Shown: positions 1 through 64,000 of the stretch, in pieces | How positions within the stretch are numbered: the stretch's first letter is position 1 | Layout: each line of letters opens with the position of its first letter | Assembly (NCBI RefSeq): GCF_000427445.1 | Contig: NZ_KE386496.1 | Span: 620,001 to 684,000 of the forward strand | Source of the DNA: Methylocapsa acidiphila B2 | Lineage (GTDB): Bacteria; Pseudomonadota; Alphaproteobacteria; Rhizobiales; Beijerinckiaceae | DNA length: 64,000 bases | Reading direction: 5' to 3' | Notes under the pieces: generated by a model | Databases searched by the model: none | Told to the model about the DNA's origin: nothing | What the model saw: only the letters and a program-made list of their open reading frames with translations | Made by a program: the position numbers and the translations under genes

Positions 1-2
1 TC

Positions 3-1280
3 TCAAGGCCGCCGTAGCCGAGCGATTGCGCAATCGGCGGCTTCGACGCCGGTCGCATAGGCGCCATGCGCGGTCGTGAAATCACGCGCCGAGCACGCTT
101 CGCCGACGAAAAACAGGCGCTCGTCCACCGGCGCTGCGAGACAAGCGCGGGCGTCCGCGCGGCCGGGCAGAGCGTAAGAATAGGATCCGCCTGCGAATTG
201 ATCGCGCGCCCAAGAGGTTTCGCTGACGAGGCGCAGCCGGGCGCGGATGTTTTCGCCAAAAAGCCCGGCGAGTTCGCCGACGGCGAAGGTGAGGAAGGCG
301 CCGGGCCCCTCGGCCTCAAGATCATGGGCGAGCGCGCCGCCGAAAAACCCTTCGATGAGCGGGCGGCCGAAGGGACGCAAATGATAGCTACCGGTCGCTG
401 TCTTGCGCGGATCGCCGAAGAGATGGCCGTCGATCGGAAGGGCCTCCGCTGCATCGAGCGTCATCACGAGCTTGTCGGCGAGCCCCAGCGGCAGCGCAGA
501 AGCCGCCTCGACCTTTTCCCGCAGCTCGGGCTGGAACCTGATTGACCCAGCGGCGAGCAGCGATGTGGGCACGGTCACGATCACGGCCTTCGTCGTCAGC
601 GCGCCGCGCGACGTCTCTACGCGTAGGTTCCGCCCCGAGTGATCGACAAGCGAAACAGCGCAGTCGAGCGCGATCGGCAAGCCCGCGCCCATGCAGGCGA
701 TCGTCGCCCCAAAGCCCTCGCGCACGCGCCAATTGAGGCCGCTATCGGCGTAGAAAGACAGGTCCTTCGCGGAGACCCTATCGAGCTCCGCGCCGTTCAT
801 GAAGCTGCTTTCTGCGTCGATCAAGGGATTCCACGGACATCCGGGCTCGAGAAGCCGCGCGGCCGCAAAATCTGGCCCGTTCGGGTCCACTGCCGCGAGA
901 CGCGTCTGGAAGCGCTCCGCAGCGGCCTGAAAAGCATCCTGGTCCTCCCGACTAAAGCCGAGATCCAGGCTCTGCGACGTCCAAACCGGATCCGTCCTGT
1001 CGAGTGTGAGCCCGGCCGCTTCGGCGATGCGCGTCCAAGGATTCCGGTCGGCTGAATGAAGCCATCCGCATCCGAGATCGAGCGCATGGCCGCCGATCCT
1101 GCGGGTCCAGGCGCGCCCGCCGATTCGATCCCTAGCTTCGAGCACGACCAGAGCAACGCCGGCGGCGGCGAGTCGCGCAGCCGCGCCTAAACCCGAGGCG
1201 CCGGCGCCGATGACGACGACCTCGGGATGGCTCGGCAGCGGTGACGTTGCGAGACGTCCGTCTTGCGCGATCTGCGCCAT
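3..1280 (-). CDS. Flavin-dependent amine oxidase family protein
   Basis: Predicted FAD-containing oxidoreductase of the flavin amine oxidase/monoamine oxidase superfamily, 425 aa and complete; the stop lies at the very edge of the window. The N-terminus has a Rossmann dinucleotide motif, GAGASGLGAAARL (about residues 25-37), followed by an acidic strand end and RIGGRAWT, the usual flavin-binding stretch. The C-terminus carries FFVGEACSARDFTTAHGA, the second FAD contact found in this family. No signal peptide is visible, so it is probably cytosolic. The substrate (amine, polyamine or carotenoid-like) cannot be read from the sequence. It diverges from the downstream amino-acid permease, so a link to amino-acid or amine use is possible but only inferred. 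The ribosome site is weak (GAGACGCAA before ATG). Confidence 0.85.
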   Translation of the reverse strand: MAQIAQDGRLATSPLPSHPEVVVIGAGASGLGAAARLAAAGVALVVLEARDRIGGRAWTRRIGGHALDLGCGWLHSADRNPWTRIAEAAGLTLDRTDPVWTSQSLDLGFSREDQDAFQAAAERFQTRLAAVDPNGPDFAAARLLEPGCPWNPLIDAESSFMNGAELDRVSAKDLSFYADSGLNWRVREGFGATIACMGAGLPIALDCAVSLVDHSGRNLRVETSRGALTTKAVIVTVPTSLLAAGSIRFQPELREKVEAASALPLGLADKLVMTLDAAEALPIDGHLFGDPRKTATGSYHLRPFGRPLIEGFFGGALAHDLEAEGPGAFLTFAVGELAGLFGENIRARLRLVSETSWARDQFAGGSYSYALPGRADARACLAAPVDERLFFVGEACSARDFTTAHGAYATGVEAADCAIARLRRP

Positions 1281-1439
1281 TTGCGTCTCAGATCACGGCG
1301 CCTCTGGATGAATATCAAGACGCATCGTGATTGAGCCTCGAAAGCGAGAGCGTGACGTTATGCGAAGCACCGAATTCCATTTTTCGCACCCCGCTCTGGC
1401 CGATTGACGTTCGCGCGCTTGGTCGCTTTGAAGCCGAAA

Positions 1440-1460
1440 ATATCATCATGCTCATGATAT
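1440..1460. promoter_or_regulatory. Inverted repeat upstream of permease (possible operator)
   Basis: Arms ATATCAT and ATGATAT flank a 7-nt spacer in the divergent region between the amine oxidase and the amino-acid permease. It is locally AT-rich in a GC-rich background and sits about 65 bp before the permease start. This would suit a dimeric regulator site, but no specific regulator family is recognised. Confidence 0.25.
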
Positions 1461-1523
1461 CGATTTATTCTATCAACATGATTGCGCGTAAGATCGCCAA
1501 TTCAAGCTAGCACAGGGCATGTC

Positions 1524-3035
1524 ATGACGACCATTTGGGTGCGCAAGTCCATCGCCGTTCTCGAGGCTGAGGCGACAATTGTCGAAGGCGGGGCAGGCGA
1601 AAAGGCTCAATTGCATCGGACGCTGTCCCTGACGAGCCTCATCGCGCTTGGCATCGGCTGCATCATCGGCGCGGGCATATTCGTGCTGACCGGCCACGCC
1701 GCCGCAGCCTATGCCGGCCCAGCCGTCGCATTGTCCTTCGTCCTCGCCGGCCTCGTCTGCGCCTTCGCGGGCCTTTGCTACGCAGAGATGGCCTCGACCG
1801 TCCCGGTCGCCGGCAGCGCCTATGCCTACGCCTATGCGACGATGGGTGAATTCATCGCCTGGATCATCGGCTGGGACCTCATCCTCGAATATGCCTTCGG
1901 CGCGACAACAGTCGCGATCGGATGGTCCGGCTATGTCGCAAGCTTCCTGAAGGATCTGGGCGTCATCGTGCCGCCCCACTTGGCGAGCGCGCCGCTTACT
2001 TTTGACCCGGCGAGCGGCGTCTGGGTCCAGACCGGCGCCCTGTTCAACATTCCGGCGGCCTTAATCGTCATCATGGTCACGGCTTTGCTGGTCGTCGGCA
2101 TCCGTGAATCGGCCCGGGTGAATAATGCGATCGTGCTCATCAAGCTCCTGATCATCGTCGCCTTCATCCTTGTCGGGATATGGTCGGTCTCCACCGCGAA
2201 TTGGGTGACCGCGAGCAATCCGACGGGGTCGTTTATTCCGCCGAATATCGGCCCCGGCGAATATGGCTGGAGTGGAATCGTGCGCGGCGCCGGCGTTGTC
2301 TTCTTCGCCTATATCGGCTTCGACGCCGTGTCGACGGCGGCGCAAGAGGCGCATAACCCGCAGCGGGACATGCCGATCGGCATATTGGGCTCGCTCGCGA
2401 TTTGCACCATACTCTATGTGCTGGTCGGGATCGTCATCACCGGGGTCGTGCCCTTCGATAAGCTGAACGTGCCTGACCCGATCGCCCTCGGCGTCGACGC
2501 CATCGGCCTTGGCTGGTTCTCCGCCATCATCAAATTCGGCGCGATCCTCGGATTGAGCTCGGTGGTCCTGGTGCTCTTGCTCGGCCAGTCCCGCATCTTT
2601 TACTCGATGGCGCATGACGGGTTGCTTCCGCCCTTCGCCGCCAAGGTGCATCCGCGCTTTCGGACCCCTTATGTCACCACGATCCTGACTGGCGTCATCG
2701 TCGCCATCCTGTCGGGCCTGCTGCCCATCGGCCTCGTCGGCGAGCTTGTCAGCATCGGCACCCTATTCGCCTTCGTCGTGGTCAGTTTCGGCGTCCTCGC
2801 GCTCCGGATCAGGAATCCCGAGATTCGCCGCCCGTTCAAGACGCCCTTCGTCTTCGTCGTGGCGCCGCTCGGCGCCGCTTCGGCGATCTTCCTGATGTTC
2901 GGCCTGCCGAGCGACACTTGGATTCGTCTCGCGGTTTGGCTCGTGATCGGCCTTGCGATTTATTTCTTCTATGGCCGCAAGCACAGCCATGCGGGGAATA
3001 GGCGTCTCGGTCTCGTCAAGCCGGCGAAACGATAG
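1524..3035 (+). CDS. Amino acid permease, APC superfamily (CAT-like)
   Basis: Integral inner-membrane amino-acid transporter of the APC superfamily, 503 aa, resembling the cationic amino acid transporter (YfnA/YhdG) branch. The first membrane helix has the family glycine motif [11 protein letters not shown], and the helix-bundle pattern continues through at least 12 hydrophobic segments (for example the stretches ending [29 protein letters not shown] and [14 protein letters not shown]). FIGFDA/SRIFYSM-like family signatures support the subfamily. The frame stays open upstream to a TTG at 1482, but the ATG at 1524 gives the usual short cytoplasmic N-terminus and is preferred. Substrate specificity is unknown. 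It converges on the 244-aa unknown gene and is separated from it by a bidirectional hairpin terminator. Confidence 0.9.
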
Positions 3036-3046
3036 GCAAAAAACAT

Positions 3047-3073
3047 AAGGCGCGGCGTTGATCGCCGCGCCTT
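3047..3073. terminator. Bidirectional hairpin terminator between convergent genes
   Basis: An 11-bp perfect stem (AAGGCGCGGCG / CGCCGCGCCTT) with a 5-nt loop lies between the permease and the convergent 244-aa gene. On the minus strand it is followed by ATG and then six T residues, so it looks like an intrinsic terminator mainly for the minus-strand gene and may also stop the permease transcript. Confidence 0.75.
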
Positions 3074-3105
3074 CATGAGGCCATGCGTCTGGGCCCCGGC
3101 AAACC

Positions 3106-3840
3106 TTACACGCGGCGGGCGATGGATTTGAGAAAGCCCTGGTAATCTTCGGTCAGCTCTTGATCGACCGCGGCCATCGAGGCGAGCAGAAGCGCGGCGA
3201 TGAAGCTTTCGTCGTTGCGCTCGTCCGCAAGCGCCTCCTTGATCGGGGGGACATTTTCCTCGGGCTTGACGAGCTGCGACTTCAGCTGCGTCGAGAGCGT
3301 GGTCCATTGCTGGCGAACCCAGGCCGCGAGCGGGCCGACCAATTCGACCTTGAAGTTTGATTTGCGGATCTTCTCGAGGAAGCGGACGCCCGCGTTCCAG
3401 GTATCCTTCGGCTCGAAATGGCCATCTTCCATCAAGGTCTTGCCGATCATGCCGATGTGATCCTCGAGGGTTTCGGGCTTGGCGTCCGGCTCCTGCTTGA
3501 AATGCCAAAAGGCGAAAGAGCCGGGGAAGTTCTCGCCGTAAAGCGCGACGAGGTCCTTTTCAACCTTGTCGAAGGCGGCTTTATCCGCCTTCAAGGCCGA
3601 GGCTATGCCGAAGGCGAAGATGGAATCGTCGGCGATGGTCTTGACCCCGGTCGTGTTGAGGTCGGACTTCGAAAGCGGTGGAATCGAGCCGTCGGGGTTG
3701 GGCTGAGCCTTGCCGGCGCGTTGCGCCATGACATGGGCCGTCACTTCGAGCCAGCCGGTCAAGCTCGAAGAGAAAAGGCTCGGATCGACCTCGGTGATGG
3801 ACCGGTTCATCGGGTCTTTACGTCGCAATACTTCATTCAT
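3106..3840 (-). CDS. Hypothetical protein, 244 aa
   Basis: I do not recognise this family. The protein is soluble-looking, with no signal peptide or membrane helix and a mixed charged composition (for example ADKAAFDKVEKDLVALYGEN and FLEKIRKSNFKVELVG). It reads as a largely helical cytosolic protein. Codon use matches its neighbours, and a good terminator follows it, which supports a real gene. The ATG at 3840 is used here; a second in-frame ATG ten codons later (MNRSITEVD) is an alternative. It is monocistronic or follows a tiny membrane-protein gene about 60 bp upstream on the same strand. Confidence 0.65.
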   Translation of the reverse strand: MNEVLRRKDPMNRSITEVDPSLFSSSLTGWLEVTAHVMAQRAGKAQPNPDGSIPPLSKSDLNTTGVKTIADDSIFAFGIASALKADKAAFDKVEKDLVALYGENFPGSFAFWHFKQEPDAKPETLEDHIGMIGKTLMEDGHFEPKDTWNAGVRFLEKIRKSNFKVELVGPLAAWVRQQWTTLSTQLKSQLVKPEENVPPIKEALADERNDESFIAALLLASMAAVDQELTEDYQGFLKSIARRV

Positions 3841-3901
3841 GGGTCGATCCTCGACGCCTTCCTGGTCGGTGCTTGATGGGTCGAACGAAACAGCTTCGGC
3901 G

Positions 3902-4048
3902 TCAGCGCTTCCGCAGATCGCGCTGTTTCGCCCGTACAGGGACTAAAGCGGCGCGGGCTTGATGCGCGCAGGAGGAGAAAAAGGACAGGCTGCAAAAGAG
4001 CCCGACGACCGCCGAGGCGCAGAGGGCATTCCAGATCAGGGAATTCAT
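3902..4048 (-). CDS. Small single-helix membrane protein, 48 aa
   Basis: A short frame beginning MNSLIWNALCASAVVGLF, with one hydrophobic segment at about residues 4-25 and a basic tail (RAKQRDLRKR). A strong ribosome site, GGAGAG, lies 6 nt before the ATG, which is the main reason to accept it. No family is recognised. It lies between ruvX and the 244-aa unknown gene on the same strand and could be cotranscribed with the latter. It could be a chance frame. Confidence 0.4.
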   Translation of the reverse strand: MNSLIWNALCASAVVGLFCSLSFFSSCAHQARAALVPVRAKQRDLRKR

Positions 4049-4167
4049 CCAAGCTCTCCAATTATTCAATGTGCCGCATTTTCGAACAAGCGGGCGACGG
4101 CTTCGCCGTCTCCGATTTTCGTCAATGCTTTGGCCGCTCCTTTTTGTCTCGCCTTCCGCCGGCTCCG

Positions 4168-4650
4168 TCACAAGGGTTGGCCGAGCCAGCGCAGCCGGTC
4201 CAAAGCGCCTTGCAGGATATAGGCCGCGGCCATCCGGTCGACGACTTCGGCGCGTTTGGCGCGCGAGGCGTCCTGATCGATGAGGGCGCGAGTCACGGCC
4301 GCCGTCGAGAGCCGCTCGTCCCAAAAGACGCAAGGGCGGGCCGTCAATCCGCCGAGGTTGCGGACGAAGGCGCGGGTCGCTTGCACGCGCGGGCCTTCCG
4401 AGCCGTCCATGTTGAGCGGAAGGCCGATGACGAGCGCCGCGACGTCGAATTTATCCGCAAGCTCGACGAGGCGGGCGGCGTCCTTGGTGAATTTCGTGCG
4501 GCGGATGGTCTCGAGCGGCGTCGCAATCCGGCGCTCGACATCCGAAAGCGCAAGGCCGATCGTCTTCGTGCCGAGATCGACGCCGATGAGCCTTTGCCGC
4601 GCGCCGATGCGCGGCTGCAAGTCGACGAGCTCGAGAGTTTCCGTCGTCAT
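4168..4650 (-). CDS. ruvX: Putative pre-16S rRNA nuclease / Holliday junction resolvase YqgF
   Basis: YqgF/RuvX family, 160 aa, with an RNase H-like fold. In related bacteria the family matures the 5' end of 16S rRNA and has also been called a Holliday junction resolvase. Visible motifs are [16 protein letters not shown] (first catalytic Asp), [20 protein letters not shown] (catalytic Glu region) and the final Asp in [10 protein letters not shown]. The frame is open to an ATG at 4695, but GGAGGAGAG immediately precedes the ATG at 4650, so that start is chosen. It is divergent from the UPF0173 hydrolase gene. Confidence 0.9.
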
Positions 4651-4781
4651 CTCTCCTCCATCGCAGAAGCGCATCGTGCGAGAGCTTGCGTGCAAGCGCG
4701 CCCAAAGCCCGATCCATGCCTCTATGCGCGGCGCCGGCTTCGTCTTAAATCATCTGCGGCGGTTTGGTGGAGGATTTGCGC

Positions 4782-5480
4782 ATGAAACTCATTTGGCTCG
4801 GCCATTCGGCGTTCCGCGTCGAACTCGGCGAGGCGATCATCCTGATCGATCCATTTTTACGCGGGAACTCCAAATTCACCGGCGATTTCGCAGCCGCGAC
4901 GGAAGGGGCGACGCATATCGTCCTGACCCACGGACATGACGATCACATCGGCGACGCCGCCGAGATCGCCGTCGCGAGCGGCGCTGAGGTCGTCTCCAAT
5001 TACGAGATCTGTATGTTTCTACAGTCGCAAGGCGCGGCCAATATCAATCCGGGTAATACCGGCGGCGCGATCGACTGCGGCGCTTTCAGCGTGAGCCTCA
5101 CTCAGGCGCTGCATTCGTCGGGGACCGTCTTCAACGGCCAGTCGATCTATCTCGGGAGCCCGAATGGCGTGGTGATCAAACCGCGACAGGGCCCAACGCT
5201 TTATCATATGGGCGACACTGACATTTTCTCTGACATGGCGTTGATCGATGAGATCCATCAGCCGAAGATCGGCCTTGTTCCGGTGGGCGATCGCTTCACC
5301 ATGAGCGGCGCGACGGCGGCTCTCGCGGTCAGGCGCTTTTTCAGTTTCGAGACCGTCGTTCCTTGCCATTACGGCACTTTCGATCTGTTGAGCCCAGACC
5401 CGAGCGCCTTCGTCGCGGCCATGCAGGGCGCGCCGACACAGATCGCCGCTTTGCAGATCGGCGAGAGCCTGGCGCTCTGA
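4782..5480 (+). CDS. UPF0173 metal-dependent hydrolase
   Basis: Metallo-beta-lactamase-fold hydrolase of the UPF0173 group, 232 aa, probably cytosolic. It starts MKLIWLGHSAFRVELG, typical for the family. The metal-binding HxHxDH motif is visible as THGHDDHIGD (about residues 50-60), with further ligand candidates in HMGDTDIFSDM and the late His in CHYGTF. GGAGG about 8 nt before the ATG at 4782 fixes the start; an upstream in-frame TTG is less likely. The physiological substrate of the family is not known. The gene stands just before a small membrane-protein gene and gatCAB. Confidence 0.88.
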   Translation: MKLIWLGHSAFRVELGEAIILIDPFLRGNSKFTGDFAAATEGATHIVLTHGHDDHIGDAAEIAVASGAEVVSNYEICMFLQSQGAANINPGNTGGAIDCGAFSVSLTQALHSSGTVFNGQSIYLGSPNGVVIKPRQGPTLYHMGDTDIFSDMALIDEIHQPKIGLVPVGDRFTMSGATAALAVRRFFSFETVVPCHYGTFDLLSPDPSAFVAAMQGAPTQIAALQIGESLAL

Positions 5481-5570
5481 ACGCGGCTCGTCGCGTAGAG
5501 AAATCGAGCTAAGATCGAAGCGAGGCCGTCAAGGACTAAAGTCAGCGCCGCGTGGCGGCAGGAGGATGAA

Positions 5571-5771
5571 ATGGACATTGCATGGGAGGTTCTCCATGAC
5601 CCTACGGTTCGCGAAATCGCCGCCTGGCTCGGCGCGATCGCGGTCGTCGGGCTTTGGATCTTTTTCGCCCGCGCCATGGTCGCCGCGCGCGTGAAGCAGT
5701 TCAAGCGCGAGCAGGCGGAGCGGGAGGCGCGGGATCGCGCCGCTGAAACGGACGAGGCGCCGAAAGAATAG
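5571..5771 (+). CDS. Small membrane protein with charged C-terminal helix, 66 aa
   Basis: A 66-aa frame with AGGAGG five bases before the ATG. Residues about 17-37 form one hydrophobic segment (IAAWLGAIAVVGLWIFFARA), followed by a highly charged, probably helical or coiled-coil tail (KQFKREQAEREARDRAAE). This predicts a membrane-anchored cytoplasmic helix. It has no known function or family that I recognise. It lies between the UPF0173 hydrolase and gatC on the same strand, and could be the first gene of that transcript. Confidence 0.6.
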   Translation: MDIAWEVLHDPTVREIAAWLGAIAVVGLWIFFARAMVAARVKQFKREQAEREARDRAAETDEAPKE

Positions 5772-5867
5772 GGATCAGCTGCCGGCCGGTCCGAGCATTG
5801 CTTGCGCCTAAGGCCCGGTGCTATAGGCACGTCTTCGCTGAATTCCCAAATCATCAAGGAAGAGCAC

Positions 5868-6155
5868 ATGTCGGTCGACCAAGCGACCGTGCGGCGCATC
5901 GCGCATCTAGCCCGCATCAAGGTCAATGAGGACGACGTGCCTCATCTTCAAGGCGAGCTCAACGCCATACTCGCATTTGTCGAGGAATTGGCGAGCGTCA
6001 ATGTCGAAGGGGTCGAGCCGATGACCTCGGCCATGCCGGTCCCGATGAAAAAGCGCGCAGACATCGTGACCGATGGCGACATGGCCGACGCGATCGTCGC
6101 CAATGCGCCGGCCGTGGAGGATCATTTCTTCGTCGTGCCCAAAGTCGTGGAATAG
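5868..6155 (+). CDS. gatC: Asp-tRNA(Asn)/Glu-tRNA(Gln) amidotransferase subunit C
   Basis: GatC, 95 aa, the small subunit that wraps around and stabilises GatA in the GatCAB complex. It shows the family pattern [16 protein letters not shown] at the N-terminus, the [22 protein letters not shown] core and the C-terminal [20 protein letters not shown] upstream supports the ATG at 5868 rather than the in-frame upstream start. It is followed 14 bp later by gatA, with gatB third; the order C-A-B and the spacing suggest one transcript. Confidence 0.95.
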
Positions 6156-6169
6156 GAGCGGACGCAATC

Positions 6170-7651
6170 TTGACCGAACTCACCGATCTCTCCCTCGCCG
6201 ACGCGCGGCGGGCGCTCCTGAACAAAGAAGTCTCCGCCGTAGATCTCGCCAAGGCGCAAATCGCGGCCATCGAGCAGGCCCGCGCGCTGAACGCCTTCAT
6301 CAAGGAGACGCCAGAGGTCGCGCTCGCTATGGCGGCGGATTCCGACGCGCGGATCGCGCGGGGGGAGGCAGGGCCGCTCGAGGGCGTGCCGCTCGGGATC
6401 AAGGATCTCTATTGCACGGCGGGCGTCCAGACCACGGCGGCGAGCCATATTCTCGAGGGCTTCACGCCGGCCTATGAATCGACCGTCTCGGCCAATCTCT
6501 GGCGCGACGGCGCGGTGATGCTCGGCAAGCTCAATCTCGACGAATTCGCGATGGGCTCGTCGAATGAAACCTCCTATTTCGGCCCGGTGATCTCGCCCTG
6601 GCGGCGTGTTGGTTCGGACGCCGCGCTTGTGCCCGGCGGCTCGTCGGGGGGCTCGGCGGCGGCCGTTGCGGCGCGGCTTTGTTTCGGCGCGACCGCGACA
6701 GACACCGGCGGGTCGATCCGCCAGCCGGCGGCTTTCACGGGGACCGTCGGCATCAAGCCGACCTATGGCCGCTGCTCGCGCTGGGGCATCGTCGCCTTCG
6801 CCTCCTCGCTCGATCAGGCCGGCCCGATCGCGCGCACGGTGCGCGACGCGGCCATCCTGTTGCGCTCCATGGCCGGCCACGATCCCAAGGACACGACCTC
6901 CGTCGATCTGCCTGTGCCCGATTACGAGGCGGCGGTCGGCCGCTCGATCAAGGGCATGAAGATCGGCATTCCGAAAGAGTATCGGCTCGACGGCATGCCG
7001 GCCGAGATCGAAAGCCTTTGGAGCCAGGGCGTCGAATGGCTGAAGGCCGCCGGCGCGACGATCGTCGACATTTCCCTTCCGCATACGCGCTACGCCTTGC
7101 CGGCCTATTACATCGTGGCGCCGGCCGAGGCCTCCTCAAACCTCGCGCGCTATGACGGCGTGCGCTTCGGCCTGCGCGTTCCCGGCAAGGACATTGCCGA
7201 TATGTATGAGAGCACGCGCGCGGCGGGCTTCGGCAAGGAGGTGCGCCGGCGCATCCTGATCGGCACCTATGTGCTCTCGGCCGGCTATTACGACGCCTAT
7301 TATGTGCGGGCGCAGAAGATCAGAACTTTGATCAAGGGCGATTTCGAGAGCGCTTTCGCGGCGGGCGTGGACGCCATTTTGACTCCGGCGACGCCGTCGG
7401 CCGCTTTCGGCGTCGGCGAGAAAGGCTCCGCCGATCCGGTGGAGATGTATTTGAACGACATATTCACTGTGACCGTGAATATGGCTGGCTTGCCGGGCAT
7501 AGCCGTGCCGGCTGGAACATCGTCCGAGGGATTGCCTCTCGGCCTCCAACTGATCGGCCGCGCCTTTGACGAGGAAACCTTGTTCGCGGCGGCGGAGGTC
7601 ATTGAGCAATCCGCGCCGAAGGTTTCCTTGCCAGCCAGATGGTGGGCGTAG
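6170..7651 (+). CDS. gatA: Asp-tRNA(Asn)/Glu-tRNA(Gln) amidotransferase subunit A
   Basis: GatA, 493 aa, the amidase-signature subunit that releases ammonia from glutamine for transamidation of Glu-tRNA(Gln) or Asp-tRNA(Asn). The Ser-cisSer-Lys triad is visible: Lys in [12 protein letters not shown], cis-Ser in [14 protein letters not shown] and the nucleophile Ser in [13 protein letters not shown]. The start is a TTG at 6170, with GGAG about 11 nt upstream; no nearby ATG fits the family N-terminus better. It acts with the GatB and GatC encoded on each side. No sign of damage. Confidence 0.96.
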
Positions 7652-7817
7652 CGCGCTCTATCGAGCGATCGCGGCGAACGTGCGGGCTTCGCCTAGCTGC
7701 GCTTACGAAAAGACCGCCATCGCTGTTTCGTTGACCAGACGCCCCCCGAGGGCCATTCTGAGTCCATGCTGAAAGCCGCAGCGGCGCGCGCGGCGGATTT
7801 TTTGACGGACCTAGATC

Positions 7818-9305
7818 ATGAACACGCACGCAAACCCCTCGAAGCTCATCAAGGGCGCGACCGGCGACTGGGAGGTCGTCATCGGCATGGAGATTCATGC
7901 CCAGGTCACGTCGCGCTCGAAGCTCTTCTCAGGCGCCTCGACCACGTTCGGCGAAGAGCCCAACGCCAATGTATCGCTCGTCGACGCCGCCATGCCGGGC
8001 ATGCTGCCGGTCATCAATGAGGAATGCGTGGCGCAGGCGGTGCGCACCGGGCTTGGCCTCGAAGCCAAGATCAATCTTCGCTCGGTGTTCGACCGCAAGA
8101 ACTATTTCTATCCCGACCTCCCGCAGGGCTATCAGATCTCTCAGTACAAGAGTCCGATCGTCGGCGAGGGCGTCGTGCTCGTCGACGTTTCGCCGACCGA
8201 GCAGATCGAGGTCGGAATCGAGCGGCTGCATCTCGAGCAGGACGCCGGCAAGTCGCTGCACGACCAGTCGGCGACGGACTCCTTCGTCGATCTCAACCGC
8301 TCCGGCGTCGCGCTGATGGAGATCGTGTCGAAGCCCGACATGCGCTCGTCGGACGAGGCCCGCGCCTATGTCTCCAAGCTACGCACCATCTTGCGCTACA
8401 TCGGCTCGTGCGACGGCAATATGGAGCAGGGATCGCTGCGCGCCGACGTCAATGTCTCGGTGCGTCGGCCGGGCGGGCCGCTTGGCACGCGCTGCGAAAT
8501 CAAGAACGTCAATTCGATCCGCTTCATCGGCCAGGCGATCGAGGTCGAGGCGCGCCGACAGATCGCCATTCTCGAAGACGGCGGCAAGATCGATCAGGAG
8601 ACGCGGCTCTTCGATCCGGGTCGCGGCGAGACGCGTTCGATGCGCTCCAAGGAAGAGGCGCATGATTATCGTTATTTCCCCGATCCCGATTTGCTTCCGC
8701 TCGAATTCGATCAGGGCTATGTGGACCGCCTCGCAGCGGAATTGCCAGAATTGCCGGACGCGAAGAAGGCGCGCTTCATCAAGGATTACGGGCTGCCGCC
8801 CTATGACGCCGGCGTGCTCGTCGCCGATAAGGAGACGGCCGATTACTTCGAGGCGGCTGTCCAACACGGCGATGCGCGGCGCGACGCGAAGCTTGTCGCC
8901 AATTGGATCACGGGCGACGTTGCGGCTTTCGCGAATTCTATCGGCTTGTCGGTCGCGCAGACCCATATCAAGCCTGCGCAAGTCGCAGGGATCGTCGATC
9001 TCATCAGCGATGGAACGATCTCGGGCAAGATTGCGAAGGACCTTCTCGCGATCATCGTCGGCGAAGAGAAAGACGGCGATCCGCGCGCGATCGTCGAGGC
9101 GCGCGGGATGAAGCAGGTTACCGACGCTGGCGCGATCGCCGGCGCCGTCGACGCCATCATCGCAGCCAATCCCGACAAGGTCGCGCAGGCGCAGGCCAAG
9201 CCCTCGATGCTTGGATGGTTCGTTGGTCAGGTCATGAAAGAGACCGGCGGCAAGGCCAATCCGCAAGCTGTCAACGAGCTTCTGAAAGCGAAGCTCGGCA
9301 TTTGA
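7818..9305 (+). CDS. gatB: Asp-tRNA(Asn)/Glu-tRNA(Gln) amidotransferase subunit B
   Basis: GatB, 495 aa, the tRNA-binding and kinase/transamidase subunit of GatCAB. The N-terminal cradle domain begins [22 protein letters not shown], with the conserved [27 protein letters not shown] and [12 protein letters not shown] blocks. The C-terminal YqeY-like tail (about residues 350-495) that contacts tRNA is complete. A 166-bp gap after gatA with no feature I can name separates the two genes. The ribosome site is weak. A stem-loop and a Rho-independent terminator follow. Confidence 0.96.
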
Positions 9306-9313
9306 AAATGCTG

Positions 9314-9352
9314 GACGACCCGCGAATCACATGAGGTGATTCGCGGGTCGTC
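9314..9352 (+). terminator. Perfect 17-bp stem-loop downstream of gatB
   Basis: GACGACCCGCGAATCAC and its exact complement are separated by 5 nt, starting 8 bp after the gatB stop. No T run follows, so it may protect the mRNA 3' end or assist the U-tailed terminator 20 bp further on. Confidence 0.6.
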
Positions 9353-9372
9353 GCGCGATTGAAGCCGCTATG

Positions 9373-9406
9373 TCGACGCGCCGGCTCGAGCGCGTCGATT
9401 TTTTTT
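9373..9406 (+). terminator. Rho-independent terminator of gatCAB
   Basis: A 9-bp stem TCGACGCGC / GCGCGTCGA with an 8-nt loop is followed at once by eight T residues. This is a textbook intrinsic terminator for transcripts coming from gatB. Confidence 0.85.
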
Positions 9407-9955
9407 GCTTACGCACGATTTTTTTTTATCCGCGACGTGCGTCCTGGATTCGCGCTGCGTTCAGGTTTCGCGATAGCCGTCATGCGGCCCCGACGCGTGC
9501 TCTAAAGCGCTCTCGGCATAGATGCGAAGACGCCTCGCGTAGGCCGCGCGAAGGACAGAGACCGTGGTCGCGCAAGACGCCAAGGCATGATTTTCGAGGC
9601 GCGTCAAAACTGAATAGAGCCCATGAAAATCAAAGACTTTTCCTTCAGCAATAGAAGCTCTCGACAATCGGATGCGGGCTGCGTTCGAGCGATCGCATAA
9701 TGCGCCTGCAAGCGCTTCCGCGCCTTTGCGAAAGCGCAAATGGCGCAGACTGCAAAACGTTGCAACGAGGCGAATTTCAAATGCCGATCGACGCCGGAAG
9801 CATGGCTCTAAAACGCATCAACCGCGCTTGTCTCGCGCATGTTGCCGTCGTTGTTGAAGTAACGCCTCTTGCACGACTGCTTAACAACGCTACGCTATGC
9901 GAGCCTCTAGTCGGCGCATCATACCGGCTGACAAAATGAAAGAGGGAGCTCGAAG
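9407..9955. other. Intergenic region before the histone-like gene
   Basis: About 550 bp. It contains one doubtful minus-strand frame (9461-9739) and, close to the histone-like gene, a possible promoter TTGCAC (9869-9874) with 16 nt to TACGCT (9891-9896), giving a leader of about 50 nt. Nothing else is recognised. Confidence 0.4.
9461..9739 (-). CDS. Doubtful small hypothetical protein, 92 aa
   Basis: A TTG-initiated frame without a clear ribosome site. The protein (core FDFHGLYSVLTRLENHALAS) has no recognisable domain, signal or membrane segment. It is listed because it fills an otherwise empty interval and its composition is not obviously that of a shadow frame. It may be a chance frame. 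Confidence 0.2.
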   Translation of the reverse strand: MRFRKGAEALAGALCDRSNAARIRLSRASIAEGKVFDFHGLYSVLTRLENHALASCATTVSVLRAAYARRLRIYAESALEHASGPHDGYRET

Positions 9956-10315
9956 ATGGTGAAGGCAACCACCAAAAAAGCGCCAGCGAAAAAGACCGCT
10001 GTAAAGAAAGCCGTCGTGAAGAAAGCGACAGCGAAGAAGGCGACGGTGAAGAAGGCTGCGGCGCCAAAGGCGGCGGTGAAGAAGGCCGCTGTGAAGAAGA
10101 CCGCCGTAAAGAAGGCGCCGGCGACGAAGGCGGCGGCGAAGAAGACCTCAGCCCCGAAGGCTGCGGTGAAGAAGACCGCAGCTCCGAAGGCTGCAGTGAA
10201 AAAGACAGCGGTCAAAAAGGCGACGGTGAAGAAGGCCAGCGTCAAGAAGGTCGTGCGGAAGGGGGCGCCCCGCAAGCCGAAGGCCGCTCCATCTGCGCCT
10301 CCGGAGACTGTTTGA
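9956..10315 (+). CDS. Histone H1-like Lys/Ala-rich DNA-binding protein
   Basis: A 119-aa low-complexity basic protein made almost entirely of KKAAVKK/KKTAVKK/APKAAVKK units from residue 5 to about 105, ending in KGAPRKPKAAPSAPP. This composition resembles the C-terminal domain of eukaryotic histone H1 and bacterial H1-like proteins (Hc1, AlgP, BpH1), which bind DNA non-specifically and influence nucleoid compaction. There is no globular domain. GGGAG precedes the ATG. The role is inferred from composition only; RNA binding is an alternative. The DNA repeats themselves make this stretch prone to in-frame expansion and contraction. Confidence 0.8.
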   Translation: MVKATTKKAPAKKTAVKKAVVKKATAKKATVKKAAAPKAAVKKAAVKKTAVKKAPATKAAAKKTSAPKAAVKKTAAPKAAVKKTAVKKATVKKASVKKVVRKGAPRKPKAAPSAPPETV

Positions 10316-10601
10316 CGTCGGCGATAAGCTCTTATCGCTGGTTCGATCGGAGATGGACGGCCGTGGATTCTCATGCGGCATTGACGTAATGGGGCGCCAG
10401 TCGAGGCCGTCTATCTCCGTTTCCTCGGCGCGCCCGCGCCGCAAGCGGTTTAAGCAACGTCCCATATTTTCTTGATAGGCTCGCCGACGGCTCGCGCCGA
10501 TTGTTTCGGCGACGAGGCGCAGCGACAAGCATCGTTCTTTTATTGGCTGCGCTTTCAGTAAATTTTCAACGCCTCCCAAATTTTCAACGCATCCCATTGG
10601 G

Positions 10602-10997
10602 TCAACGCGTGAGGCAGATTTCGGCGAACTCACGCCACGTCTTGTCGGTCGCGGCGCCTGAACCTTTCATAGCTTTCCACTCGACGCCGCACGCATGCAT
10701 CCGTTCTCGCGAGGCAGGAGGAAGCGGATGCAGCGCCGGCGCCTCGACGACGCTTGGCGTAGGGCGCTCGACGGCGCCCGGCGACGGGAGAGCCATGGGC
10801 GGCGTAATCGGCGCGACGCTTGGCGCCGGCAAGTCGGCGGGACGCGTCGGGGGCAAGGGAGCCGTTGCGGAAGGCTTCGGCTTGCTCGGGCCTTCAGTGG
10901 TTTGCGCGGCGCCTGTCGCCGGAATTGCAGCCGCGAAGCATAAGGCCGCACCGATTCTGATCGCGACGATCCGCGCGTTGGGGCGTTGCAAAAGCAC
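10602..10997 (-). CDS. Small exported protein with Pro-rich linker and Cys/Trp C-terminal motif
   Basis: A 131-aa predicted secreted or periplasmic protein. A GTG start at 10997 is chosen because AGGAG lies exactly 5 nt before it; the frame runs open further upstream to an ATG at 11105 that abuts the preceding stop. The N-terminus is a signal peptide (ARIVAIRIGAALCFAAAI, cleavage near ATGAAQ). A Pro/Ala-rich linker (about residues 33-90) follows, then a C-terminal module RMHACGVEWKAMKGSG...TWREFAEIC with two cysteines, a pattern I have seen in short alphaproteobacterial envelope proteins of unknown function. It lies 108 bp after the CPBP protease gene on the same strand. Confidence 0.6.
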   Translation of the reverse strand: MLLQRPNARIVAIRIGAALCFAAAIPATGAAQTTEGPSKPKPSATAPLPPTRPADLPAPSVAPITPPMALPSPGAVERPTPSVVEAPALHPLPPASRERMHACGVEWKAMKGSGAATDKTWREFAEICLTR

Positions 10998-11105
10998 CCG
11001 CGCTCCTTTCAAGACTTCTCGTCGCCGCGCGGGCCGTAAACGCGCTGCTAAAGAGCCGAACAGATTCAATCTAAACCCGCTCCACCTTGCGCCGGGACTA
11101 AACAT

Positions 11106-11882
11106 TTAGCTCGCCAACCGAAGGAAGACGCCGATAAAATTGTTCAGCGCATGCAAGGCGATCGGCGCTTTGACGCTGCCGGTCAGTTCGCGAAGTGCGC
11201 CGAGCCCGAGGCCGATGGGAAAGATCGCCAGCGCGTAAATATGCGTGTCCTCATGGTGGAGCCCGGCGAAGATCGCCGAGGTCGTGAGCAGGGTCGCAAT
11301 GAAGCCGAACCTCCGGCGGAGGTCGGTAAAAATCCAGCCGCGAAAGACGAGTTCCTCGACGATTGGCGCGAAGCCCACGGCGAGAAAGGCGACGAGCACA
11401 GTCACCGCCGCGCTGCCTTCCGGGATCGCCGACCTGCCGCGCGCCTCGGGCGCGAAATAGGCGATCGCCAAATCCGCGGCGCCACTATAGGCCAGGGTCG
11501 CGCCGACGAGCAGCCAAAAGGCGCGCCGACGCAGCCAGCCGATCCAGGGCCGCCAGGCGATGAGATCGCGCCACGCGCCGCCGCCGCGAAGACGGGCGAC
11601 GATCCAGACAGCAAGTCCGATGGCGAGATAAATCAAGCAGGCGGCGACAAGGCGGAAAATAACCGAATCGCCGGCTTCGCCCCCGTTGAGGGCCGTTCGG
11701 AACCTCTCGGCCAGGGGGCGGGCCGCGCTCCAATGCTCGAGAAAGGCGCTGGCGACGCTGATGAGCACGGTCGCCAGCAGAAGCAGCAATGCCGAGGTCC
11801 CAAGGATGACAAGGAGCCCGAGACAAAGCTCATAAAGCGCATAAACTCTTGATTTAACGTAATTATATGTGGATTCACCCAA
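11106..11882 (-). CDS. CPBP family intramembrane glutamic endopeptidase
   Basis: Multi-pass membrane protein, 258 aa, of the CPBP (CAAX protease/bacteriocin-processing, ABI) family. The three family motifs are present: EELVFRGW (EExxxR, about residues 176-183), FAGLHHEDTH, and HALNNFIGV near the C-terminus. Seven or so hydrophobic segments are visible. In bacteria such proteins are membrane proteases whose targets are mostly unknown. It is transcribed away from ssrA; its start lies in an AT-rich patch that probably holds its promoter. Confidence 0.87.
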   Translation of the reverse strand: MGESTYNYVKSRVYALYELCLGLLVILGTSALLLLLATVLISVASAFLEHWSAARPLAERFRTALNGGEAGDSVIFRLVAACLIYLAIGLAVWIVARLRGGGAWRDLIAWRPWIGWLRRRAFWLLVGATLAYSGAADLAIAYFAPEARGRSAIPEGSAAVTVLVAFLAVGFAPIVEELVFRGWIFTDLRRRFGFIATLLTTSAIFAGLHHEDTHIYALAIFPIGLGLGALRELTGSVKAPIALHALNNFIGVFLRLAS

Positions 11883-11922
11883 ATCCGCACCCGCTTATGT
11901 TCGGGCTCCGCGCCATTCGCCT

Positions 11923-11950
11923 TTGTAAAAATGCCCGCAATGCTTATATT
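11923..11950 (+). promoter_or_regulatory. Candidate sigma-70 promoter of ssrA
   Basis: TTGTAA (11923-11928) and TATATT (11945-11950) are separated by 16 nt, which predicts a transcript start near 11957, just before the acceptor half of the tmRNA gene. Confidence 0.5.
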
Positions 11951-11956
11951 CGATCC

Positions 11957-12280
11957 GCCGCCTCGGCGGCTACGGCGATAAACGGCGTCGAAATAAGCTC
12001 TTCGGACCCGGGGGCGGTACCCGGCGCCTCCACCAAAGCCCGTCTCGCGAGAGGCGGGTTTCGGCGGGGGCGAAATAGGTTCGACGGGGAGTGTAAAGGA
12101 TGATCTTTCGCTCGGCATGGTTCCGCCGTCATCGGGCCGAACTTTATAGTTGCCAACGACAACTATGCTCCGGTGGCCGTTGCTGCGTAATGCGGCAATA
12201 GTACCGAAATTAAAGTCCTTAGGGGTAGCACTCTAAGGCGGGGCTCGGAGGCGCCTGGCAACAGAAGCCTCCACTTTTAA
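11957..12280 (+). ncRNA. ssrA: Permuted two-piece tmRNA
   Basis: tmRNA rescues stalled ribosomes and tags the nascent chain for proteolysis. The gene is circularly permuted, as in alphaproteobacteria: the acceptor half ends GGCGCCTCCACCA (CCA end at 12035), a spacer of about 30 nt follows, and the coding half starts GGGGGCGAAATAGG at 12066. The two ends form a 7-bp acceptor stem with a G-U at the third pair, the alanine identity signal. A T-arm CCGGG/CCCGG with a 7-nt loop precedes it. The tag frame, 12152-12190, is ANDNYAPVAVAA followed by TAA, starting on a GCC resume codon. The 3' end is a GGAGGC/GCCTCC hairpin followed by ACTTTTAA. The outer 5' and 3' limits are approximate. Confidence 0.96.
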
Positions 12281-12338
12281 TTTCGTCCTGGAGCTTTCCC
12301 AGGTCTCCGCCGAAAAACCTCTGCTTGGGCTGAATTGA

Positions 12339-12923
12339 ATGGCGACCGATCTGATCCGCTATGACCTCCTGGTTCAGGACGCATTGCGCGGCGTGGTGAA
12401 ACGGGTCTTGTCGGACCTCGCTCGGGATGGACTCGTCGGCGATCATCATTTCTACATCACTTTTCGAACCCACGCGCGCGGCGTGCGGCTTTCGGCGCGG
12501 ATGCGAGAGCGCTATCCGGACCAGATGACGATCATTCTCCAGCACCAGTTCTGGGATCTGAGCGTCAACGATCACGCGTTTGAGGTCGGTTTGTCGTTCA
12601 AGAACGTGCCGGAAATGTTGCTCATTCCCTTTGACGCCATCACCCGTTTTTCGGACCCTTCCGTCCCCTTCGACATGGATTTCGAGCCGGAAGACGACGA
12701 GGGCGAGGCTGGGGCCAATGACGCCGGCCTGGCCGGCGACCAAATGTCCTCGCCGGCCTCTCTCGCAGCCGCGCCCCTCGGGCCGAGAGCGCTCGAAAGC
12801 GAAAATGCCGCCGGGCCTCTCGACTCGGCGATTGAGCCAAAGGTTGCGGCGGATGAGGCGGCAGCCTCGCGCGACGATGCGGCCAAGGTCGTTTCGATCG
12901 ACGCTTTTCGCAAAAAGACCTGA
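12339..12923 (+). CDS. sspB: SspB-type ClpXP adaptor (stringent starvation protein B family)
   Basis: Alphaproteobacterial SspB, 194 aa. SspB binds the ssrA tag and tethers tagged proteins to ClpXP for degradation. The substrate-binding beta domain spans about residues 1-110 (LIRYDLLVQDALRGVVKRVL, HHFYITFRT, QFWDLSVNDHAFEVGLSFKNVPEMLLIPFDAI). A long acidic, Ala/Pro-rich linker (110-180) ends in the short ClpX-docking-like peptide AKVVSIDAFRKK. It lies about 60 bp downstream of ssrA on the same strand, next to the RNA that encodes its ligand. The ribosome site is weak. It is followed by DUF4169 with a stop/start overlap. Confidence 0.9.
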   Translation: MATDLIRYDLLVQDALRGVVKRVLSDLARDGLVGDHHFYITFRTHARGVRLSARMRERYPDQMTIILQHQFWDLSVNDHAFEVGLSFKNVPEMLLIPFDAITRFSDPSVPFDMDFEPEDDEGEAGANDAGLAGDQMSSPASLAAAPLGPRALESENAAGPLDSAIEPKVAADEAAASRDDAAKVVSIDAFRKKT

Positions 12924-13141
12924 TGGGTGAGATCGTCAATTTGCGCCGGGTCCGCAAGACCAAGGCGCGCGCGGCCGAGGCAGCCGACGCTGCGGCCAAT
13001 CGGGTGAAATTCGGCCAAAGCCGCGCCGAGCGCGCCGGCGTTGAGGCGCAGCTCGCCGCCGATGCGCGTCGTCTCGATGCGCATAGACGCGAGTCGCTCA
13101 AGTCCCCCGAGGCTCCGTTCTTCGGCGATGATGGAGCCTGA
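12923..13141 (+). CDS. DUF4169 family protein
   Basis: A 72-aa basic helical protein beginning MGEIVNLRRVRKTKARAAEAADAAANR, the characteristic opening of the DUF4169 family, a small alphaproteobacterial family of unknown function that commonly lies beside an RHH protein gene. Its ATG overlaps the sspB stop (TGATG), and its end overlaps the next start, so the three genes are translationally coupled. No catalytic motif is visible; nucleic-acid binding is conceivable from the charge pattern but not shown. Confidence 0.8.
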   Translation: MGEIVNLRRVRKTKARAAEAADAAANRVKFGQSRAERAGVEAQLAADARRLDAHRRESLKSPEAPFFGDDGA

Positions 13142-13373
13142 TCCGCCGCCCGCGGCGTCGAGCGCGATCGTCAAACATTCGCTCGCCATAGCTGGCCATC
13201 GCACCAGCATCTCGCTCGAATATGCGTTTTGGGACGGGCTCAAGACGATCGCTGTCGAGCGCGGCCTTTCCTTGGCGAGCCTCGTCGCAGCGATCGACGC
13301 CGAGCGCGGCGCGGCCAATCTCTCCTCGGCGATTCGGGTCTTCGTCCTGAACTGGGCGCGCTCGCGAAAATGA
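13131..13373 (+). CDS. Ribbon-helix-helix domain protein
   Basis: An 80-aa protein whose core, HSLAIAGHRTSISLEYAFWDGLKTIAVERGLSLASLVAAID, fits the RHH_4 ribbon-helix-helix family: a beta strand, then two helices. RHH proteins are dimeric DNA-binding regulators, although the targets of this family are unknown. Two adjacent ATGs (13128 and 13131) overlap the end of the DUF4169 gene; the second is used. It ends only 6 bp from the convergent aldo/keto reductase gene. It is third in the sspB transcript. Confidence 0.82.
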   Translation: MEPDPPPAASSAIVKHSLAIAGHRTSISLEYAFWDGLKTIAVERGLSLASLVAAIDAERGAANLSSAIRVFVLNWARSRK

Positions 13374-13379
13374 CCGCCG

Positions 13380-14327
13380 TTACGCGCTGACCTTGTTCAG
13401 CCGATCGAGCGCCGCCGCATCGAGTCTGATCTCCGTCGCCCCCGCGATCTCGTTGAATTGCGCGAGGTTCGTCGCGCTGACAATGGGCGCCGTGACGCCG
13501 GGCTGCGCGATAAGCCAGGCGAGCGCGATTTGTGTGGGCGTCGCCTGATGGCGGGCCGCGACTGAATCGAGGGCCGCGAGAATGTCGAAGCCGCGCGGAT
13601 CGAGATAATGCGCGACGGTCTTGCCGCGCGCCTTTCCCTCGAGGTCTTTCATGTCGCGATATTTCCCTGTGAGGAAGCCCGCGGCCAAGGCGTAATAGGG
13701 AATGACGCCGATTCCCTCGGAGATGCAGAGCCTTTGCAGTCCGCCTTCGAATAGCGCGCGATTGGCGAGATTATAATGCGGCTGCAGGCACGCGTAGCGC
13801 GGATAGCCTTTGGCTTTGCTCACGGCCAAGGCGTCTGCGAGCCGTGACTCGACATAGTTCGAGGCGCCGATGGCGCGGACCTTCCCCGCCTGAACGAGGC
13901 TCGCGAAGGCTTCGAGCGTTTCCTCGAGCGGCGTCCAGACATCGTCGACATGAGCTTGGTAGAGGTCGATACGGTCGGTCCTGAGCCGGCGCAGCGAGGC
14001 CTCGGCGGATTGAATGATATGGCTTTTCGACAGGCCCTTGCCGGCTGATCTCATATCCATGCCGACCTTAGTCGCGACGAGGATCTTGTCGCGGTCGCCG
14101 CCGCGCTGGAGCCACTTGCCAATGATCGCTTCGGATTCGCCGCCCTGATGGCCATCGACCCAGATCGAATAGACGTCGGCTGTGTCGATCAGATTGAGGC
14201 CCCGATCGACGAAAGCGTCAATGATCGAAAACGAGGTCGCCTCGTCCGCCGTCCAACCGAAGACATTCCCGCCCAAGGCGAGCGGGGCGACGCTAAGGCC
14301 AGAGTCGCCGAGTTTTCGCTTCTCCAT
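13380..14327 (-). CDS. Aldo/keto reductase
   Basis: NAD(P)H-dependent aldo/keto reductase, 315 aa, a TIM-barrel enzyme reducing aldehydes or ketones, in the cytosol. The catalytic tetrad is visible: Asp and Tyr in NLIDTADVYSIW, Lys in ILVATKVGMD, and His in DLYQAHVDD. The cofactor region near the C-terminus (AQPGVTAPIVSATNLAQF) is typical. Two in-frame ATGs (14336 and 14327) lie after AAGGAG; the second has the better spacing of about 10 nt. The substrate is unknown. It is convergent with the RHH gene. Confidence 0.9.
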   Translation of the reverse strand: MEKRKLGDSGLSVAPLALGGNVFGWTADEATSFSIIDAFVDRGLNLIDTADVYSIWVDGHQGGESEAIIGKWLQRGGDRDKILVATKVGMDMRSAGKGLSKSHIIQSAEASLRRLRTDRIDLYQAHVDDVWTPLEETLEAFASLVQAGKVRAIGASNYVESRLADALAVSKAKGYPRYACLQPHYNLANRALFEGGLQRLCISEGIGVIPYYALAAGFLTGKYRDMKDLEGKARGKTVAHYLDPRGFDILAALDSVAARHQATPTQIALAWLIAQPGVTAPIVSATNLAQFNEIAGATEIRLDAAALDRLNKVSA

Positions 14328-14551
14328 TGGCCACATGCTCCTTTTCGGCCGATCGGCGGTGCGCCGCCGCTTCGCGAGAATTTATAGAGCAATGGAGAGG
14401 CGCGCCAATCCCGGCGTGATCGGCCTGGCGGGCGGTCTGTCCGCTCGAATGTTTTTTCCTTTTTTGCAATTGAGATCTGTGGCTTGATCCCGGCTGCTCG
14501 CTTGGGATTTTAGAATTGCCCTAATCGGGGCGCCGCGCGCCGGAGACCGTT

Positions 14552-15205
14552 ATGACGGACATCTACAGCTCTTATCGCAAGGACATTTATACAGAGCCTG
14601 CCGACGTCGATATCGACACATTGCAAAACCTGGGTCCGTTACGGTCCATGGCCGGCGTCTGGCGCGGATCGAAAGGCTTGGACGTCAACCCTAAAGCCGC
14701 GGGGCCGGAGACGCAGGCTTTCGTTGAAAGGCTGGAGCTGCAGCCGATCGACCCGCAGACCAATGGGCCGCAATTATTCTATGGGCTGCGTTATCATCAA
14801 CATATCGTCAAGCCCGGCGAGGTTGAAACCTACCATGATCAGATCGGCTATTGGCTGTGGGAGCCGGCCACCGAAACGATCATTCAAACGCTTGCGATTC
14901 CGCGCGGGCAAGTCGCGATGGCGGTCGGCAGGGCCGCGCCTGAGTCAAAGGAATTCGAACTCGTCGCCTCGCGTGGGCTCACCACCTATGGGATCTGCTC
15001 GAACGTCTTTCTCGAGGAAGCCTTTCGGACAGACGAATATCGCATCAAGATCACCATCAACGACGATGGGACATGGTCTTACGACGAGACGACGACGCTC
15101 GTTATCAAGGGCGAGACGCGCTTCGCCCACACCGACAAGGACACTTTGATTAAGATTGGAGAGCCGGCGCTAAATCCGCTGGCCAAGGCCAAGAGCGCTC
15201 GCTAG
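14552..15205 (+). CDS. Heme-binding beta-barrel (nitrobindin-like, THAP4-type) protein
   Basis: A 217-aa protein of the FABP-like/THAP4 heme-binding beta-barrel family. The N-terminal signature GPLRSMAGVWRGSKGLD matches the GxWxGxG strand of nitrobindins. It is followed by alternating strands (YHQHIVKPGEVETYHDQIGYWLWEP, TETIIQTLAIPRGQVAMAVG). Nitrobindins bind ferric heme and react with NO or peroxynitrite; whether this one does is inferred. It lacks a signal peptide. GGAG 6 nt before the ATG supports the start. It is followed by a membrane-protein gene 37 bp later on the same strand. Confidence 0.8.
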   Translation: MTDIYSSYRKDIYTEPADVDIDTLQNLGPLRSMAGVWRGSKGLDVNPKAAGPETQAFVERLELQPIDPQTNGPQLFYGLRYHQHIVKPGEVETYHDQIGYWLWEPATETIIQTLAIPRGQVAMAVGRAAPESKEFELVASRGLTTYGICSNVFLEEAFRTDEYRIKITINDDGTWSYDETTTLVIKGETRFAHTDKDTLIKIGEPALNPLAKAKSAR

Positions 15206-15242
15206 CCTAATCCTCCGCGGCGCCGAACTTTGTTTCGCGCGA

Positions 15243-15695
15243 ATGAGCGCGCTGGCAGTTTTATCACGCGACATTGATGCGTCGGAGGTCGCCGCCGTGC
15301 CTTTTAGAATGGCGCGTTTCGTGTTCTGGACCGGGATTTATAACGCCGGTCTTGCCTTGGTCTTGGTCTTCCCGCCGCTTTATCGGGCGCTCGGCCTGTC
15401 CATATGCACGCCGGTCTGGGCCTGGCTTATCGCCGGGTTTCTCGCTTATACGAGCGTCGCTTTAATCTACGCCTCGCGCGATCTGGCGCGGCGCGGGGCG
15501 CTCGTCTATTGGGAATCCTTGCTGCGCTATTTCGCGGCGATCGTGCTCGTTCCTGCCGGTCTGTTCGGCGATATTGGCTTCATCGCCGCATTGCTGGGAC
15601 TTGGCGATCTGGCCATCGGCGTGGCTTATATGTTTGGCCTGCCGAAGGAACTCGGGGTCTCGCATCAGGCTTTGCTCTTCGACCGAGTCGGCTGA
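15243..15695 (+). CDS. Four-helix membrane protein, unknown function
   Basis: A 150-aa protein with four hydrophobic segments (about residues 25-45, 58-78, 92-110 and 112-132), predicted to lie in the inner membrane. No catalytic or ligand motif is recognised. It follows the nitrobindin-like gene closely and is probably cotranscribed, so a role linked to heme or NO is possible but unproven. There is no clear ribosome site. Confidence 0.65.
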   Translation: MSALAVLSRDIDASEVAAVPFRMARFVFWTGIYNAGLALVLVFPPLYRALGLSICTPVWAWLIAGFLAYTSVALIYASRDLARRGALVYWESLLRYFAAIVLVPAGLFGDIGFIAALLGLGDLAIGVAYMFGLPKELGVSHQALLFDRVG

Positions 15696-15899
15696 ATGCG
15701 CGGGCGCTGAGCGCGCCGACCAGGCAATGGGAAACGCGCCTCCATTTCGTTCGGCTTCCGCTTGCAGCGAATGCGGCTGCTTCCCATTAAATTGACCAAC
15801 TCCCCATATTGGGCGCAAAGATTGGGGTCCAGTCGATTTGGCGCATAATGGCGCAAAGCGCCGCTTGATTCGTTTCAGCCGCGCGGGAGCCTTGAACCC

Positions 15900-18281
15900 T
15901 TGACCGATCCTTTTTCCTTCGCCGATCTCGACGCCGCCGATCCGGCTCCCGCGCCTCGGGCGGGCGGAATCGCCGCGCGGGCGCGGGCGGCCGCAGGCGG
16001 TCAGCGCTACCTTGACGGATTGAACCCAGAGCAGCGCGCCGCCATCGAGGCTATGGAAGGCCCGGTCCTGGTGCTCGCCGGCGCGGGCACCGGCAAGACC
16101 CGCGTGCTGACGACGCGGATCGCCCATATCATTGGCCAAGGCCGCGCTCGCGCGCATGAAATCCTCGCCGTCACCTTCACCAATAAGGCCGCGCGGGAAA
16201 TGAAGGAGCGCGTCGCGGCGCTCGCTGGGCCGGTCGCCGAGGGCATGCCCTGGCTCGGCACGTTTCACGCCATTTCAACTAAGATCCTGCGCCGCCACGC
16301 CGAGCTTGTCGGCCTCAAATCGAGCTTCACTATTCTCGATACGGACGACCAGATCCGCTTGATGAAGCAGGTCTTGCAGGCCGAGAATGTCGACGACAAG
16401 CGCTGGCCCGCCCGCGCGCTCGCCTATCAGATCGACGCCTGGAAAAATCGCGGCCTCGATCCGGCGCATGTGCCCGCGGGCGAGGCGGCCGCTTTCGCCA
16501 ATGGCAAGGGCGGCGCGCTTTACGCGCTCTATCAGGAGCGCTTGAAGATCCTGAACGCTGCCGATTTTGGCGATCTCTTGTTGGAATCGTTGCGGCTGCT
16601 GCGCGACAATCCCGATGTGTTGAAGCAATATCAGGATCGCTTCCACTACATGCTGGTCGACGAGTATCAGGACACGAACAGCGTCCAATATTTATGGCTG
16701 AGGCTTCTCGCCCAAGGGCGGCGCAATATCTGCTGCGTCGGCGACGACGATCAGTCGATCTATGGCTGGCGCGGCGCCGAGGTCGACAACATCCTGCGCT
16801 TCGGAAGCGATTTTCCGGGCGCGAAAATCATCAGGCTCGAGCGCAACTACCGTTCGACCGGGCATATTCTCGCCGTGGCCGCCTCCCTCATCGCGCATAA
16901 TCAGGGCAGGCTCGGCAAGACCCTGTTCACCGATGGCGAGCTCGGCGACAAGCCGACCGTCGCCGGCGTCTGGGACTCGGAGGAGGAGGCCCGCGCCATC
17001 GGCGAGGAGATCGAGCAACTGGCCCGCGCCGGTCATGATTACGAGGAGATTGCGATTCTGGTCCGCGCTTCGTTTCAGATGCGCGAATTCGAGGAGCGCT
17101 TCATCACCTTGGGCTTGCCATATCGCGTGATCGGCGGCCCGAGATTCTATGAGCGCGCCGAGATCCGCGATGCGCTCGCCTATTTGCGCTGCGTCGCACA
17201 GCCGGCGGATGATCTCGCCTTTGAGCGCATTTTCAACACGCCGAAGCGCGGCCTTGGCGACGCGACCTTGCAGCTCTTGCATGATTGCGCGCGGCGGAAG
17301 CGGATCCCCTTGATGCGCGCGGCCGAGATCATGGTCGAGACCGAGGAGCTGAAGCCGAAGCAGCGCCAGACCCTGCGCGATCTCCTCGCCGATTTCGCCC
17401 GTTGGGCGTCCTTGATCGACTTGAAGCCGCAGGGCGAACTCGCCGAGATGATTTTGGAGGAATCCGGCTACACGGATCTGTGGCGGAAGGACCGCACCGC
17501 GGAGGCGGCGGGCCGGCTCGAAAATTTGAAGGAGCTTGTCCGCGCGATGGAGGAGTTTCCCGATCTCGCCGGGTTTCTCGAGCATATTTCGCTGGTGATG
17601 GAGGCCGAAGGCAAGGACGCCGGCGCGCGTCTCTCCATCATGACATTGCACGCGGCGAAAGGCCTGGAGTTCGAGACCGTCTTCCTACCGGGCTGGGAAG
17701 AGGGGCTTTTCCCGCACCAACGCTCTCTTGACGAGTCCGGCCGCGCCGGACTGGAGGAGGAGCGGCGACTCGCCTATGTGGGGCTCACGCGGGCGAAGCG
17801 CCGGGCGAAAATCTATTTCGCCACCAATCGGCGCATTCACGGCCTTTGGCAGACCACGATCCCATCGCGCTTTCTCGATGAATTGCCGGCCGATCATGTG
17901 GACGTTGTCGAGGCGGCGTCGGGCCAGGCCTATGGCGGCTACGCCCAATCGCGTTTCGCCAATATGGATAGCTACGCCTCATCCTACACGACGCCCGGCT
18001 GGCGGCGCGCGCAAGGGCGGGCGCAGGAGGCAAAGCAAGGGCAGGGGCAGGACAGGGCGAGCGCCTTTAAAGAAAGCAAGGCGCGGCGCGGGCCCATGCA
18101 GATCGAGGGCGAGCTTGTGGCGAGTTCCGGGGCCTCTTCGTCCTTCCGCGTCGGCGCGCGGGTGTTCCACATGAAATTCGGCTATGGCGCCGTGGCGGCT
18201 GTGGACGGCAACAAGCTGACGGTGGATTTCGACAAGGCCGGCCGCAAGATGGTGCTCGAGAGCTTTGTGCAGGCTGGGTAG
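15900..18281 (+). CDS. uvrD: UvrD/PcrA-type superfamily 1 DNA helicase
   Basis: ATP-dependent 3'-5' DNA helicase, 793 aa. The SF1 motifs appear in order: Walker A GAGTGKTRVLT (about 61-71), motif Ia TFTNKAAREMKER, motif II DEYQDTN, motif III GDDDQSIYGWRGAE, motif IV RLERNYRST, motif V TLHAAKGLEFETVFLPG and motif VI RRLAYVGLTRAK. A C-terminal Tudor-like tail (FRVGARVFHMKFGYGAVAAVDGNKLTVDF), as in PcrA/UvrD, is present. Expected roles are nucleotide excision and mismatch repair and clearing replication obstacles. The start is TTG at 15900, with GGAG 10 nt before. It could equally be named pcrA. Confidence 0.93.
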   Translation: MTDPFSFADLDAADPAPAPRAGGIAARARAAAGGQRYLDGLNPEQRAAIEAMEGPVLVLAGAGTGKTRVLTTRIAHIIGQGRARAHEILAVTFTNKAAREMKERVAALAGPVAEGMPWLGTFHAISTKILRRHAELVGLKSSFTILDTDDQIRLMKQVLQAENVDDKRWPARALAYQIDAWKNRGLDPAHVPAGEAAAFANGKGGALYALYQERLKILNAADFGDLLLESLRLLRDNPDVLKQYQDRFHYMLVDEYQDTNSVQYLWLRLLAQGRRNICCVGDDDQSIYGWRGAEVDNILRFGSDFPGAKIIRLERNYRSTGHILAVAASLIAHNQGRLGKTLFTDGELGDKPTVAGVWDSEEEARAIGEEIEQLARAGHDYEEIAILVRASFQMREFEERFITLGLPYRVIGGPRFYERAEIRDALAYLRCVAQPADDLAFERIFNTPKRGLGDATLQLLHDCARRKRIPLMRAAEIMVETEELKPKQRQTLRDLLADFARWASLIDLKPQGELAEMILEESGYTDLWRKDRTAEAAGRLENLKELVRAMEEFPDLAGFLEHISLVMEAEGKDAGARLSIMTLHAAKGLEFETVFLPGWEEGLFPHQRSLDESGRAGLEEERRLAYVGLTRAKRRAKIYFATNRRIHGLWQTTIPSRFLDELPADHVDVVEAASGQAYGGYAQSRFANMDSYASSYTTPGWRRAQGRAQEAKQGQGQDRASAFKESKARRGPMQIEGELVASSGASSSFRVGARVFHMKFGYGAVAAVDGNKLTVDFDKAGRKMVLESFVQAG

Positions 18282-18465
18282 GGAGTGGCTGTTTGCGGTT
18301 TCCTTTCATCTGCAACGAATAACTAGGCGCGACCGAATCATCGGGACTGGCGCCGCATACTGAAACATCGCTGCGACATTAAGCGCCGCCTGAGGGGGTT
18401 AAGTTTAGCCTTCGCTCGCAATGAGCCTAACAAATTGCTAAGCGGGGGACGCGAAATTTCCGTTC

Positions 18466-18870
18466 ATGGGCGAAAAGGTCTGTGGCATGCCAGCGTTGTC
18501 CACCCCGCCGGCAATTATCATCACCTTCGATGAAGGCGGCGAAGTTTCCAAATATATCCAGCGCGAACGTGCATGGGAGGCGCAGAAGCGGCGCATCATC
18601 GTGCGCGGCTTGTGCGGCTCAGCCTGCACGATCTATCTGAAATCGCCTTTTTTGTGCGCCGAGCCGACGGCCCAATTCGCCTTTCATGAATCCTATCTTC
18701 GTCGCGGCAAGTCGGAGACCGCGTTGGTCGATCCGGAGAGCAATTCCTACATGCTCCAATGGTATCCGCAGCGCATTCGAGAATTCATCGCGTCGCAGGG
18801 CGGCTTGACCACAACGCCCGTCTACTTGGAAGGGCGTTGGATGCAACAGCTTGTGCCTCAATGCAAATAG
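18466..18870 (+). CDS. ClpP/crotonase-fold-like hypothetical protein
   Basis: A 134-aa protein in which GGEVSKYIQRERAW, then RIIVRGLCGSACTIYL, then AQFAFHESYL follow the layout of small ClpP-like serine-hydrolase relatives: an oxyanion glycine pair, a Ser in a CxSAC motif and a His. Unlike most such proteins, it lacks a visible signal peptide, and the frame upstream is closed, so it may be a truncated descendant. The function is unknown. It stands alone between uvrD and the convergent tautomerase gene. Confidence 0.5.
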   Translation: MGEKVCGMPALSTPPAIIITFDEGGEVSKYIQRERAWEAQKRRIIVRGLCGSACTIYLKSPFLCAEPTAQFAFHESYLRRGKSETALVDPESNSYMLQWYPQRIREFIASQGGLTTTPVYLEGRWMQQLVPQCK

Positions 18871-18918
18871 GCCCGAGCGGAAGAGGCGAATGCGGGCCAA
18901 GAGCGTCGAGGCGTTTCC

Positions 18919-19299
18919 TCATCCATATTGCGCGATCCCATTTCCGAAGGACCAATTTTCCTTTGCAACCTCGACGAGATTCACGAACACGTTTTCGGGC
19001 CTGATCCCCGGAGTCTTAGCCAAAATCTCGGCGAAGCGCGCATAAAACGCCTTTTTCTTCTCCAAAGTGCGCGTGTTGTTGGCGGTAATCTCGATGATCA
19101 CGAAATCATCGTCGCGCGCTATGCCGAGATAGCTTGCGCTAAAGAGAAAATTATCGCGCTCATATTCGTCGATTAGCATGAAGCGATCGTCCTCGGGCAC
19201 GTCGAAGGCCTCGCGCATGGCCTGATAGACGCGGTCCAAAATGGCCTTGCGATATTCGGGCGGCTTGCCCTTCAACAATGAAACGCGGATCAGCGGCAT
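18919..19299 (-). CDS. Tautomerase family protein
   Basis: A 126-aa protein of the 4-oxalocrotonate tautomerase/MIF superfamily. After Met removal the N-terminus is Pro (MPLIRVSLLKGK), the catalytic base of this family. The double-length arrangement resembles Tautomerase_2 members (FLFSASYLGIARDDDFVIIEIT). AAGG about 9 nt before the ATG supports the start. It follows the FAD dehydrogenase gene by 37 bp on the same strand, so both may act on hydroxy- or keto-acids; the substrate is not known. Confidence 0.82.
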   Translation of the reverse strand: MPLIRVSLLKGKPPEYRKAILDRVYQAMREAFDVPEDDRFMLIDEYERDNFLFSASYLGIARDDDFVIIEITANNTRTLEKKKAFYARFAEILAKTPGIRPENVFVNLVEVAKENWSFGNGIAQYG

Positions 19300-19336
19300 T
19301 CGTCGGAACCTTTCCTACCGTTTGTGAGGCGGCGCC

Positions 19337-20770
19337 TTAAAGCACCTTGCCGGGGTTGAGAATGTTCTTCGGATCGAGCGTGTGCTTCAACGCGCGCATC
19401 ACGTCCATCGCGACCTTGTCCTTCACTTTCGGCAACAGGTCTCGCTTCAACTGCCCGATGCCGTGCTCGGCGGAGATCGAGCCGTGATGCGCCGCGACGA
19501 TCCCGTGAACGATGGCGTTCACCTCGTCCCAGCGGGCGAGAAACTCCGCCTTGTCGGCTCCGATCGGCTGCGACACGTTGCAGTGGATATTGCCGTCGCC
19601 GACATGGCCAAAGGGCACTATGCGCGCGCCGGGAATCGTGGCGGTCACCGCGCGCTCGGCCTCTTCGATGAAAGCGGCGACATCGGCGACGGGCACGCTG
19701 ACGTCATGCTTGATCGAGCCGCCTTCATGGCGTTGGACCTCGGCTAAAAGCTCGCGCAATTTCCAAAAATCCTGCCGCTGGGCCTCGGAAGCTGCGAGCG
19801 CGGCGTCCTCGACAATGCCTTTTTCGGCCGCCGCCTCCAACAGCGCGAGCATGCGGTTTTCGAGGCCCTGGGAATGTTGTGAGGCGAGCTCCATCAGCAC
19901 GTACCAGGCGTGGGGTCCGGCTAAAGGGTCGCGGACGCCTTGCGCATGTTTGAGGACAAATTCGAGCCCGATGCGGGGGATTAACTCAAAACCGGTGATC
20001 TCGCCGCCCACCGTCTCCCCCGAGAGATCGAGCAGGGCGAGCGCCGCATGCGGGGAGCCGAGCCCAATAAATGCGGTCGCGATCTCGCGCGGCCTCGGAA
20101 AGAGCTTCAGGACGGCGGCGGTGATGATTCCGAGCGTGCCTTCTGAACCGATGAACAGATTCTTGAGGTCATAGCCCGTGTTGTCTTTCTTGAGCTTGGA
20201 CAAGGTCGATAAGATCCGTCCATCGGCGAGCACGACCTCGAGCCCGGTCACGAGATCGCGGGCGTTTCCATAGGCGATGACGGCGGTCCCGCCGGCATTG
20301 GTCGCGAGATTGCCGCCGATGGTGCAGGAGCCTTCGGAGGCGAGCGAGAGCGGGAATAGGCGTCCGGCGCGGGCCGCTTCCTCTTGCGCCCGCGCGAGCG
20401 TCATGCCGGCTTCGACGGTCATGGTGTTGGAGCCGACGTCGATCTCGCGGAGGGCTTGCATTCGGCCGAGCCAGAGTACGATGGAGCCGCCGCCGGAGTC
20501 GGGAATCTGTCCGCCGACGAGGCCGGTATTGCCTCCCTGCGGGACGACTGGCGTGGCGGTCTCGCTGCAGAGCTCGAGAACGGCCGCGACCTCCGCCGTG
20601 GAGCCGGGCCTGACGACACAGGCCGCCGCGCCTTTGAAGAGATCGCGCGGCTCATGCAGGAAAGGCTCGATGTCCATCGGGTCCGTGAGCACATTCGCGG
20701 GGCCGACAATATGCGCGAGGCGCGCCGCCAGATCGGTGCGGGTCAAGGGCGCTGGCGCGGCAGTGTCCAT
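19337..20770 (-). CDS. FAD-binding 2-hydroxyacid dehydrogenase (GlcD/D2HGDH-like)
   Basis: A 477-aa flavoprotein of the VAO/PCMH group. The FAD-binding domain contains VVPQGGNTGLVGGQIPD and the SEGSCTIGGNLATNAGG segment; the C-terminal FAD-oxidase_C domain has FGHVGDGNIHCNVSQ (His metal/substrate ligands) and ends SAEHGIGQLKRD...LDPKNILNPGKVL. These are hallmarks of D-lactate, D-2-hydroxyglutarate or glycolate (GlcD) dehydrogenases. No GlcE or GlcF partners lie nearby, which favours a stand-alone D-lactate or D-2-hydroxyglutarate enzyme. Which of these it is cannot be decided here. Confidence 0.88.
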   Translation of the reverse strand: MDTAAPAPLTRTDLAARLAHIVGPANVLTDPMDIEPFLHEPRDLFKGAAACVVRPGSTAEVAAVLELCSETATPVVPQGGNTGLVGGQIPDSGGGSIVLWLGRMQALREIDVGSNTMTVEAGMTLARAQEEAARAGRLFPLSLASEGSCTIGGNLATNAGGTAVIAYGNARDLVTGLEVVLADGRILSTLSKLKKDNTGYDLKNLFIGSEGTLGIITAAVLKLFPRPREIATAFIGLGSPHAALALLDLSGETVGGEITGFELIPRIGLEFVLKHAQGVRDPLAGPHAWYVLMELASQHSQGLENRMLALLEAAAEKGIVEDAALAASEAQRQDFWKLRELLAEVQRHEGGSIKHDVSVPVADVAAFIEEAERAVTATIPGARIVPFGHVGDGNIHCNVSQPIGADKAEFLARWDEVNAIVHGIVAAHHGSISAEHGIGQLKRDLLPKVKDKVAMDVMRALKHTLDPKNILNPGKVL

Positions 20771-21052
20771 GTCAGTTTTCGTCCCTTCGCCCGCTTAGCG
20801 GAGAAGCGCGGCGCAATCTTTATCGCGTCGCGCGCCCTCGGCCGTTTTCATCGGCGCGCCGCCTTGTCCATCGGTATAATAATTGCTGTTCAGTCGCTTA
20901 GAAGACAAATCCGACCATAGACCGTGCAAGAATATCGGCTTCCATCTGGCGCCGATTCTTCGCAAGCGCGGCGCCTCACCCTAGCAGCGGATCGCCCAGC
21001 CTTCCACTCGTCACCGAAGGAGGAAGCGGCGCGTCGCTGCGACCCGAGGCGA

Positions 21053-21724
21053 ATGGCTCGAGAGATTCTCAATTGGACTCCACGGATGAAGCTGTTCTTC
21101 ATGTGCGGCTATAACTCCGACGCAGCGCATGATGCGGAGGCGCGGCCGCCGGCTTATCAGGACGCTTATCGCTTCTGCCGCGCCGTGCGTTCCGGTCGGT
21201 TCGAGCAGCCGTTCCTGATCCATATGAAGACGGATAAGGTCAGCATCACCCAAAGAAACATTGGCCTGGCTCGCCGCGCCTTTGGAAAATTCATCGCCAA
21301 GCGGATCGCGGAGGAAGGGTCTTGGTCGAATCCGCTCCTCGTCCCGATCCCGTCTGAAGATGCGCTGATCGACGCCAAGGAGTTTCGCTCATGGGTCATG
21401 GTGAGCGAGGCTTTGGCGCCGATCGATCTCAAATGGTCTCTGGTCGATGCGCTGTTTTGGACGGCGCCGCCCTTGTCTCTCGACGCCCACTCGGTTGCGC
21501 CGCCGATGGTTTGCGACTTTCCTGTGGGGGGCCAGGCGATCGTCCTGCTTGACGATATCGTGTCCTCCAGCGCCTCCCTCTTCGCCGCGAGGGACTGCCT
21601 TCGCGCCGAAGGGGCCGTGGTTCTCGGGGCCATCGCCTGCGGCCGCCTCGTTCACGATTTTAGCGGGGAGGCTTTCGGCCGGCAGGAGATCTGGCTGGAC
21701 GAGGCGCCGGGCGTGGACAACTAG
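21053..21724 (+). CDS. Phosphoribosyltransferase-like protein
   Basis: A 223-aa protein (the frame opens earlier, at a GTG at 20924). Its C-terminal half holds VGGQAIVLLDDIVSSSASLFAARDCL, a close match to the PRPP-binding hydrophobic-D-D-hydrophobic loop of type I phosphoribosyltransferases (as in ComF), and LLVPIPSEDALID, which resembles the substrate strand of ComF-type proteins. Neither the partner base nor a zinc domain is visible. The N-terminal part (MKLFFMCGYNSDAAHDAE) is unfamiliar. The start is uncertain: 21053 and 21086 are both ATG with weak ribosome sites. It could be an amidophosphoribosyltransferase-like regulator or a DNA-uptake relative. Confidence 0.55.
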   Translation: MAREILNWTPRMKLFFMCGYNSDAAHDAEARPPAYQDAYRFCRAVRSGRFEQPFLIHMKTDKVSITQRNIGLARRAFGKFIAKRIAEEGSWSNPLLVPIPSEDALIDAKEFRSWVMVSEALAPIDLKWSLVDALFWTAPPLSLDAHSVAPPMVCDFPVGGQAIVLLDDIVSSSASLFAARDCLRAEGAVVLGAIACGRLVHDFSGEAFGRQEIWLDEAPGVDN

Positions 21725-21774
21725 GCGCGTCGATCGGCTGGCGCCGTTTTGCATGTGCCGTTCATTGCGCGGGC

Positions 21775-21891
21775 CTAGAGCGCGTTCCGATTGGGTGGAA
21801 TCACCCAATCGAAAAGAACTCGCTCCAATTCAATAAGTTGGAGCATGTTCTAATCGAAAAAGTCGTGCAACTTTTTCGGAACATGCTCTAG
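21775..21891. repeat. Palindromic intergenic repeat, copy A
   Basis: A 117-bp element bounded by imperfect 14-bp inverted ends, CTAGAGCGCGTTCC and GGAACATGCTCTAG. Inside are three hairpins: CGATTGGGTG/CACCCAATCG, CTCCAA/TTGGAG and CGAAAAAGT/ACTTTTTCG. The first 40 bp recur almost unchanged at 63205, and the same plan appears inverted at 54357. It resembles a REP/MITE-type non-autonomous element. Confidence 0.75.
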
Positions 21892-21927
21892 GGACCTCGC
21901 GCGCTTCAACGCTAGGGTTTGCGACGG

Positions 21928-22164
21928 ATGAATGAAGAAACGGATTTTGCAGTCGAGCAGGCGGATGAGGAGACCATTCTCGTGCGTCATCTCCACGAGG
22001 CCCATCGCTACGCGTTTTTCATCGTTGCCGAGGGCGGCCGCCGCAGTCTCGGCGATGGAATCACGATCGGCAATAATGCGACGGTCAATGATGGCGCGAG
22101 CTTTAGCGGCGAGGCGCGCGCTTTCGCGGAAGCCGAGGCGCGAAGCCGCAAACTGATCGATTGA
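21928..22164 (+). CDS. Small hypothetical protein, 78 aa
   Basis: Acidic N-terminus (MNEETDFAVEQADEETILVRH), then a beta-rich central part (AYFFIVAEGGRR-like) and an Ala/Glu helix at the end. No family is recognised and there is no signal or membrane segment. The ATG at 21928 is preferred to a TTG three codons earlier. It is convergent with the DUF5131 gene, only 3 bp apart. The frame's codon use looks genuine, but the evidence is thin. Confidence 0.45.
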   Translation: MNEETDFAVEQADEETILVRHLHEAHRYAFFIVAEGGRRSLGDGITIGNNATVNDGASFSGEARAFAEAEARSRKLID

Positions 22165-22167
22165 ATT

Positions 22168-23088
22168 TCAGGCGCCGGCCGGCGGAAATGCCTCGTGGAG
22201 AAGGCCGTCGAGGAGGCGGCTCGCGGGTCTCGCGCCCAGTCGCTCCCAACTCATCTTGGCCGGCGCGTCGACCGAGCCGGCCTCGACGCCGGCGAAAGGG
22301 ACATGCTCGCCCCATTGCCGCCAAAAGAACGCTGCGCCGCCCTTGGCGCATTGGTCGCGCAGCGATCGCGCCCAATCCGGGTGGCAGGGCTGCGCCTCGC
22401 CGCCTGTCTCGCCGCCTGCGACGACCCAATCCAGGCGCGCCGCGCCGGCGTTCGGGTTCCCGAGCCATGAGCCGAGCTTGAGATCGAGCGGCTCAAGCAA
22501 GGGTTCGGCCGCGATCCAGCGCACCGCCGACGGCGTTTGCAGCAGAAGCGGAATGCGGCGGTCTGCTTCTTTCTGGTTCTCGGCGGTGACCCCGAGCCAG
22601 ACATTGAGAAGCGGCCAGGCGCCGATCTCGCGGGTCGCCTCGCCGCCCGGCGCAATTTTCTCCATGGCGAGGGCGATTCGGCCGGGCGTCGCAGGGTCCG
22701 CGACATAGGGCTGCATCACCTTCGGCCGTTTGGTCAGCACTTGGAAAATGTGGCGCGGCGCGAGCGCCATGACCGCGAAGACGAGATCGATCGTCTCGAC
22801 GGGAAGCGATTCGTGGAAGAGATCGGACAAAGCGTTGACGAAAATTCGGCGCGGGCTCTCCCAGCCGAGCGGGAGCGCGAGGCGCTCCTCGAGAAGCGCG
22901 ATCTTGCCGGTCCAGGCTGCGCCTCCCGGACCGATTTCCGCGAATCCATGTCCCCACTGGCCGCTTTGCGACGCCGCGGCGGTGAGACCTTCAGCATAGC
23001 AATGGCGACAGGCAGCGCTTTTGCGCGTGCAGCCGGCGAGCGGATCCCAGACCGCATCCGCCCATTCGATCGCGAGGCGCGTCTCCAA
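22168..23088 (-). CDS. DUF5131 (phage Gp37/Gp68-like) family protein
   Basis: A 306-aa protein of the DUF5131/Gp37-Gp68 family. Near the N-terminus it has WDPLAGCTRKSAACRHCYAE, a C-x6-C-x2-C cluster like a radical-SAM [4Fe-4S] site, followed by the family blocks IFVNALSDLFHE, HIFQVLTKRPKVM, NVWLGVTAENQKEAD, WIAAEPLLEPLDL and WVVAGGETGG. Members occur in phages and in defence or mobile contexts, often beside a TcmP gene; none is present here. The biochemical role is unknown. It lies 5 bp after an unknown 126-aa gene on the same strand, so the two are probably cotranscribed. Confidence 0.85.
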   Translation of the reverse strand: METRLAIEWADAVWDPLAGCTRKSAACRHCYAEGLTAAASQSGQWGHGFAEIGPGGAAWTGKIALLEERLALPLGWESPRRIFVNALSDLFHESLPVETIDLVFAVMALAPRHIFQVLTKRPKVMQPYVADPATPGRIALAMEKIAPGGEATREIGAWPLLNVWLGVTAENQKEADRRIPLLLQTPSAVRWIAAEPLLEPLDLKLGSWLGNPNAGAARLDWVVAGGETGGEAQPCHPDWARSLRDQCAKGGAAFFWRQWGEHVPFAGVEAGSVDAPAKMSWERLGARPASRLLDGLLHEAFPPAGA

Positions 23089-23093
23089 GTCGC

Positions 23094-23474
23094 TCAGCCT
23101 ATGTAGTCTTGGACGATATCGGACAGAAGGCGGTTCATGTCGTCGATCGCCTTGTTCGTGAAAACCGAGCTCTTCTCGCCAGTCGCCCGATTGGACAGCG
23201 CGAATTTCTCATGCTCGAAATTGATCTGCTCGCCGATGATGGCGAAGGGAATGCTCAAAACGGGCTTGCCCGGCCGCGAGGCTTCGAGCACGCCCGCGAC
23301 TCTGCCTTCCGCCGCCGACACTTCCGGATTGTTGACGATAAGGCCGAAGTTAGGACCGATCTCTTTCTGAATCATCTCGTTCAAGACGCTGATCCAGCGG
23401 AAGAAGCCCGTGAAATTCGCCTGCGCCTCGCGGATTAGGCGCTCTTCCTCCGCGCTCGGCCCCGTCGCCGTCAC
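23094..23474 (-). CDS. Hypothetical protein, 126 aa
   Basis: A GTG-initiated frame with no ATG available upstream before a stop. The protein is soluble and helical at both ends, with a central strand-rich part (GKPVLSIPFAIIGEQINFEHEKFALSNR). No family is recognised. It ends 5 bp before the DUF5131 gene, which suggests joint expression. There is no clear ribosome site. Confidence 0.55.
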   Translation of the reverse strand: MTATGPSAEEERLIREAQANFTGFFRWISVLNEMIQKEIGPNFGLIVNNPEVSAAEGRVAGVLEASRPGKPVLSIPFAIIGEQINFEHEKFALSNRATGEKSSVFTNKAIDDMNRLLSDIVQDYIG

Positions 23475-23607
23475 GCGCCGGCCCCGCGGCGTAGAATGTC
23501 TTTAGTTCCGGCCATGATGCGTCCTTTCGGCGTCGCCGCCCTGCATGAGTTCCGAGCGCGGATCCGCGGCGCTCAGGCGAGTGGCGCCGAACGGCGGGGC
23601 TCAGGCT

Positions 23608-23943
23608 TTAATTGAATATTGGAAGGCCGATATAGGTGTCGTCCGCGCCGCCCCAGGCTTTGTGCAAATCGAAGCCTTCTTTCCATTTCGCGGATTCCGC
23701 CTCATCGGCAGGCCGATGCGTGACCTTCGCCTCTTCGTTTCCGGCAAGAAGATATTTCTTCGCATTGCGGACGAAGCGATCGAGATCCTTCTTGTCATTG
23801 GGACGGATCACGCAGCGCGGCGCGCCGTCGACCAAAATCATCATGGGCAGCATGTTCCTCGTCTCCGCTCCGCGAGAAACGCGGTCGAGAGCGCGCGTCT
23901 CGCCTTGATGCAGCGCGACAAAGCCCATGCAATGATCATGCAA
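23608..23943 (-). CDS. Hypothetical protein, 111 aa
   Basis: Begins MHDHCMGFVALHQGETRAL and continues with MLPMMILVDGAPRCVIRPNDKKDLDRFVRNAKKYLLAG, a compact alpha/beta-looking soluble protein without signal or membrane segments. I do not recognise the family. A later in-frame ATG (MLPMMIL) could be the start. Its codon use resembles that of its neighbours. It sits alone between the 126-aa gene and tRNA-Trp. Confidence 0.45.
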   Translation of the reverse strand: MHDHCMGFVALHQGETRALDRVSRGAETRNMLPMMILVDGAPRCVIRPNDKKDLDRFVRNAKKYLLAGNEEAKVTHRPADEAESAKWKEGFDLHKAWGGADDTYIGLPIFN

Positions 23944-24068
23944 CGCAATAGTAGCGGGGCAGGTGAAATCAACGAGGGGCGTAGTTTCGACTCGAGCGGG
24001 AAAAGGGGGGCTTTTTTCGCGGTCGGCTTGATTTGCGCCGGCGCTTCAAGCTAATGTCCCGCACGCTT

Positions 24069-24146
24069 AGGAGTGTAGCTCAATTTGGTTAGAGCACCGG
24101 TCTCCAAAACCGGGGGTTGGGGGTTCGAGTCCCTCCTCTCCTGCCA
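24069..24146 (+). tRNA. tRNA-Trp (CCA anticodon)
   Basis: All arms fold: D stem GCTC/GAGC, anticodon stem CCGGT/ACCGG with loop CTCCAAA, and T arm GGGGG-TTCGAGT-CCCTC; the CCA end is encoded. The acceptor stem AGGAGTG/CTCTCCT has one T-T mismatch at the sixth pair. A possible promoter is TTGATT (24028) with 18 nt to TAATGT (24052). Confidence 0.95.
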
Positions 24147-24247
24147 GCCGGCGAGAGATCTTGCGTCAGCTTTTGGGTCCAAGCCACCTTCTAGGCGGAC
24201 CGCCAGCCTAGACGACTGACGGCCCAGCGGTCTCCTCCGACGCAGCG

Positions 24248-25042
24248 TTAAGAACAAACGGCCTTGCCGCATTTCCTGACATTCGCGACCTTGGCCTGAA
24301 GCTCGTCATAGCCGACGGCGCCGACGATGACGTCCTCGCCGACGACATAGGTTGGCGTGCCGGTCACTTGCAGCGACTTGGCGAGGGCTAGGGATTCGTC
24401 GACCCCGGCTGTCGCCCCGGCGGCTTCCGCGTCCTTCCCCAGCCTTTCCATGTCGAGGCCAAGATCCTTGGCGACCGCAAGCGCTTCCGCCTTGCCGACA
24501 TGGCCACGCGCGCCCAGCAGTTTCTGGTGAAACTCCCAGAATTTCGCGCCCTTGATCTGATTATTCGCGGCATTGGCTATGCGCGCCGCCTCGGTCGAGC
24601 CTGGCGAGAGAATGGGAAGATCGCGCAAGACGATGCGCAGGTCCGGATTTTCCTTCATGAGCCGCGCGAGGTCGTTCAGGGCGCGCTTGCAATAACCGCA
24701 ATTGTAATCGAAAAATTCGACCAGGGTGATTTTGCCGTTCGGATTGCCGATCACCGCCTGCTTGGCGCCGCTAAAAAGCGGGTTTGACGGATTTCCGACG
24801 ATTTCATTTCGCGCCTTGGCTTCGGCGAGCTTATCGCGCGCCTCGAGCTCGCCGATGGCCTCGCGCAAAATCTCCGGCTTTTCGAGAAGATAATCCTTGA
24901 TGATCGACTGGATCTCGCTCTTCTGCTCAGGCGTGAAAGGCTCGGCGCGCGCCGGCGCGAAGGGGAGGGCGAATGCGACGATGGCGAAGGTCGCCGCAAG
25001 GCTCGCAAGATGCCGGAACGGCGCCGGGGGCAGCTGAAACAT
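24248..25042 (-). CDS. DsbA-family periplasmic thiol:disulfide oxidoreductase
   Basis: A 264-aa exported thioredoxin-fold protein. A signal peptide covers about residues 1-33 (cleavage after APARA). A short N-terminal helical region (EIQSIIKDYLLEKPEILREAI), as in ScsC/BdbD-like proteins, precedes the thioredoxin fold. The active site is FFDYNCGYCKRAL (CGYC), and the cis-Pro loop is VTGTPTYVVGED. Expected role: forming or isomerising disulfides in envelope proteins. Two further Cys lie at the C-terminus (RKCGKAVCS). GGAG 8 nt before the ATG fixes the start. It diverges from the aminotransferase gene. Confidence 0.9.
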   Translation of the reverse strand: MFQLPPAPFRHLASLAATFAIVAFALPFAPARAEPFTPEQKSEIQSIIKDYLLEKPEILREAIGELEARDKLAEAKARNEIVGNPSNPLFSGAKQAVIGNPNGKITLVEFFDYNCGYCKRALNDLARLMKENPDLRIVLRDLPILSPGSTEAARIANAANNQIKGAKFWEFHQKLLGARGHVGKAEALAVAKDLGLDMERLGKDAEAAGATAGVDESLALAKSLQVTGTPTYVVGEDVIVGAVGYDELQAKVANVRKCGKAVCS

Positions 25043-25222
25043 TCAATTTTCTCCTCGAAATAGATCCAAAGCATAGAGCGTTAGCCGGCTTATGGGAATG
25101 TCGGGCGGCCGACGCAAGGCGATCATCTTTTTCTTATCGGAAATCAGCGCGCGCCGGCCGACATCCGCTTCGGGGCCGAGACGCAAAAGCAGCGACGCCG
25201 AGACATCGAAAGGATTTGCGGG

Positions 25223-26416
25223 ATGACGGAGCCCTTGGCGCAATTGAAAGCCCCGGCCGAGCGCCACGCGCCGATTTCGCGAAGATCCGATGTCGCGCCC
25301 TTCATGGCTCTCGACGTTATGGTCGGCGCGCGACGGCGCGAGCAGGAAGGGCATGACGTCATCCATCTCGAGATCGGCGAGCCAGCCGCGTCGCCGCCGC
25401 GCGCGGTTCGGGAGGCCGCCCTCGCGGCGCTCGACGGCCGCCGCATCGGCTATACCGAGGCGCTCGGACGGCCGAGCCTCAGGGCGCGGATCGCGCGGCA
25501 TTATCGCGAGACCTATGGCGTCGAGATCGCGCCCGAACGGATCGCCGTGACAACCGGCTCCTCCGGCGGATTCATTCTCGCCTTTCTGGCCTTGTTCGAC
25601 GTCGGCGCGCGGGTCGCGATCGCCGCGCCTGGCTATCCGGCCTATCGCAACATTCTGGAGACGCTCGGGATCGAGACGGTGACGCTGGAGGCGCCGGAGG
25701 AGAACGGCTTTATCGTCACGGCCGCCATGATCGAGGCGGCGCATGCCGAAAAGGCGCTCGACGGCGTCCTCTTGATGAGCCCGGCTAATCCGACCGGAAG
25801 CATGACGAGCGGAGATGCGTTGCGGGAAATCTGCGAGGCTTGCGCGCGCTTGAGGATCGCCTTGATTTCCGATGAGGTCTATCACGGCTTGACCTATGAG
25901 GCGCAGGCGCAAAGCGCGCTGCAATTCTCCTCCGACGCCGTCGTCGTGAATTCCTTCTCCAAATATTTCTGCATGACCGGCTGGCGGATCGGCTGGCTCG
26001 TCCTGCCCGACGCTCTTATCCGTCCGATCGAACGCCTTCAGCAGAGCCTGGCGATCTCAGTTCCCTTCTTAAGCCAGCTCGGGGCCGAGGCCGCCTTCGA
26101 GGCGAAGGCCGAACTCGCCTCCGTGGTCGCGGCCTATGCGCGAAACCGTGCGATTCTCTTGAATGAATTGCCCGCCATGGGACTCGGGCGGTTTCCCCGG
26201 CCCGACGGCGCCTTTTACGTCTATGTGGACGTCTCCCGCTTCACCGATGATTCGCTCGATTTTTGCGGCCGGATGCTGAAGGACATTGGCGTCGCCGCGA
26301 CGCCGGGACTCGATTTTGACCGCTGTCGCGGTCATTGCGCCGTGCGTTTCTCTTTCGCTGGGCCGGAGAAGGATCTGATCGAAGCGATGCTGCGCTTGAA
26401 ATCCTGGCTCCGTTGA
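25223..26416 (+). CDS. Class I/II PLP-dependent aminotransferase
   Basis: A 397-aa fold-type I aminotransferase. The PLP lysine lies in VVNSFSKYFCMTGWRIGW, the conserved Asn in LLMSPANPTGSM, Asp/Tyr in ISDEVYHGLTYE, and the carboxylate-binding Arg near the end (GHCAVRFSFAG). The N-terminus IHLEIGEPAASPP is typical of aspartate/alanine-type enzymes. AAGGA 8 nt before the ATG supports the start. The specific amino donor is not decidable. It is divergent from the DsbA-like gene and followed by an SRPBCC gene. Confidence 0.9.
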   Translation: MTEPLAQLKAPAERHAPISRRSDVAPFMALDVMVGARRREQEGHDVIHLEIGEPAASPPRAVREAALAALDGRRIGYTEALGRPSLRARIARHYRETYGVEIAPERIAVTTGSSGGFILAFLALFDVGARVAIAAPGYPAYRNILETLGIETVTLEAPEENGFIVTAAMIEAAHAEKALDGVLLMSPANPTGSMTSGDALREICEACARLRIALISDEVYHGLTYEAQAQSALQFSSDAVVVNSFSKYFCMTGWRIGWLVLPDALIRPIERLQQSLAISVPFLSQLGAEAAFEAKAELASVVAAYARNRAILLNELPAMGLGRFPRPDGAFYVYVDVSRFTDDSLDFCGRMLKDIGVAATPGLDFDRCRGHCAVRFSFAGPEKDLIEAMLRLKSWLR

Positions 26417-26498
26417 GCGGGCGGCTTTCGCCAAGGGAAGGGCGGAGCTTCCGATCGACTCGCACTTTGGCTTCGGCTGACGAAGAGGACGATGAAAA

Positions 26499-26984
26499 AT
26501 GCGGAAATTCTGGATGAAGGCGTCCCTCGCCTTGGCGGTCTCGGCCGGCGGAGCCGAGGCGGAACAGGCCCTCGTAAGGCTCGATGTGAAAACGACGCCC
26601 GACAAGGCCTGGGCGGCGATCGGCGATTTCTGCGGGATCAAGGATTGGCATCCGGCGGTCGCCTCCTGCGAATTGAAGAGCGACGGCAAGACCCAGATCA
26701 GAACGTTGATCTTGAAGGACGGCGGCAAGATCGAGGAGCAGGAAGCCAATTGGAACAATCTCGGCCGAGCCTATTCGTCCAAGGTTCTGGAGAGTCCTTT
26801 GCCGGTCGAAAAATTGAGCTCGACGCTCAAAGTCCTGCCGATCGACAAGAAGAAGATCCAATTGCTGTGGACGAGCTCATTCAAGCCGGTCGGACCCGCG
26901 GCCGAGGCGCAGAAGGCCGTTTCCGACTATTATCTCTCCGGGTTGAAAAGCCTCAGGGATAGGCTGGAGTCGGACGGCAAGTAG
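26499..26984 (+). CDS. Exported SRPBCC (polyketide cyclase-like) family protein
   Basis: A 161-aa protein with a short signal peptide (MRKFWMKASLALAVSAGGAEA) and a START-like SRPBCC ligand-binding fold: VRLDVKTTPDKAWAAIGDFCGIKDWHPAVASCEL is the usual first strand-helix of polyketide_cyc2 proteins. The ligand is unknown; export to the periplasm suggests a lipid or small hydrophobic molecule. It lies 82 bp after the aminotransferase, possibly in the same transcript. Confidence 0.78.
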   Translation: MRKFWMKASLALAVSAGGAEAEQALVRLDVKTTPDKAWAAIGDFCGIKDWHPAVASCELKSDGKTQIRTLILKDGGKIEEQEANWNNLGRAYSSKVLESPLPVEKLSSTLKVLPIDKKKIQLLWTSSFKPVGPAAEAQKAVSDYYLSGLKSLRDRLESDGK

Positions 26985-26989
26985 ATATG

Positions 26990-27018
26990 TCGGCGATTTC
27001 GCTGCGCGAGATCGCCGA
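26990..27018. terminator. Stem-loop after the SRPBCC gene
   Basis: TCGGCGAT / ATCGCCGA, an 8-bp stem, starts about 5 bp beyond the stop codon. No strong T run follows, so termination is only a possibility. Confidence 0.35.
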
Positions 27019-27111
27019 TATAAAACCAAGGTAGACGCCTTCAACGACCCAATGGCTCATTGAAAGGTCGCCTGTTCTGGCAAATAGCCGGCGCTCGAGC
27101 CCTTTCGAGCC

Positions 27112-30100
27112 CTATGCTCTAAAGCTGGCTTTGGCGCGTTGCCACCAGCCGGAGCGTTTTGGACGCGCCGATTCCTCTTGAGTGGGCTGCGGCGGCGCTT
27201 GCGGCTCTAGACGATCGGCCTCCGTCGTTGTGGACTCGGTCAGAGCGCTTGCCTCAGGGGCCGCCGTCGAATTCTGAACGACAGAGGGCTCAGCCGGCGC
27301 GATCGGCGCGGCGTCGAACAGCTCCGGCTCCGACGTTGAAATCGAGACCTGCCCGTCGGGACCTTCGGCGGCCGCCGCATTCCAAGCGCTTGCCTCGATC
27401 GGGGCCGGGGCTTCTGCTTCGCGCGCGGCGCCGCGCGGCGCGCGGGGCGCACGACGTCCTCGCCGCGCCGATTTTTGGGGCGCTGGCTCGGGCGCGGTCT
27501 CGACGCCGCTTTCTTTGGCCTCGAGTTCTGGCTCCGATTCTGCGGCGAGACCTTGCGCGATCTCGGCTTCGGGCGCAGGGGCGAATTCCGCAGGCTCCGC
27601 CTCGCGCGCCCGGCGTCCGCCTCGACGAGGCCGCTGCGGCTCCTCATTTGCAACCGAGGCCGGTTCGACGCCAGCGGTTTCACGCTGCGAAGCAACTTCA
27701 TCCGGCGAATCTAGTTCACGCGGCGAACCAAGTTCGTCCGGCGAAGACAGCTCGAGGGGCGCTGCAAGCTCCGATTCGGCTTCGGCTTCGGCCGCGGGAA
27801 TGGGCGTCTGCAAACCGCCGATTCGGGCGATGGCCTCTAAGGCGTCGTCAGGAGGCTGAGGCGCGTTGGCGGAGATCCAAGTGCCCTCGCGATCGCCCCC
27901 GCGGCCCCGCCTGCGCCTACGCCTACGCCTACGCCGCGCGTCGGCTTCGCTCTCGCCTCCCTGCTGATCGGCTGCCTCGTCCGCGGGCTCGGCGTCGGCG
28001 GACGCGTCGAAACCGTTCGCGGCGGCGCCATTCGCCTCAATCTCCTCGTCGTCCTCGACGAAGAAGATATCCGCCGGCGCTTCGAGCGTCGCGGCCGGCG
28101 CTTCGCCGCGCGGAAAAGCGACGACCTCGCCGCCGCCGACCGCGAGCTCGCCGCGCTCGAGAGCATAATAGGTCGATCCGGTAAGGCTATCGTCCGCGCC
28201 GATGATGATCGCAGCGCCGAAGCGTTTCTCGAGCTCGCGCAAATGAGCGCGCTTCTGGTTCAGAATGTAGAGCGCGACCTCGGTCCGCGTCTTGATGATG
28301 AGATCGTAACTGGCGCTCTTGATCAGAGCGTCTTCGAGCACGCGGAGGATATAAAGGGCGATGGACGAGGTCGACCGGACCATGCCCGCGCCGACGCAAT
28401 GTGGGCACAGCACCGTCGAGCCTTCGAGGACGCCGGTGCGGATGCGCTGGCGCGACATTTCGAGTAGGCCAAAGTGCGAGATCCGCCCGACTTGAATGCG
28501 GGCGCGGTCGTTCTTCAAGGCCTCCTTCAATCGACGCTCGACGGCGCGATTGTTGCGGTTCTCCTCCATGTCGATGAGGTCGAGCACAATGAGGCCGGCG
28601 AGATCGCGCAAGCGCAATTGGCGGGCAATCTCGTCGCAGGCTTCGAGATTGGTCCGCAGCGCCGTGTCTTCGATATTGTGCTCTCTCGTGGAGCGGCCGG
28701 AGTTGACGTCTATGGCGACCAACGCCTCGGTCTGGTTGATGACGATATAGCCGCCGGATTTCAGCGTCACCTGGTTCGAGAACATCGCGTCGAGCTGCGC
28801 CTCCACGCCGGATTTGGCGAAAAGCGGCTGCGCATCGCGATAGGGCTGGACGCTTTTGGCATGGCTCGGCATCAACAGCCGCATGAATTCCTTGGCCTCG
28901 CGATAGCCGTTCTCGCCGGCGACGACGATCTCGTCGATCTCCTTGGTGTAGAGGTCGCGGATGGCCCGCTTGATCAGCGATCCTTCCTCGTAGACGAGGG
29001 TCGGGGCGGTCGAGCGCAAGGTGGTTTCGCGCACGGTCTCCCACATGCGCAGCAAATATTCGAAGTCGCGCTTGACCTCGGCTTTGGAGCGCGCCGCGCC
29101 GGCTGTGCGCAGGATGACCCCCATGCCCTCTGGAACCTCGAGCTCCTGGGCGATGGCCTTCAGCCTTTGGCGATCGGTCGAATCGGTGATCTTGCGCGAA
29201 ATGCCGCCGCCGCGCGCCGTGTTGGGCATCAGCACGGAATAGCGGCCCGCGAGGGACAGATAGGTCGTCAGCGCCGCACCCTTGTTGCCGCGCTCCTCCT
29301 TCACGACCTGCACCAGCAGCACCTGGCGTCGCTTGATGACCTCCTGGATCTTATATTGCTTCCGGTAGCGCTGAGGGCGAACCGGCACTTCCTCCATGGC
29401 GTCGCCGCCGAGCTGCTCGACGTGCTCTTCCTCCTCCTCGACTTCGTCGTCGCCCTCGGGCTCGACGCGGCGGTCGAAGGCGAGGACCTCGCCGAGAGCG
29501 GAGACGGTCTCGGTCGAAGCGCCTTGCCGAGATTCTCCTTCGGGATGATCTTCGTATTGCGGCTGGTCCTCGACCGGACTGAGAGGCGAGGGGTCGAGGC
29601 TTTCGACTGCGGCGCTCCGCTCGGGGACGAGTTCGAAAGCAGGCTCGTCGATTGGTCCGCGCGCGGTCGGCTCCTCCAGCCGGGGGGCGTCCCCAGACTC
29701 GCCTAGAGGCGCGAAATCGCCAGGCTGGTCCGCTTCTTCAGGCGCAGACCCGAGATCGCTGTCCGAAGGCGCGCGTTCGTCGCTGAGCGTCGCGCTCGCG
29801 GCTTGGTCGGCGATCGCCGCCTCGCCTTCGAAAGGTTCGGACAAGGTTTCGTCGTCGCGGCGCTTTTCGGAGCGGCGGCCATTGCGGTCACCTCGACGGA
29901 ATCGCCTGCTGCGCCTCGGCGAGCGGGACTCTTCTTCATCCTCATCGCGCTGGGCGCGGGCGTCCTCGTCGATCAGAGCCTGACGGTCGACGACCGGAAT
30001 CTGATAATAGTCCGGATGGATTTCCGAAAAAGCGAGAAAGCCGTGCCGGTTGCCGCCGTAATCGACGAAGGCGGCTTGCAGCGAGGGTTCGACGCGGGTG

Positions 30101-30240
30101 ACCTTCGCGAGATAAATATTGCCACGAAGCTGTTTCTTGCTCGCGGACTCGAAATCAAACTCCTCAACTCGATTGCCGCGGAGAACGACCACCCGGGTTT
30201 CCTCCGGATGGGACGCATCGATGAGCATTTTGTTGGCCAT
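27112..30240 (-). CDS. rne: Ribonuclease E
   Basis: RNase E/G family endoribonuclease, 1042 aa, the main mRNA-decay and rRNA/tRNA-processing enzyme and probable degradosome scaffold. The N-terminal S1 domain reads RGNIYLAKVTRVEPSLQAAFVDYGG and is split by a long acidic insertion (about residues 85-300). The catalytic Mg-binding segment is ALVAIDVNSGRST...IVLDLIDM, and the Zn-link is TVLCPHCVGAG. The C-terminal third is low-complexity, with Arg-rich blocks (ARRRRRRRRRRGRGG) and repeated SPDELGSPRELDSPDEV, as expected for an RNA/partner-binding arm. The ATG at 30240 (MANKMLIDASHPEE) with AAGAG upstream is preferred over an open frame reaching 30333. Confidence 0.94.
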   Translation of the reverse strand: MANKMLIDASHPEETRVVVLRGNRVEEFDFESASKKQLRGNIYLAKVTRVEPSLQAAFVDYGGNRHGFLAFSEIHPDYYQIPVVDRQALIDEDARAQRDEDEEESRSPRRSRRFRRGDRNGRRSEKRRDDETLSEPFEGEAAIADQAASATLSDERAPSDSDLGSAPEEADQPGDFAPLGESGDAPRLEEPTARGPIDEPAFELVPERSAAVESLDPSPLSPVEDQPQYEDHPEGESRQGASTETVSALGEVLAFDRRVEPEGDDEVEEEEEHVEQLGGDAMEEVPVRPQRYRKQYKIQEVIKRRQVLLVQVVKEERGNKGAALTTYLSLAGRYSVLMPNTARGGGISRKITDSTDRQRLKAIAQELEVPEGMGVILRTAGAARSKAEVKRDFEYLLRMWETVRETTLRSTAPTLVYEEGSLIKRAIRDLYTKEIDEIVVAGENGYREAKEFMRLLMPSHAKSVQPYRDAQPLFAKSGVEAQLDAMFSNQVTLKSGGYIVINQTEALVAIDVNSGRSTREHNIEDTALRTNLEACDEIARQLRLRDLAGLIVLDLIDMEENRNNRAVERRLKEALKNDRARIQVGRISHFGLLEMSRQRIRTGVLEGSTVLCPHCVGAGMVRSTSSIALYILRVLEDALIKSASYDLIIKTRTEVALYILNQKRAHLRELEKRFGAAIIIGADDSLTGSTYYALERGELAVGGGEVVAFPRGEAPAATLEAPADIFFVEDDEEIEANGAAANGFDASADAEPADEAADQQGGESEADARRRRRRRRRRGRGGDREGTWISANAPQPPDDALEAIARIGGLQTPIPAAEAEAESELAAPLELSSPDELGSPRELDSPDEVASQRETAGVEPASVANEEPQRPRRGGRRAREAEPAEFAPAPEAEIAQGLAAESEPELEAKESGVETAPEPAPQKSARRGRRAPRAPRGAAREAEAPAPIEASAWNAAAAEGPDGQVSISTSEPELFDAAPIAPAEPSVVQNSTAAPEASALTESTTTEADRLEPQAPPQPTQEESARPKRSGWWQRAKASFRA

Positions 30241-31148
30241 GTGAAACTCTTTTGGGCCCGACGGGCGCGGCGCCGCTGCCGCCAGCGGAAGTCTGCGCAT
30301 GAGACTCGAAGGCGGGGCGCCGCCGACGCACAAGCGCGTCGAGCGGTGGATGGATGGGAAGTGAGGGAAAACGCGGCGCGCTCTGATTTGGCCCGAGAAG
30401 GGACGGCGCGGGAACGATGGCTAAGTCGCGACGAACTCTGTCCGCCGAGTCGTAGCCCTCGTCAAAGGTCTTGGCATTAAAGGGCTTGGCCCTAAATGAC
30501 TTGGCCCCGAGGGACCTGGACGCTGAACGCTTTGAACCGAGAAAGCCGGACGCGGAAGCGTCCGAAAAACTCACATATGCGCTGTGCATAAATCTGGTTA
30601 GATGACTCGCTGCGAGGCAGCCCATATCTTCTTTACCTAGTCGACAATGACTCCCCGTATGGGAGCCATCGGTGGTTTGCGTCGGCTCGTCGTCGCCTCA
30701 GCGCGAAACCGCCTGCTCTGAACGTCGGCCCTATGATCGCGCGATCCGAGAACGAGATTTCCGGGCGCAATCATTTAAGGCGCGAATTGCCGATAAATCT
30801 AGCGACGACTTCAAAAAAGCAGCCGCGCCTCCGAAATCACGATTCGAAGCTCGTAAATCTCTCAGCTCTAAAAACAATCCTCATATATCAATTTCTTTAG
30901 CAGTTTGGCAAGTTTTTTACTCAGCTGCGGCTCGGCTGCTTCGGGGCGTTCAGCCGCGTTGTGATGGTTATACGGCGTTAACCTCATTGATTCTATGACA
31001 TGGCGGATATTCTGAAAAAGTCGATCGACTTTTTTTATGAGTTGCGTCAACCCATTGAAATTCAGGGCGTCCTTTTCCTAGGAGGCTCGGCGGCCATAGA
31101 CGATCGCGAAGCGGGTGGCGCGGAGGGAGACGGATCGGGGCGGTGCGC
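30241..31148. other. Long divergent rne-amiC intergenic region
   Basis: About 900 bp without a convincing gene. On the rne side lie four degenerate 15-nt units (30464-30523) and a hairpin CTCCC/GGGAG near 30649-30668. The part from about 30770 to 31010 is AT-richer than its surroundings and could hold promoters for both directions. A long rne 5' leader, the usual site of RNase E autoregulation in other bacteria, would fit, but this is inference. Confidence 0.5.
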
Positions 31149-32573
31149 ATGCCGAAAAAAAACTGGCGCATTTGCGAGGGGCTAGGCCGGGCGATCGGCG
31201 TGGGAGCCATTTGCTCCATAGCAGCATGGCTCGCTGTGATTCATCCTTTGCGCGCCGAGCCGCAAGAGGGGGCGAACGCCGCTGCCGCGCCTGCGTCTGC
31301 AGAGCCCGGCGCTCGCGCGGTCGCCTCCGCAGCGCGGTTGGAGCAGGGCGGCGGCAAGGCCAAGCTCATCTTCACCCTCTCGGCCCCAGTCTCTGCAACG
31401 GCCTTCGTTCTCTCCCATCCCGCGCGAGTCATCGTCGATCTTCCCCAGATCGATTTCGCGCTCGATCCGCAAATAGGCAAGCCGGCCGCGGCGGGCCGGC
31501 GTCGCCACAGGCGCGGCGGGTCCGCGGAACTCGTCGCGTCTTTCCGCTTCGGGCAACTGGGCCAGGGCAAATCGCGCGTCGTCGTCGATCTCGGCGGTCC
31601 GACGCGGGTCGTGAAAGCTGTCTGCGAGGAGAGCGGCGGCGAGCAGCGCCTTGTCATCGAGCTCGCTCGGACGTCTCGGCAGAATTTTCGAACTGCGGTT
31701 CAAGAGGCGCGCGCCGCTCTTGCAGGGCAATCGAGCAGCGTGGCGCCGCATAAGGTCGAGGCGCCGCAAAAGATCGAGGCCGCCGGAAAGCAGATCGTCG
31801 TCATTGATCCCGGCCATGGCGGCATCGACAGCGGCGCCATGGTCAAAGGCCTCGTTGAAAAAACGCTCGTCTTCGAATTTGCCAAGGCGGTTCAGGCCAA
31901 GCTCGAGGCCGATGGGCGCTTCGCTGTCGTCCTGACGCGCCAGGACGACAGTTTCGTGCCGCTGTCGGCGCGGGTTCGGATGGCTCGGGAAGGCAATGCG
32001 GCGCTTTTCGTTTCCATTCACGCCGACACTTTGTCCGACGCTTCGGACGTTTCCGGCGCGACGGTCTATACAGCGTCGGACCGCGCCTCCGACGCCGAGG
32101 CCGCGCGTGTCGCGGAAAAGGAGAATCAGTCGGACGCCGTCGCCGGACTCGAGGGCGCGGAGGATTCTGGAGACGTTTCCGACATTTTATTCGACCTGAC
32201 GCGGCGCGAGACCCGCGCCTATAGTCATGTCTTTGCGCGCACGCTGGTCAATTATTGGAAAGTCGCGGCCAGGCTCAACAAGAATCCGCAGCGATCGGCC
32301 GGCTTCCGGGTCTTGAAGGCGCCCGACGTTCCTTCGGTCCTGCTGGAGCTCGGTTATCTTTCCAATGAAAAGGATCACCTTGCCCTGAACTCGCCGGAAT
32401 GGCGCGAGCAGGCGTCGAGCCGCGTCGTCGAGGCGATCGAGGCGTTTTTTTCGGAGCGGGGAGTCGCCGCGCCGCCGCGCACGAGCGCGCCTTCGGATCG
32501 TGACGATGGGGATTCCGCCGCGACGGCGTCGATCCCGCCGCCAGCAGTCGATATGGCGCATAAGGCCCGTTGA
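31149..32573 (+). CDS. amiC: N-acetylmuramoyl-L-alanine amidase
   Basis: A 474-aa periplasmic amidase that cuts peptidoglycan stem peptides from MurNAc during cell separation. Signal segment about residues 15-35; then an AMIN domain (AKLIFTLSAPVSATAFVLSHPARVIVDLPQ) that targets septal wall; then Amidase_3 with the zinc ligands in VVIDPGHGGIDSGA (His), LVEKTLVFEFA (Glu region), FVSIHADTLSD (His) and the catalytic Glu in LLELGYLSN. The ATG at 31149 is used; a GTG two codons upstream is equally possible. rne-amiC-mrcA-prfB is a recurrent order in Hyphomicrobiales. Confidence 0.92.
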   Translation: MPKKNWRICEGLGRAIGVGAICSIAAWLAVIHPLRAEPQEGANAAAAPASAEPGARAVASAARLEQGGGKAKLIFTLSAPVSATAFVLSHPARVIVDLPQIDFALDPQIGKPAAAGRRRHRRGGSAELVASFRFGQLGQGKSRVVVDLGGPTRVVKAVCEESGGEQRLVIELARTSRQNFRTAVQEARAALAGQSSSVAPHKVEAPQKIEAAGKQIVVIDPGHGGIDSGAMVKGLVEKTLVFEFAKAVQAKLEADGRFAVVLTRQDDSFVPLSARVRMAREGNAALFVSIHADTLSDASDVSGATVYTASDRASDAEAARVAEKENQSDAVAGLEGAEDSGDVSDILFDLTRRETRAYSHVFARTLVNYWKVAARLNKNPQRSAGFRVLKAPDVPSVLLELGYLSNEKDHLALNSPEWREQASSRVVEAIEAFFSERGVAAPPRTSAPSDRDDGDSAATASIPPPAVDMAHKAR

Positions 32574-32964
32574 ATTAAGGTGAATTCGGATCGGAGCGCC
32601 GTCTCAGAAAACCACGAGCGCTACCGATTGTTTCCAGCAAAGGCGGTAGGCCAATTGCGGTTTTCAGCTTGCAGCTTGTCAGCGGCCGACGGCTGAATAT
32701 GGCGGCGAAGGATACGCGGCCCAATTATAAACACAAAAACGCCGCAGGGGTGTTGCACCAACTCTTGAACGGGTCTCCGGATGGAATTGGGGCGGTCCGC
32801 GCCGGGCGAGGGGCGGGCGCGCCGGCGATGTGAGCCGGGGGCTTTGAAGCGCTTGGGGGCTTGACCATATTCGGCTTTGCGATCCCAGGATCGAACGGGG
32901 TGGTGCGGATGATTTTCCGGCGGCCGCGAGGCGCACCCCGAAATTTCCACAGAGGCCTATTCGC
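32574..32964. other. amiC-mrcA intergenic region
   Basis: About 390 bp; I see no gene, no clear terminator and no repeat. It may hold the mrcA promoter. Confidence 0.4.
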
Positions 32965-35376
32965 ATGCGGCTGATCGCCAGATTTTTCGGATTTATTTTC
33001 ACGACCGGCGCGATTCTTTTCATCGTCGCGATTTCCGCCGCCGGCCTGGTGGTGTGGAAATATCAGCAAGACCTGCCGGATTACACCCAGCTCAAGGATT
33101 ACGAGCCGCGGGTGATGACGCGCGTTCACGCCGGCGACGGATCGCTTCTGGCCGAATATGCGCGTGAGCGCCGGCTCTATTTGCCGAGCCCCGCCATCCC
33201 CGACCTGGTCAAGCACGCCTTTATTTCCGCCGAGGACAAGAATTTCTACACACATGCCGGAATCGATCCCGAGGGCATTTTGCGGAATCTCTTGATCTTG
33301 GTGCAAGGCGGCCGCCGCATCCAAGGCGCCTCGACGATCACCCAGCAGGTCGCCAAGAACTTCCTCTTGACCAATGAGCGCACGCTCGATCGCAAGATTC
33401 GCGAGATCCTGCTCTCGTTCCGAATCGAGGGCGCCTATTCCAAGGAGAGGATCCTCGAGCTCTACCTGAATGAGATCTATCTCGGGCTCGGCAATTACGG
33501 CGTGGCTGCCGCCGCCTTGAACTATTACGGCAAGTCGGTCCACGAGCTCACGATCGCCCAAGCCGCCTATCTGGCCGCTTTGCCGAAGGCGCCTAATAAT
33601 TATCATCCCTTCCTGAAGCGCGAGCGCGCGATCGAGCGGCGCAACTGGGTGATCGACCGCATGGTCGAGAACGGTTATGTCGCGCGCCAAGACGGCGAAA
33701 AGGCCAAGTCGGAGTCGCTCGGCGTCAATCCTCGCGTCCTTTCGCCCAATTCGCTAGCCGCCGGCTTCTTCGCCGAAGAGGTCCGTCGTGAGCTCGGCGA
33801 CCGCTATGGCGAGAAGAAGCTCTATGAGGGCGGGCTTTCGGTTCGCACGACCCTCGATCCGAAAATGCAGCTGATGGCGCGGCGCGCCCTGGTCGACGGC
33901 CTTGTGCGTTATGACGAGGCGCATGGCTTCCGCGGCCCGATGCGCCATATAGACGTCAGCCAGGATTGGGGCCTCCCGCTCGCCGATGTTCCAGCGCTCG
34001 GCGACGTATCGCCCTGGCGGCTGGCGGTCGTGCTCGACGCGTCGGACGCAAATGCGCGCGTCGGCCTGCAGCCGCGCCGCGAGAAATCCGGCGAGGTCGA
34101 GCGCGAGCGCGAAACTGGCGCGCTCACCAGCGTCGGCCTACGCTGGAGCCGCGGCTCAGACTCCCGCTCGGGCCTGGTGGCGGGCGACGTGGTCTATGTG
34201 GAGGCGCTGGAGGGCAAGCCCGGCCAATACAGGCTGCGCCAAATCCCCGAGGTCAGCGGCGCGATCGTCGCGATGGATCCCTATACAGGCCGCGTCTTCG
34301 CCATGGTCGGCGGGTTTTCCTTCGACCAGTCCGAATTCAACCGCGCGATCCAGGCGCAGCGCCAGCCGGGCTCCTCGTTCAAGCCCATCGTCTATGCGAC
34401 GGCGCTCGACAATGGCTACACGCCATCCTCCATCATACTCGACGCGCCGATCGAGATCGACCAAGGCCCCGGCCTCGGCGTCTGGCGGCCGGAGAATTTC
34501 GAGGGCAAGTCCGGCGGGCCGCACACCTTGCGCTATGGCGTCGAGCATTCGATCAACCAGATGACGGTCCGTCTCGCCCGCGACGTCGGCATGCCGCTCA
34601 TCGCCGAATACGCCAAGCGCTTCGGAATCTATGACGATCTGCCGCCCTTCCTCGCCATGTCGCTCGGCTCCGGCGAGACCACTCTGCTGCGCATGACGAC
34701 GGCCTATTCCATGCTGGCCAATGGCGGCAAGAAGATCAAATCGACCCTGATCGACCGCATCCAGGATCGCTGGGGGCATACGATCTACCGCCATGACGAG
34801 CGCGTCTGCGAGGGCTGCGACGCGCCCAAATGGGCGGATCAGCCGGAGCCCAAGCTCATCGACAAGCGCGAGCAGGTGCTCGACCCGCTCACCGCCTATC
34901 AGATCACCTCGATCATGGAAGGCGTGATCCAGCGCGGCACCGGCCAGTCGATCAAGGAGGTCGGCAAGCATCTCGCCGGGAAGACCGGCACCACCAACGA
35001 GGCCAAGGACCTTTGGTTCGTAGGCTTCTCGCCCGATCTCGCGGTCGGCGTCTTCATGGGCTATGACCAGCCGCGCTCGCTCGGCGATTCGGCGCAGGCC
35101 GCCCATTACACCGCGCCGATCTTCCGCGACTTCATGAAGATGGCGCTGAAGGACAAGCCCGACGCGCCGTTCCGCGTGCCGCCGGGAATCAAGCTGATCT
35201 CGGTCGACGTCAAATCCGGGCAGCGCTCGAACGGTCCGGGCTCGATCCTCGAAGCTTTCAAGCCCGGTACGGCTCCGCCCGACGGCTATTCGAGCGGCGA
35301 TTTCTCGCCGCGCGCCCAAGCGGTCAACCCGGACGCGGATCGGCTGGTGGGAACGGGGACCGGCGGGTTGTATTAG
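32965..35376 (+). CDS. mrcA: Penicillin-binding protein 1A
   Basis: Bifunctional peptidoglycan synthase, 803 aa, anchored by one N-terminal helix (about 10-30). The glycosyltransferase (family 51) motifs are visible: ISAEDKNFYTHAGID with the catalytic Glu (about residue 88), then RRIQGASTITQQVAKNFLL and RKIREILLSFRIE. The transpeptidase motifs are SxxK in PGSSFKPIVYA (about 470), SxN in VEHSINQMT, and KTG in LAGKTGTTNEAKDLWFVG (about 672). An OB-like insert sits between the domains. It synthesises and cross-links the septal and lateral wall. It follows amiC, the hydrolase acting on the same polymer. Confidence 0.95.
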   Translation: MRLIARFFGFIFTTGAILFIVAISAAGLVVWKYQQDLPDYTQLKDYEPRVMTRVHAGDGSLLAEYARERRLYLPSPAIPDLVKHAFISAEDKNFYTHAGIDPEGILRNLLILVQGGRRIQGASTITQQVAKNFLLTNERTLDRKIREILLSFRIEGAYSKERILELYLNEIYLGLGNYGVAAAALNYYGKSVHELTIAQAAYLAALPKAPNNYHPFLKRERAIERRNWVIDRMVENGYVARQDGEKAKSESLGVNPRVLSPNSLAAGFFAEEVRRELGDRYGEKKLYEGGLSVRTTLDPKMQLMARRALVDGLVRYDEAHGFRGPMRHIDVSQDWGLPLADVPALGDVSPWRLAVVLDASDANARVGLQPRREKSGEVERERETGALTSVGLRWSRGSDSRSGLVAGDVVYVEALEGKPGQYRLRQIPEVSGAIVAMDPYTGRVFAMVGGFSFDQSEFNRAIQAQRQPGSSFKPIVYATALDNGYTPSSIILDAPIEIDQGPGLGVWRPENFEGKSGGPHTLRYGVEHSINQMTVRLARDVGMPLIAEYAKRFGIYDDLPPFLAMSLGSGETTLLRMTTAYSMLANGGKKIKSTLIDRIQDRWGHTIYRHDERVCEGCDAPKWADQPEPKLIDKREQVLDPLTAYQITSIMEGVIQRGTGQSIKEVGKHLAGKTGTTNEAKDLWFVGFSPDLAVGVFMGYDQPRSLGDSAQAAHYTAPIFRDFMKMALKDKPDAPFRVPPGIKLISVDVKSGQRSNGPGSILEAFKPGTAPPDGYSSGDFSPRAQAVNPDADRLVGTGTGGLY

Positions 35377-35658
35377 GTGCGGGGCCGATTAACTCGGTAG
35401 CTTCGGTGAAACGGACCCGCCGGGTGAATCGAGCGCGTTCTGAGGCTCGATTTCGACCCTTGGTTGACGCTCCAATTTCGCGGTTCGATCGTGACCTCCG
35501 ATGCCGATTTGCTCGCTTGCCGGGAACTCGACGATGCGCTCGGATTTTCGGATTTGACAGGAGCGAAGCGGCCCGATATCCGCGCCATAATTGTCCATCC
35601 GCCCCTGGCCAACGGTGTTAGAATCATAGGTGTGCGCTGTTGCATCGCGGAGAAAGCT

Positions 35659-36462
35659 TTGAAGCTTCGGGTCGGCTACGAGATAACCTATGATTTTCCC
35701 CAGCCGACGCCGCTGATCGGCATGCTGAATATCCATTATACCCGTGTCGCCGATCTTGCCGCGCCCGATCATATCAGGACGACGCCCTCGGTTCCGATCT
35801 CCGGCTACCGCGATCTCTATGGCAACTGGTGCAGCCGCATTCTGGCGCCGGGCGGCCGGATGACGCTTTCGACCGACGCCCTCGTCTCGGACAGCGGGCA
35901 GGCCGACGCCCTTGCCCCCGACGCGGCGCAGACCCCTGTGGAGGCGCTGCCTGAGGAGGCGATCGTGTTCCTGTTGCCGAGCCGCTTCTGCGACAGCGAC
36001 CGGCTGCAGGATCTCGCCTGGAGCCTGTTCAGCCAGACCCGCCCCGGCTGGGCGCGGGTGCAAGCGATCTGCGACTTCGCCCACAATCACATCGCCTTCG
36101 GCTATGATTTCGCCAGCGTAACGCGCACCGCCTCGGAGGCTTACGAGGAAGGCAAAGGCGTCTGCCGCGATTATGCCCATCTTGCCGTCGCGTTGTGCCG
36201 CGCGCTGAACATTCCGGCGCGCTACTGCACCGGGTATCTCGGCGATGTCGGCACGCCGCCGCCCTGGCCGCCGGGCGATTTCGCCGCCTGGTTCGAGGCC
36301 TGGCTCGGCGGCCAGTGGCACATTTTCGACGCGCGCAATAATACGCCGCGCATCGGCCGGGTTCTGATCGCCCGCGGCCGCGACGCCGCCGACGTGCCGA
36401 TCGCCACAACCTTCGGCCCCAACACGCTGGTCGGCTTCAAAGTGTGGACGGACGAGGTCTGA
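35659..36462 (+). CDS. Transglutaminase-like family protein
   Basis: A 267-aa protein of the bacterial transglutaminase-like (cysteine protease-type) family. The TTG at 35659 is chosen because GGAG lies 5-6 nt before it and the protein then begins LKLRVGYEITYDFPQPTPLI, the usual N-terminus of the family; an open frame runs further upstream to 35464. The catalytic triad is visible as Cys in GKGVCRDYAHLAVALCR, His in QWHIFDARNN and Asp just after. The function is unknown; proteins of this group may act as peptidases or amidases. It interrupts the usual mrcA-prfB adjacency. Confidence 0.82.
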   Translation: MKLRVGYEITYDFPQPTPLIGMLNIHYTRVADLAAPDHIRTTPSVPISGYRDLYGNWCSRILAPGGRMTLSTDALVSDSGQADALAPDAAQTPVEALPEEAIVFLLPSRFCDSDRLQDLAWSLFSQTRPGWARVQAICDFAHNHIAFGYDFASVTRTASEAYEEGKGVCRDYAHLAVALCRALNIPARYCTGYLGDVGTPPPWPPGDFAAWFEAWLGGQWHIFDARNNTPRIGRVLIARGRDAADVPIATTFGPNTLVGFKVWTDEV

Positions 36463-36714
36463 TCCGCTCGGAGCCGAGGCGCCGCCGCGCTCATGGACCG
36501 CCCGATTGATAGGACGCGGCACGTAATATATCGATCGGTGGATTGAGCTTTTCGATGATCTCGGCGCGTCTCATGACGCAAGTCTCGCGAAGACTGCACA
36601 AGCAAGCCGCGGACCCCCGCCCATTTACATCCCTCGATGGCACCCCTATGTTCCGGCCAGAGCGACGCTCCCGTCGTCTTCCCGAAAAATCCACTCTGAA
36701 AGCTTTGCAAAACA

Positions 36715-37846
36715 ATGCGCGCCGAAGCCGAGACGCTGGTCGAAACGATCAAGCAATCCATGGGATTGCTGAGGAGGCATCTTTGACGTCGAATCCTCCA
36801 TTCGTCGTCTCGCCGAACTGAACAATAAAGCCGAAGATCCGAACCTCTGGAACGACGCCGAGGCCGCGCAAAAGATCATGCGCGAGCGCACGGAGCTCGA
36901 AGATCGGCTGGGCTCCATCAAGCGCTTTGAAAGCGAGCTCGAAGACGCCGTCACCCTGATCGAGCTGGCCGAGGCGGAAGAGGACGCCGACAGCGAGCGC
37001 GAAGGGCTGGACCAGCTCAAGGCGCTGAAGTTCGAGGCCGAGCGGCGCCAGATCGAGGCGCTGCTCTCGGGCGAGGTCGACGGCAATGACGCCTATATCG
37101 AGGTTCATTCCGGGGCTGGCGGCACCGAGAGCTGCGATTGGGCGCGCATGTTGTTTCGCATGTATGCGCGCTGGGCGGAGCGGCACAAGTTCAAGGTCGA
37201 GATCATCGAGGAGACGGCCGGCGACGAGGCGGGGCTCAAATCCGGCACCTTGCTGGTCAAGGGCCATAACGCCTATGGCTGGGCCAAGACCGAGTCCGGC
37301 GTGCATCGCCTGGTGCGCATCTCGCCCTTCGATTCGAACGCCCGCCGGCACACGAGCTTCGCCTCGGTCTGGGTCTATCCGGTCATCGATGATCGAATCG
37401 AGATCGACGTGAAGGAATCCGATTGCCGCATCGACACCTATCGGTCGTCGGGCGCGGGCGGCCAGCACATCAACACGACCGATTCGGCCGTGCGCATCAC
37501 CCATATTCCATCGGGAATCGTCGTGGCCTGCCAGGGCGAACGCTCGCAGCATAAAAACAGGGCGACCGCCTGGAACATGCTGCGCGCGCGGCTCTATGAG
37601 CAGGAGCTTGAGCGGCGCGAGGCCGAGGCGAGCAAGACGGAGGCGAGCAAGACCGAGATCGGCTGGGGCCATCAGATCCGCTCCTATGTGCTGCAGCCCT
37701 ATCAGCTCGTGAAGGATCTGCGCACGGGCGCGACCTCGGGAACGCCCGACGAGGTGCTCGACGGCGATCTCGATCCCTTCATGGAGGCCTCGCTCGCGCT
37801 GAAGCTCTCAGGCGGGGCGCCGGTGGACGTCGCCGACGTTGATTAG
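36715..37846 (+). CDS. prfB: Peptide chain release factor 2 with +1 programmed frameshift
   Basis: RF2 ends translation at UGA and UAA. The first frame, 36715-36783, encodes 23 residues (MRAEAETLVETIKQ...LRRHL) and stops at TGA (36784-36786). The stop is set in CTTTGAC, with an internal Shine-Dalgarno AGGAGG immediately upstream, the canonical autoregulatory +1 frameshift site. After slippage, reading resumes at GAC (36785) and yields a product of 376 aa in total. RF2 hallmarks are the SPF tripeptide anticodon in VRISPFDSNARRH and the GGQ loop in SSGAGGQHINTTDSAVR. Low RF2 favours frameshifting and so more RF2. The ATG at 36715 has a weak ribosome site. Confidence 0.94.
36771..36787 (+). promoter_or_regulatory. 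RF2 programmed frameshift element
   Basis: AGGAGG (36772-36777), CAT, then CTTTGAC: the internal Shine-Dalgarno sequence spaced 3 nt from the slippery CTT and the in-frame TGA, as in the E. coli site. It makes prfB expression depend on RF2 level. Confidence 0.93.
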
Positions 37847-37991
37847 GTTGCCCGCCCTTTAGACGCACGTCAGGCGTTCGTCTGGCGCATGTCCGCGTGC
37901 TATGAATTGGCTCGCGACGCGTGAAGTTCAGCTTCAGCCCCACTCGGCCCTTCGCGAGGGGCGTCGCTTGAGCTTGAATGAAGGGCCGCCT

Positions 37992-38831
37992 ATGCGCCGG
38001 GAATCGGAAAAAATGTTCAACGTGCCGGCGTCCATCGTCGGCATCATCGGAATTCTGGTTCTGATTCAGGCCGCCTGCGACTCTATCCCGCCGCGGCTTT
38101 TCCTCGATATTCTGCAGAATTTCGCCTTTGTGCCCGGCCGGTTCACCTATGGATTCGATTCCGATAGCGTGTCCTTGGCCTATGACGCTGTTGCGCGCCA
38201 GGACGAGGAGAGGGCGCAGCTTGCGCGCTTCTTTCTCGGCGACGGAAAGCCCCTGTGGTGGACGCCCCTCACCTACGCGTTTCTCCATGGCGGCTGGTTG
38301 CATGTCGGCATGAACAGCCTTTGATTCGTAGCTTTCGGCTCTGCCGTGGCGCGGCGGTTCGGAACGCCGCGCTTTCTGGTCTTTTGCGGCGCGGCCGCCA
38401 TCGCCGGCGCGGCGGCGCATTATCTCACGCATATGAGCGATCTTCAGCCTGTGGTCGGCGCCTCGGCGGTCGTCTCAGGCGCGATGGCGGCGGCCGTGCG
38501 TTTCGTGTTCCAGCCGGGCGCGCCGCTCGGCCAGACGCTCGGCTTCGGGACCAGGGCGGAAGAGGAGCGCGCCTATCGGCTTCCTGCGCTGCCCCTGCGG
38601 GAGATTTTCTCCAACAGGGGGGCGATCAGCTTTCTCGTCTTCTGGTTTCTCGCCAATTTTCTTTTCGGGATCATGCCGGGACCGCTCGGGATCACCGAAG
38701 CGACGGTCGCTTGGCAGGCCCATATCGGCGGCTTTTTGGTTGGGCTTCTAGCTTTTCGCTGGTTCGATGCGCTGCCGCCTGTCGCCGCGGCGAGGCGGCA
38801 GGGGCCCAGGTCGTTTTTCGATCGATTCTAG
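37992..38831 (+). pseudogene. Rhomboid intramembrane protease interrupted by one in-frame TGA
   Basis: Two parts in the same frame, 37992-38324 and 38325-38831, together encode a complete rhomboid family membrane protein. The break is a TGA (38322-38324) in LHVGMNSL-stop-FVAFGSAVARRFG, where relatives have Trp (TGG); a single G-to-A change explains it. The active site is otherwise intact: Ser in VVGASAVVSGAM and His in WQAHIGGFLVGLLAF, with about six membrane helices. Codon use is normal and no other damage is seen, so this is a very recent loss, a sequencing error, or a stop that is read through. The start is uncertain: ATG at 37992, with an open frame to 37902. Confidence 0.8.
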
Positions 38832-38855
38832 CTTGAGCTCGACGCAGCGTTTGGC

Positions 38856-40130
38856 TCAGCCGAGAAGGCGTCGAGCGCGCCGAGATTTTTGCGTCGGACG
38901 GCGAAATATGCCGACGATCTCGACATGCGGCGAATGGCGGAACTGATCGATCGGCTCGATGCGGGCGATCTCATAGCCGCCCGCGCAAAGAATCGCCGCG
39001 TCGCGGGCGAAGGTCTGGACGTTGCAAGAGACCGCGACGACGAGCGGCGTGCGCGAGGAGGCGAGCGCGCGGGCCTGTTGCTCCGCGCCGGCGCGAGGCG
39101 GATCGAACACGACTGCGTCGTAATGCGCCGCCTCTTGAGCCGAGAAGGGACGGCGAAAAAGATCGCGCGCCTCGATCTCGACAGGCAGCAAGCCCTGGAC
39201 GGCCGCCGCCTTGGCCAGGGCGGAAAGCGCTGGCTCTTCGAGATCGATGGCGTGGATCTGCGCGAATTCCGCCATTCGCAAGGAAAATGTCCCGACGCCT
39301 GCGAAAAGATCGGCGATGCGGCCCGAGCCTGCGACCGCTTCGCAGACCCGCGCGGCAAGAAGCTTTTCTCCCGCTTCCGTCGCCTGAAGAAAGGCGCCCG
39401 AAGGCGGCGCGACCATGGCTCGGCCCATGGCGAGCAATGGGGCGCGCTGAAGCACGACGATCTCACCATGGTTGGAAAGCCGCGCGAGATCCTGCGCAAG
39501 CGCCGTTTCCACAAGACGTTTCGTCGCGCTTTCACCAAGCGGGCCGTGACCTCTGACGTCGACGTCGAGCCCGGACGACGTCGCGGTGCAGAGGATGTCG
39601 AGCGGCTTGGCCGACTCCGCGAGCGCCTCCGCTATGGCGCGGGCGACCCTTGGCGCGCCGCTCATCGAAGGCGCGAGAATCGGGCAGGTTTCAATTTCGA
39701 CGATCCGATGCGCGCGTGACTGCATGAAGCCCGCCGCGGCTCGACCGTGGGAATCGTATCGCGCGTGAAACGTCGCCCGGCGGCGCCCCTCGCCATGCGC
39801 ATCCGCGAGCGCCTCGACCTGGCCCTTGACGCCGGCTTGGGTCAGAGCGCCGAGGAGAAGGCTTCGTTTCCATTGCGCATAGGCGTGAGAGGCGAGGGTT
39901 TGGACTGCGCATCCGCCGCAATCCGAAAAATAGCGGCAGAAGGCGGGGATGCGTTCAGGGCTTGCAGTCGCGATCTCGACAAGGCGGCCGCGCGCGCCAT
40001 CGACTTCGGCGACGATTGTCTCCCCAGGCAGGGCGTAAGGAATGAACACGAGGCCATCCGGGCCGCGCGCGATCCCTTCGCCGCGCTGGCCGAGCCGCTC
40101 TATTTGCAGCCGCGCACAGAGGCTGATCAT
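38856..40130 (-). CDS. RNA (uracil-5-)-methyltransferase, RlmD/TrmA family
   Basis: A 424-aa SAM-dependent RNA m5U methyltransferase. An N-terminal TRAM domain (LQIERLGQRGEGIARGPDGLVFIPYALPGE) is followed by an iron-sulfur cluster site (FCRYFSDCGGC, with a later Cys in IETCPIL). The SAM motif is IADLFAGVGTFSLRMA; the PPR loop is FDPPRAGAEQQ; the nucleophile is Cys in VAVSCNVQTFARD. The cluster-containing architecture fits RlmD/RumA-type enzymes; whether it methylates 23S rRNA U1939 or another site is inferred. Its ATG overlaps the tlyA stop (ATGA), so they are coupled. Confidence 0.88.
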   Translation of the reverse strand: MISLCARLQIERLGQRGEGIARGPDGLVFIPYALPGETIVAEVDGARGRLVEIATASPERIPAFCRYFSDCGGCAVQTLASHAYAQWKRSLLLGALTQAGVKGQVEALADAHGEGRRRATFHARYDSHGRAAAGFMQSRAHRIVEIETCPILAPSMSGAPRVARAIAEALAESAKPLDILCTATSSGLDVDVRGHGPLGESATKRLVETALAQDLARLSNHGEIVVLQRAPLLAMGRAMVAPPSGAFLQATEAGEKLLAARVCEAVAGSGRIADLFAGVGTFSLRMAEFAQIHAIDLEEPALSALAKAAAVQGLLPVEIEARDLFRRPFSAQEAAHYDAVVFDPPRAGAEQQARALASSRTPLVVAVSCNVQTFARDAAILCAGGYEIARIEPIDQFRHSPHVEIVGIFRRPTQKSRRARRLLG

Positions 40131-40855
40131 GGGCGCATCGCGCCGATGAGATATTCGCGATTGCCGTCGCCGCCCTCGATCGGGGAAGGGATGACGCCCA
40201 GAACGCGCCAGCCGAGATCAGAGATCAAGGCTTCAATGTCGGCGCAGATTTTTCGCCGGACTTCGGCGTCCTTGACGAGGCCCTTCACGACATTGGCGGG
40301 ACCCGCCTCGAACTGCGGTTTGACAAGGGCGATGAGCGACGCCTTCTCTGCGGCGAGCGGTAGGACGGCCGGAAGCACCAGGCGGAGCGAGATGAAGCTG
40401 ACGTCGCAGGTCACGAGCGCCGGCGCAGTCCCAAGTTGGGCCGGGGTGAGGCGTCGCGCGTCGGTTCCCTCGTGCGAGGCTACGCGCGGATCGCGCGCGA
40501 CGTCGGGGTGCAGCTGGCCATGGCCGACGTCGACGGCCGCGACCTGCACCGCGCCTCGGCTCAAAAGGACATGGGTGAAGCCGCCGGTGGACGCGCCGAT
40601 GTCGAGGCATGCGCGGCCCTGCGGATCGAAGCCGAAGGCGTCGAGGGCGGCGGCGAGCTTGACGCCGCCGCGCGACACCCAGGGGTAGGGCGCGCGCGCT
40701 TCGATTTCGGCGTTGGGATCGATGGCGTCCGAGGCCTTGCACAGCAGCTTGCCGTCGACGCGCACGAGGCCGGCCGCAATCGCTTCTTGCGCCTTGGCGC
40801 GGCTTTTGAAGAAATTGCGTTCGACGAGATGCAGATCAGCGCGCTTGCTGGCCAT
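40127..40855 (-). CDS. tlyA: TlyA family rRNA 2'-O-methyltransferase
   Basis: A 242-aa TlyA/hemolysin A family protein; characterised members 2'-O-methylate 16S and 23S rRNA. The N-terminal S4 RNA-binding domain reads RADLHLVERNFFKSRAKAQEAIAAGLVRVDGK; the FtsJ-like domain has the SAM motif CLDIGASTGGFTHVLLSRGA, then VDVGHGQLH, CDVSFISL and LVKPQFEAG, with a K-D-K-type catalytic layout. The ATG at 40855 follows GGGAGG with good spacing and is preferred over 40879. It lies between dxs and the RlmD-like gene in one operon. Confidence 0.9.
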   Translation of the reverse strand: MASKRADLHLVERNFFKSRAKAQEAIAAGLVRVDGKLLCKASDAIDPNAEIEARAPYPWVSRGGVKLAAALDAFGFDPQGRACLDIGASTGGFTHVLLSRGAVQVAAVDVGHGQLHPDVARDPRVASHEGTDARRLTPAQLGTAPALVTCDVSFISLRLVLPAVLPLAAEKASLIALVKPQFEAGPANVVKGLVKDAEVRRKICADIEALISDLGWRVLGVIPSPIEGGDGNREYLIGAMRP

Positions 40856-40946
40856 TTTGGCCTCCCAGGCGGCGCTCAAAAGCTGCTACGCTTCCGCTTT
40901 TGGCCCGGCCGTCTCGTTCTCACGCCGAAGGCGACCGATCTCGGCC

Positions 40947-42920
40947 TCATGCGATCATGCTTTTCACCGCGTCGGCGTCGCGCCCGAGCGTTGCGAGAAC
41001 TTTGGCGACGATTCCTTTCGCGTCAAGGCCGGCCTGGGCATAAAGCTTTTCCGGCTTGTCATGGTCGAGGAAGAGGTCCGGCAGAACCATGGAGCGGAAC
41101 TTCAGGCCGCGCCCATCCAGCGCGCCTTCTTCGGCAAGCGTCTGCATAACGAAAGAGCCGAAGCCGCCGATCGAGCCTTCCTCGATCGTGAGCAGCACTT
41201 CGTGATTCGCCGCGAGGCGCAGCAGCAAATCGACGTCGAGGGGCTTGGCGAAGCGAGCGTCGGCGACAGTCACGGAGACCCCATAGGCGGCAAGATCCTC
41301 CGCGGCCTTCAGGCCTTCGGCAAGTCTGGTTCCGAAGGACAGGATCGCGACCATATTGCCTTCGCGCAGAATGCGCCCCCGGCCGATCTCCAAGATCTGT
41401 CCCTCGGAAGGCATTTCAACGCCGACACCTTCCCCTCTCGGATAGCGGAAGGCGATCGGACCCTCGTCATAAGCCGCGGCGGTCGCGACCATATGGACGA
41501 GTTCGCCTTCGTCGGCGGCCGCCATGACCACCATATTCGGCAAGATCCCGAGGTAGGAAATGTCGAAGGCGCCGGCATGGGTCGCGCCATCGGCGCCGAC
41601 GAGTCCGGCGCGGTCGATGGCGAAACGAACTGGCAGATTCTGGATCGCGACGTCATGGACGATCTGATCATAGCCGCGCTGGAGGAAGGTCGAATAGATC
41701 GCGCAGAAGGGCCGGAATCCTTCGGCGGCGAGGCCCGCGGCGAAAGTCACCGCATGCTGCTCGGCGATGCCGACGTCGAAAGTCCGCTCGGGAAAGGCTT
41801 TTTGAAAAATATCGAGCCCCGTTCCGCTCGGCATGGCGGCGGTGATGGCGACGATCTTGTCGTCTTTTTGCGCGGCTTTCACGAGGGCCTCGGCGAAGAC
41901 GCTCGTATAGATCGGCGCGTTCGGCTTGGGCTTCACCTGCTTGCCGGTGACCACGTCGAACATGTTGACGCCGTGATATTTATCGCTCGACGCTTCAGCG
42001 GGGGCGTAGCCCTTGCCTTTCTGCGTCACAACATGGACGAGGATCGGCCCGGTTTCCTTGAAGTCGCGGACATTCTTCAGGACCGGGAGCAGATGGTCCA
42101 GATTATGGCCGTCGATCGGGCCGACATAATAGAAGCCGAGCTCCTCGAACATTGTCCCGCCGGCCCAGAAATTCCGCGCGAATTCCTCGGTCTTGCGCGC
42201 CCGGTCATAGACGAAGCGCGGCAAATGCCGTCCGAGCTGCTTGGCCGCCTCGCGAACCGAGCGATAGGCCCCGCCCGAGACCAGCCGGGCGAGATAGGAG
42301 GAAAGCGCGCCGGCCGGAGGAGCGATCGACATTTCATTGTCGTTCAGAATGACGATCAGTCGCGAATGCATCGCGCCGGCGTTGTTCATCGCCTCGTAGG
42401 CCATGCCCGCGGACATGGCGCCGTCGCCGATCACCGCAATGACATTGGCGTTTTGGCCGGCGAGCGTGTTGGCCACCGCCATGCCGAGGCCGGCCGACAT
42501 CGAGGTCGAGGAATGCGCTGCGCCGAACGGATCATATTCGCTCTCGGAGCGCTTGGTGAAGCCGGAGAGCCCGCCGCCTCTGCGCAAGGTCCGGATGCGG
42601 TCGCGCCGCCCGGTCAGGATCTTGTGCGGATAGGCCTGATGCCCGACATCCCAGATCAAGCGGTCGCGCGGGGTGTCGAAGACATAGTGGAGCGCAACCG
42701 TGAGCTCGATGACGCCGAGCCCCGCGCCGAGATGGCCGCCCGTGACGGAGACCGCGCTGATCGTTTCGGTGCGTAGCTCGTCGGCGACTTGCGCGAGATC
42801 TTCCTCCATGAGCCGACGCAAATCGGCCGGAGAGGCGATCGTGTCGAGCAGCGGCGTTTTTGAAGATGTCGTCACAGGCGCCTCATTAATCGCAAGACCG
42901 GAAGCTCCTGCGCCCGTCAT
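40947..42920 (-). CDS. dxs: 1-deoxy-D-xylulose-5-phosphate synthase
   Basis: A 657-aa TPP-dependent synthase that joins pyruvate and glyceraldehyde 3-phosphate in the first step of the MEP isoprenoid pathway. The TPP-binding segment is [20 protein letters not shown]; the N-terminal active-site segment is [17 protein letters not shown]; the second domain has the transketolase-like block [17 protein letters not shown] (catalytic Glu) and [19 protein letters not shown]. The ATG at 42920 is used; a GTG 15 codons in, with GAGG upstream, is an alternative. It is the first gene of a dxs-tlyA-methyltransferase operon. Confidence 0.95.
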
Positions 42921-43491
42921 CCTGAAGGGCGGCGCGAAGCAAAGCCAAACGCGAGCGGATTCTCATCTTGGCGAACTTGCTGAAAACTGCATAACGGACA
43001 AATTTCAATGCAGCAACGCGAACGATGCGCCTGACTGGTTGAGCGCGCATTTCGTCAGGGGGCGCGACCTTTCTGTCACAGTTTCGCTAATTATTAACCG
43101 GCGCGCAGGTAAGCTCGCCGTGTGCCATCACACGCCCGGCCAGACTTGCGCTCGGTTTCTGAGCCTCGAATTTGGGCTGCAGCGCGGACGACAGTCGCGC
43201 CAAAAAAGCGCATTGGCTCCATCAAGCGGCGTTTATTCACCATGCCAAAACAATCTTGCGCGGAACCTTCGATGAGCTGGGCCGGTTAGAGGATGGCGAG
43301 GGCCTAGACGCGTCGCCGCTCCAAAGGCAAATTTGGAGGAAGGAGCGCTAAACATGCCGGCCTGGGGGCGTTCACGCAAAATTTGACGTAGAACAGTGAT
43401 TTTTCGTCAGGAAGGCGCATGGTTTTTATGGTGGAAAAATGCGCTTTGTCGATTTGAGGCCGGGCGACGCTGAACGGAAGGAATTTGACGC
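42921..43491. other. Intergenic region between dxs and the HdeD-like gene
   Basis: About 570 bp between divergent genes. I see no gene, RNA structure or repeat that I can defend; it presumably contains the two promoters. Confidence 0.4.
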
Positions 43492-44073
43492 ATGACCTAT
43501 TCGCATAACGCCGATCCCATTCCCGGAGGGCGCGCATCTCTCGGAACCGCGATTGAGCGCCTAAAGCATCGATGGGGCTGGATGGTCGCATTCGGCGTTC
43601 TCGTCAGCCTTTTTGGCGTCGCGGCGCTCATTTTGGACGTCACCGCCACGATCGCCTCCGTTTACACGATCGCGATCTTCATCATCATCGCCGGAACCGC
43701 CGAGATCGCCACAGGCATCGGCGCCAAGAGTTGGGGGCGGTTCTTCCTCTGGATCCTTGGCGGCCTGCTTTATATCGTCGCCGGCGCCTTCGCCCTCGCC
43801 AACCCCTTGATCGCGGCCTACTTCCTGACCTTGATGCTCGGCGCGGGCATGATCGCCACCGGCGCCGTACGCATTTATCTCGGGAGCCAATTGGGCAAGG
43901 ACATCCGCGGCTCCGTCGTCTTCGCCGGCGTGCTCACCTTGATTATCGGTGTCTTGATCGTCATCGGCTGGCCCGCCAATACGCCCTTCATTTTGGGCAT
44001 TCTGCTCGGGGTCGACCTCTTGTTCTGGGGCCTCGCTTGGGTCAGTTTCGGCTTTCGCCTCCGGCAGGCCTGA
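43492..44073 (+). CDS. HdeD family membrane protein (DUF308)
   Basis: A 193-aa inner-membrane protein with six hydrophobic segments in the repeated DUF308 pattern (WMVAFGVLVSLFGVAALIL, IFIIIAGTAEIATGI, FFLWILGGLLYIVAGAFAL, and so on). HdeD is tied to acid resistance in E. coli, but its mechanism is not known and the role here is unproven. AAGGAA upstream supports the ATG. It is followed by a stem-loop (44113-44137) and then ppdK on the same strand. Confidence 0.85.
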   Translation: MTYSHNADPIPGGRASLGTAIERLKHRWGWMVAFGVLVSLFGVAALILDVTATIASVYTIAIFIIIAGTAEIATGIGAKSWGRFFLWILGGLLYIVAGAFALANPLIAAYFLTLMLGAGMIATGAVRIYLGSQLGKDIRGSVVFAGVLTLIIGVLIVIGWPANTPFILGILLGVDLLFWGLAWVSFGFRLRQA

Positions 44074-44112
44074 GCGCGAGGGACGAACTCGCCGCGTCTC
44101 GCTGATGCGCTA

Positions 44113-44137
44113 GCGCCGCTCCGCAATGGAACGGCGC
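44113..44137 (+). terminator. Possible terminator between the hdeD-like gene and ppdK
   Basis: GCGCCG / CGGCGC arms with an inner TCC/GGA pairing, followed by CTTTCAGTTT. The T stretch is broken, so strength is uncertain. Confidence 0.4.
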
Positions 44138-44208
44138 CTTTCAGTTTCCTCGACGCCGCGTTTTAGCGGAGCGAATCTTGCGCGAGCGACTCTTGGCGGA
44201 GGGCCAAG

Positions 44209-46884
44209 ATGGAAAAATGGGTCTATACGTTCGGCGACGGGCGCGCCGAGGGCGAGAGCCGGCTGCGCGATCTTCTCGGCGGAAAAGGCGCGAATCTCGC
44301 CGAAATGGCGAGATTGGGCTTGCCGGTTCCTCCAGGCTTCACGATCACGACGGAAGTCTGCGCCTATTTCTACGAGAACGAGAAGCAATTTCCGCCAGAG
44401 CTCGATGCTCAGGTCGACGCTGCGCTTGTTTTTCTCGGCGCCCTGACCGGAAAATCGTTCGGCGACGAGAATAAGCCGCTCCTCGTCTCGGTTCGGTCCG
44501 GCGCTCGCGCGTCAATGCCGGGCATGATGGACACGGTTTTGAACCTTGGCCTCAACGACGTCACGGTCGAAGCCCTGGCTCGTCATGCCGATCCGCGATT
44601 CGCCTATGATTCTTATCGCCGCTTCATTCAGATGTATTCGAGCGTCGTTCTGCACATCGAGCATCGGCATTTCGAGGAAATTATCGAAGACTATAAGGAA
44701 GCAAACGCGCTCACTTTCGACACGGAGCTTTCCGCCGAGGACTGGAAGAAGCTGATCGGCGATTTCAAGGCCAAGGTCGAGGAAGAATTCGGAGCTCCGT
44801 TTCCGCAGGCCCCGCGAGAGCAGCTTTGGGGTGCGATCGCCGCCGTGTTCGGATCATGGATGACGCCGCGGGCGATCACTTATCGACTCCTCCATGACAT
44901 TCCGACGAGCTGGGGCACGGCCGTCAACATTCAGGCCATGGTCTTCGGCAATATGGGCGAGACCTCAGCGACCGGCGTCGCCTTCACCCGCAATCCCGCG
45001 ACCGGCGCGAAGGAGCTTTATGGCGAATTTCTCCTCAATGCGCAGGGCGAGGACGTCGTCGCCGGCATCAGGACGCCGCAGAACATCACCGAGGCGGCGC
45101 GCAAGGCGGCCGGCTCCGACAAGCCCTCTCTCGAGACGGCGCTGCCGCGGGTCTTCGGCGAATTCCTCAAAACCACGAGCCTTCTCGAAAAGCATTATCG
45201 CGACATGCAGGACGTCGAGTTCACGGTAGAGGACGGCAAATTATGGATGCTGCAGACTCGCGACGGCAAGCGGACCAGCAAAGCCGCCCTACGAATCGCG
45301 GTCGACATGACCCACGAAGGTCTGATCAGCAAAGAGGAAGCGATTGCGCGGGTCGATCCTGCCTCGCTTGAGCAGCTCCTGCATCCGACCATCGACCCGA
45401 AGGCTGAGAGGCGCGTGATCGCTGTGGGGCTTCCCGCCTCGCCCGGCGCGGCGAGCGGGGAAATCGTCTTCGACGCCGACGAGGCCGAGAAGCTGAAAAA
45501 CGCCGGGCGCAAGGTCGTGCTCGTGCGGACGGAGACGAGCCCCGAGGATATTCATGGGATGCATGCGGCCGAAGCGATCGTCACCGCGCGCGGCGGAATG
45601 ACTTCGCATGCGGCCGTCGTGGCGCGCGGCATGGGCAAGCCTTGCGTGTCCGGCGCCGGCGCTATCCGCATCGATGTCGAGAAAGGCGTCATGACGGCGG
45701 CCGGACGGACTTTCGCGAAAGGCGACATCCTGACCGTGGACGGCTCTTCAGGGGAAGTAATGCAAGGCGAGGTCCCGATGATTCAGGCCGAGCTTTCGGG
45801 GGAATTCGCGACGCTCATGGAATGGGCCGACGGCGTGCGGCGCATGGGCGTTCGCGCCAACGCCGAAACGCCGAAGGATGCCAAGGTGGCGCGCAGATTC
45901 GGGGCCGAGGGCATCGGCCTTTGCCGGACCGAGCATATGTTCTTCGACAGCGGTCGTATCCTGGCTGTGCGCGAGATGATCCTCGCCGATGACGAAAACG
46001 GAAGGCGTTCTGCCCTCGCCAAGCTGCTTCCGATGCAGCGCGCCGATTTCGTCGAATTATTCGAAATCATGGCCGGCCTGCCGGTTACGATCCGCCTGCT
46101 CGATCCGCCGCTGCATGAGTTTCTTCCTCAACGCGAATCCGAGATCAGAGCGGTGTCGGACGCGCTGGGCGTTCCTGTTGAAAAGCTTCAACGTCGTTTG
46201 GCGGCTCTGCGCGAAGTCAATCCCATGCTCGGGTTTCGCGGCTGTCGGCTCGCCATCGCCTTTCCTGAAATCGCCGAGATGCAGGCCCGCGCGATTTTCG
46301 AGGCGGCCGCCGCGGTCAAGAAAAAAACCGGCGACGCGGTTCGGCTCGAGATCATGGCGCCGCTCATCATCGCCAAGGCGGAGCTCGACCTGATCCAGGC
46401 GAGCGTTAGCTCCGTCGCAACGGCGGTCGCGAAAGAGACGGGTGAGATCATTCCCTATTCAATCGGGGCCATGATCGAGACGCCGCGCGCCTGCTTGCTG
46501 GCCGGCGAGATCGCCGCGACGGCGGAATTCTATTCTTTCGGGACCAATGACCTCACCCAGACCTGCATGGCGCTCTCGCGGGACGACGCCGGATCTTTTC
46601 TCGGGCGCTATGTCGCCAAGGGGGTTTTCGCCGCCGATCCTTTCGCCACCCTGGACCAATCGGGCGTCGGCGAACTGATCGCAATCGCTGCATCGCGCGC
46701 GCGCGACGCGCGACCCGGCGTCAAGCTCGGCATCTGCGGCGAGCATGGGGGCGATCCGGTCTCAATCGCCTTCTGTGAGGCGCAGGGGCTCGACTATGTT
46801 TCCTGCTCCCCCTTTCGCGTCCCGATCGCAAGGCTCGCCGCGGCGCAGGCGGCGCTCGGCAAAAAGCCCTCGACTCAAGCTTGA
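44209..46884 (+). CDS. ppdK: Pyruvate, phosphate dikinase
   Basis: An 891-aa enzyme that interconverts pyruvate, ATP and phosphate with PEP, AMP and pyrophosphate. N-terminal ATP-grasp domain: GDGRAEGESRLRDLLGGKGANLAEMARLG at the start, SVRSGARASMPGMMDT. The central swivelling phosphohistidine domain is GGMTSHAAVVARGMGKPCV (His carrier). The C-terminal PEP-binding TIM barrel contains GIGLCRTEHMFF and the catalytic Cys in GICGEHGGDP. The length matches bacterial PPDK. GGAGGG 5-6 nt before the ATG fixes the start. It is likely to link PEP and pyruvate pools in central metabolism; it is convergent with opgH. Confidence 0.96.
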   Translation: MEKWVYTFGDGRAEGESRLRDLLGGKGANLAEMARLGLPVPPGFTITTEVCAYFYENEKQFPPELDAQVDAALVFLGALTGKSFGDENKPLLVSVRSGARASMPGMMDTVLNLGLNDVTVEALARHADPRFAYDSYRRFIQMYSSVVLHIEHRHFEEIIEDYKEANALTFDTELSAEDWKKLIGDFKAKVEEEFGAPFPQAPREQLWGAIAAVFGSWMTPRAITYRLLHDIPTSWGTAVNIQAMVFGNMGETSATGVAFTRNPATGAKELYGEFLLNAQGEDVVAGIRTPQNITEAARKAAGSDKPSLETALPRVFGEFLKTTSLLEKHYRDMQDVEFTVEDGKLWMLQTRDGKRTSKAALRIAVDMTHEGLISKEEAIARVDPASLEQLLHPTIDPKAERRVIAVGLPASPGAASGEIVFDADEAEKLKNAGRKVVLVRTETSPEDIHGMHAAEAIVTARGGMTSHAAVVARGMGKPCVSGAGAIRIDVEKGVMTAAGRTFAKGDILTVDGSSGEVMQGEVPMIQAELSGEFATLMEWADGVRRMGVRANAETPKDAKVARRFGAEGIGLCRTEHMFFDSGRILAVREMILADDENGRRSALAKLLPMQRADFVELFEIMAGLPVTIRLLDPPLHEFLPQRESEIRAVSDALGVPVEKLQRRLAALREVNPMLGFRGCRLAIAFPEIAEMQARAIFEAAAAVKKKTGDAVRLEIMAPLIIAKAELDLIQASVSSVATAVAKETGEIIPYSIGAMIETPRACLLAGEIAATAEFYSFGTNDLTQTCMALSRDDAGSFLGRYVAKGVFAADPFATLDQSGVGELIAIAASRARDARPGVKLGICGEHGGDPVSIAFCEAQGLDYVSCSPFRVPIARLAAAQAALGKKPSTQA

Positions 46885-47070
46885 GGCGGGCGGAAACGGA
46901 AAATCCTGCTTGCCCGATCCCAAGGGCCGTCGCGTCTGAACGGCGCCCGAAAGGGACGAGGTTCGCACGCCCGAGTTGACGGCGTCTTGTTCGAGACAGC
47001 GCTGCGGGCGCCTCGCCGTGAGAGCTTTTATGAAAGCTTCGCGAACAGAGCAGCGGCCGCGGCGGGCGGT

Positions 47071-49299
47071 TCAAGCTCCGGCGAGAGAAACAGCTGCGAG
47101 TGGCCGCTCGCGCGGCAGACGCGACAGGCGCTCGATCAACCGCCGATCCAGCAAGATCGCCATGCGCTCCTTGGGATGGAGCCAGGACAAGGCTTCTCCA
47201 AGGGTCTCCGCTTCCGCGATCTTGGCTTCGGCCAAGGCCCATTCCGCTGAAATATTGCCGTCCCGGCGACGAAGGTTGCGCGGAAGCCAGGCGACATGCG
47301 CGGCCCAAAACTGCGCATCGGCGGCGATGGCGTAAAGCTCCTCGTCGGACTTCAGAGCCTCGGTCTCTGCGAGCTCCCGCGCCAGGACATTGGCGCGCGC
47401 GACGACGGGCGGCTCGTTTCGCTCCTCGGGCGTCATGAGAAGGCCGAGCCGGCGAAAGGCGAGGCCGACGGCCAAAAGCCCGGTCGCCCATGACAGGAAG
47501 ATCGCCAAGATCAGGCCGAGGATAGTGGGCGACATCCATGCCACGAGCGAGGGCGAGATCGAGAGGCCCGCGATAAGGGACAGGAAGCCCAAGGCCACAT
47601 GGGCACGGTGGCGGCGCACAATGGCGCCGAAGGGAATCGAGCCGTCGTCGCGCCTCTGGGGATCCCATCCGGTGTCGAAGCCGAACACGAAATGCATGAC
47701 ATGGCCGGATTGGATCAGCATCATAATTGGCGCGAGCAGCGCCGACATGACGATCTCGAATAGGGTCGAGACGATAAGTCGGAATGCCCCGCCGCCGCCG
47801 CGCCGCGTTTTCGTCTGGATCAGCGCGAGCGCGAGCCCGAAAATCTTAGGCAGCAGCAGGATCGTCATGGTGAGAGCGAAAAGAGACAGCGACCGCGCGG
47901 CGTCGAAGCGAGGCCAGGTCGGAAACAAGGTGAACTCGCTGGTGAAATATTCCGGCCTGATATAGCTCGCCTGAAGGACGAGCGCGATGCCGACGAAGAG
48001 CTGCAGCATCCAAAGCGGCGAGGCGACGTAGGCCATAATGCCGGTCGCGAAATGTTGGCGCGACGCCAGATGGAAGCCTTTCGCCGAAAGAACGCGCAAA
48101 TGCTGCAGATTGCCTTGGCACCAGCGCCGGTCTCGGGCCGAGAGGTCGATCAGGGAGGGCGGGCTTTCCTCGAAGCTCCCGCCGAGGGCCGGCAGCATAT
48201 AGACGTCGTAGCCGGCGCGCAGCATGAAGGCGGCCTCGACGAAATCATGGCTGAGAATATGGCCGCCGAAAGGAGGCCTCCCGCGCAGGCTCGGCAAGCC
48301 GCAATGAGCGGCAAAGGCGCGCGTCCGGATAATGGCGTTATGGCCCCAGTAATTGCCGGCGCGCCCCATCCAGCTCGCGACGCCCGCGCCGATCACCGGT
48401 CCGTAGATCCGCGCGGCGAATTGCTGGATTCGGGCGAACAGCGTGTTTCGGTTCACGATAAGGGGAAGCGTCTGGATGATCCCGGCGTCGGGATCGGCCT
48501 CCATGGTTGCGGCGAGCGTCACGATGGCGTGGCCGGTCATGGTGCTGTCGGCGTCGAGAACGACCATATGGGCGTAGCGGCCGCCCCATCTCGTGATGAA
48601 GTCCTGGATGTTTCCCGATTTGCGGCCGACGTTCTTCGGCCGGTGCCGATAGTAGAGCCGGCAATCTTGGCCGAGCCTCTCCCGCATGGCGAGATAGGCG
48701 CGTTCCTCGGCGATAAAAATCTCCGGATCAGTGCTGTCCGACAGGAAAAACCATTCGAAAGCCGCGCCGAGGCCGGTCGCCTGAACCTCCTCGATCATCG
48801 CTTGCAGCGCCGCGAACACGCGCGCCGGCGCTTCATTGTAGATCGGCATGACGATCGCCGTCCGCTCGCGCAATGCGGAGGGCAGGGCAGGGGGCTTCGG
48901 CGCGAAGAACAAGGACCAAACGAAGCCTGCTATCGCGCTGGTGAAGGCGAGCGCGATCCAGGAAAAATTGGCGACGAAAAGAAAGACGAGCGCCCATTCG
49001 AGCGGCGTGACCCCGCCGACCGCAACGACCTCGTACATTTCATGCGCGCCATAGGCCGTCAGCGCGAAGGCGCCGCCGAAGACGAAGAGCCGAGCGACCC
49101 AGGCGCCGATTTCGCGCCGGCGCGCCGTGCCTTGCCGTCGCTCGGCCGGAGAGCAGCGGTTGAGGCTTTGCGGCGGCATCGCGAGCGGCGCTTCTGGAGG
49201 CGTGCAAGCGTTGCGGTCGATCGCGTCGGACGTTTGGTCGAGGGGGCGGAATTTTGTCACCGCCGATTCGTTTTGGGCCGAGTCGGTCATGGCGTCCAT
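47071..49299 (-). CDS. opgH: Glucans biosynthesis glucosyltransferase H
   Basis: A 742-aa inner-membrane family 2 glycosyltransferase (OpgH/MdoH) that makes and exports the backbone of osmoregulated periplasmic glucans. The cytoplasmic catalytic domain has PIYNEAPARVFAAL, DADSTM, the later acidic site in HDFVEAAFMLRAGYDVY, and RRWCQGNL (QxxRW-type). Hydrophobic segments flank it at both ends (about 55-125 and 390-600). The start at 49299 lies just upstream of the opgG stop; a second ATG at 49290 overlaps that stop (ATGA) and is equally plausible. Translational coupling with opgG is evident. Confidence 0.93.
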   Translation of the reverse strand: MDAMTDSAQNESAVTKFRPLDQTSDAIDRNACTPPEAPLAMPPQSLNRCSPAERRQGTARRREIGAWVARLFVFGGAFALTAYGAHEMYEVVAVGGVTPLEWALVFLFVANFSWIALAFTSAIAGFVWSLFFAPKPPALPSALRERTAIVMPIYNEAPARVFAALQAMIEEVQATGLGAAFEWFFLSDSTDPEIFIAEERAYLAMRERLGQDCRLYYRHRPKNVGRKSGNIQDFITRWGGRYAHMVVLDADSTMTGHAIVTLAATMEADPDAGIIQTLPLIVNRNTLFARIQQFAARIYGPVIGAGVASWMGRAGNYWGHNAIIRTRAFAAHCGLPSLRGRPPFGGHILSHDFVEAAFMLRAGYDVYMLPALGGSFEESPPSLIDLSARDRRWCQGNLQHLRVLSAKGFHLASRQHFATGIMAYVASPLWMLQLFVGIALVLQASYIRPEYFTSEFTLFPTWPRFDAARSLSLFALTMTILLLPKIFGLALALIQTKTRRGGGGAFRLIVSTLFEIVMSALLAPIMMLIQSGHVMHFVFGFDTGWDPQRRDDGSIPFGAIVRRHRAHVALGFLSLIAGLSISPSLVAWMSPTILGLILAIFLSWATGLLAVGLAFRRLGLLMTPEERNEPPVVARANVLARELAETEALKSDEELYAIAADAQFWAAHVAWLPRNLRRRDGNISAEWALAEAKIAEAETLGEALSWLHPKERMAILLDRRLIERLSRLPRERPLAAVSLAGA

Positions 49300-50867
49300 C
49301 GGTAGATCCAGGTTTCGCTCACGGGGCCGGCGGCGGTTTCAAGCGCCAGGCGCAATTCAGAGGACGGCTCGCCGCCGAAGTCGAGCTCGAACAGAACCCG
49401 GTAGGACGTCTTGTCCGGCGAGGCGAAGGTCCGCATCGAGACGATGGCTCCAGGGGCCACGCTCAGACTCGGCTTGAAACCGTCCATGCCTTGGGCCGCG
49501 GCGAGATTGTCTCCGGTGAATTCGACAAGGAAACGGCGGCGCTTGGCAGAAGATCCACGCCCGACGCGAGATTGCGCCACGGCGGCGAGCGAGGGCCGCT
49601 CGGGTGGGCTCCAGCACCAGAACTGGCGATAGGCGAAAGAGGTCTCGCCGCCGGCGACGAGTGGCTGCCGAGGCTTCCAATAGACAATGATATTGTCGTT
49701 AGCCTCGGAATCCGACGGGATTTCGATGAGCTGGACGCCGCCGACGGACCAGTCGCCGAGCGGTTCGATCCAGACCGATGGGCGCGCCTCCCAGTGCTGA
49801 TCGTCGTCTTGATAGTGATCGAAATTGCGGTCGCGCTGCAAGAGTCCAAAGCCGCGCGGATTTTCGTCGACGAAAGTCGAGATCTGGAGCGTGTCCCGGT
49901 TGGAGACGGGGCGCCAGAGCCATTCGCCTTTGCCCGTCAGCATCTGGACGCCTAGGACTTCGCTGACCGTCGGGCGCAAATCGTCGGCGCGGCGGCGGTC
50001 GTCGATCGCGCCGGTCAGATGGGTGGCGCTGATGGTCGCGACGCCGAAATTATCGACGGCCACGCGCGCGAAGAGCGTGCATTCGACGTCGATGATCGTC
50101 GCCTCGACCGGATGGATCGTGAAGCGGAAGGCGCCGGTCACGCTTTCCGAATCGATCAAAGCGTGGATCACGAGCGCATTGGCGGCGAGCGTCGGACGCT
50201 CGATCCAGACCGAACGGAAGGCGGGGAACTCTTCGCCGCGGGGATCGGCGGTCTTGATCGAGAGCGCGCGCGCCATGGCCCCGAGATTTTGGCCGCGGGC
50301 GAGCGCGCGAAAGAAGCTCGCGCCCTGAAAGGCGGCAAGTTCCAGGAAATTTTCGCCCCCCTGCGGCGCCAGTATGCGAAATCCCGAGAAACCTATGTCG
50401 CCGACATTGATGGGCTGGGAGAGCTTGCCGAAATCGAACAGCGCCGCGTCATAGACGACGCGCCGCGACGCGCCTTCCGCAACGAGATTGATGTCCATGG
50501 GCGTCGAGAAGATAAACCCGCGATGAAGCAACTCCACGGCGAAGCCGAGATTGTCCGACACCCAAATGGCCGCCTCCGGCCGATGACGGATCGCGACATA
50601 TTGCTCATAGCTCAAGTTGCGAAAGGGATCCGGGACGTCCGCCGCTGGCGCCTTGAAAGGCTGCTTGGCGAGCCGCCGAGCCTCTTCTGTCACCGCCGCG
50701 GGATCGAAAGGCGTGGGTTGCGACAAAGCGAAATATTGCGACGCGGAAGGCCGCTGCGGGCTTGCCGGCTGCGCGGCCGCCGAGTCGAAAATTGTTCGCG
50801 CGCCGACGGCTTGTCCCAGGGCGAGGCCGCCGAGGGCGAATTTCAGAACCTCCCTACGCTCGATCAT
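49287..50867 (-). CDS. opgG: Glucans biosynthesis protein G (periplasmic)
   Basis: A 526-aa OpgG/MdoG family protein needed to build or branch periplasmic glucans. The N-terminus has a twin-arginine-type signal (ERREVLKFALGGLALGQAVG), cleaved before the PASPQ region. The main domain shows the family blocks FDPAAVTEEARRLAKQPF, NLSYEQYVAIRHRPEAAIW, LHRGFIFSTPMDINLV, and QPINVGDIGFSGFRI, with the C-terminal Ig-like part following. It is first in an opgG-opgH pair with an overlapping stop and start. The ribosome site is weak. Confidence 0.93.
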   Translation of the reverse strand: MIERREVLKFALGGLALGQAVGARTIFDSAAAQPASPQRPSASQYFALSQPTPFDPAAVTEEARRLAKQPFKAPAADVPDPFRNLSYEQYVAIRHRPEAAIWVSDNLGFAVELLHRGFIFSTPMDINLVAEGASRRVVYDAALFDFGKLSQPINVGDIGFSGFRILAPQGGENFLELAAFQGASFFRALARGQNLGAMARALSIKTADPRGEEFPAFRSVWIERPTLAANALVIHALIDSESVTGAFRFTIHPVEATIIDVECTLFARVAVDNFGVATISATHLTGAIDDRRRADDLRPTVSEVLGVQMLTGKGEWLWRPVSNRDTLQISTFVDENPRGFGLLQRDRNFDHYQDDDQHWEARPSVWIEPLGDWSVGGVQLIEIPSDSEANDNIIVYWKPRQPLVAGGETSFAYRQFWCWSPPERPSLAAVAQSRVGRGSSAKRRRFLVEFTGDNLAAAQGMDGFKPSLSVAPGAIVSMRTFASPDKTSYRVLFELDFGGEPSSELRLALETAAGPVSETWIYRWTP

Positions 50868-51053
50868 GAACCCGACTGCCCGGCCTGCCGCCGCTTACGA
50901 AACTCTACCAATATAGATCTAATCAATAATACGGCGGCTATAAGATGGCTTCCAAACAATTTCACGCCGCTTTTTCGCGCTTAGCGCTTCGTGATTAAGA
51001 AATATTTCCTAGAACACCGTCACGATTCGGGTCCGCGCCGCTGAGGAGTCGTT

Positions 51054-52424
51054 ATGCTTGCCGCCCCACCTTTAGGCTCCGGCCGCGCCGGACGCACCTG
51101 CTTGGCCATTGTCCTCGCCGCCGGCGAGGGAACCCGCATGCGCTCGGCGCGCTCGAAAGTTCTGCATAAGCTCGCCGGCCGGACCATGCTGGCGCATGTC
51201 TTGACCGCCGTCGTCGCGGCGGGCGCGGACGCCGTGGCCGTGGTCGCGGGGGGCGACCCCGAAGCCATCGCCGCCGAAGCCAAGACCGTCGCGCCGCAGG
51301 CCGAACTCGCCATTCAGGCCGAACGGCTCGGCACCGCCCATGCCGCGCTCGCCGCCCGCCATGTCATCGCGCGCGGCTATGACGATATTCTCATCGTCTT
51401 CGCCGACACGCCTCTCGTGCGGCCCCAGACATTCGCCGAGATGCGCAAGGCTCTCGCGGCCGGGCGGCGCGCGGTCGTCGCCTTGGGGTTCGAAGCACGG
51501 GATCCAACAGGCTATGGCCGGCTCATCGTCGCGGACGGCGCGCTTATTGCGATCCGGGAGGACCGCGACGCCAGCGACGAGGAACGCAAGCTGCGGATCT
51601 GCAACGCCGGCCTGATGGCGCTCGACGGCGCGAAGGCGCTCGCTCTGCTCGAGGCCGTCGGCTGCGCCAATAGCAAGGGGGAATATTATCTGACCGACGT
51701 CGTCGCCATCGCTAGGTCGCGAGGCCTCGAGGCGCGGGCTCTCGCCGTCGACGAGAGCGAGGTGCGCGGCGTCAATGATCGCGTTCAGCTCGCCGCCGCC
51801 GAGGCGATCCTGCAGCGGCGCCTGCGCGAAAAGGCGATGCTGAACGGCGCGAGCCTGATCGATCCGGAAAGCGTGACTTTGTCTTTCGACACGATTCTCG
51901 AGCGGGACGTCGTCGTCGAGCCGCATGTGGTCTTCGGCCTCGGCGTCAGCGTCGCGGAGGGGGCCGTCATCCGCTCCTTCTCCCATCTTGAAGGGGCGGT
52001 CGTAGGGCCGAAAACGACGATCGGTCCTTTCGCGAGGCTGCGTCCGGGCACCGATCTCGGTCCCAATGTCCATATTGGCAATTTCGTCGAGCTTAAGGCC
52101 GCCAAGGTGGAGGCTGGCGCAAAGATCAATCATTTGAGCTATATCGGCGACGCCGTCATCGGCGCGAAGACAAATATCGGCGCCGGGACGATCACCTGCA
52201 ATTATGACGGGTTCGGAAAGTTTCGCACCGAGATTGGCGAAGGAGCCTTCATCGGCTCGAACAGCGCGCTGGTTGCGCCGGTCAAGATCGGCGCCGGGGC
52301 CTATGTCGGCTCCGGCTCCGTGATCACCGCAGATGTCGCGCCGGACGCCTTGGCGCTTGGGCGCGCGGTCCAGGTCGAGAAAGTCGGCTGGGCGAAAGCC
52401 TTTCGCTCCAGGAACCAGAAATAA
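51054..52424 (+). CDS. glmU: Bifunctional GlcN-1-P acetyltransferase / GlcNAc-1-P uridyltransferase
   Basis: A 456-aa cytosolic enzyme that makes UDP-GlcNAc for peptidoglycan and lipopolysaccharide. The N-terminal uridyltransferase domain has the signature [22 protein letters not shown] (nucleotide-binding) and [11 protein letters not shown] (the usual Asp of the GDxPL-like loop). The C-terminal left-handed beta-helix acetyltransferase domain shows hexapeptide repeats ([21 protein letters not shown]) and [19 protein letters not shown] 5 nt before the ATG fixes the start. glmS follows 73 bp later, so the hexosamine pathway steps are clustered. Confidence 0.95.
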
Positions 52425-52497
52425 AGCGGCGTGCAGGCATCGTCCGGCTCGTCGCTGCGCCGGGTGGCTTTTTCACGCGGCGCCGCAGGAGACACAA

Positions 52498-54336
52498 ATG
52501 TGCGGAATTGTCGGCATTCTCGGGCAGGGTCCGGTCGTCGGGCAGCTTTTGGAGGCGTTGAAGCGGCTCGAATATCGCGGCTATGATTCGGCCGGAGTCG
52601 CGACGCTCGAAAACGGCCGGCTGGCGCGGCGCCGCGCCAGCGGCAAGCTCAGAAATCTGGAGGAGCGGCTCGCCGCGGAGCCGCTCGGCGGGTCCACGGG
52701 CATAGGCCATACGCGCTGGGCCACGCATGGCCGGCCGACGGAGGGCAATGCGCATCCGCATGTGAGCGCGAAGCTCGCCGTGGTCCATAATGGCATCATT
52801 GAGAATTTTCGCGAGCTGCGCGACGAATTGCGCGCGAAGGGACATGAATTTGCGACCGAGACCGATTCCGAGGTCATAGCCCATCTCGTGACCGACGCGA
52901 TGAGCAAGGGCGAGGGGCCGCTCGAGGCGGTCGCTTCGAGCCTGCCGCGGCTCAAGGGCGCTTTCGCCTTCGCCATGATCTTCGAGGGCGAGGAGGATCT
53001 ACTGATCGGGGCGAGCCGGGGGGCGCCCTTGGCGGTCGGGTTCGGCGAGGACGACCGGAGCGGCGAGATGTTTCTCGGCTCGGACGCGCTCGCGCTCGCG
53101 CCATTCACCGAGACGATCGCCTATCTCGAATCCGGCGATTTCGTCGCGCTGACGCGTCATTCGGCCGCCTTTTACGATAGTTTCGGCAAGCCGGTCGAAA
53201 GGCGTAAGATCAAAACTCTCGCCTCGGCCTTCCTGATTGATAAGGGCAATTACCGGCATTTCATGGCGAAGGAGATCCATGAGCAGCCGGAAGTCGTCGC
53301 CCGCACCCTGGCGCATTATCTCGACATGTCGGCTGGCCGCGCGGCTTTGCCCTTCGAGTTCCCGGTCGATGCGGCGAATCTCTCTCGCCTCACGATTTGC
53401 GGCTGCGGCACCGCCTATATCGCCGGCCTGACCGCCAAATATTGGTTCGAGCGTTTCGCAAGGCTTCCGGTCGACGTCGAGATCGCCTCCGAGTTTCGCT
53501 ATCGAGCCCCCCCGCTGGAGGTCGGCGGCCTCACCCTACTGGTCTCGCAATCCGGCGAGACGGCCGACACCCTGGCCTCGCTTCACCTGTCCAAGGCGCG
53601 CGGCCAGAAAATCATGTCCGTGGTCAATGTCGCGAGCTCGACCATGGCGCGCGAGAGCGACATCGTCGCGCCGACTCTCGCCGGCCCCGAGATTGGCGTC
53701 GCCTCGACCAAGGCCTTCACCTGCCAGCTCGCGGTCCTGGCCTGCCTCGCGCTCGCGATGGGACGCGCGCGGGGAACGCTTGACGCCGACGCCGAGGCGC
53801 GGCTCGTCGCCGAACTCATGGCCGTTCCCGGCCTGATTGCGCGGGCGCTTGGATGCGAGCCCGGGATCGAGAGCCTGGCGCGGGAACTCGCGAGGGTCCG
53901 CGACGTGCTCTATCTCGGCCGAGGGACATCCTATCCTCTCGCGCTCGAAGGCGCGCTGAAGCTCAAGGAAATCTCCTACATTCATGCTGAGGGCTATGCG
54001 GCGGGCGAGCTGAAGCACGGCCCGATCGCTCTCGTCGACGAGGAAATGCCGGTCATCGTCATCGCGCCCCGTGACGCGACGCTCGATAAGACGGTCTCGA
54101 ATATGCAGGAGGTGGCGGCGCGTGGTGGCCGGCTCATTCTGATCAGCACGGCCGAGACTGCGGAAGAATTCGCGGCCGAAGCTTCGGCCGCGATCGTGCT
54201 GGACGAGATGGCGCCGAACTTCTCGGCTTTGGTCTACGCCGTCCCGATCCAGTTCATCGCCTATCACACGGCGGTGGTCATGGGCAAAGACGCCGACCAG
54301 CCGCGCAATCTGGCGAAAAGCGTCACCGTCGAATAA
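52498..54336 (+). CDS. glmS: Glutamine--fructose-6-phosphate aminotransferase
   Basis: A 612-aa isomerizing aminotransferase making glucosamine 6-phosphate from fructose 6-phosphate and glutamine, the entry to hexosamine synthesis. The nucleophile is Cys2 (MCGIVGILG). The glutaminase domain runs to about 240 (YRGYDSAGVA, GIGHTRWATHGRP, HNGIIENF), and two SIS sugar-isomerase domains follow (LLVSQSGETADTLASLH and YLGRGTSYPLALEGALKLKE). The C-terminal DQPRNLAKSVTVE is complete. AGGAG 6 nt before the ATG marks the true start inside a longer open frame. No glmS ribozyme is expected or seen. Confidence 0.96.
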   Translation: MCGIVGILGQGPVVGQLLEALKRLEYRGYDSAGVATLENGRLARRRASGKLRNLEERLAAEPLGGSTGIGHTRWATHGRPTEGNAHPHVSAKLAVVHNGIIENFRELRDELRAKGHEFATETDSEVIAHLVTDAMSKGEGPLEAVASSLPRLKGAFAFAMIFEGEEDLLIGASRGAPLAVGFGEDDRSGEMFLGSDALALAPFTETIAYLESGDFVALTRHSAAFYDSFGKPVERRKIKTLASAFLIDKGNYRHFMAKEIHEQPEVVARTLAHYLDMSAGRAALPFEFPVDAANLSRLTICGCGTAYIAGLTAKYWFERFARLPVDVEIASEFRYRAPPLEVGGLTLLVSQSGETADTLASLHLSKARGQKIMSVVNVASSTMARESDIVAPTLAGPEIGVASTKAFTCQLAVLACLALAMGRARGTLDADAEARLVAELMAVPGLIARALGCEPGIESLARELARVRDVLYLGRGTSYPLALEGALKLKEISYIHAEGYAAGELKHGPIALVDEEMPVIVIAPRDATLDKTVSNMQEVAARGGRLILISTAETAEEFAAEASAAIVLDEMAPNFSALVYAVPIQFIAYHTAVVMGKDADQPRNLAKSVTVE

Positions 54337-54356
54337 AGACCGATCGAGCGGCTTTT

Positions 54357-54503
54357 GGAGCATGTTTCGAAAAAGATGATCGACCCTTTTCGACATTGAG
54401 ACGTCGAATGTATCCGACGTCTCAAGAGAATATGCTCCGACTTATCGATTGCGAACGAGGTCCTGTCGATCCGACGGTCCCGTCCGATCGGAACGCGCTT
54501 TAG
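54357..54503. repeat. Palindromic intergenic repeat, copy C (inverted)
   Basis: On the minus strand it opens CTAAAGCGCGTTCCGATCGG and closes with ACATGCTCC, the same end motifs as copy A. It carries its own hairpins: TTGAGACGTCG/CGACGTCTCAA (54396-54425, perfect 11 bp) and GACGG/CCGTC near the outer end. Its edge supplies the TAA stop of the PuuD-like gene. Confidence 0.65.
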
Positions 54504-55072
54504 CCGACGAGACGCGCGGTGACCATGCAGTAGAGCATTGGGATCGACAGGACGAAATTGGTGCGCGAGGTCAACATGGCGATGCGCGCCGCCTTGGCCT
54601 TGGTCGCGTCGTCGGCAGGCTCGATTCCCAAGGCGAGCTTCTGATTGGGCCAAATGATGAACCAAACATTATAGGCCATGATCAGTCCGAGCAGCATGCC
54701 TGTGTAGATCGTCAGATTGGACATCGCGGTTCCGGTCATGAAAACGATCAGGCCGGTCGCCACGGTCGCGGCCGCCGACCAGCGGAACCAGAACAACGCT
54801 TCGGGAGCGATATATTTGCCGATTCCCGGTTTCAGCTCGGCCGGAATCTTCGGCATGGTCGGGATCTGCACAAGGTTGAAATAATAAAGGAGGCCGATCC
54901 AAACGACGCCCGAAATCACATGCAGGACGGTGAAGAAGGGGCCGATATAAACGCGGTCGAGCGATGAGTGGTGATAGAGCACGATAAGCACAAACGCCAA
55001 GCCGGCGCCGAGCGCGATGGCGCCGTAAAGCTGCTCAATGATTTTTTTGAGTTTTTCGATGTATTCTTCCAT
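54500..55072 (-). CDS. PuuD-like urate hydroxylase membrane-domain protein
   Basis: A 190-aa membrane protein with five or six helices matching the Urate_ox_N (DUF989) domain found in PuuD-type urate hydroxylases; the signature HVISGVVWIGLLYYFNLVQIPTM is clear. It lacks the C-terminal cytochrome c domain of full PuuD, and no purine-catabolism genes are nearby, so a urate role is doubtful. GGAGG 8 nt before the ATG at 55072 fixes the start. The stop codon TAA is provided by the palindromic repeat at 54357-54503. Confidence 0.75.
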   Translation of the reverse strand: MEEYIEKLKKIIEQLYGAIALGAGLAFVLIVLYHHSSLDRVYIGPFFTVLHVISGVVWIGLLYYFNLVQIPTMPKIPAELKPGIGKYIAPEALFWFRWSAAATVATGLIVFMTGTAMSNLTIYTGMLLGLIMAYNVWFIIWPNQKLALGIEPADDATKAKAARIAMLTSRTNFVLSIPMLYCMVTARLVG

Positions 55073-55237
55073 GGCGAACGCCTCCCTCGTTGAATACCGC
55101 AAACTTGACGGTGCAAATACGGCGCCGATACGTAAATTTTGTGATAAGGATAAAACGTTTGCTTGAGAATGGCCAATTTGGCGCCTAACGCAGCGGGCGC
55201 CGGCGCATCGCTCTCGTCTGCGGCTCCGTCGCCGACG

Positions 55238-55834
55238 TCAAAAATGGCGGAACGCGCGGTCGAGCTGGCGAAGAAACGATTCTGCCCGTGCCTCGGTCAT
55301 GCGGTCCATGTCGTGGAGAGTCAGCATCCGGAAACGGGCTTTCGGACTGACCATGGCCTTGACCCCGCGGGACAGCTGCCGCCGCACTGGATCTCCCATG
55401 TAGAGCCGCGTCGCCCACCAGGGCGCGCCCGTCGAGGTCACCACGAAAATTGCGGCGATATTCGTCAAGCGCGGAATGAGCCCGCCGCCGGGCGCGTGAT
55501 CGAACGCGACCCCCGGCGCGAAGGCGCGATCCAGAAAGCCTTTCAGAATCGCCGGCATGTTGAACCACCATTGCGGAAAGATAAACACGAGGCGGTCGGC
55601 GCGCCGCAGCCTGTCGACGTAATCGGCGACGCGGCTCGCATCATAAGGTTGCGCAAAATAGTCGGCGCGCTCGTCCGCGCTGAGGCGCGGGTCGAAACCA
55701 TCCGCATAAAGATCAATTACGTCGACCTCGACGCCGCGTTCCTCCAAACGCGCCCGAATCCGGGCGGCGGCGGCTTTTGCGAAAGAGGCTTTGAGCGGGT
55801 GAGCGACGACGAGAAGCGCGCGCATGGAGGACAT
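55238..55834 (-). CDS. NAD(P)H-dependent oxidoreductase (quinone reductase-like flavodoxin fold)
   Basis: A 198-aa FMN/FAD flavodoxin-fold protein (NQO/KefF-like). It has MRALLVVAHPLKASFAKAAAARI at the start (flavin phosphate loop), then LYADGFDPRLSADERADYF and FIFPQWWFNMPAILKGFLDRAF, which are typical of NAD(P)H quinone reductases, and the AAIFVVTSTGAPWW loop. Expected: two-electron reduction of quinones or regulation of potassium efflux; no kef gene is adjacent. The start may be either of two close ATGs (55834 or 55825). Confidence 0.86.
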   Translation of the reverse strand: MSSMRALLVVAHPLKASFAKAAAARIRARLEERGVEVDVIDLYADGFDPRLSADERADYFAQPYDASRVADYVDRLRRADRLVFIFPQWWFNMPAILKGFLDRAFAPGVAFDHAPGGGLIPRLTNIAAIFVVTSTGAPWWATRLYMGDPVRRQLSRGVKAMVSPKARFRMLTLHDMDRMTEARAESFLRQLDRAFRHF

Positions 55835-56287
55835 CCCTTTTTTCGGTTGGGCTCGAGGGCGAGAAGCTCGGCCTTGCGGAGAGGGGACGCGCGACGGTCG
55901 AATCGGTTGCGTCGCGGTGACGCCGGCGCGCCCGCGCCAATTGGCTCTACGGCTCTCGCATCAGTCGCGCGAGGCCGCGTTCGGGCAGACGTGGTGGGTG
56001 GGAGGGAGAAACCCACCACGTCTGCGTCAGCGATCGGCGCCGCGTGACAAATTTCACACGGTGCGTTAATGGGCGAGGATCGCGCTCGTCCCGATAAATT
56101 AAGACGCGGTTCCGGTCGAAAATCCGACAGGGAGCGCGCCGAAAGCCGGGTGGGGCGCCGATTTGTCGCGGCAGTTCGGCCTAATGTCTATTTTGGCGCG
56201 TGCTTGATCCGACATGACGGGCGCGGCGCGCCATTTATTCGGTCGGGCGTTCTGTCCTGTTGAAGCGAAGTGGACTACAAGCAGCCG
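55835..56287. other. Divergent region before proS
   Basis: About 450 bp between the oxidoreductase and proS. It holds a perfect 15-bp hairpin (55985-56025) and no convincing gene. Confidence 0.45.
55985..56025. repeat. Perfect 15-bp inverted repeat with G-rich loop
   Basis: GCAGACGTGGTGGGT and its exact complement are separated by 11 nt (GGGAGGGAGAA). No T tract follows on either strand, so it is not a standard terminator. It may be a regulator site, an mRNA leader structure or a decayed element. Confidence 0.7.
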
Positions 56288-57610
56288 ATGCGCCTTTCCC
56301 GTTACTTCCTGCCGATTTTGCGCGAGACGCCCAAAGAGGCCGAGATCGTCTCTCACCGATTGATGCTGCGCGCCGGAATGATCCGGCAGGAGGCCGCCGG
56401 CATTTACGCCTGGCTGCCGCTAGGCCTGCGCGTTCTGCAAAAGGTCGCGCAAATCGTGCGCGAGGAGATGGACCGCGCCGGCGCGATCGAGCTCTTGATG
56501 CCTACCTTGCAGCTCGCGGATCTCTGGCGGGAAAGCGGACGCTACGAGGCCTATGGCCCCGAAATGCTGCGGATCAAGGACCGTCATCAGCGCGAGCTCC
56601 TCTACGGCCCGACCAACGAGGACATGATCACGGAGATCTTTCGCGCCTATGTGCGCTCCTACCGCGATCTGCCGAAGATTCTCTATCACATCCAATGGAA
56701 ATTTCGCGACGAGCAAAGGCCGCGGTTCGGGGTCATGCGCGGGCGCGAATTTCTGATGAAGGACGCCTATTCCTTCGACTTCGACGAGGCCTCGGCGCGC
56801 CTTTCCTATAACCGCATGTTCGTCGCCTATTTGCGCATCTTTGCGCGCATGGGCTTGCGCGCCATTCCCATGCGCGCGGAGACCGGGCCGATTGGCGGCG
56901 ATCTTTCGCATGAATTCATCATTCTCGCGGAAACCGGCGAATCGGGCGTATTCTGCCATGCCGACGTTCTGAATCTGCCGGTTCCGCCGGAGACGACCGA
57001 TTACGACAGCGATCTCTCGGCCATCATCAAGGAATGGACGAGCCTTTACGCGGCCACCGAGGACGTGCATGACGAAGCGCGTTTCGAGCGCGAGACGCCG
57101 GAAGAAAAGCGCATCCACACGCGAGGCATAGAGGTGGGTCAGGTCTTCTATTTCGGCGAAAAATATTCGAAGCCGATGCAGTCCCTCATCGCCGGCCCGG
57201 ACGGAGTCGATCGACCGTTCCAGGGCGGCTCGTATGGCGTCGGGGTGTCGCGTCTCGTTGGCGCGCTCATCGAAGCCAATCACGACGAGCAGGGGATTAT
57301 CTGGCCGGAGGCGGTCGCGCCTTTCAAGATCGGCCTCGCCAATCTCAAGGTCGGGGACGCGGCGACAGACAAGGCTTGCGCCGATCTTTTCGCCGCGCTT
57401 CAAAAAGCTGGCGTCGAGGTTCTCTACGACGACACCGACGAGCGCCCCGGCGGCAAATTCGCGAGGCTCGATCTCATCGGCCTGCCTTACCAAATCATCG
57501 TCGGGCCGAAGGGTCTGGCGGAAGGCAAGGTCGAGCTGAAGACGCGAGCGACCGGCGCGCGGGAGAGCCTCGATCCGGCCGAAGTCCTGGCTCGTCTGGC
57601 GGCCGCATGA
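56288..57610 (+). CDS. proS: Prolyl-tRNA synthetase (short, alphaproteobacterial type)
   Basis: A 440-aa class II aminoacyl-tRNA synthetase. It begins [33 protein letters not shown] and lacks the large editing insertion, as alphaproteobacterial ProS do. Motif 2 appears as [21 protein letters not shown], motif 3 as [12 protein letters not shown], and the anticodon-binding domain is at the C-terminus (about 340-440). The ATG at 56288 fits the family; a GTG 18 bp upstream is also in frame. Its stop overlaps the lolC start (ATGA), coupling translation to lipoprotein export genes, an order common in this group. Confidence 0.94.
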
Positions 57611-58875
57611 GCGAGCGCGCCCTGGCCACGCGGCCTTTCTCTCCGTTCGAATGGATGATCGCCTTCCGCTACCTGCGGGCGCGCCGCAAGGGCACCTTTG
57701 TCTCGGTGATCGCCGGATTCTCCTTTCTGGGGATCGCGCTCGGGGTCGCCACGCTCATCGTCGTCATGTCGGTGATGAACGGCTTTCATAAGGAGTTGCT
57801 CGACAAGATCGTCGGCATCAACGGCCATATTTTCCTTCAGGCGGCGGATTCGCCGCTTACCGATTACAACGACGTCGTAAAAGAAGTCGCGGCCATCCCT
57901 GGGGTCGATTTGGCCATTCCGATGATCGAGGCGCCGGCGGCGGCCTCGACGACCAATATGGCCTTCGCGCTGGTGCGCGGCGTTCGCGAGGCCGACATCA
58001 AGCGCTTGCCGGGCGTGGCGGCCAATGTGAAGCAGGGCGCGCTCGAAGGTTTCGACAAGGCCGGCGGCGTCGCGATCGGGCAGAGGCTCGCCGAAAATCT
58101 TGGCCTTCGCATCGGCGACAAGGTCAAGATCCTGATCGCCAACGGCGCCCAGACGCCGTTCGGAATCACGCCCCGAACCAAAGTCTATCCCGTCGTCGCG
58201 ATCTTTCAGATCGGCATGGCGGAATTCGATAATCTGTTCGTCTATTTGCCGTTGCCCGAGGCGCAAGCGTTCTTCAACAAAGACAATGAAGCGAGCGTCA
58301 TCGAGGTCTTCCTGCACAGGCCCGAGGATCTCGACGCTGTGCGCAGCGAGATCGATTCGACGGTCTCGCGGCCAATGATCATGACCGATTGGCGCGAGCG
58401 CAACCGGACTTTCTTCGACGCGCTCAATGTCGAGCGCAATGTCATGTTCATCATCCTAACGCTGATCGTCCTCGTCGCGGCGCTCAACATTATTTCCGGC
58501 CTCATCATGCTGGTGAAGGACAAGGGTCATGACATCGCCGTGCTGCGCACAATGGGCGCGACGCGTGGCGCCGTCATGCGGATTTTCCTGATCACCGGAG
58601 CCTCGATCGGGGTCGCCGGGACAATCGCCGGCTTTTTGCTGGGGCTCGCGGTCGCGAGCAATATCGAAACAGTGCGACAATTCCTGAACTGGCTGCTTCA
58701 CGCCAATCTTTTTCCGGCCGAGATCTATTTCCTCTTGCGGGTGCCTTCGGTCGTCGATCCGCGCGACGTTCTGGCGGTCGTCTCGATGACCCTCACCCTT
58801 TCGGTCCTTGCGACCATCTATCCGTCCTGGCGCGCAGCGACCCTCGATCCGGTCGAAGCGCTGCGTTACGAATAG
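57607..58875 (+). CDS. lolC: Lipoprotein-releasing ABC transporter permease (LolC/LolE type)
   Basis: A 422-aa inner-membrane permease of the LolCDE system that releases outer-membrane lipoproteins to LolA. Typical layout: first helix [30 protein letters not shown], a large periplasmic domain (about 50-260), then three helices in the MacB/FtsX-like C-terminal part ([38 protein letters not shown]). A single permease gene is normal in alphaproteobacteria, where it probably works as a homodimer (also called LolF). lolD follows 2 bp after the stop. Confidence 0.92.
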
Positions 58876-58877
58876 CC

Positions 58878-59561
58878 ATGTCCGCGCCAGCGCTTCACCT
58901 CGAAAAGATCGTGCGGCGTTATCCGCAGGCCGGCGGCGCGCTGGAGATTTTACGCGGCGCCGAACTTTCTCTCTGGGCCGGGCAATCGGTGGCGCTGATC
59001 GCGCCGTCTGGCGCGGGCAAATCGACTTTACTCCATATCGCCGGCCTTCTCGAGCAGCCCGACGCCGGCGAGGTCTATGTCGCCGGGCTCGGCACGACGC
59101 ATCTCGCCGATGACGCTCGAACTTCTTTGCGCCGCAGCGAGATCGGCTTCGTCTATCAGTTCCATCATCTGCTGCCCGAGTTCTCGGCGCTTGAAAACGT
59201 CATGCTGCCGCAAATGATCGGCGGCTATTCGCGCCAGGAAGCGAAAGAGCGCGCCGCTCAATTGCTCGATTATCTCGGACTGTCGCCGCGCGCGAAGCAT
59301 CGGCCGGCTGAGCTTTCTGGGGGCGAGCAGCAGCGCGTAGCGATCGCGCGGGCCGTCGCCAATGGGCCTGGCCTGCTTCTCGCCGACGAGCCGACCGGCA
59401 ATCTCGACCCCAGGACCGCCGATCATGTTTTCGCGGCCCTCGAAGCGATCGTCAGAGCGACGGGCCTTGCGACATTGATCGCGACGCATAATCTTGAGCT
59501 CGCGGGGCGGATGGATCGCCGCGTGACCCTGCGCGACGGCCTCCTCGTGGAATTGGCCTGA
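58878..59561 (+). CDS. lolD: Lipoprotein-releasing ABC transporter ATP-binding protein
   Basis: A 227-aa ATPase of the Lol complex. Walker A is [16 protein letters not shown]-loop in [20 protein letters not shown], signature [14 protein letters not shown], Walker [13 protein letters not shown] with the catalytic Glu, and the switch His in [11 protein letters not shown]. It energises the LolC/E-type permease encoded 2 bp upstream. No stop or start defect is visible. Confidence 0.94.
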
Positions 59562-59591
59562 AGCGCTTCGGCGCGGGGATAGGGCGACGCG

Positions 59592-60578
59592 ATGCGCGAG
59601 AAATGGGGCCGCGAGCAGCCCGAGCTCGGCCTCGACCGGGATGGCGTCGAGCGCCTGTTGACAGCCGCCTTCCCTTCGTCCCGCGTCGTCTATCACAAGC
59701 GCGCCAGGGGCGGTTTGACCAATACGAATATCGAGGTTGGCCTCGCGGCGGCGCCCTGGCGCGTGTGCTTGCGTCTCTATCAGGGCAATCCAAAGGAGGC
59801 CGGCAAGGAGGCCGCGCTTAACGCGCTGCTCGTGCCGCGCGGCGTGCCGACCGCGCGCTTCCTTCATTTCTCGCCGAGCAATCCCATGAACGGGGCGCCC
59901 TATGCGATTCTGGAATGGGTCGAGGGCGCGCGCCTCGCGAGCGCCGCGCGAGGCCTCGACGAAAAAAGTCAGGTTGCGCTCGGTCTCCGACTCGGCGCGA
60001 CGCTCGCCGCGATCCATGCGATCCGTTTCGATTTAGCGGGCCGCCTCGACGCCGAGCTTCGCATTTGTGCGCCGCTCGATTTTGGGGGCGAAGCGGTCCG
60101 CGCCTTTGCGCGGGCCTGTTTCGACAGCGGGATTTTGAGCGCAAGGCTCGGTCCCGAAGACGCATGCGCGCTCGTCGCCTTCCTGGAACGCGAGGCCGAT
60201 CGGCTGGGGGGCTGGCTCGCCGAGCCTCGCCTGATCCATGGCGATTTTAACGCCTCCAATATCTTGGTTCGGCGCGACGCGGGCGTGGGGTGGACGGTCG
60301 CGGCGGCGCTTGATTGGGAATTCGCCTTCGCCGGAACGCCGGCCTTCGACTTCGGAAATCTTCTCCGCCCGCCGCTGGGCGACAAGCCTCTCTTGATCGA
60401 CGCGGCGGCGCGGGGTTATGTCGCCGAAGGCGGCGTATTGCCGAAGGATTGGCGCATGGCTGCAGGGATCGCCGACCTGGTCGCCTGGGTGGACGTTCTG
60501 CGTCGCGACCATGCGACGCCCGGCCTCATCGCTGACGCCGCCCTCGCGATCCAACGAATTGTTACGGCGAGTTTGTAA
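59592..60578 (+). CDS. APH-type phosphotransferase (choline/homoserine kinase-like)
   Basis: A 328-aa protein with an aminoglycoside phosphotransferase/choline kinase fold. The N-lobe contains RGGLTNTNIEVG (nucleotide loop) and WRVCLRLYQG; the catalytic loop is LIHGDFNASNILV (HxDxxxxN), and the metal site is ALDWEFAFAGTPAFDFGNLLR. Its substrate is unknown: choline, homoserine, sugar or a resistance substrate are all possible. No antibiotic-resistance context is present. It follows lolD on the same strand. Confidence 0.85.
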   Translation: MREKWGREQPELGLDRDGVERLLTAAFPSSRVVYHKRARGGLTNTNIEVGLAAAPWRVCLRLYQGNPKEAGKEAALNALLVPRGVPTARFLHFSPSNPMNGAPYAILEWVEGARLASAARGLDEKSQVALGLRLGATLAAIHAIRFDLAGRLDAELRICAPLDFGGEAVRAFARACFDSGILSARLGPEDACALVAFLEREADRLGGWLAEPRLIHGDFNASNILVRRDAGVGWTVAAALDWEFAFAGTPAFDFGNLLRPPLGDKPLLIDAAARGYVAEGGVLPKDWRMAAGIADLVAWVDVLRRDHATPGLIADAALAIQRIVTASL

Positions 60579-60866
60579 AGCTGGTTTGAAGATCTGGCTC
60601 GGGGAAGGTCTAAGCCGCATCGGCGATCGCGCCGCTCGCGGAATGCACTTCCTCTGTCCGCGTTTTGATGCGTCCAATGAATTGAAAAAAGCGGCTTACG
60701 CGTCCATATTGACAGAAATAGACATTGCATATACCTAAATATTTAGCGCATATTTTCCTAGATATAAGATTGAAGATTTTCTTTAAATAAAAGTCATAAT
60801 ATATTTACATCGGTATGTGATGAAATTTATTTGTTATATATAAGTGCAATAATTATTTAATTAGTT

Positions 60867-60910
60867 CTAATTATTTAGAATAAAGGTCTTTAGTAAGACT
60901 AAATAATTAG
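60867..60910. repeat. 12-bp inverted repeat with inner hairpin
   Basis: CTAATTATTTAG (60867-60878) and CTAAATAATTAG (60899-60910) are exact complements, enclosing an inner hairpin GTCTT-TAGT-AAGAC (60886-60899). It lies immediately before the larger perfect palindrome. Confidence 0.8.
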
Positions 60911-60911
60911 T

Positions 60912-60958
60912 TATAAAAGTTATATATACATATTTTTTATGTATATATAACTTTTATA
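60912..60958. repeat. Perfect 21-bp AT-rich palindrome, 5-nt T loop
   Basis: Two exact 21-nt arms (left 60912-60932, right 60938-60958), with core GTTATATATACATA on the left, flank TTTTT. There are no mismatches. As RNA it would form a long A-U hairpin. It is about 70 bp before the DUF6197 start and is a candidate bidirectional terminator, a protein-binding site or an insertion scar. Confidence 0.9.
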
Positions 60959-61026
60959 TTTATATTCATTCCAAATTATGCATAGCTTTTCGAAAACGGC
61001 TGACGAAATTTTCATTGGTTTTTGGC

Positions 61027-61572
61027 ATGACTACTGAGAAAATGATTGTTGAGATCCTTTCTATGGCGTGTCGCCTGCTCGAGGAAGTGGGTTGGACAAG
61101 GTGTTCCATGGCGCGCGACGCGCGCGGCGCCGCCTGCGATCTCGGAGGCGAACCGGCAGATTCCTACTGCCTGTCCGGCGTCCTCGTAAAATCCTGGCGC
61201 GAGCTTGATCGTGCGAATGAAGATCTTTATTTTAGCTTCTTCGAAGTACGGTTTTCTGAAATCATCTTAGCGAAATACAACTATAGGTGCACACTCACCC
61301 GTTGGAATGATGAATTCGCGGCGGATCGCGACGAAGTCATCGAGCTTATCCATGCCGTTATCAGTTCTCTTCGATCGCAAACGACGCCCGCAGTTCGGCA
61401 GAGCGAGGCCTGCGCGGACTCGGGTCCCCCGGAGGGAAAATCACGCGCGCGCATTGTTTCGCATTCGGTGCTTGGCACGCGGCGACGCCGGCGACGCGGG
61501 AATCCTTGGCCGGCGGAAGATTTTGGCGCCTTTTCGGTCGCGTTCGGTTCGGTCGAGCGCTCAACGTTCTGA
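61027..61572 (+). CDS. DUF6197 family protein
   Basis: A 181-aa protein whose N-terminal two-thirds (IVEILSMACRLLEEVGWTR, DLGGEPADSYCLSGVLVKS, AADRDEVIELIHAVI) match the pattern of DUF6197 proteins, which are small helical proteins of unknown role; the LLEEVGW and YCLSG blocks are the key points. The C-terminal 50 residues are Arg/Pro-rich and probably disordered. The start at 61027 (MTTEKMIVE) is chosen over a TTG at 61015. It sits just after the AT-rich island and before a glycosyltransferase gene, which makes it a likely accessory gene. Confidence 0.65.
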   Translation: MTTEKMIVEILSMACRLLEEVGWTRCSMARDARGAACDLGGEPADSYCLSGVLVKSWRELDRANEDLYFSFFEVRFSEIILAKYNYRCTLTRWNDEFAADRDEVIELIHAVISSLRSQTTPAVRQSEACADSGPPEGKSRARIVSHSVLGTRRRRRRGNPWPAEDFGAFSVAFGSVERSTF

Positions 61573-61709
61573 GTCTTTGAATTGCTTCAGGACCTTTTCA
61601 TCCGCAGCATCCGCTGGCTGTTGCCGCGCCATCGGATTTTTCGCGCATTCTGTCGGATGCGCATCTCGAGCGGTCTGTCATTCTCGAGAAGCTCGGAAAG
61701 TTTAGCCGT

Positions 61710-62867
61710 ATGTCCTTCATAAGCGCCAAGGAAATGTTTCCCAGCCTGACGCGGGAGCGCCGGCGCATGGTCATTTGCGCGCTGGGGACCTATTCGAAGG
61801 TTGGAGGCCTCCAGAACTTCAACCGCCGGGTCATCGCCAATATGGCCAAGCGCTCGATCGAGCGGGGGGAATTCGACCCCTTCGTCCTCATTCGCGGCGA
61901 TGACGCAGCCTCGATCCCCGCGATCGAGGGAATCACGATCGAGGCGACGACGAGCTTCGCGGCCTTTGTCGTGAAGGGGTTTCTCCTCGGGGTCGCTCGC
62001 GCGAATATCTTCGTCATTTGCCACATCAACTTGCTTCCGCTCGCGGCGTTGGTCCGGTGCCTGCGGCCGAAAATGCCGATTCTGCTCTTTGTCCACGGCC
62101 TCGAGGTTTGGAACAACGCGAGCCTTCGGCCGAAGCGTTGGTATGAAACGCTTCTCGCCCGCGTCGTGACCCGGATCGCCTCGGTCAGCGATTTCACCGC
62201 CGATACGATGGCGCGGGAGTTCGGCGTTCCGCGTGAAAAATTCCGGCTTCTGCCCAATGCGGTCGATCCGCTCAGGACGACGCCCGGTTTCGGCGAGCGC
62301 GAGCCGGCGACCATCTTGACCGTTAACCGGCTCTCCCTCGGAGATCGCGACAAGAATGTCGACCAGATGATACGGGCCATGGCTATGCTCAAGGGGAGCG
62401 CGCCAGGCCTCAAATATGAAATCGTCGGAGAGGGCGCGCTTCGACCCGAGCTGGAAGCGCTGGCCCGAGAGCTTCAGGTCGACGACATCGTGAAGTTTCG
62501 CGGACGGGTCGGCGAGGCCGAGTTGCGCGCGGCCTACGCTCGAGCGACGGTCTTCGCGATGCCCTCCTCCAAGGAGGGGTTCGGAATCGTCTTCCTTGAG
62601 GCGTGGCAATGGGGCCTGCCGGTCATTTGCAGCGCGCAAGGGGCCTCGAAGGAAGTGGTCTCCGACGAGATCGACGGCTTTGTCGTGGATCAGACCAATG
62701 TCGCCATGATCGCCGATCGCCTGTCGCTTCTCCTGTCCCAGCCGGAGCTGGCGAAGGCCATGGGAGAACGCGGGCGCCGCAAAGTCGAGGAGAAATATCT
62801 GGACGCGGCCTTTCGATCGAATCTCGACCGCATTATCGACGAACTGCAAGACGGCGCGGGCGTTTGA
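61710..62867 (+). CDS. Family 4 glycosyltransferase
   Basis: A 385-aa GT-B glycosyltransferase (GT4/RfaB-like). The acceptor-side start is RRMVICALGTYSKVGGLQNFNRR; the linker has LLFVHGLEVWNNASLRP and IASVSDFTADTMAREFGVP; the nucleotide-sugar side has ILTVNRLSLGDRDKNVDQMI, VGEGALRPELEALARELQ and the E-x7-E motif SSKEGFGIVFLEAWQWGLPVI. The sugar and acceptor are unknown, and no other polysaccharide genes are in view. The ATG at 61710 lacks a good ribosome site; an internal start near MVICALG is possible. Confidence 0.88.
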   Translation: MSFISAKEMFPSLTRERRRMVICALGTYSKVGGLQNFNRRVIANMAKRSIERGEFDPFVLIRGDDAASIPAIEGITIEATTSFAAFVVKGFLLGVARANIFVICHINLLPLAALVRCLRPKMPILLFVHGLEVWNNASLRPKRWYETLLARVVTRIASVSDFTADTMAREFGVPREKFRLLPNAVDPLRTTPGFGEREPATILTVNRLSLGDRDKNVDQMIRAMAMLKGSAPGLKYEIVGEGALRPELEALARELQVDDIVKFRGRVGEAELRAAYARATVFAMPSSKEGFGIVFLEAWQWGLPVICSAQGASKEVVSDEIDGFVVDQTNVAMIADRLSLLLSQPELAKAMGERGRRKVEEKYLDAAFRSNLDRIIDELQDGAGV

Positions 62868-62953
62868 GGCGGCTGTCGGGCGCGCGGCCGGGGCTACCCA
62901 AATCCACTCGATCCGCCTATGCTCGCGCGCATCGCCGCATTCGGGACCAGATC

Positions 62954-63208
62954 ATGACCGAGCATGTCACTCCGCATTTCCATAATCAGCCGGGCCTTCC
63001 GGAAGTGCGCGTCGGGGCCAAGGAATTCATGTGCGTCGGCGCTCTGCCGCCCTTCGATCATCCGCATATTTTCATCGTTATGGGCGCGGATAATGACGCC
63101 ATCTGCCCTTATTGCTCGACCCATTATGTCTATGACGAGCATCTACATGGCGGCTCCGAACCCGCCGAGTGCGCCTTCCATCCAGAGCCAGCGTCGCGCG
63201 CCGCCTAG
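62954..63208 (+). CDS. CHCC zinc-finger domain protein (NDUFS6-like)
   Basis: An 84-aa protein with the zf-CHCC pattern, EFMCVGALPPFDHPHIFIVMGADNDAICPYCSTHYVYD: Cys, then His in DHPHIF, then CPYC. Homologues include NDUFS6, a small zinc-binding accessory subunit of complex I; in alphaproteobacteria the lone gene probably serves the respiratory chain, by inference. The start at 62954 follows from the family N-terminus. The TAG stop lies inside the CTAGAG end of the repeat at 63205. Confidence 0.85.
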   Translation: MTEHVTPHFHNQPGLPEVRVGAKEFMCVGALPPFDHPHIFIVMGADNDAICPYCSTHYVYDEHLHGGSEPAECAFHPEPASRAA

Positions 63209-63258
63209 AGCGCGTTCCGATTGGATGGAATCATCCAATCGAAAAGAACATGCTCCAA
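63205..63258. repeat. Palindromic intergenic repeat, copy B (partial)
   Basis: CTAGAGCGCGTTCCGATTGG, then the stem CGATTGGATG/CATCCAATCG with a GAAT loop, then GAAAAGAACATGCTCCAA. It matches copy A at 21775 apart from compensating changes in the hairpin (GGTG/CACC versus GATG/CATC). The middle section is missing. It supplies the TAG stop of the zinc-finger gene. Confidence 0.8.
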
Positions 63259-63320
63259 GGCGGGATGTGAATAAGTGGAATTCGGTCTTTCGCGGAAGCT
63301 TCCGCTCGTGCCACAAACTC

Positions 63321-63368
63321 GATCACGTCTCATGCCTTTGGATGTTTCCATCCAAAGGCTTCGTGATC
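63321..63368. repeat. Extended hairpin upstream of the flavin monooxygenase
   Basis: Outer arms GATCACG/CGTGATC (63321-63327 and 63362-63368), inner arms GCCTTTGGATG/CATCCAAAGGC with a TTTC loop (63334-63359), and unpaired joints of 6 and 2 nt. It begins about 60 bp after repeat copy B and ends 22 bp before the monooxygenase ATG, so it may be part of the repeat or an mRNA leader structure. Confidence 0.75.
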
Positions 63369-63390
63369 TTGGCCTCTGAAACAAGGCGCG

Positions 63391-64000
63391 ATGAGTTCAG
63401 CCCCGCACGCGCTGATCGCCGGGGCCGGCATTGGCGGGCTCAGCGCTGCTTTGTGCCTGGCCCAGGCCGGCTTTAGTGTCAGCGTCTTCGAGCAGGCCGA
63501 TGCGCTCGAGGAAGTCGGCGCCGGCCTGCAGATCTCGCCCAACGCCAGTGCTATTTTGCGCCAACTCGGCGCGCTTGAACGCCTGCGCCCGTCGAGCCTG
63601 GCTCCTCGCGCCGTCAAGATCCGCCGGGCCCGCGACGGGGCCCTCATCGCCGTCCTGCCACTCGCCGACGCCGAATCGAGGTGGGGCGCACCCTATCTGC
63701 TCGCGCATCGCGCGGATCTCCAGCGCGCGCTTCTCGAAACCGCTCTGACCCATGACGCCATCACGATTTGCGCCGGCGCCGCGGTTGCGGGCTTCGCCTC
63801 CGGGCGCGACGGGGTCGCGATCGCCTATAAGCGCGGGGCGATCCGGCTGGAGGCGACGGGCGATTGTCTGATCGGCGCCGACGGCTTGCGCTCTTTCGTT
63901 CGGCAAAGGCTCGTGGGGAGCGACGGCCCGCAGTCGAAATTTTCCGGCCGCACGGCCTGGCGCGCCCTCGTCGATGCGAATCGCCTTCCGGCCGAGATGC
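63391..64000 (+). CDS. FAD-dependent monooxygenase (partial, runs off window)
   Basis: The first 203 codons of a class A flavoprotein monooxygenase (salicylate hydroxylase/UbiH-like family), open to the last base of the window. The FAD Rossmann motif is LIAGAGIGGLSAALCLAQAGFSVSVFEQ (about 8-35), followed by VGAGLQISPNASAILRQLG, LLAHRADLQRALLE and the second conserved site CLIGADGLRSFVRQ (GD-like motif). The substrate is probably aromatic, but which one cannot be told without the C-terminal half. The repeat copy B and the long hairpin lie just upstream. Confidence 0.87.
   Translation, partial: MSSAPHALIAGAGIGGLSAALCLAQAGFSVSVFEQADALEEVGAGLQISPNASAILRQLGALERLRPSSLAPRAVKIRRARDGALIAVLPLADAESRWGAPYLLAHRADLQRALLETALTHDAITICAGAAVAGFASGRDGVAIAYKRGAIRLEATGDCLIGADGLRSFVRQRLVGSDGPQSKFSGRTAWRALVDANRLPAEM

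Follow-up and report, generated by a model that had tools for sequence, protein, structure and literature searches.

The permuted tmRNA gene and sspB lie side by side in Methylocapsa acidiphila B2 and in most related genomes checked, probably as one transcription unit

SspB is the adaptor that carries ssrA-tagged proteins to the protease ClpXP; its conserved C-terminal tail is, we assume, the part that binds ClpX. In Escherichia coli the tmRNA gene, ssrA, presumably lies beside smpB, and sspB presumably follows sspA. The locus of Methylocapsa acidiphila B2 described here resembles the E. coli smpB-ssrA pair in that a tmRNA gene adjoins a gene of its own pathway, but the partner differs, being the ribosome-rescue cofactor SmpB in E. 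coli and the protease adaptor SspB here. In Caulobacter crescentus, we take the adaptor to be the product of CC2102, and the proteins of the solved structures 2qas and 2qaz to come from this species; their homology to the M. acidiphila SspB spans residues 3-122. Two papers list CC2102 as an alphaproteobacterial signature protein (PMC1182365, PMC2241609), and a review cites Lessner 2007 for the adaptor in alphaproteobacteria (PMC3985003).

The tmRNA of S. meliloti is reported to consist of pieces of 82 and 214 nucleotides, two stable RNAs that arise by cleavage of an unstable precursor (PMC2873474); a figure legend in a 2007 paper gives the coding piece as 204 nucleotides (PMC2245857). This last paper also describes a sigma70 promoter before the S. 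meliloti ssrA (tTTtct-n17-TATATg), predicts a V-shaped terminator at the 3' stem-loops of the tmRNA, states the link between ssrA and smpB, and places smpB 1.1 Mb from the tmRNA gene in the alphaproteobacterial case. Both genes flanking the tmRNA gene are said there to be conserved in alphaproteobacteria, their functional association being called uncertain, so that the synteny is already partly in print (PMC2245857). The gene downstream of the S. meliloti ssrA, on the same strand, is SMc01450 (PMC2573895). The M. acidiphila locus is like that of S. meliloti in having a two-piece tmRNA, a sigma70-like promoter, a same-strand gene downstream and an opposite-strand gene upstream. It is unlike it in that SMc01450 is not named as SspB in the available text of these sources; its position suggests that it may well be SspB. 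Passages of PMC5422525, PMC8119881 and PMC11915505 make no mention of the gene order. A full-text literature search, in the passages it returned, found no paper that names SspB as the neighbour of tmRNA, although an earlier mention is possible.

The window, that is, the whole stretch of 64,000 nucleotides that was analysed, contains the following features around the pair:

11106 to 11882, minus strand: gene for a CAAX-type membrane protease (PF02517, 69.6 bits), the divergent upstream neighbour, outside the proposed unit
11921 to 11950, plus strand: putative ssrA promoter, CTTT (11921-11924) and TATATT (11945-11950), from the promoter scan and the order-wide comparison
11943 to 12281, plus strand: ssrA, a circularly permuted two-piece tmRNA gene (ARAGORN; Rfam RF01849, RF04321)
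11954 to 12035, plus strand: acceptor (tRNA-like) piece, CCA-terminated, from the sequence; the 5' end is approximate and the size set by analogy with the 82-nucleotide S. meliloti piece
12066 to 12281, plus strand: coding (mRNA-like) piece, from the sequence and the ARAGORN tag position; the 3' end is approximate
12247 to 12283, plus strand: terminal hairpin GGAGGC/GCCTCC and U-rich tract, from sequence and fold; a weak terminator-like or cleavage site
12282 to 12338, plus strand: gap of 57 nucleotides between ssrA and sspB, in which the scans found no sigma70-like and no terminator-like site
12339 to 12923, plus strand: sspB, encoding an alphaproteobacterial SspB of 194 residues (PF04386; 2nys, 2qas, 2qaz)
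12923 to 13141, plus strand: DUF4169 gene (PF13770, 66.0 bits), whose start overlaps the sspB stop (TGATG)
13131 to 13373, plus strand: ribbon-helix-helix (RHH) gene (PF13467, 88.4 bits), overlapping the end of the DUF4169 gene

The original prediction of a permuted two-piece ssrA with the tag ANDNYAPVAVAA holds, since ARAGORN and two Rfam families agree on it. The Rfam alpha_tmRNA model RF01849 matches 11918-12275 with 300.9 bits (gathering cut-off 50), RF04321 matches with 152.2 bits (gathering cut-off 47), and ARAGORN reads the tag, whose codons and stop occupy 12152-12190. This is the only RF01849 match in the whole 4.10 Mb genome. The CCA of the acceptor piece stands at 12033-12035, before the coding piece, and the 5' GGGGGCG of the coding piece pairs with the 3' strand of the acceptor piece. 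By covariance model, order of the CCA and tag frame, the gene is thus identified as that of a permuted two-piece alphaproteobacterial tmRNA. Positions 1-36 of RF01849, which correspond approximately to 11918-11953 of the window, have a consensus (CUU ... UAUAUU) that resembles the ssrA promoter; the 5' end of the model therefore probably precedes the transcription start.

The open reading frame at 12339-12923 is assigned to SspB by its domain and by its similarity to solved proteins. PF04386 matches with 152.6 bits against a cut-off of 27, and three structures entitled 'SspB Protein' are similar to the product (2nys, 5.6e-43; 2qas, 8.5e-32; 2qaz, 4.1e-31), while none of the NCBIfam models matched. 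The protein ends in VVSIDAFRKKT, a C-terminal tail similar to the VVSLDAFRKK of 2nys, though the similarity there is not significant alone (i-Evalue 88); a tail fitting a pattern of our own choosing was found in 79 of 118 survey loci. Placed by the earlier reading within about 60 bp 3' of ssrA on the same strand, sspB does begin 57 nucleotides after it, measured from the ARAGORN end to the ATG, both genes lying on the plus strand. ssrA heads a run of four same-strand genes, followed by sspB, the DUF4169 gene and the RHH gene. Farther upstream, at 9956-10315 on the plus strand, a 119-residue open reading frame with AVKKA/KK repeats looks by eye like a histone H1-type DNA-binding protein.

A comparison of gene order across the order had been proposed from the start, and it shows the arrangement in most genomes. 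Among 150 genomes of the window's order, 149 have a tmRNA, 149 an SspB and 148 both; sspB lies less than 500 bp downstream of ssrA, on the same strand, in 124 of these 148, the two are within 5 kb in 136, and on one contig in 139. A class-wide draw of 153 genomes gave a tmRNA match in 147 (145 above the cut-off; the two below it come from genomes without an SspB match), SspB in 143 and both in 140, with 96 of the 140 adjacent by the same measure, 112 within 5 kb and 121 on one contig. Among 117 genomes taken one per family, 76 have the pair less than 500 bp apart and 15 do not; the genes fall on separate contigs in 16, and one match is missing in 10. One tmRNA and one SspB match were kept per genome, leaving out the second matches of five genomes; at least two others also carry a second match, and two genomes are common to the order and class surveys. 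Outside Alphaproteobacteria, a phylum draw of 120 genomes included 78 in which a tmRNA of standard form and an SspB match both occur, the latter below the Pfam cut-off in four. Adjacency was seen in none of the 78: in the 16 with both genes on a single contig the smallest distance is 165 kb, and in 62 they are on different contigs, so that adjacency there is not fully excluded.

The arrangement recurs among the closest SspB relatives. Of the best 80 of 413 in titled records, 77 have a tmRNA before sspB, 71 of them whole, upstream and on the same strand, and six cut by a contig end; in the remaining three (L160, L166, L186) no tmRNA lies within 2.5 kb of upstream DNA. These best 80 are led by Beijerinckiaceae (Methylocapsa, Methylocella), include many metagenome-assembled genomes, and reach Bradyrhizobium, Afipia, Ancylobacter, Kaistia and Rhodoblastus. 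The pairing of ssrA and sspB is, on this comparative evidence, old in Alphaproteobacteria and kept in most of the related genomes checked. That it is a chance rearrangement peculiar to this strain, as the original prediction allowed, is ruled out by the two surveys; no point was found in favour of this explanation, and we give it a vanishingly small probability.

The distance between the genes is often very short. For the 71 relatives with a whole tmRNA, the gap was measured between the ARAGORN end and the first base of the SspB match. Its median is 55 nucleotides and its minimum 13; it is below 60 nucleotides in 39 and only 13-20 nucleotides in 17, all of which have an ATG start. In a few of the other relatives (e.g. 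L201) the SspB match begins past the first residue, which makes their gaps look slightly longer than they are. Of the 109 gaps under 500 nucleotides in the genome survey, 27 are under 60, and the shortest are 35 nucleotides in the order and 22 in the class, counted from the Rfam end to start codons chosen by script. The two genes show three of the features expected of an ncRNA-mRNA operon: same strand, short gap and conservation over lineages. Where the gap is 13-20 nucleotides, it is too short to hold a promoter and a start point, and the sspB RNA must therefore begin inside or before ssrA. This bears on the main rival explanation, rather unlikely though it has to be taken seriously, in which the two genes are separate units. 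The hairpin and U-rich tract would stop nearly all transcription from ssrA, sspB would have its own weak promoter, sited either in the gap or within the coding piece of ssrA, and the adjacency would persist simply because it was never broken, or through its regional position. The 17 tightest gaps exclude a promoter between the genes, so that these species would need one inside ssrA.

A scan for sigma70-like sites in 11850-13400 returned one only, TTGTAA-16-TATATT at 11923-11950, before ssrA; position 11923, at which the region first noted begins, is the first base of its -35 hexamer. For comparison across species, 120 of the 246 loci with the pair within 5 kb were fetched, a non-random set taken from the top of each list (80 loci of the order, 40 of the class); counts that depend on the sspB stop omit two of them. 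The promoter form conserved before ssrA is mostly CTTT-N18-CYTATATT. A TATA box stands at the expected position in 79 of the 80 loci from the order and 32 of the 40 from the class; in the 79, CTTT is matched at four of four positions in 58 and at three of four in 19. CTTT lies 24 nucleotides ahead of TATA in 58 of 77 order loci and 22 of 29 class loci.

No conserved promoter for sspB was found in the gap, whether by pattern, by a matrix trained on the ssrA sites or by a generic sigma70 rule, gaps of at least 500 nucleotides being left out of all promoter counts. With the matrix, the best score in the window's gap is -2.8, equalled by 9 of 20 shuffles, against 23.1 for the ssrA promoter. The median best gap score over 74 order loci is -1.0 against 22.9 at the ssrA site, and the 10th percentile of ssrA-site scores is reached by none of 74 gaps in the order and 4 of 35 in the class. 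Trained on these very ssrA sites, the matrix shows only that such sites are absent from the gap, and for the ssrA site itself the comparison is circular. The pattern TTGnnn/TAnnn occurs in the gap of 15 of 74 order loci, against 12.5 in shuffles, and of 4 of 35 class loci, against 2.1. The generic rule, applied to the last 120 nucleotides of the tmRNA plus the gap, gave a site in 6 of 74 loci of the order and 1 of 35 of the class, close to the 3.6 and 1.8 expected from shuffles; in 70 nucleotides at the ssrA start it gave one in only 27 of 74 and 7 of 35, and so misses many such sites. In favour of separate units, the matrix scores show a mild excess: in 15 of the 74 gaps from the order and 5 of the 35 from the class, at most one of the gap's own 20 shuffles scores as high, and a few species (L077, L084, L070, L023) may, on this evidence, have an sspB promoter of their own. 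The species being related, shuffle counts and p-values are rough throughout.

At the 3' end of the tmRNA, the hairpin at 12247-12272, followed by ACTTTTAATTT, is recovered in the fold of 12235-12345, although the fold of this 111-nucleotide stretch, taken whole, is no better than that of shuffled sequences (z 0.16). A terminator scan of 11850-13400, limited to loops of 3-8, reported nothing between ssrA and sspB, its sole terminator-like site being within the RHH gene; with this limit the tmRNA's own hairpin would go unreported. Across species, T makes up 45% of the 12 nucleotides from the end of the Rfam match in 80 order loci; in the remainder of the gap its share is 22% (75 of these loci), and the class set gives 38% and 21%. 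If the U-rich tract were tuned for read-through, it should be weaker where sspB follows closely; this idea has no support, the tract holding 4.65 T of 10 in 106 adjacent loci and 4.30 in 20 where sspB is far (p=0.62, gaps of 300-799 nucleotides left out). The tract being no poorer in T beside an adjacent sspB, the 3' signal is a property of the tmRNA alone. A terminator-like end that is kept even where sspB is far off, together with the terminator predicted for S. meliloti in PMC2245857, speaks for separate units, and the hairpin and U-rich tract may end nearly all transcripts, which counts against a single one. A coding piece of the S. meliloti size, 214 nucleotides, would end here near 12279, just past the hairpin (204 nucleotides would end within it), and this fits a 3' end formed by termination or by cleavage at the U-rich tract.

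The genes around the pair are less conserved than the pair itself; as the loci were picked for holding the pair, this comparison says only that, given the pair, its neighbours change. A divergent thymidylate synthase gene precedes ssrA in 47 of 118 loci (thyA in 31, thyX in 16, never both). On the other side, fumC lies downstream of sspB in 36 of 117 loci, at most about 1.5 kb from the SspB domain; one member each of the thyA and thyX groups, and the fumC query, were identified by Pfam. thyA and thyX represent two unrelated thymidylate synthase families occupying the same position before ssrA. A fixed operon with the DUF4169 and RHH genes was rejected as a candidate, since within the roughly 1.5 kb covered downstream of the SspB domain they occur in only 19 and 23 of 78 order loci and in 0 and 3 of 39 class loci. 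The upstream CAAX protease gene is a local neighbour, found in the roughly 700 bp covered upstream in 1 of 118 survey loci, the window's own, and recurring in 11 of the best 80 of 413 close relatives. This wider neighbourhood, and tags that vary among lineages, agree with an explanation in which co-inheritance or function keeps the pair together, whatever its transcription, either because tag and tag reader coevolve or as part of a conserved thyA/thyX-ssrA-sspB-fumC neighbourhood. It leaves the frequency of very short gaps unexplained, and we consider it improbable. Nor would plain inertia, on which separate units would lean, predict that both flanks are conserved less well than the pair.

Separate units are favoured by some exceptions, in which sspB is kept without ssrA close before it (G106, G183, G273, G159). 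In loci with longer gaps, various long open reading frames intervene, on the opposite strand in five genomes. These inserts, and sspB without ssrA in front, indicate that co-transcription is not essential. In G106, which belongs to the window's own family, a CAAX protease gene and a thyA-like open reading frame precede sspB, and ssrA is absent there; the sole RF01849 match of this genome is a divergent permuted tmRNA 105 kb from sspB (114.6 bits). Its tag region reads ANDNVVMDARLAA by eye, and ARAGORN did not find it. Second divergent permuted tmRNA genes also occur in G100 and G229, beside a normal-scoring ssrA in the same genome, with tags ANDNRNPAEAMPLAA and ANDNSPVAMAA; the G229 copy adjoins three tRNA genes. 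RF00023 gave nothing above its cut-off in six genomes (G106, G100, G229, G273, G159, G094), and a phage search gave one match, in an unannotated record. Contigs end inside the tmRNA gene in six of the 80 titled loci and also in three survey genomes; perhaps repeated partial tmRNA copies, or structure, stop the assembly at these points.

Weighing these points, we think it moderately probable that ssrA and sspB form one transcription unit, old in Alphaproteobacteria, in which a partial stop or cleavage at the 3' hairpin leaves read-through to supply sspB. Transcription would begin immediately ahead of the acceptor piece, at the conserved promoter, and cleavage of the precursor would release the two pieces of the tmRNA, acceptor and coding. 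Some transcripts would end or be cut at the hairpin and U-rich tract, and the remainder would run on to give the mRNA of sspB and, in M. acidiphila, of the DUF4169 and RHH genes that overlap behind it. The output of the tag and that of its adaptor would then both follow one promoter, sspB remaining far below tmRNA through partial termination. The permuted gene would ease such an arrangement, since the CCA end that bears the amino acid is internal, and for the same reason the sequence after the coding piece would not affect charging. Co-transcription from the ssrA promoter, with a partial stop or cut at the tmRNA 3' end, would account for four observations: the gaps are short, both genes share a strand, a second conserved promoter is missing, and the pair has persisted. 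The analysis itself shows which genes these are, their order and conservation, the very short gaps and the failure to find a conserved promoter between them; co-transcription, partial termination and dosage coupling are what we infer. The coupling by read-through that had been proposed at the outset has partial, indirect support: gaps down to 13 nucleotides, a conserved promoter before ssrA and none found in the gap argue for it, while the weaker U-rich tract that it predicted failed to appear.

A broader proposal can be put forward, with less confidence than the single unit itself and only tentatively. Most Alphaproteobacteria would make the adaptor only from transcripts that escape termination at the tmRNA precursor or are cut from it, and one promoter would set the capacity for both tagging and disposal, which the permuted gene would permit and which would have persisted from early in the history of the class. 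SspB and tmRNA have so far been studied as separate parts of one quality-control path. Their class-wide linkage, which in many species leaves no room for a promoter between them, offers a testable rule by which the supply of the tag would be matched to that of its carrier, and mutants in the promoter or the 3' end of an alphaproteobacterial ssrA may also alter SspB.
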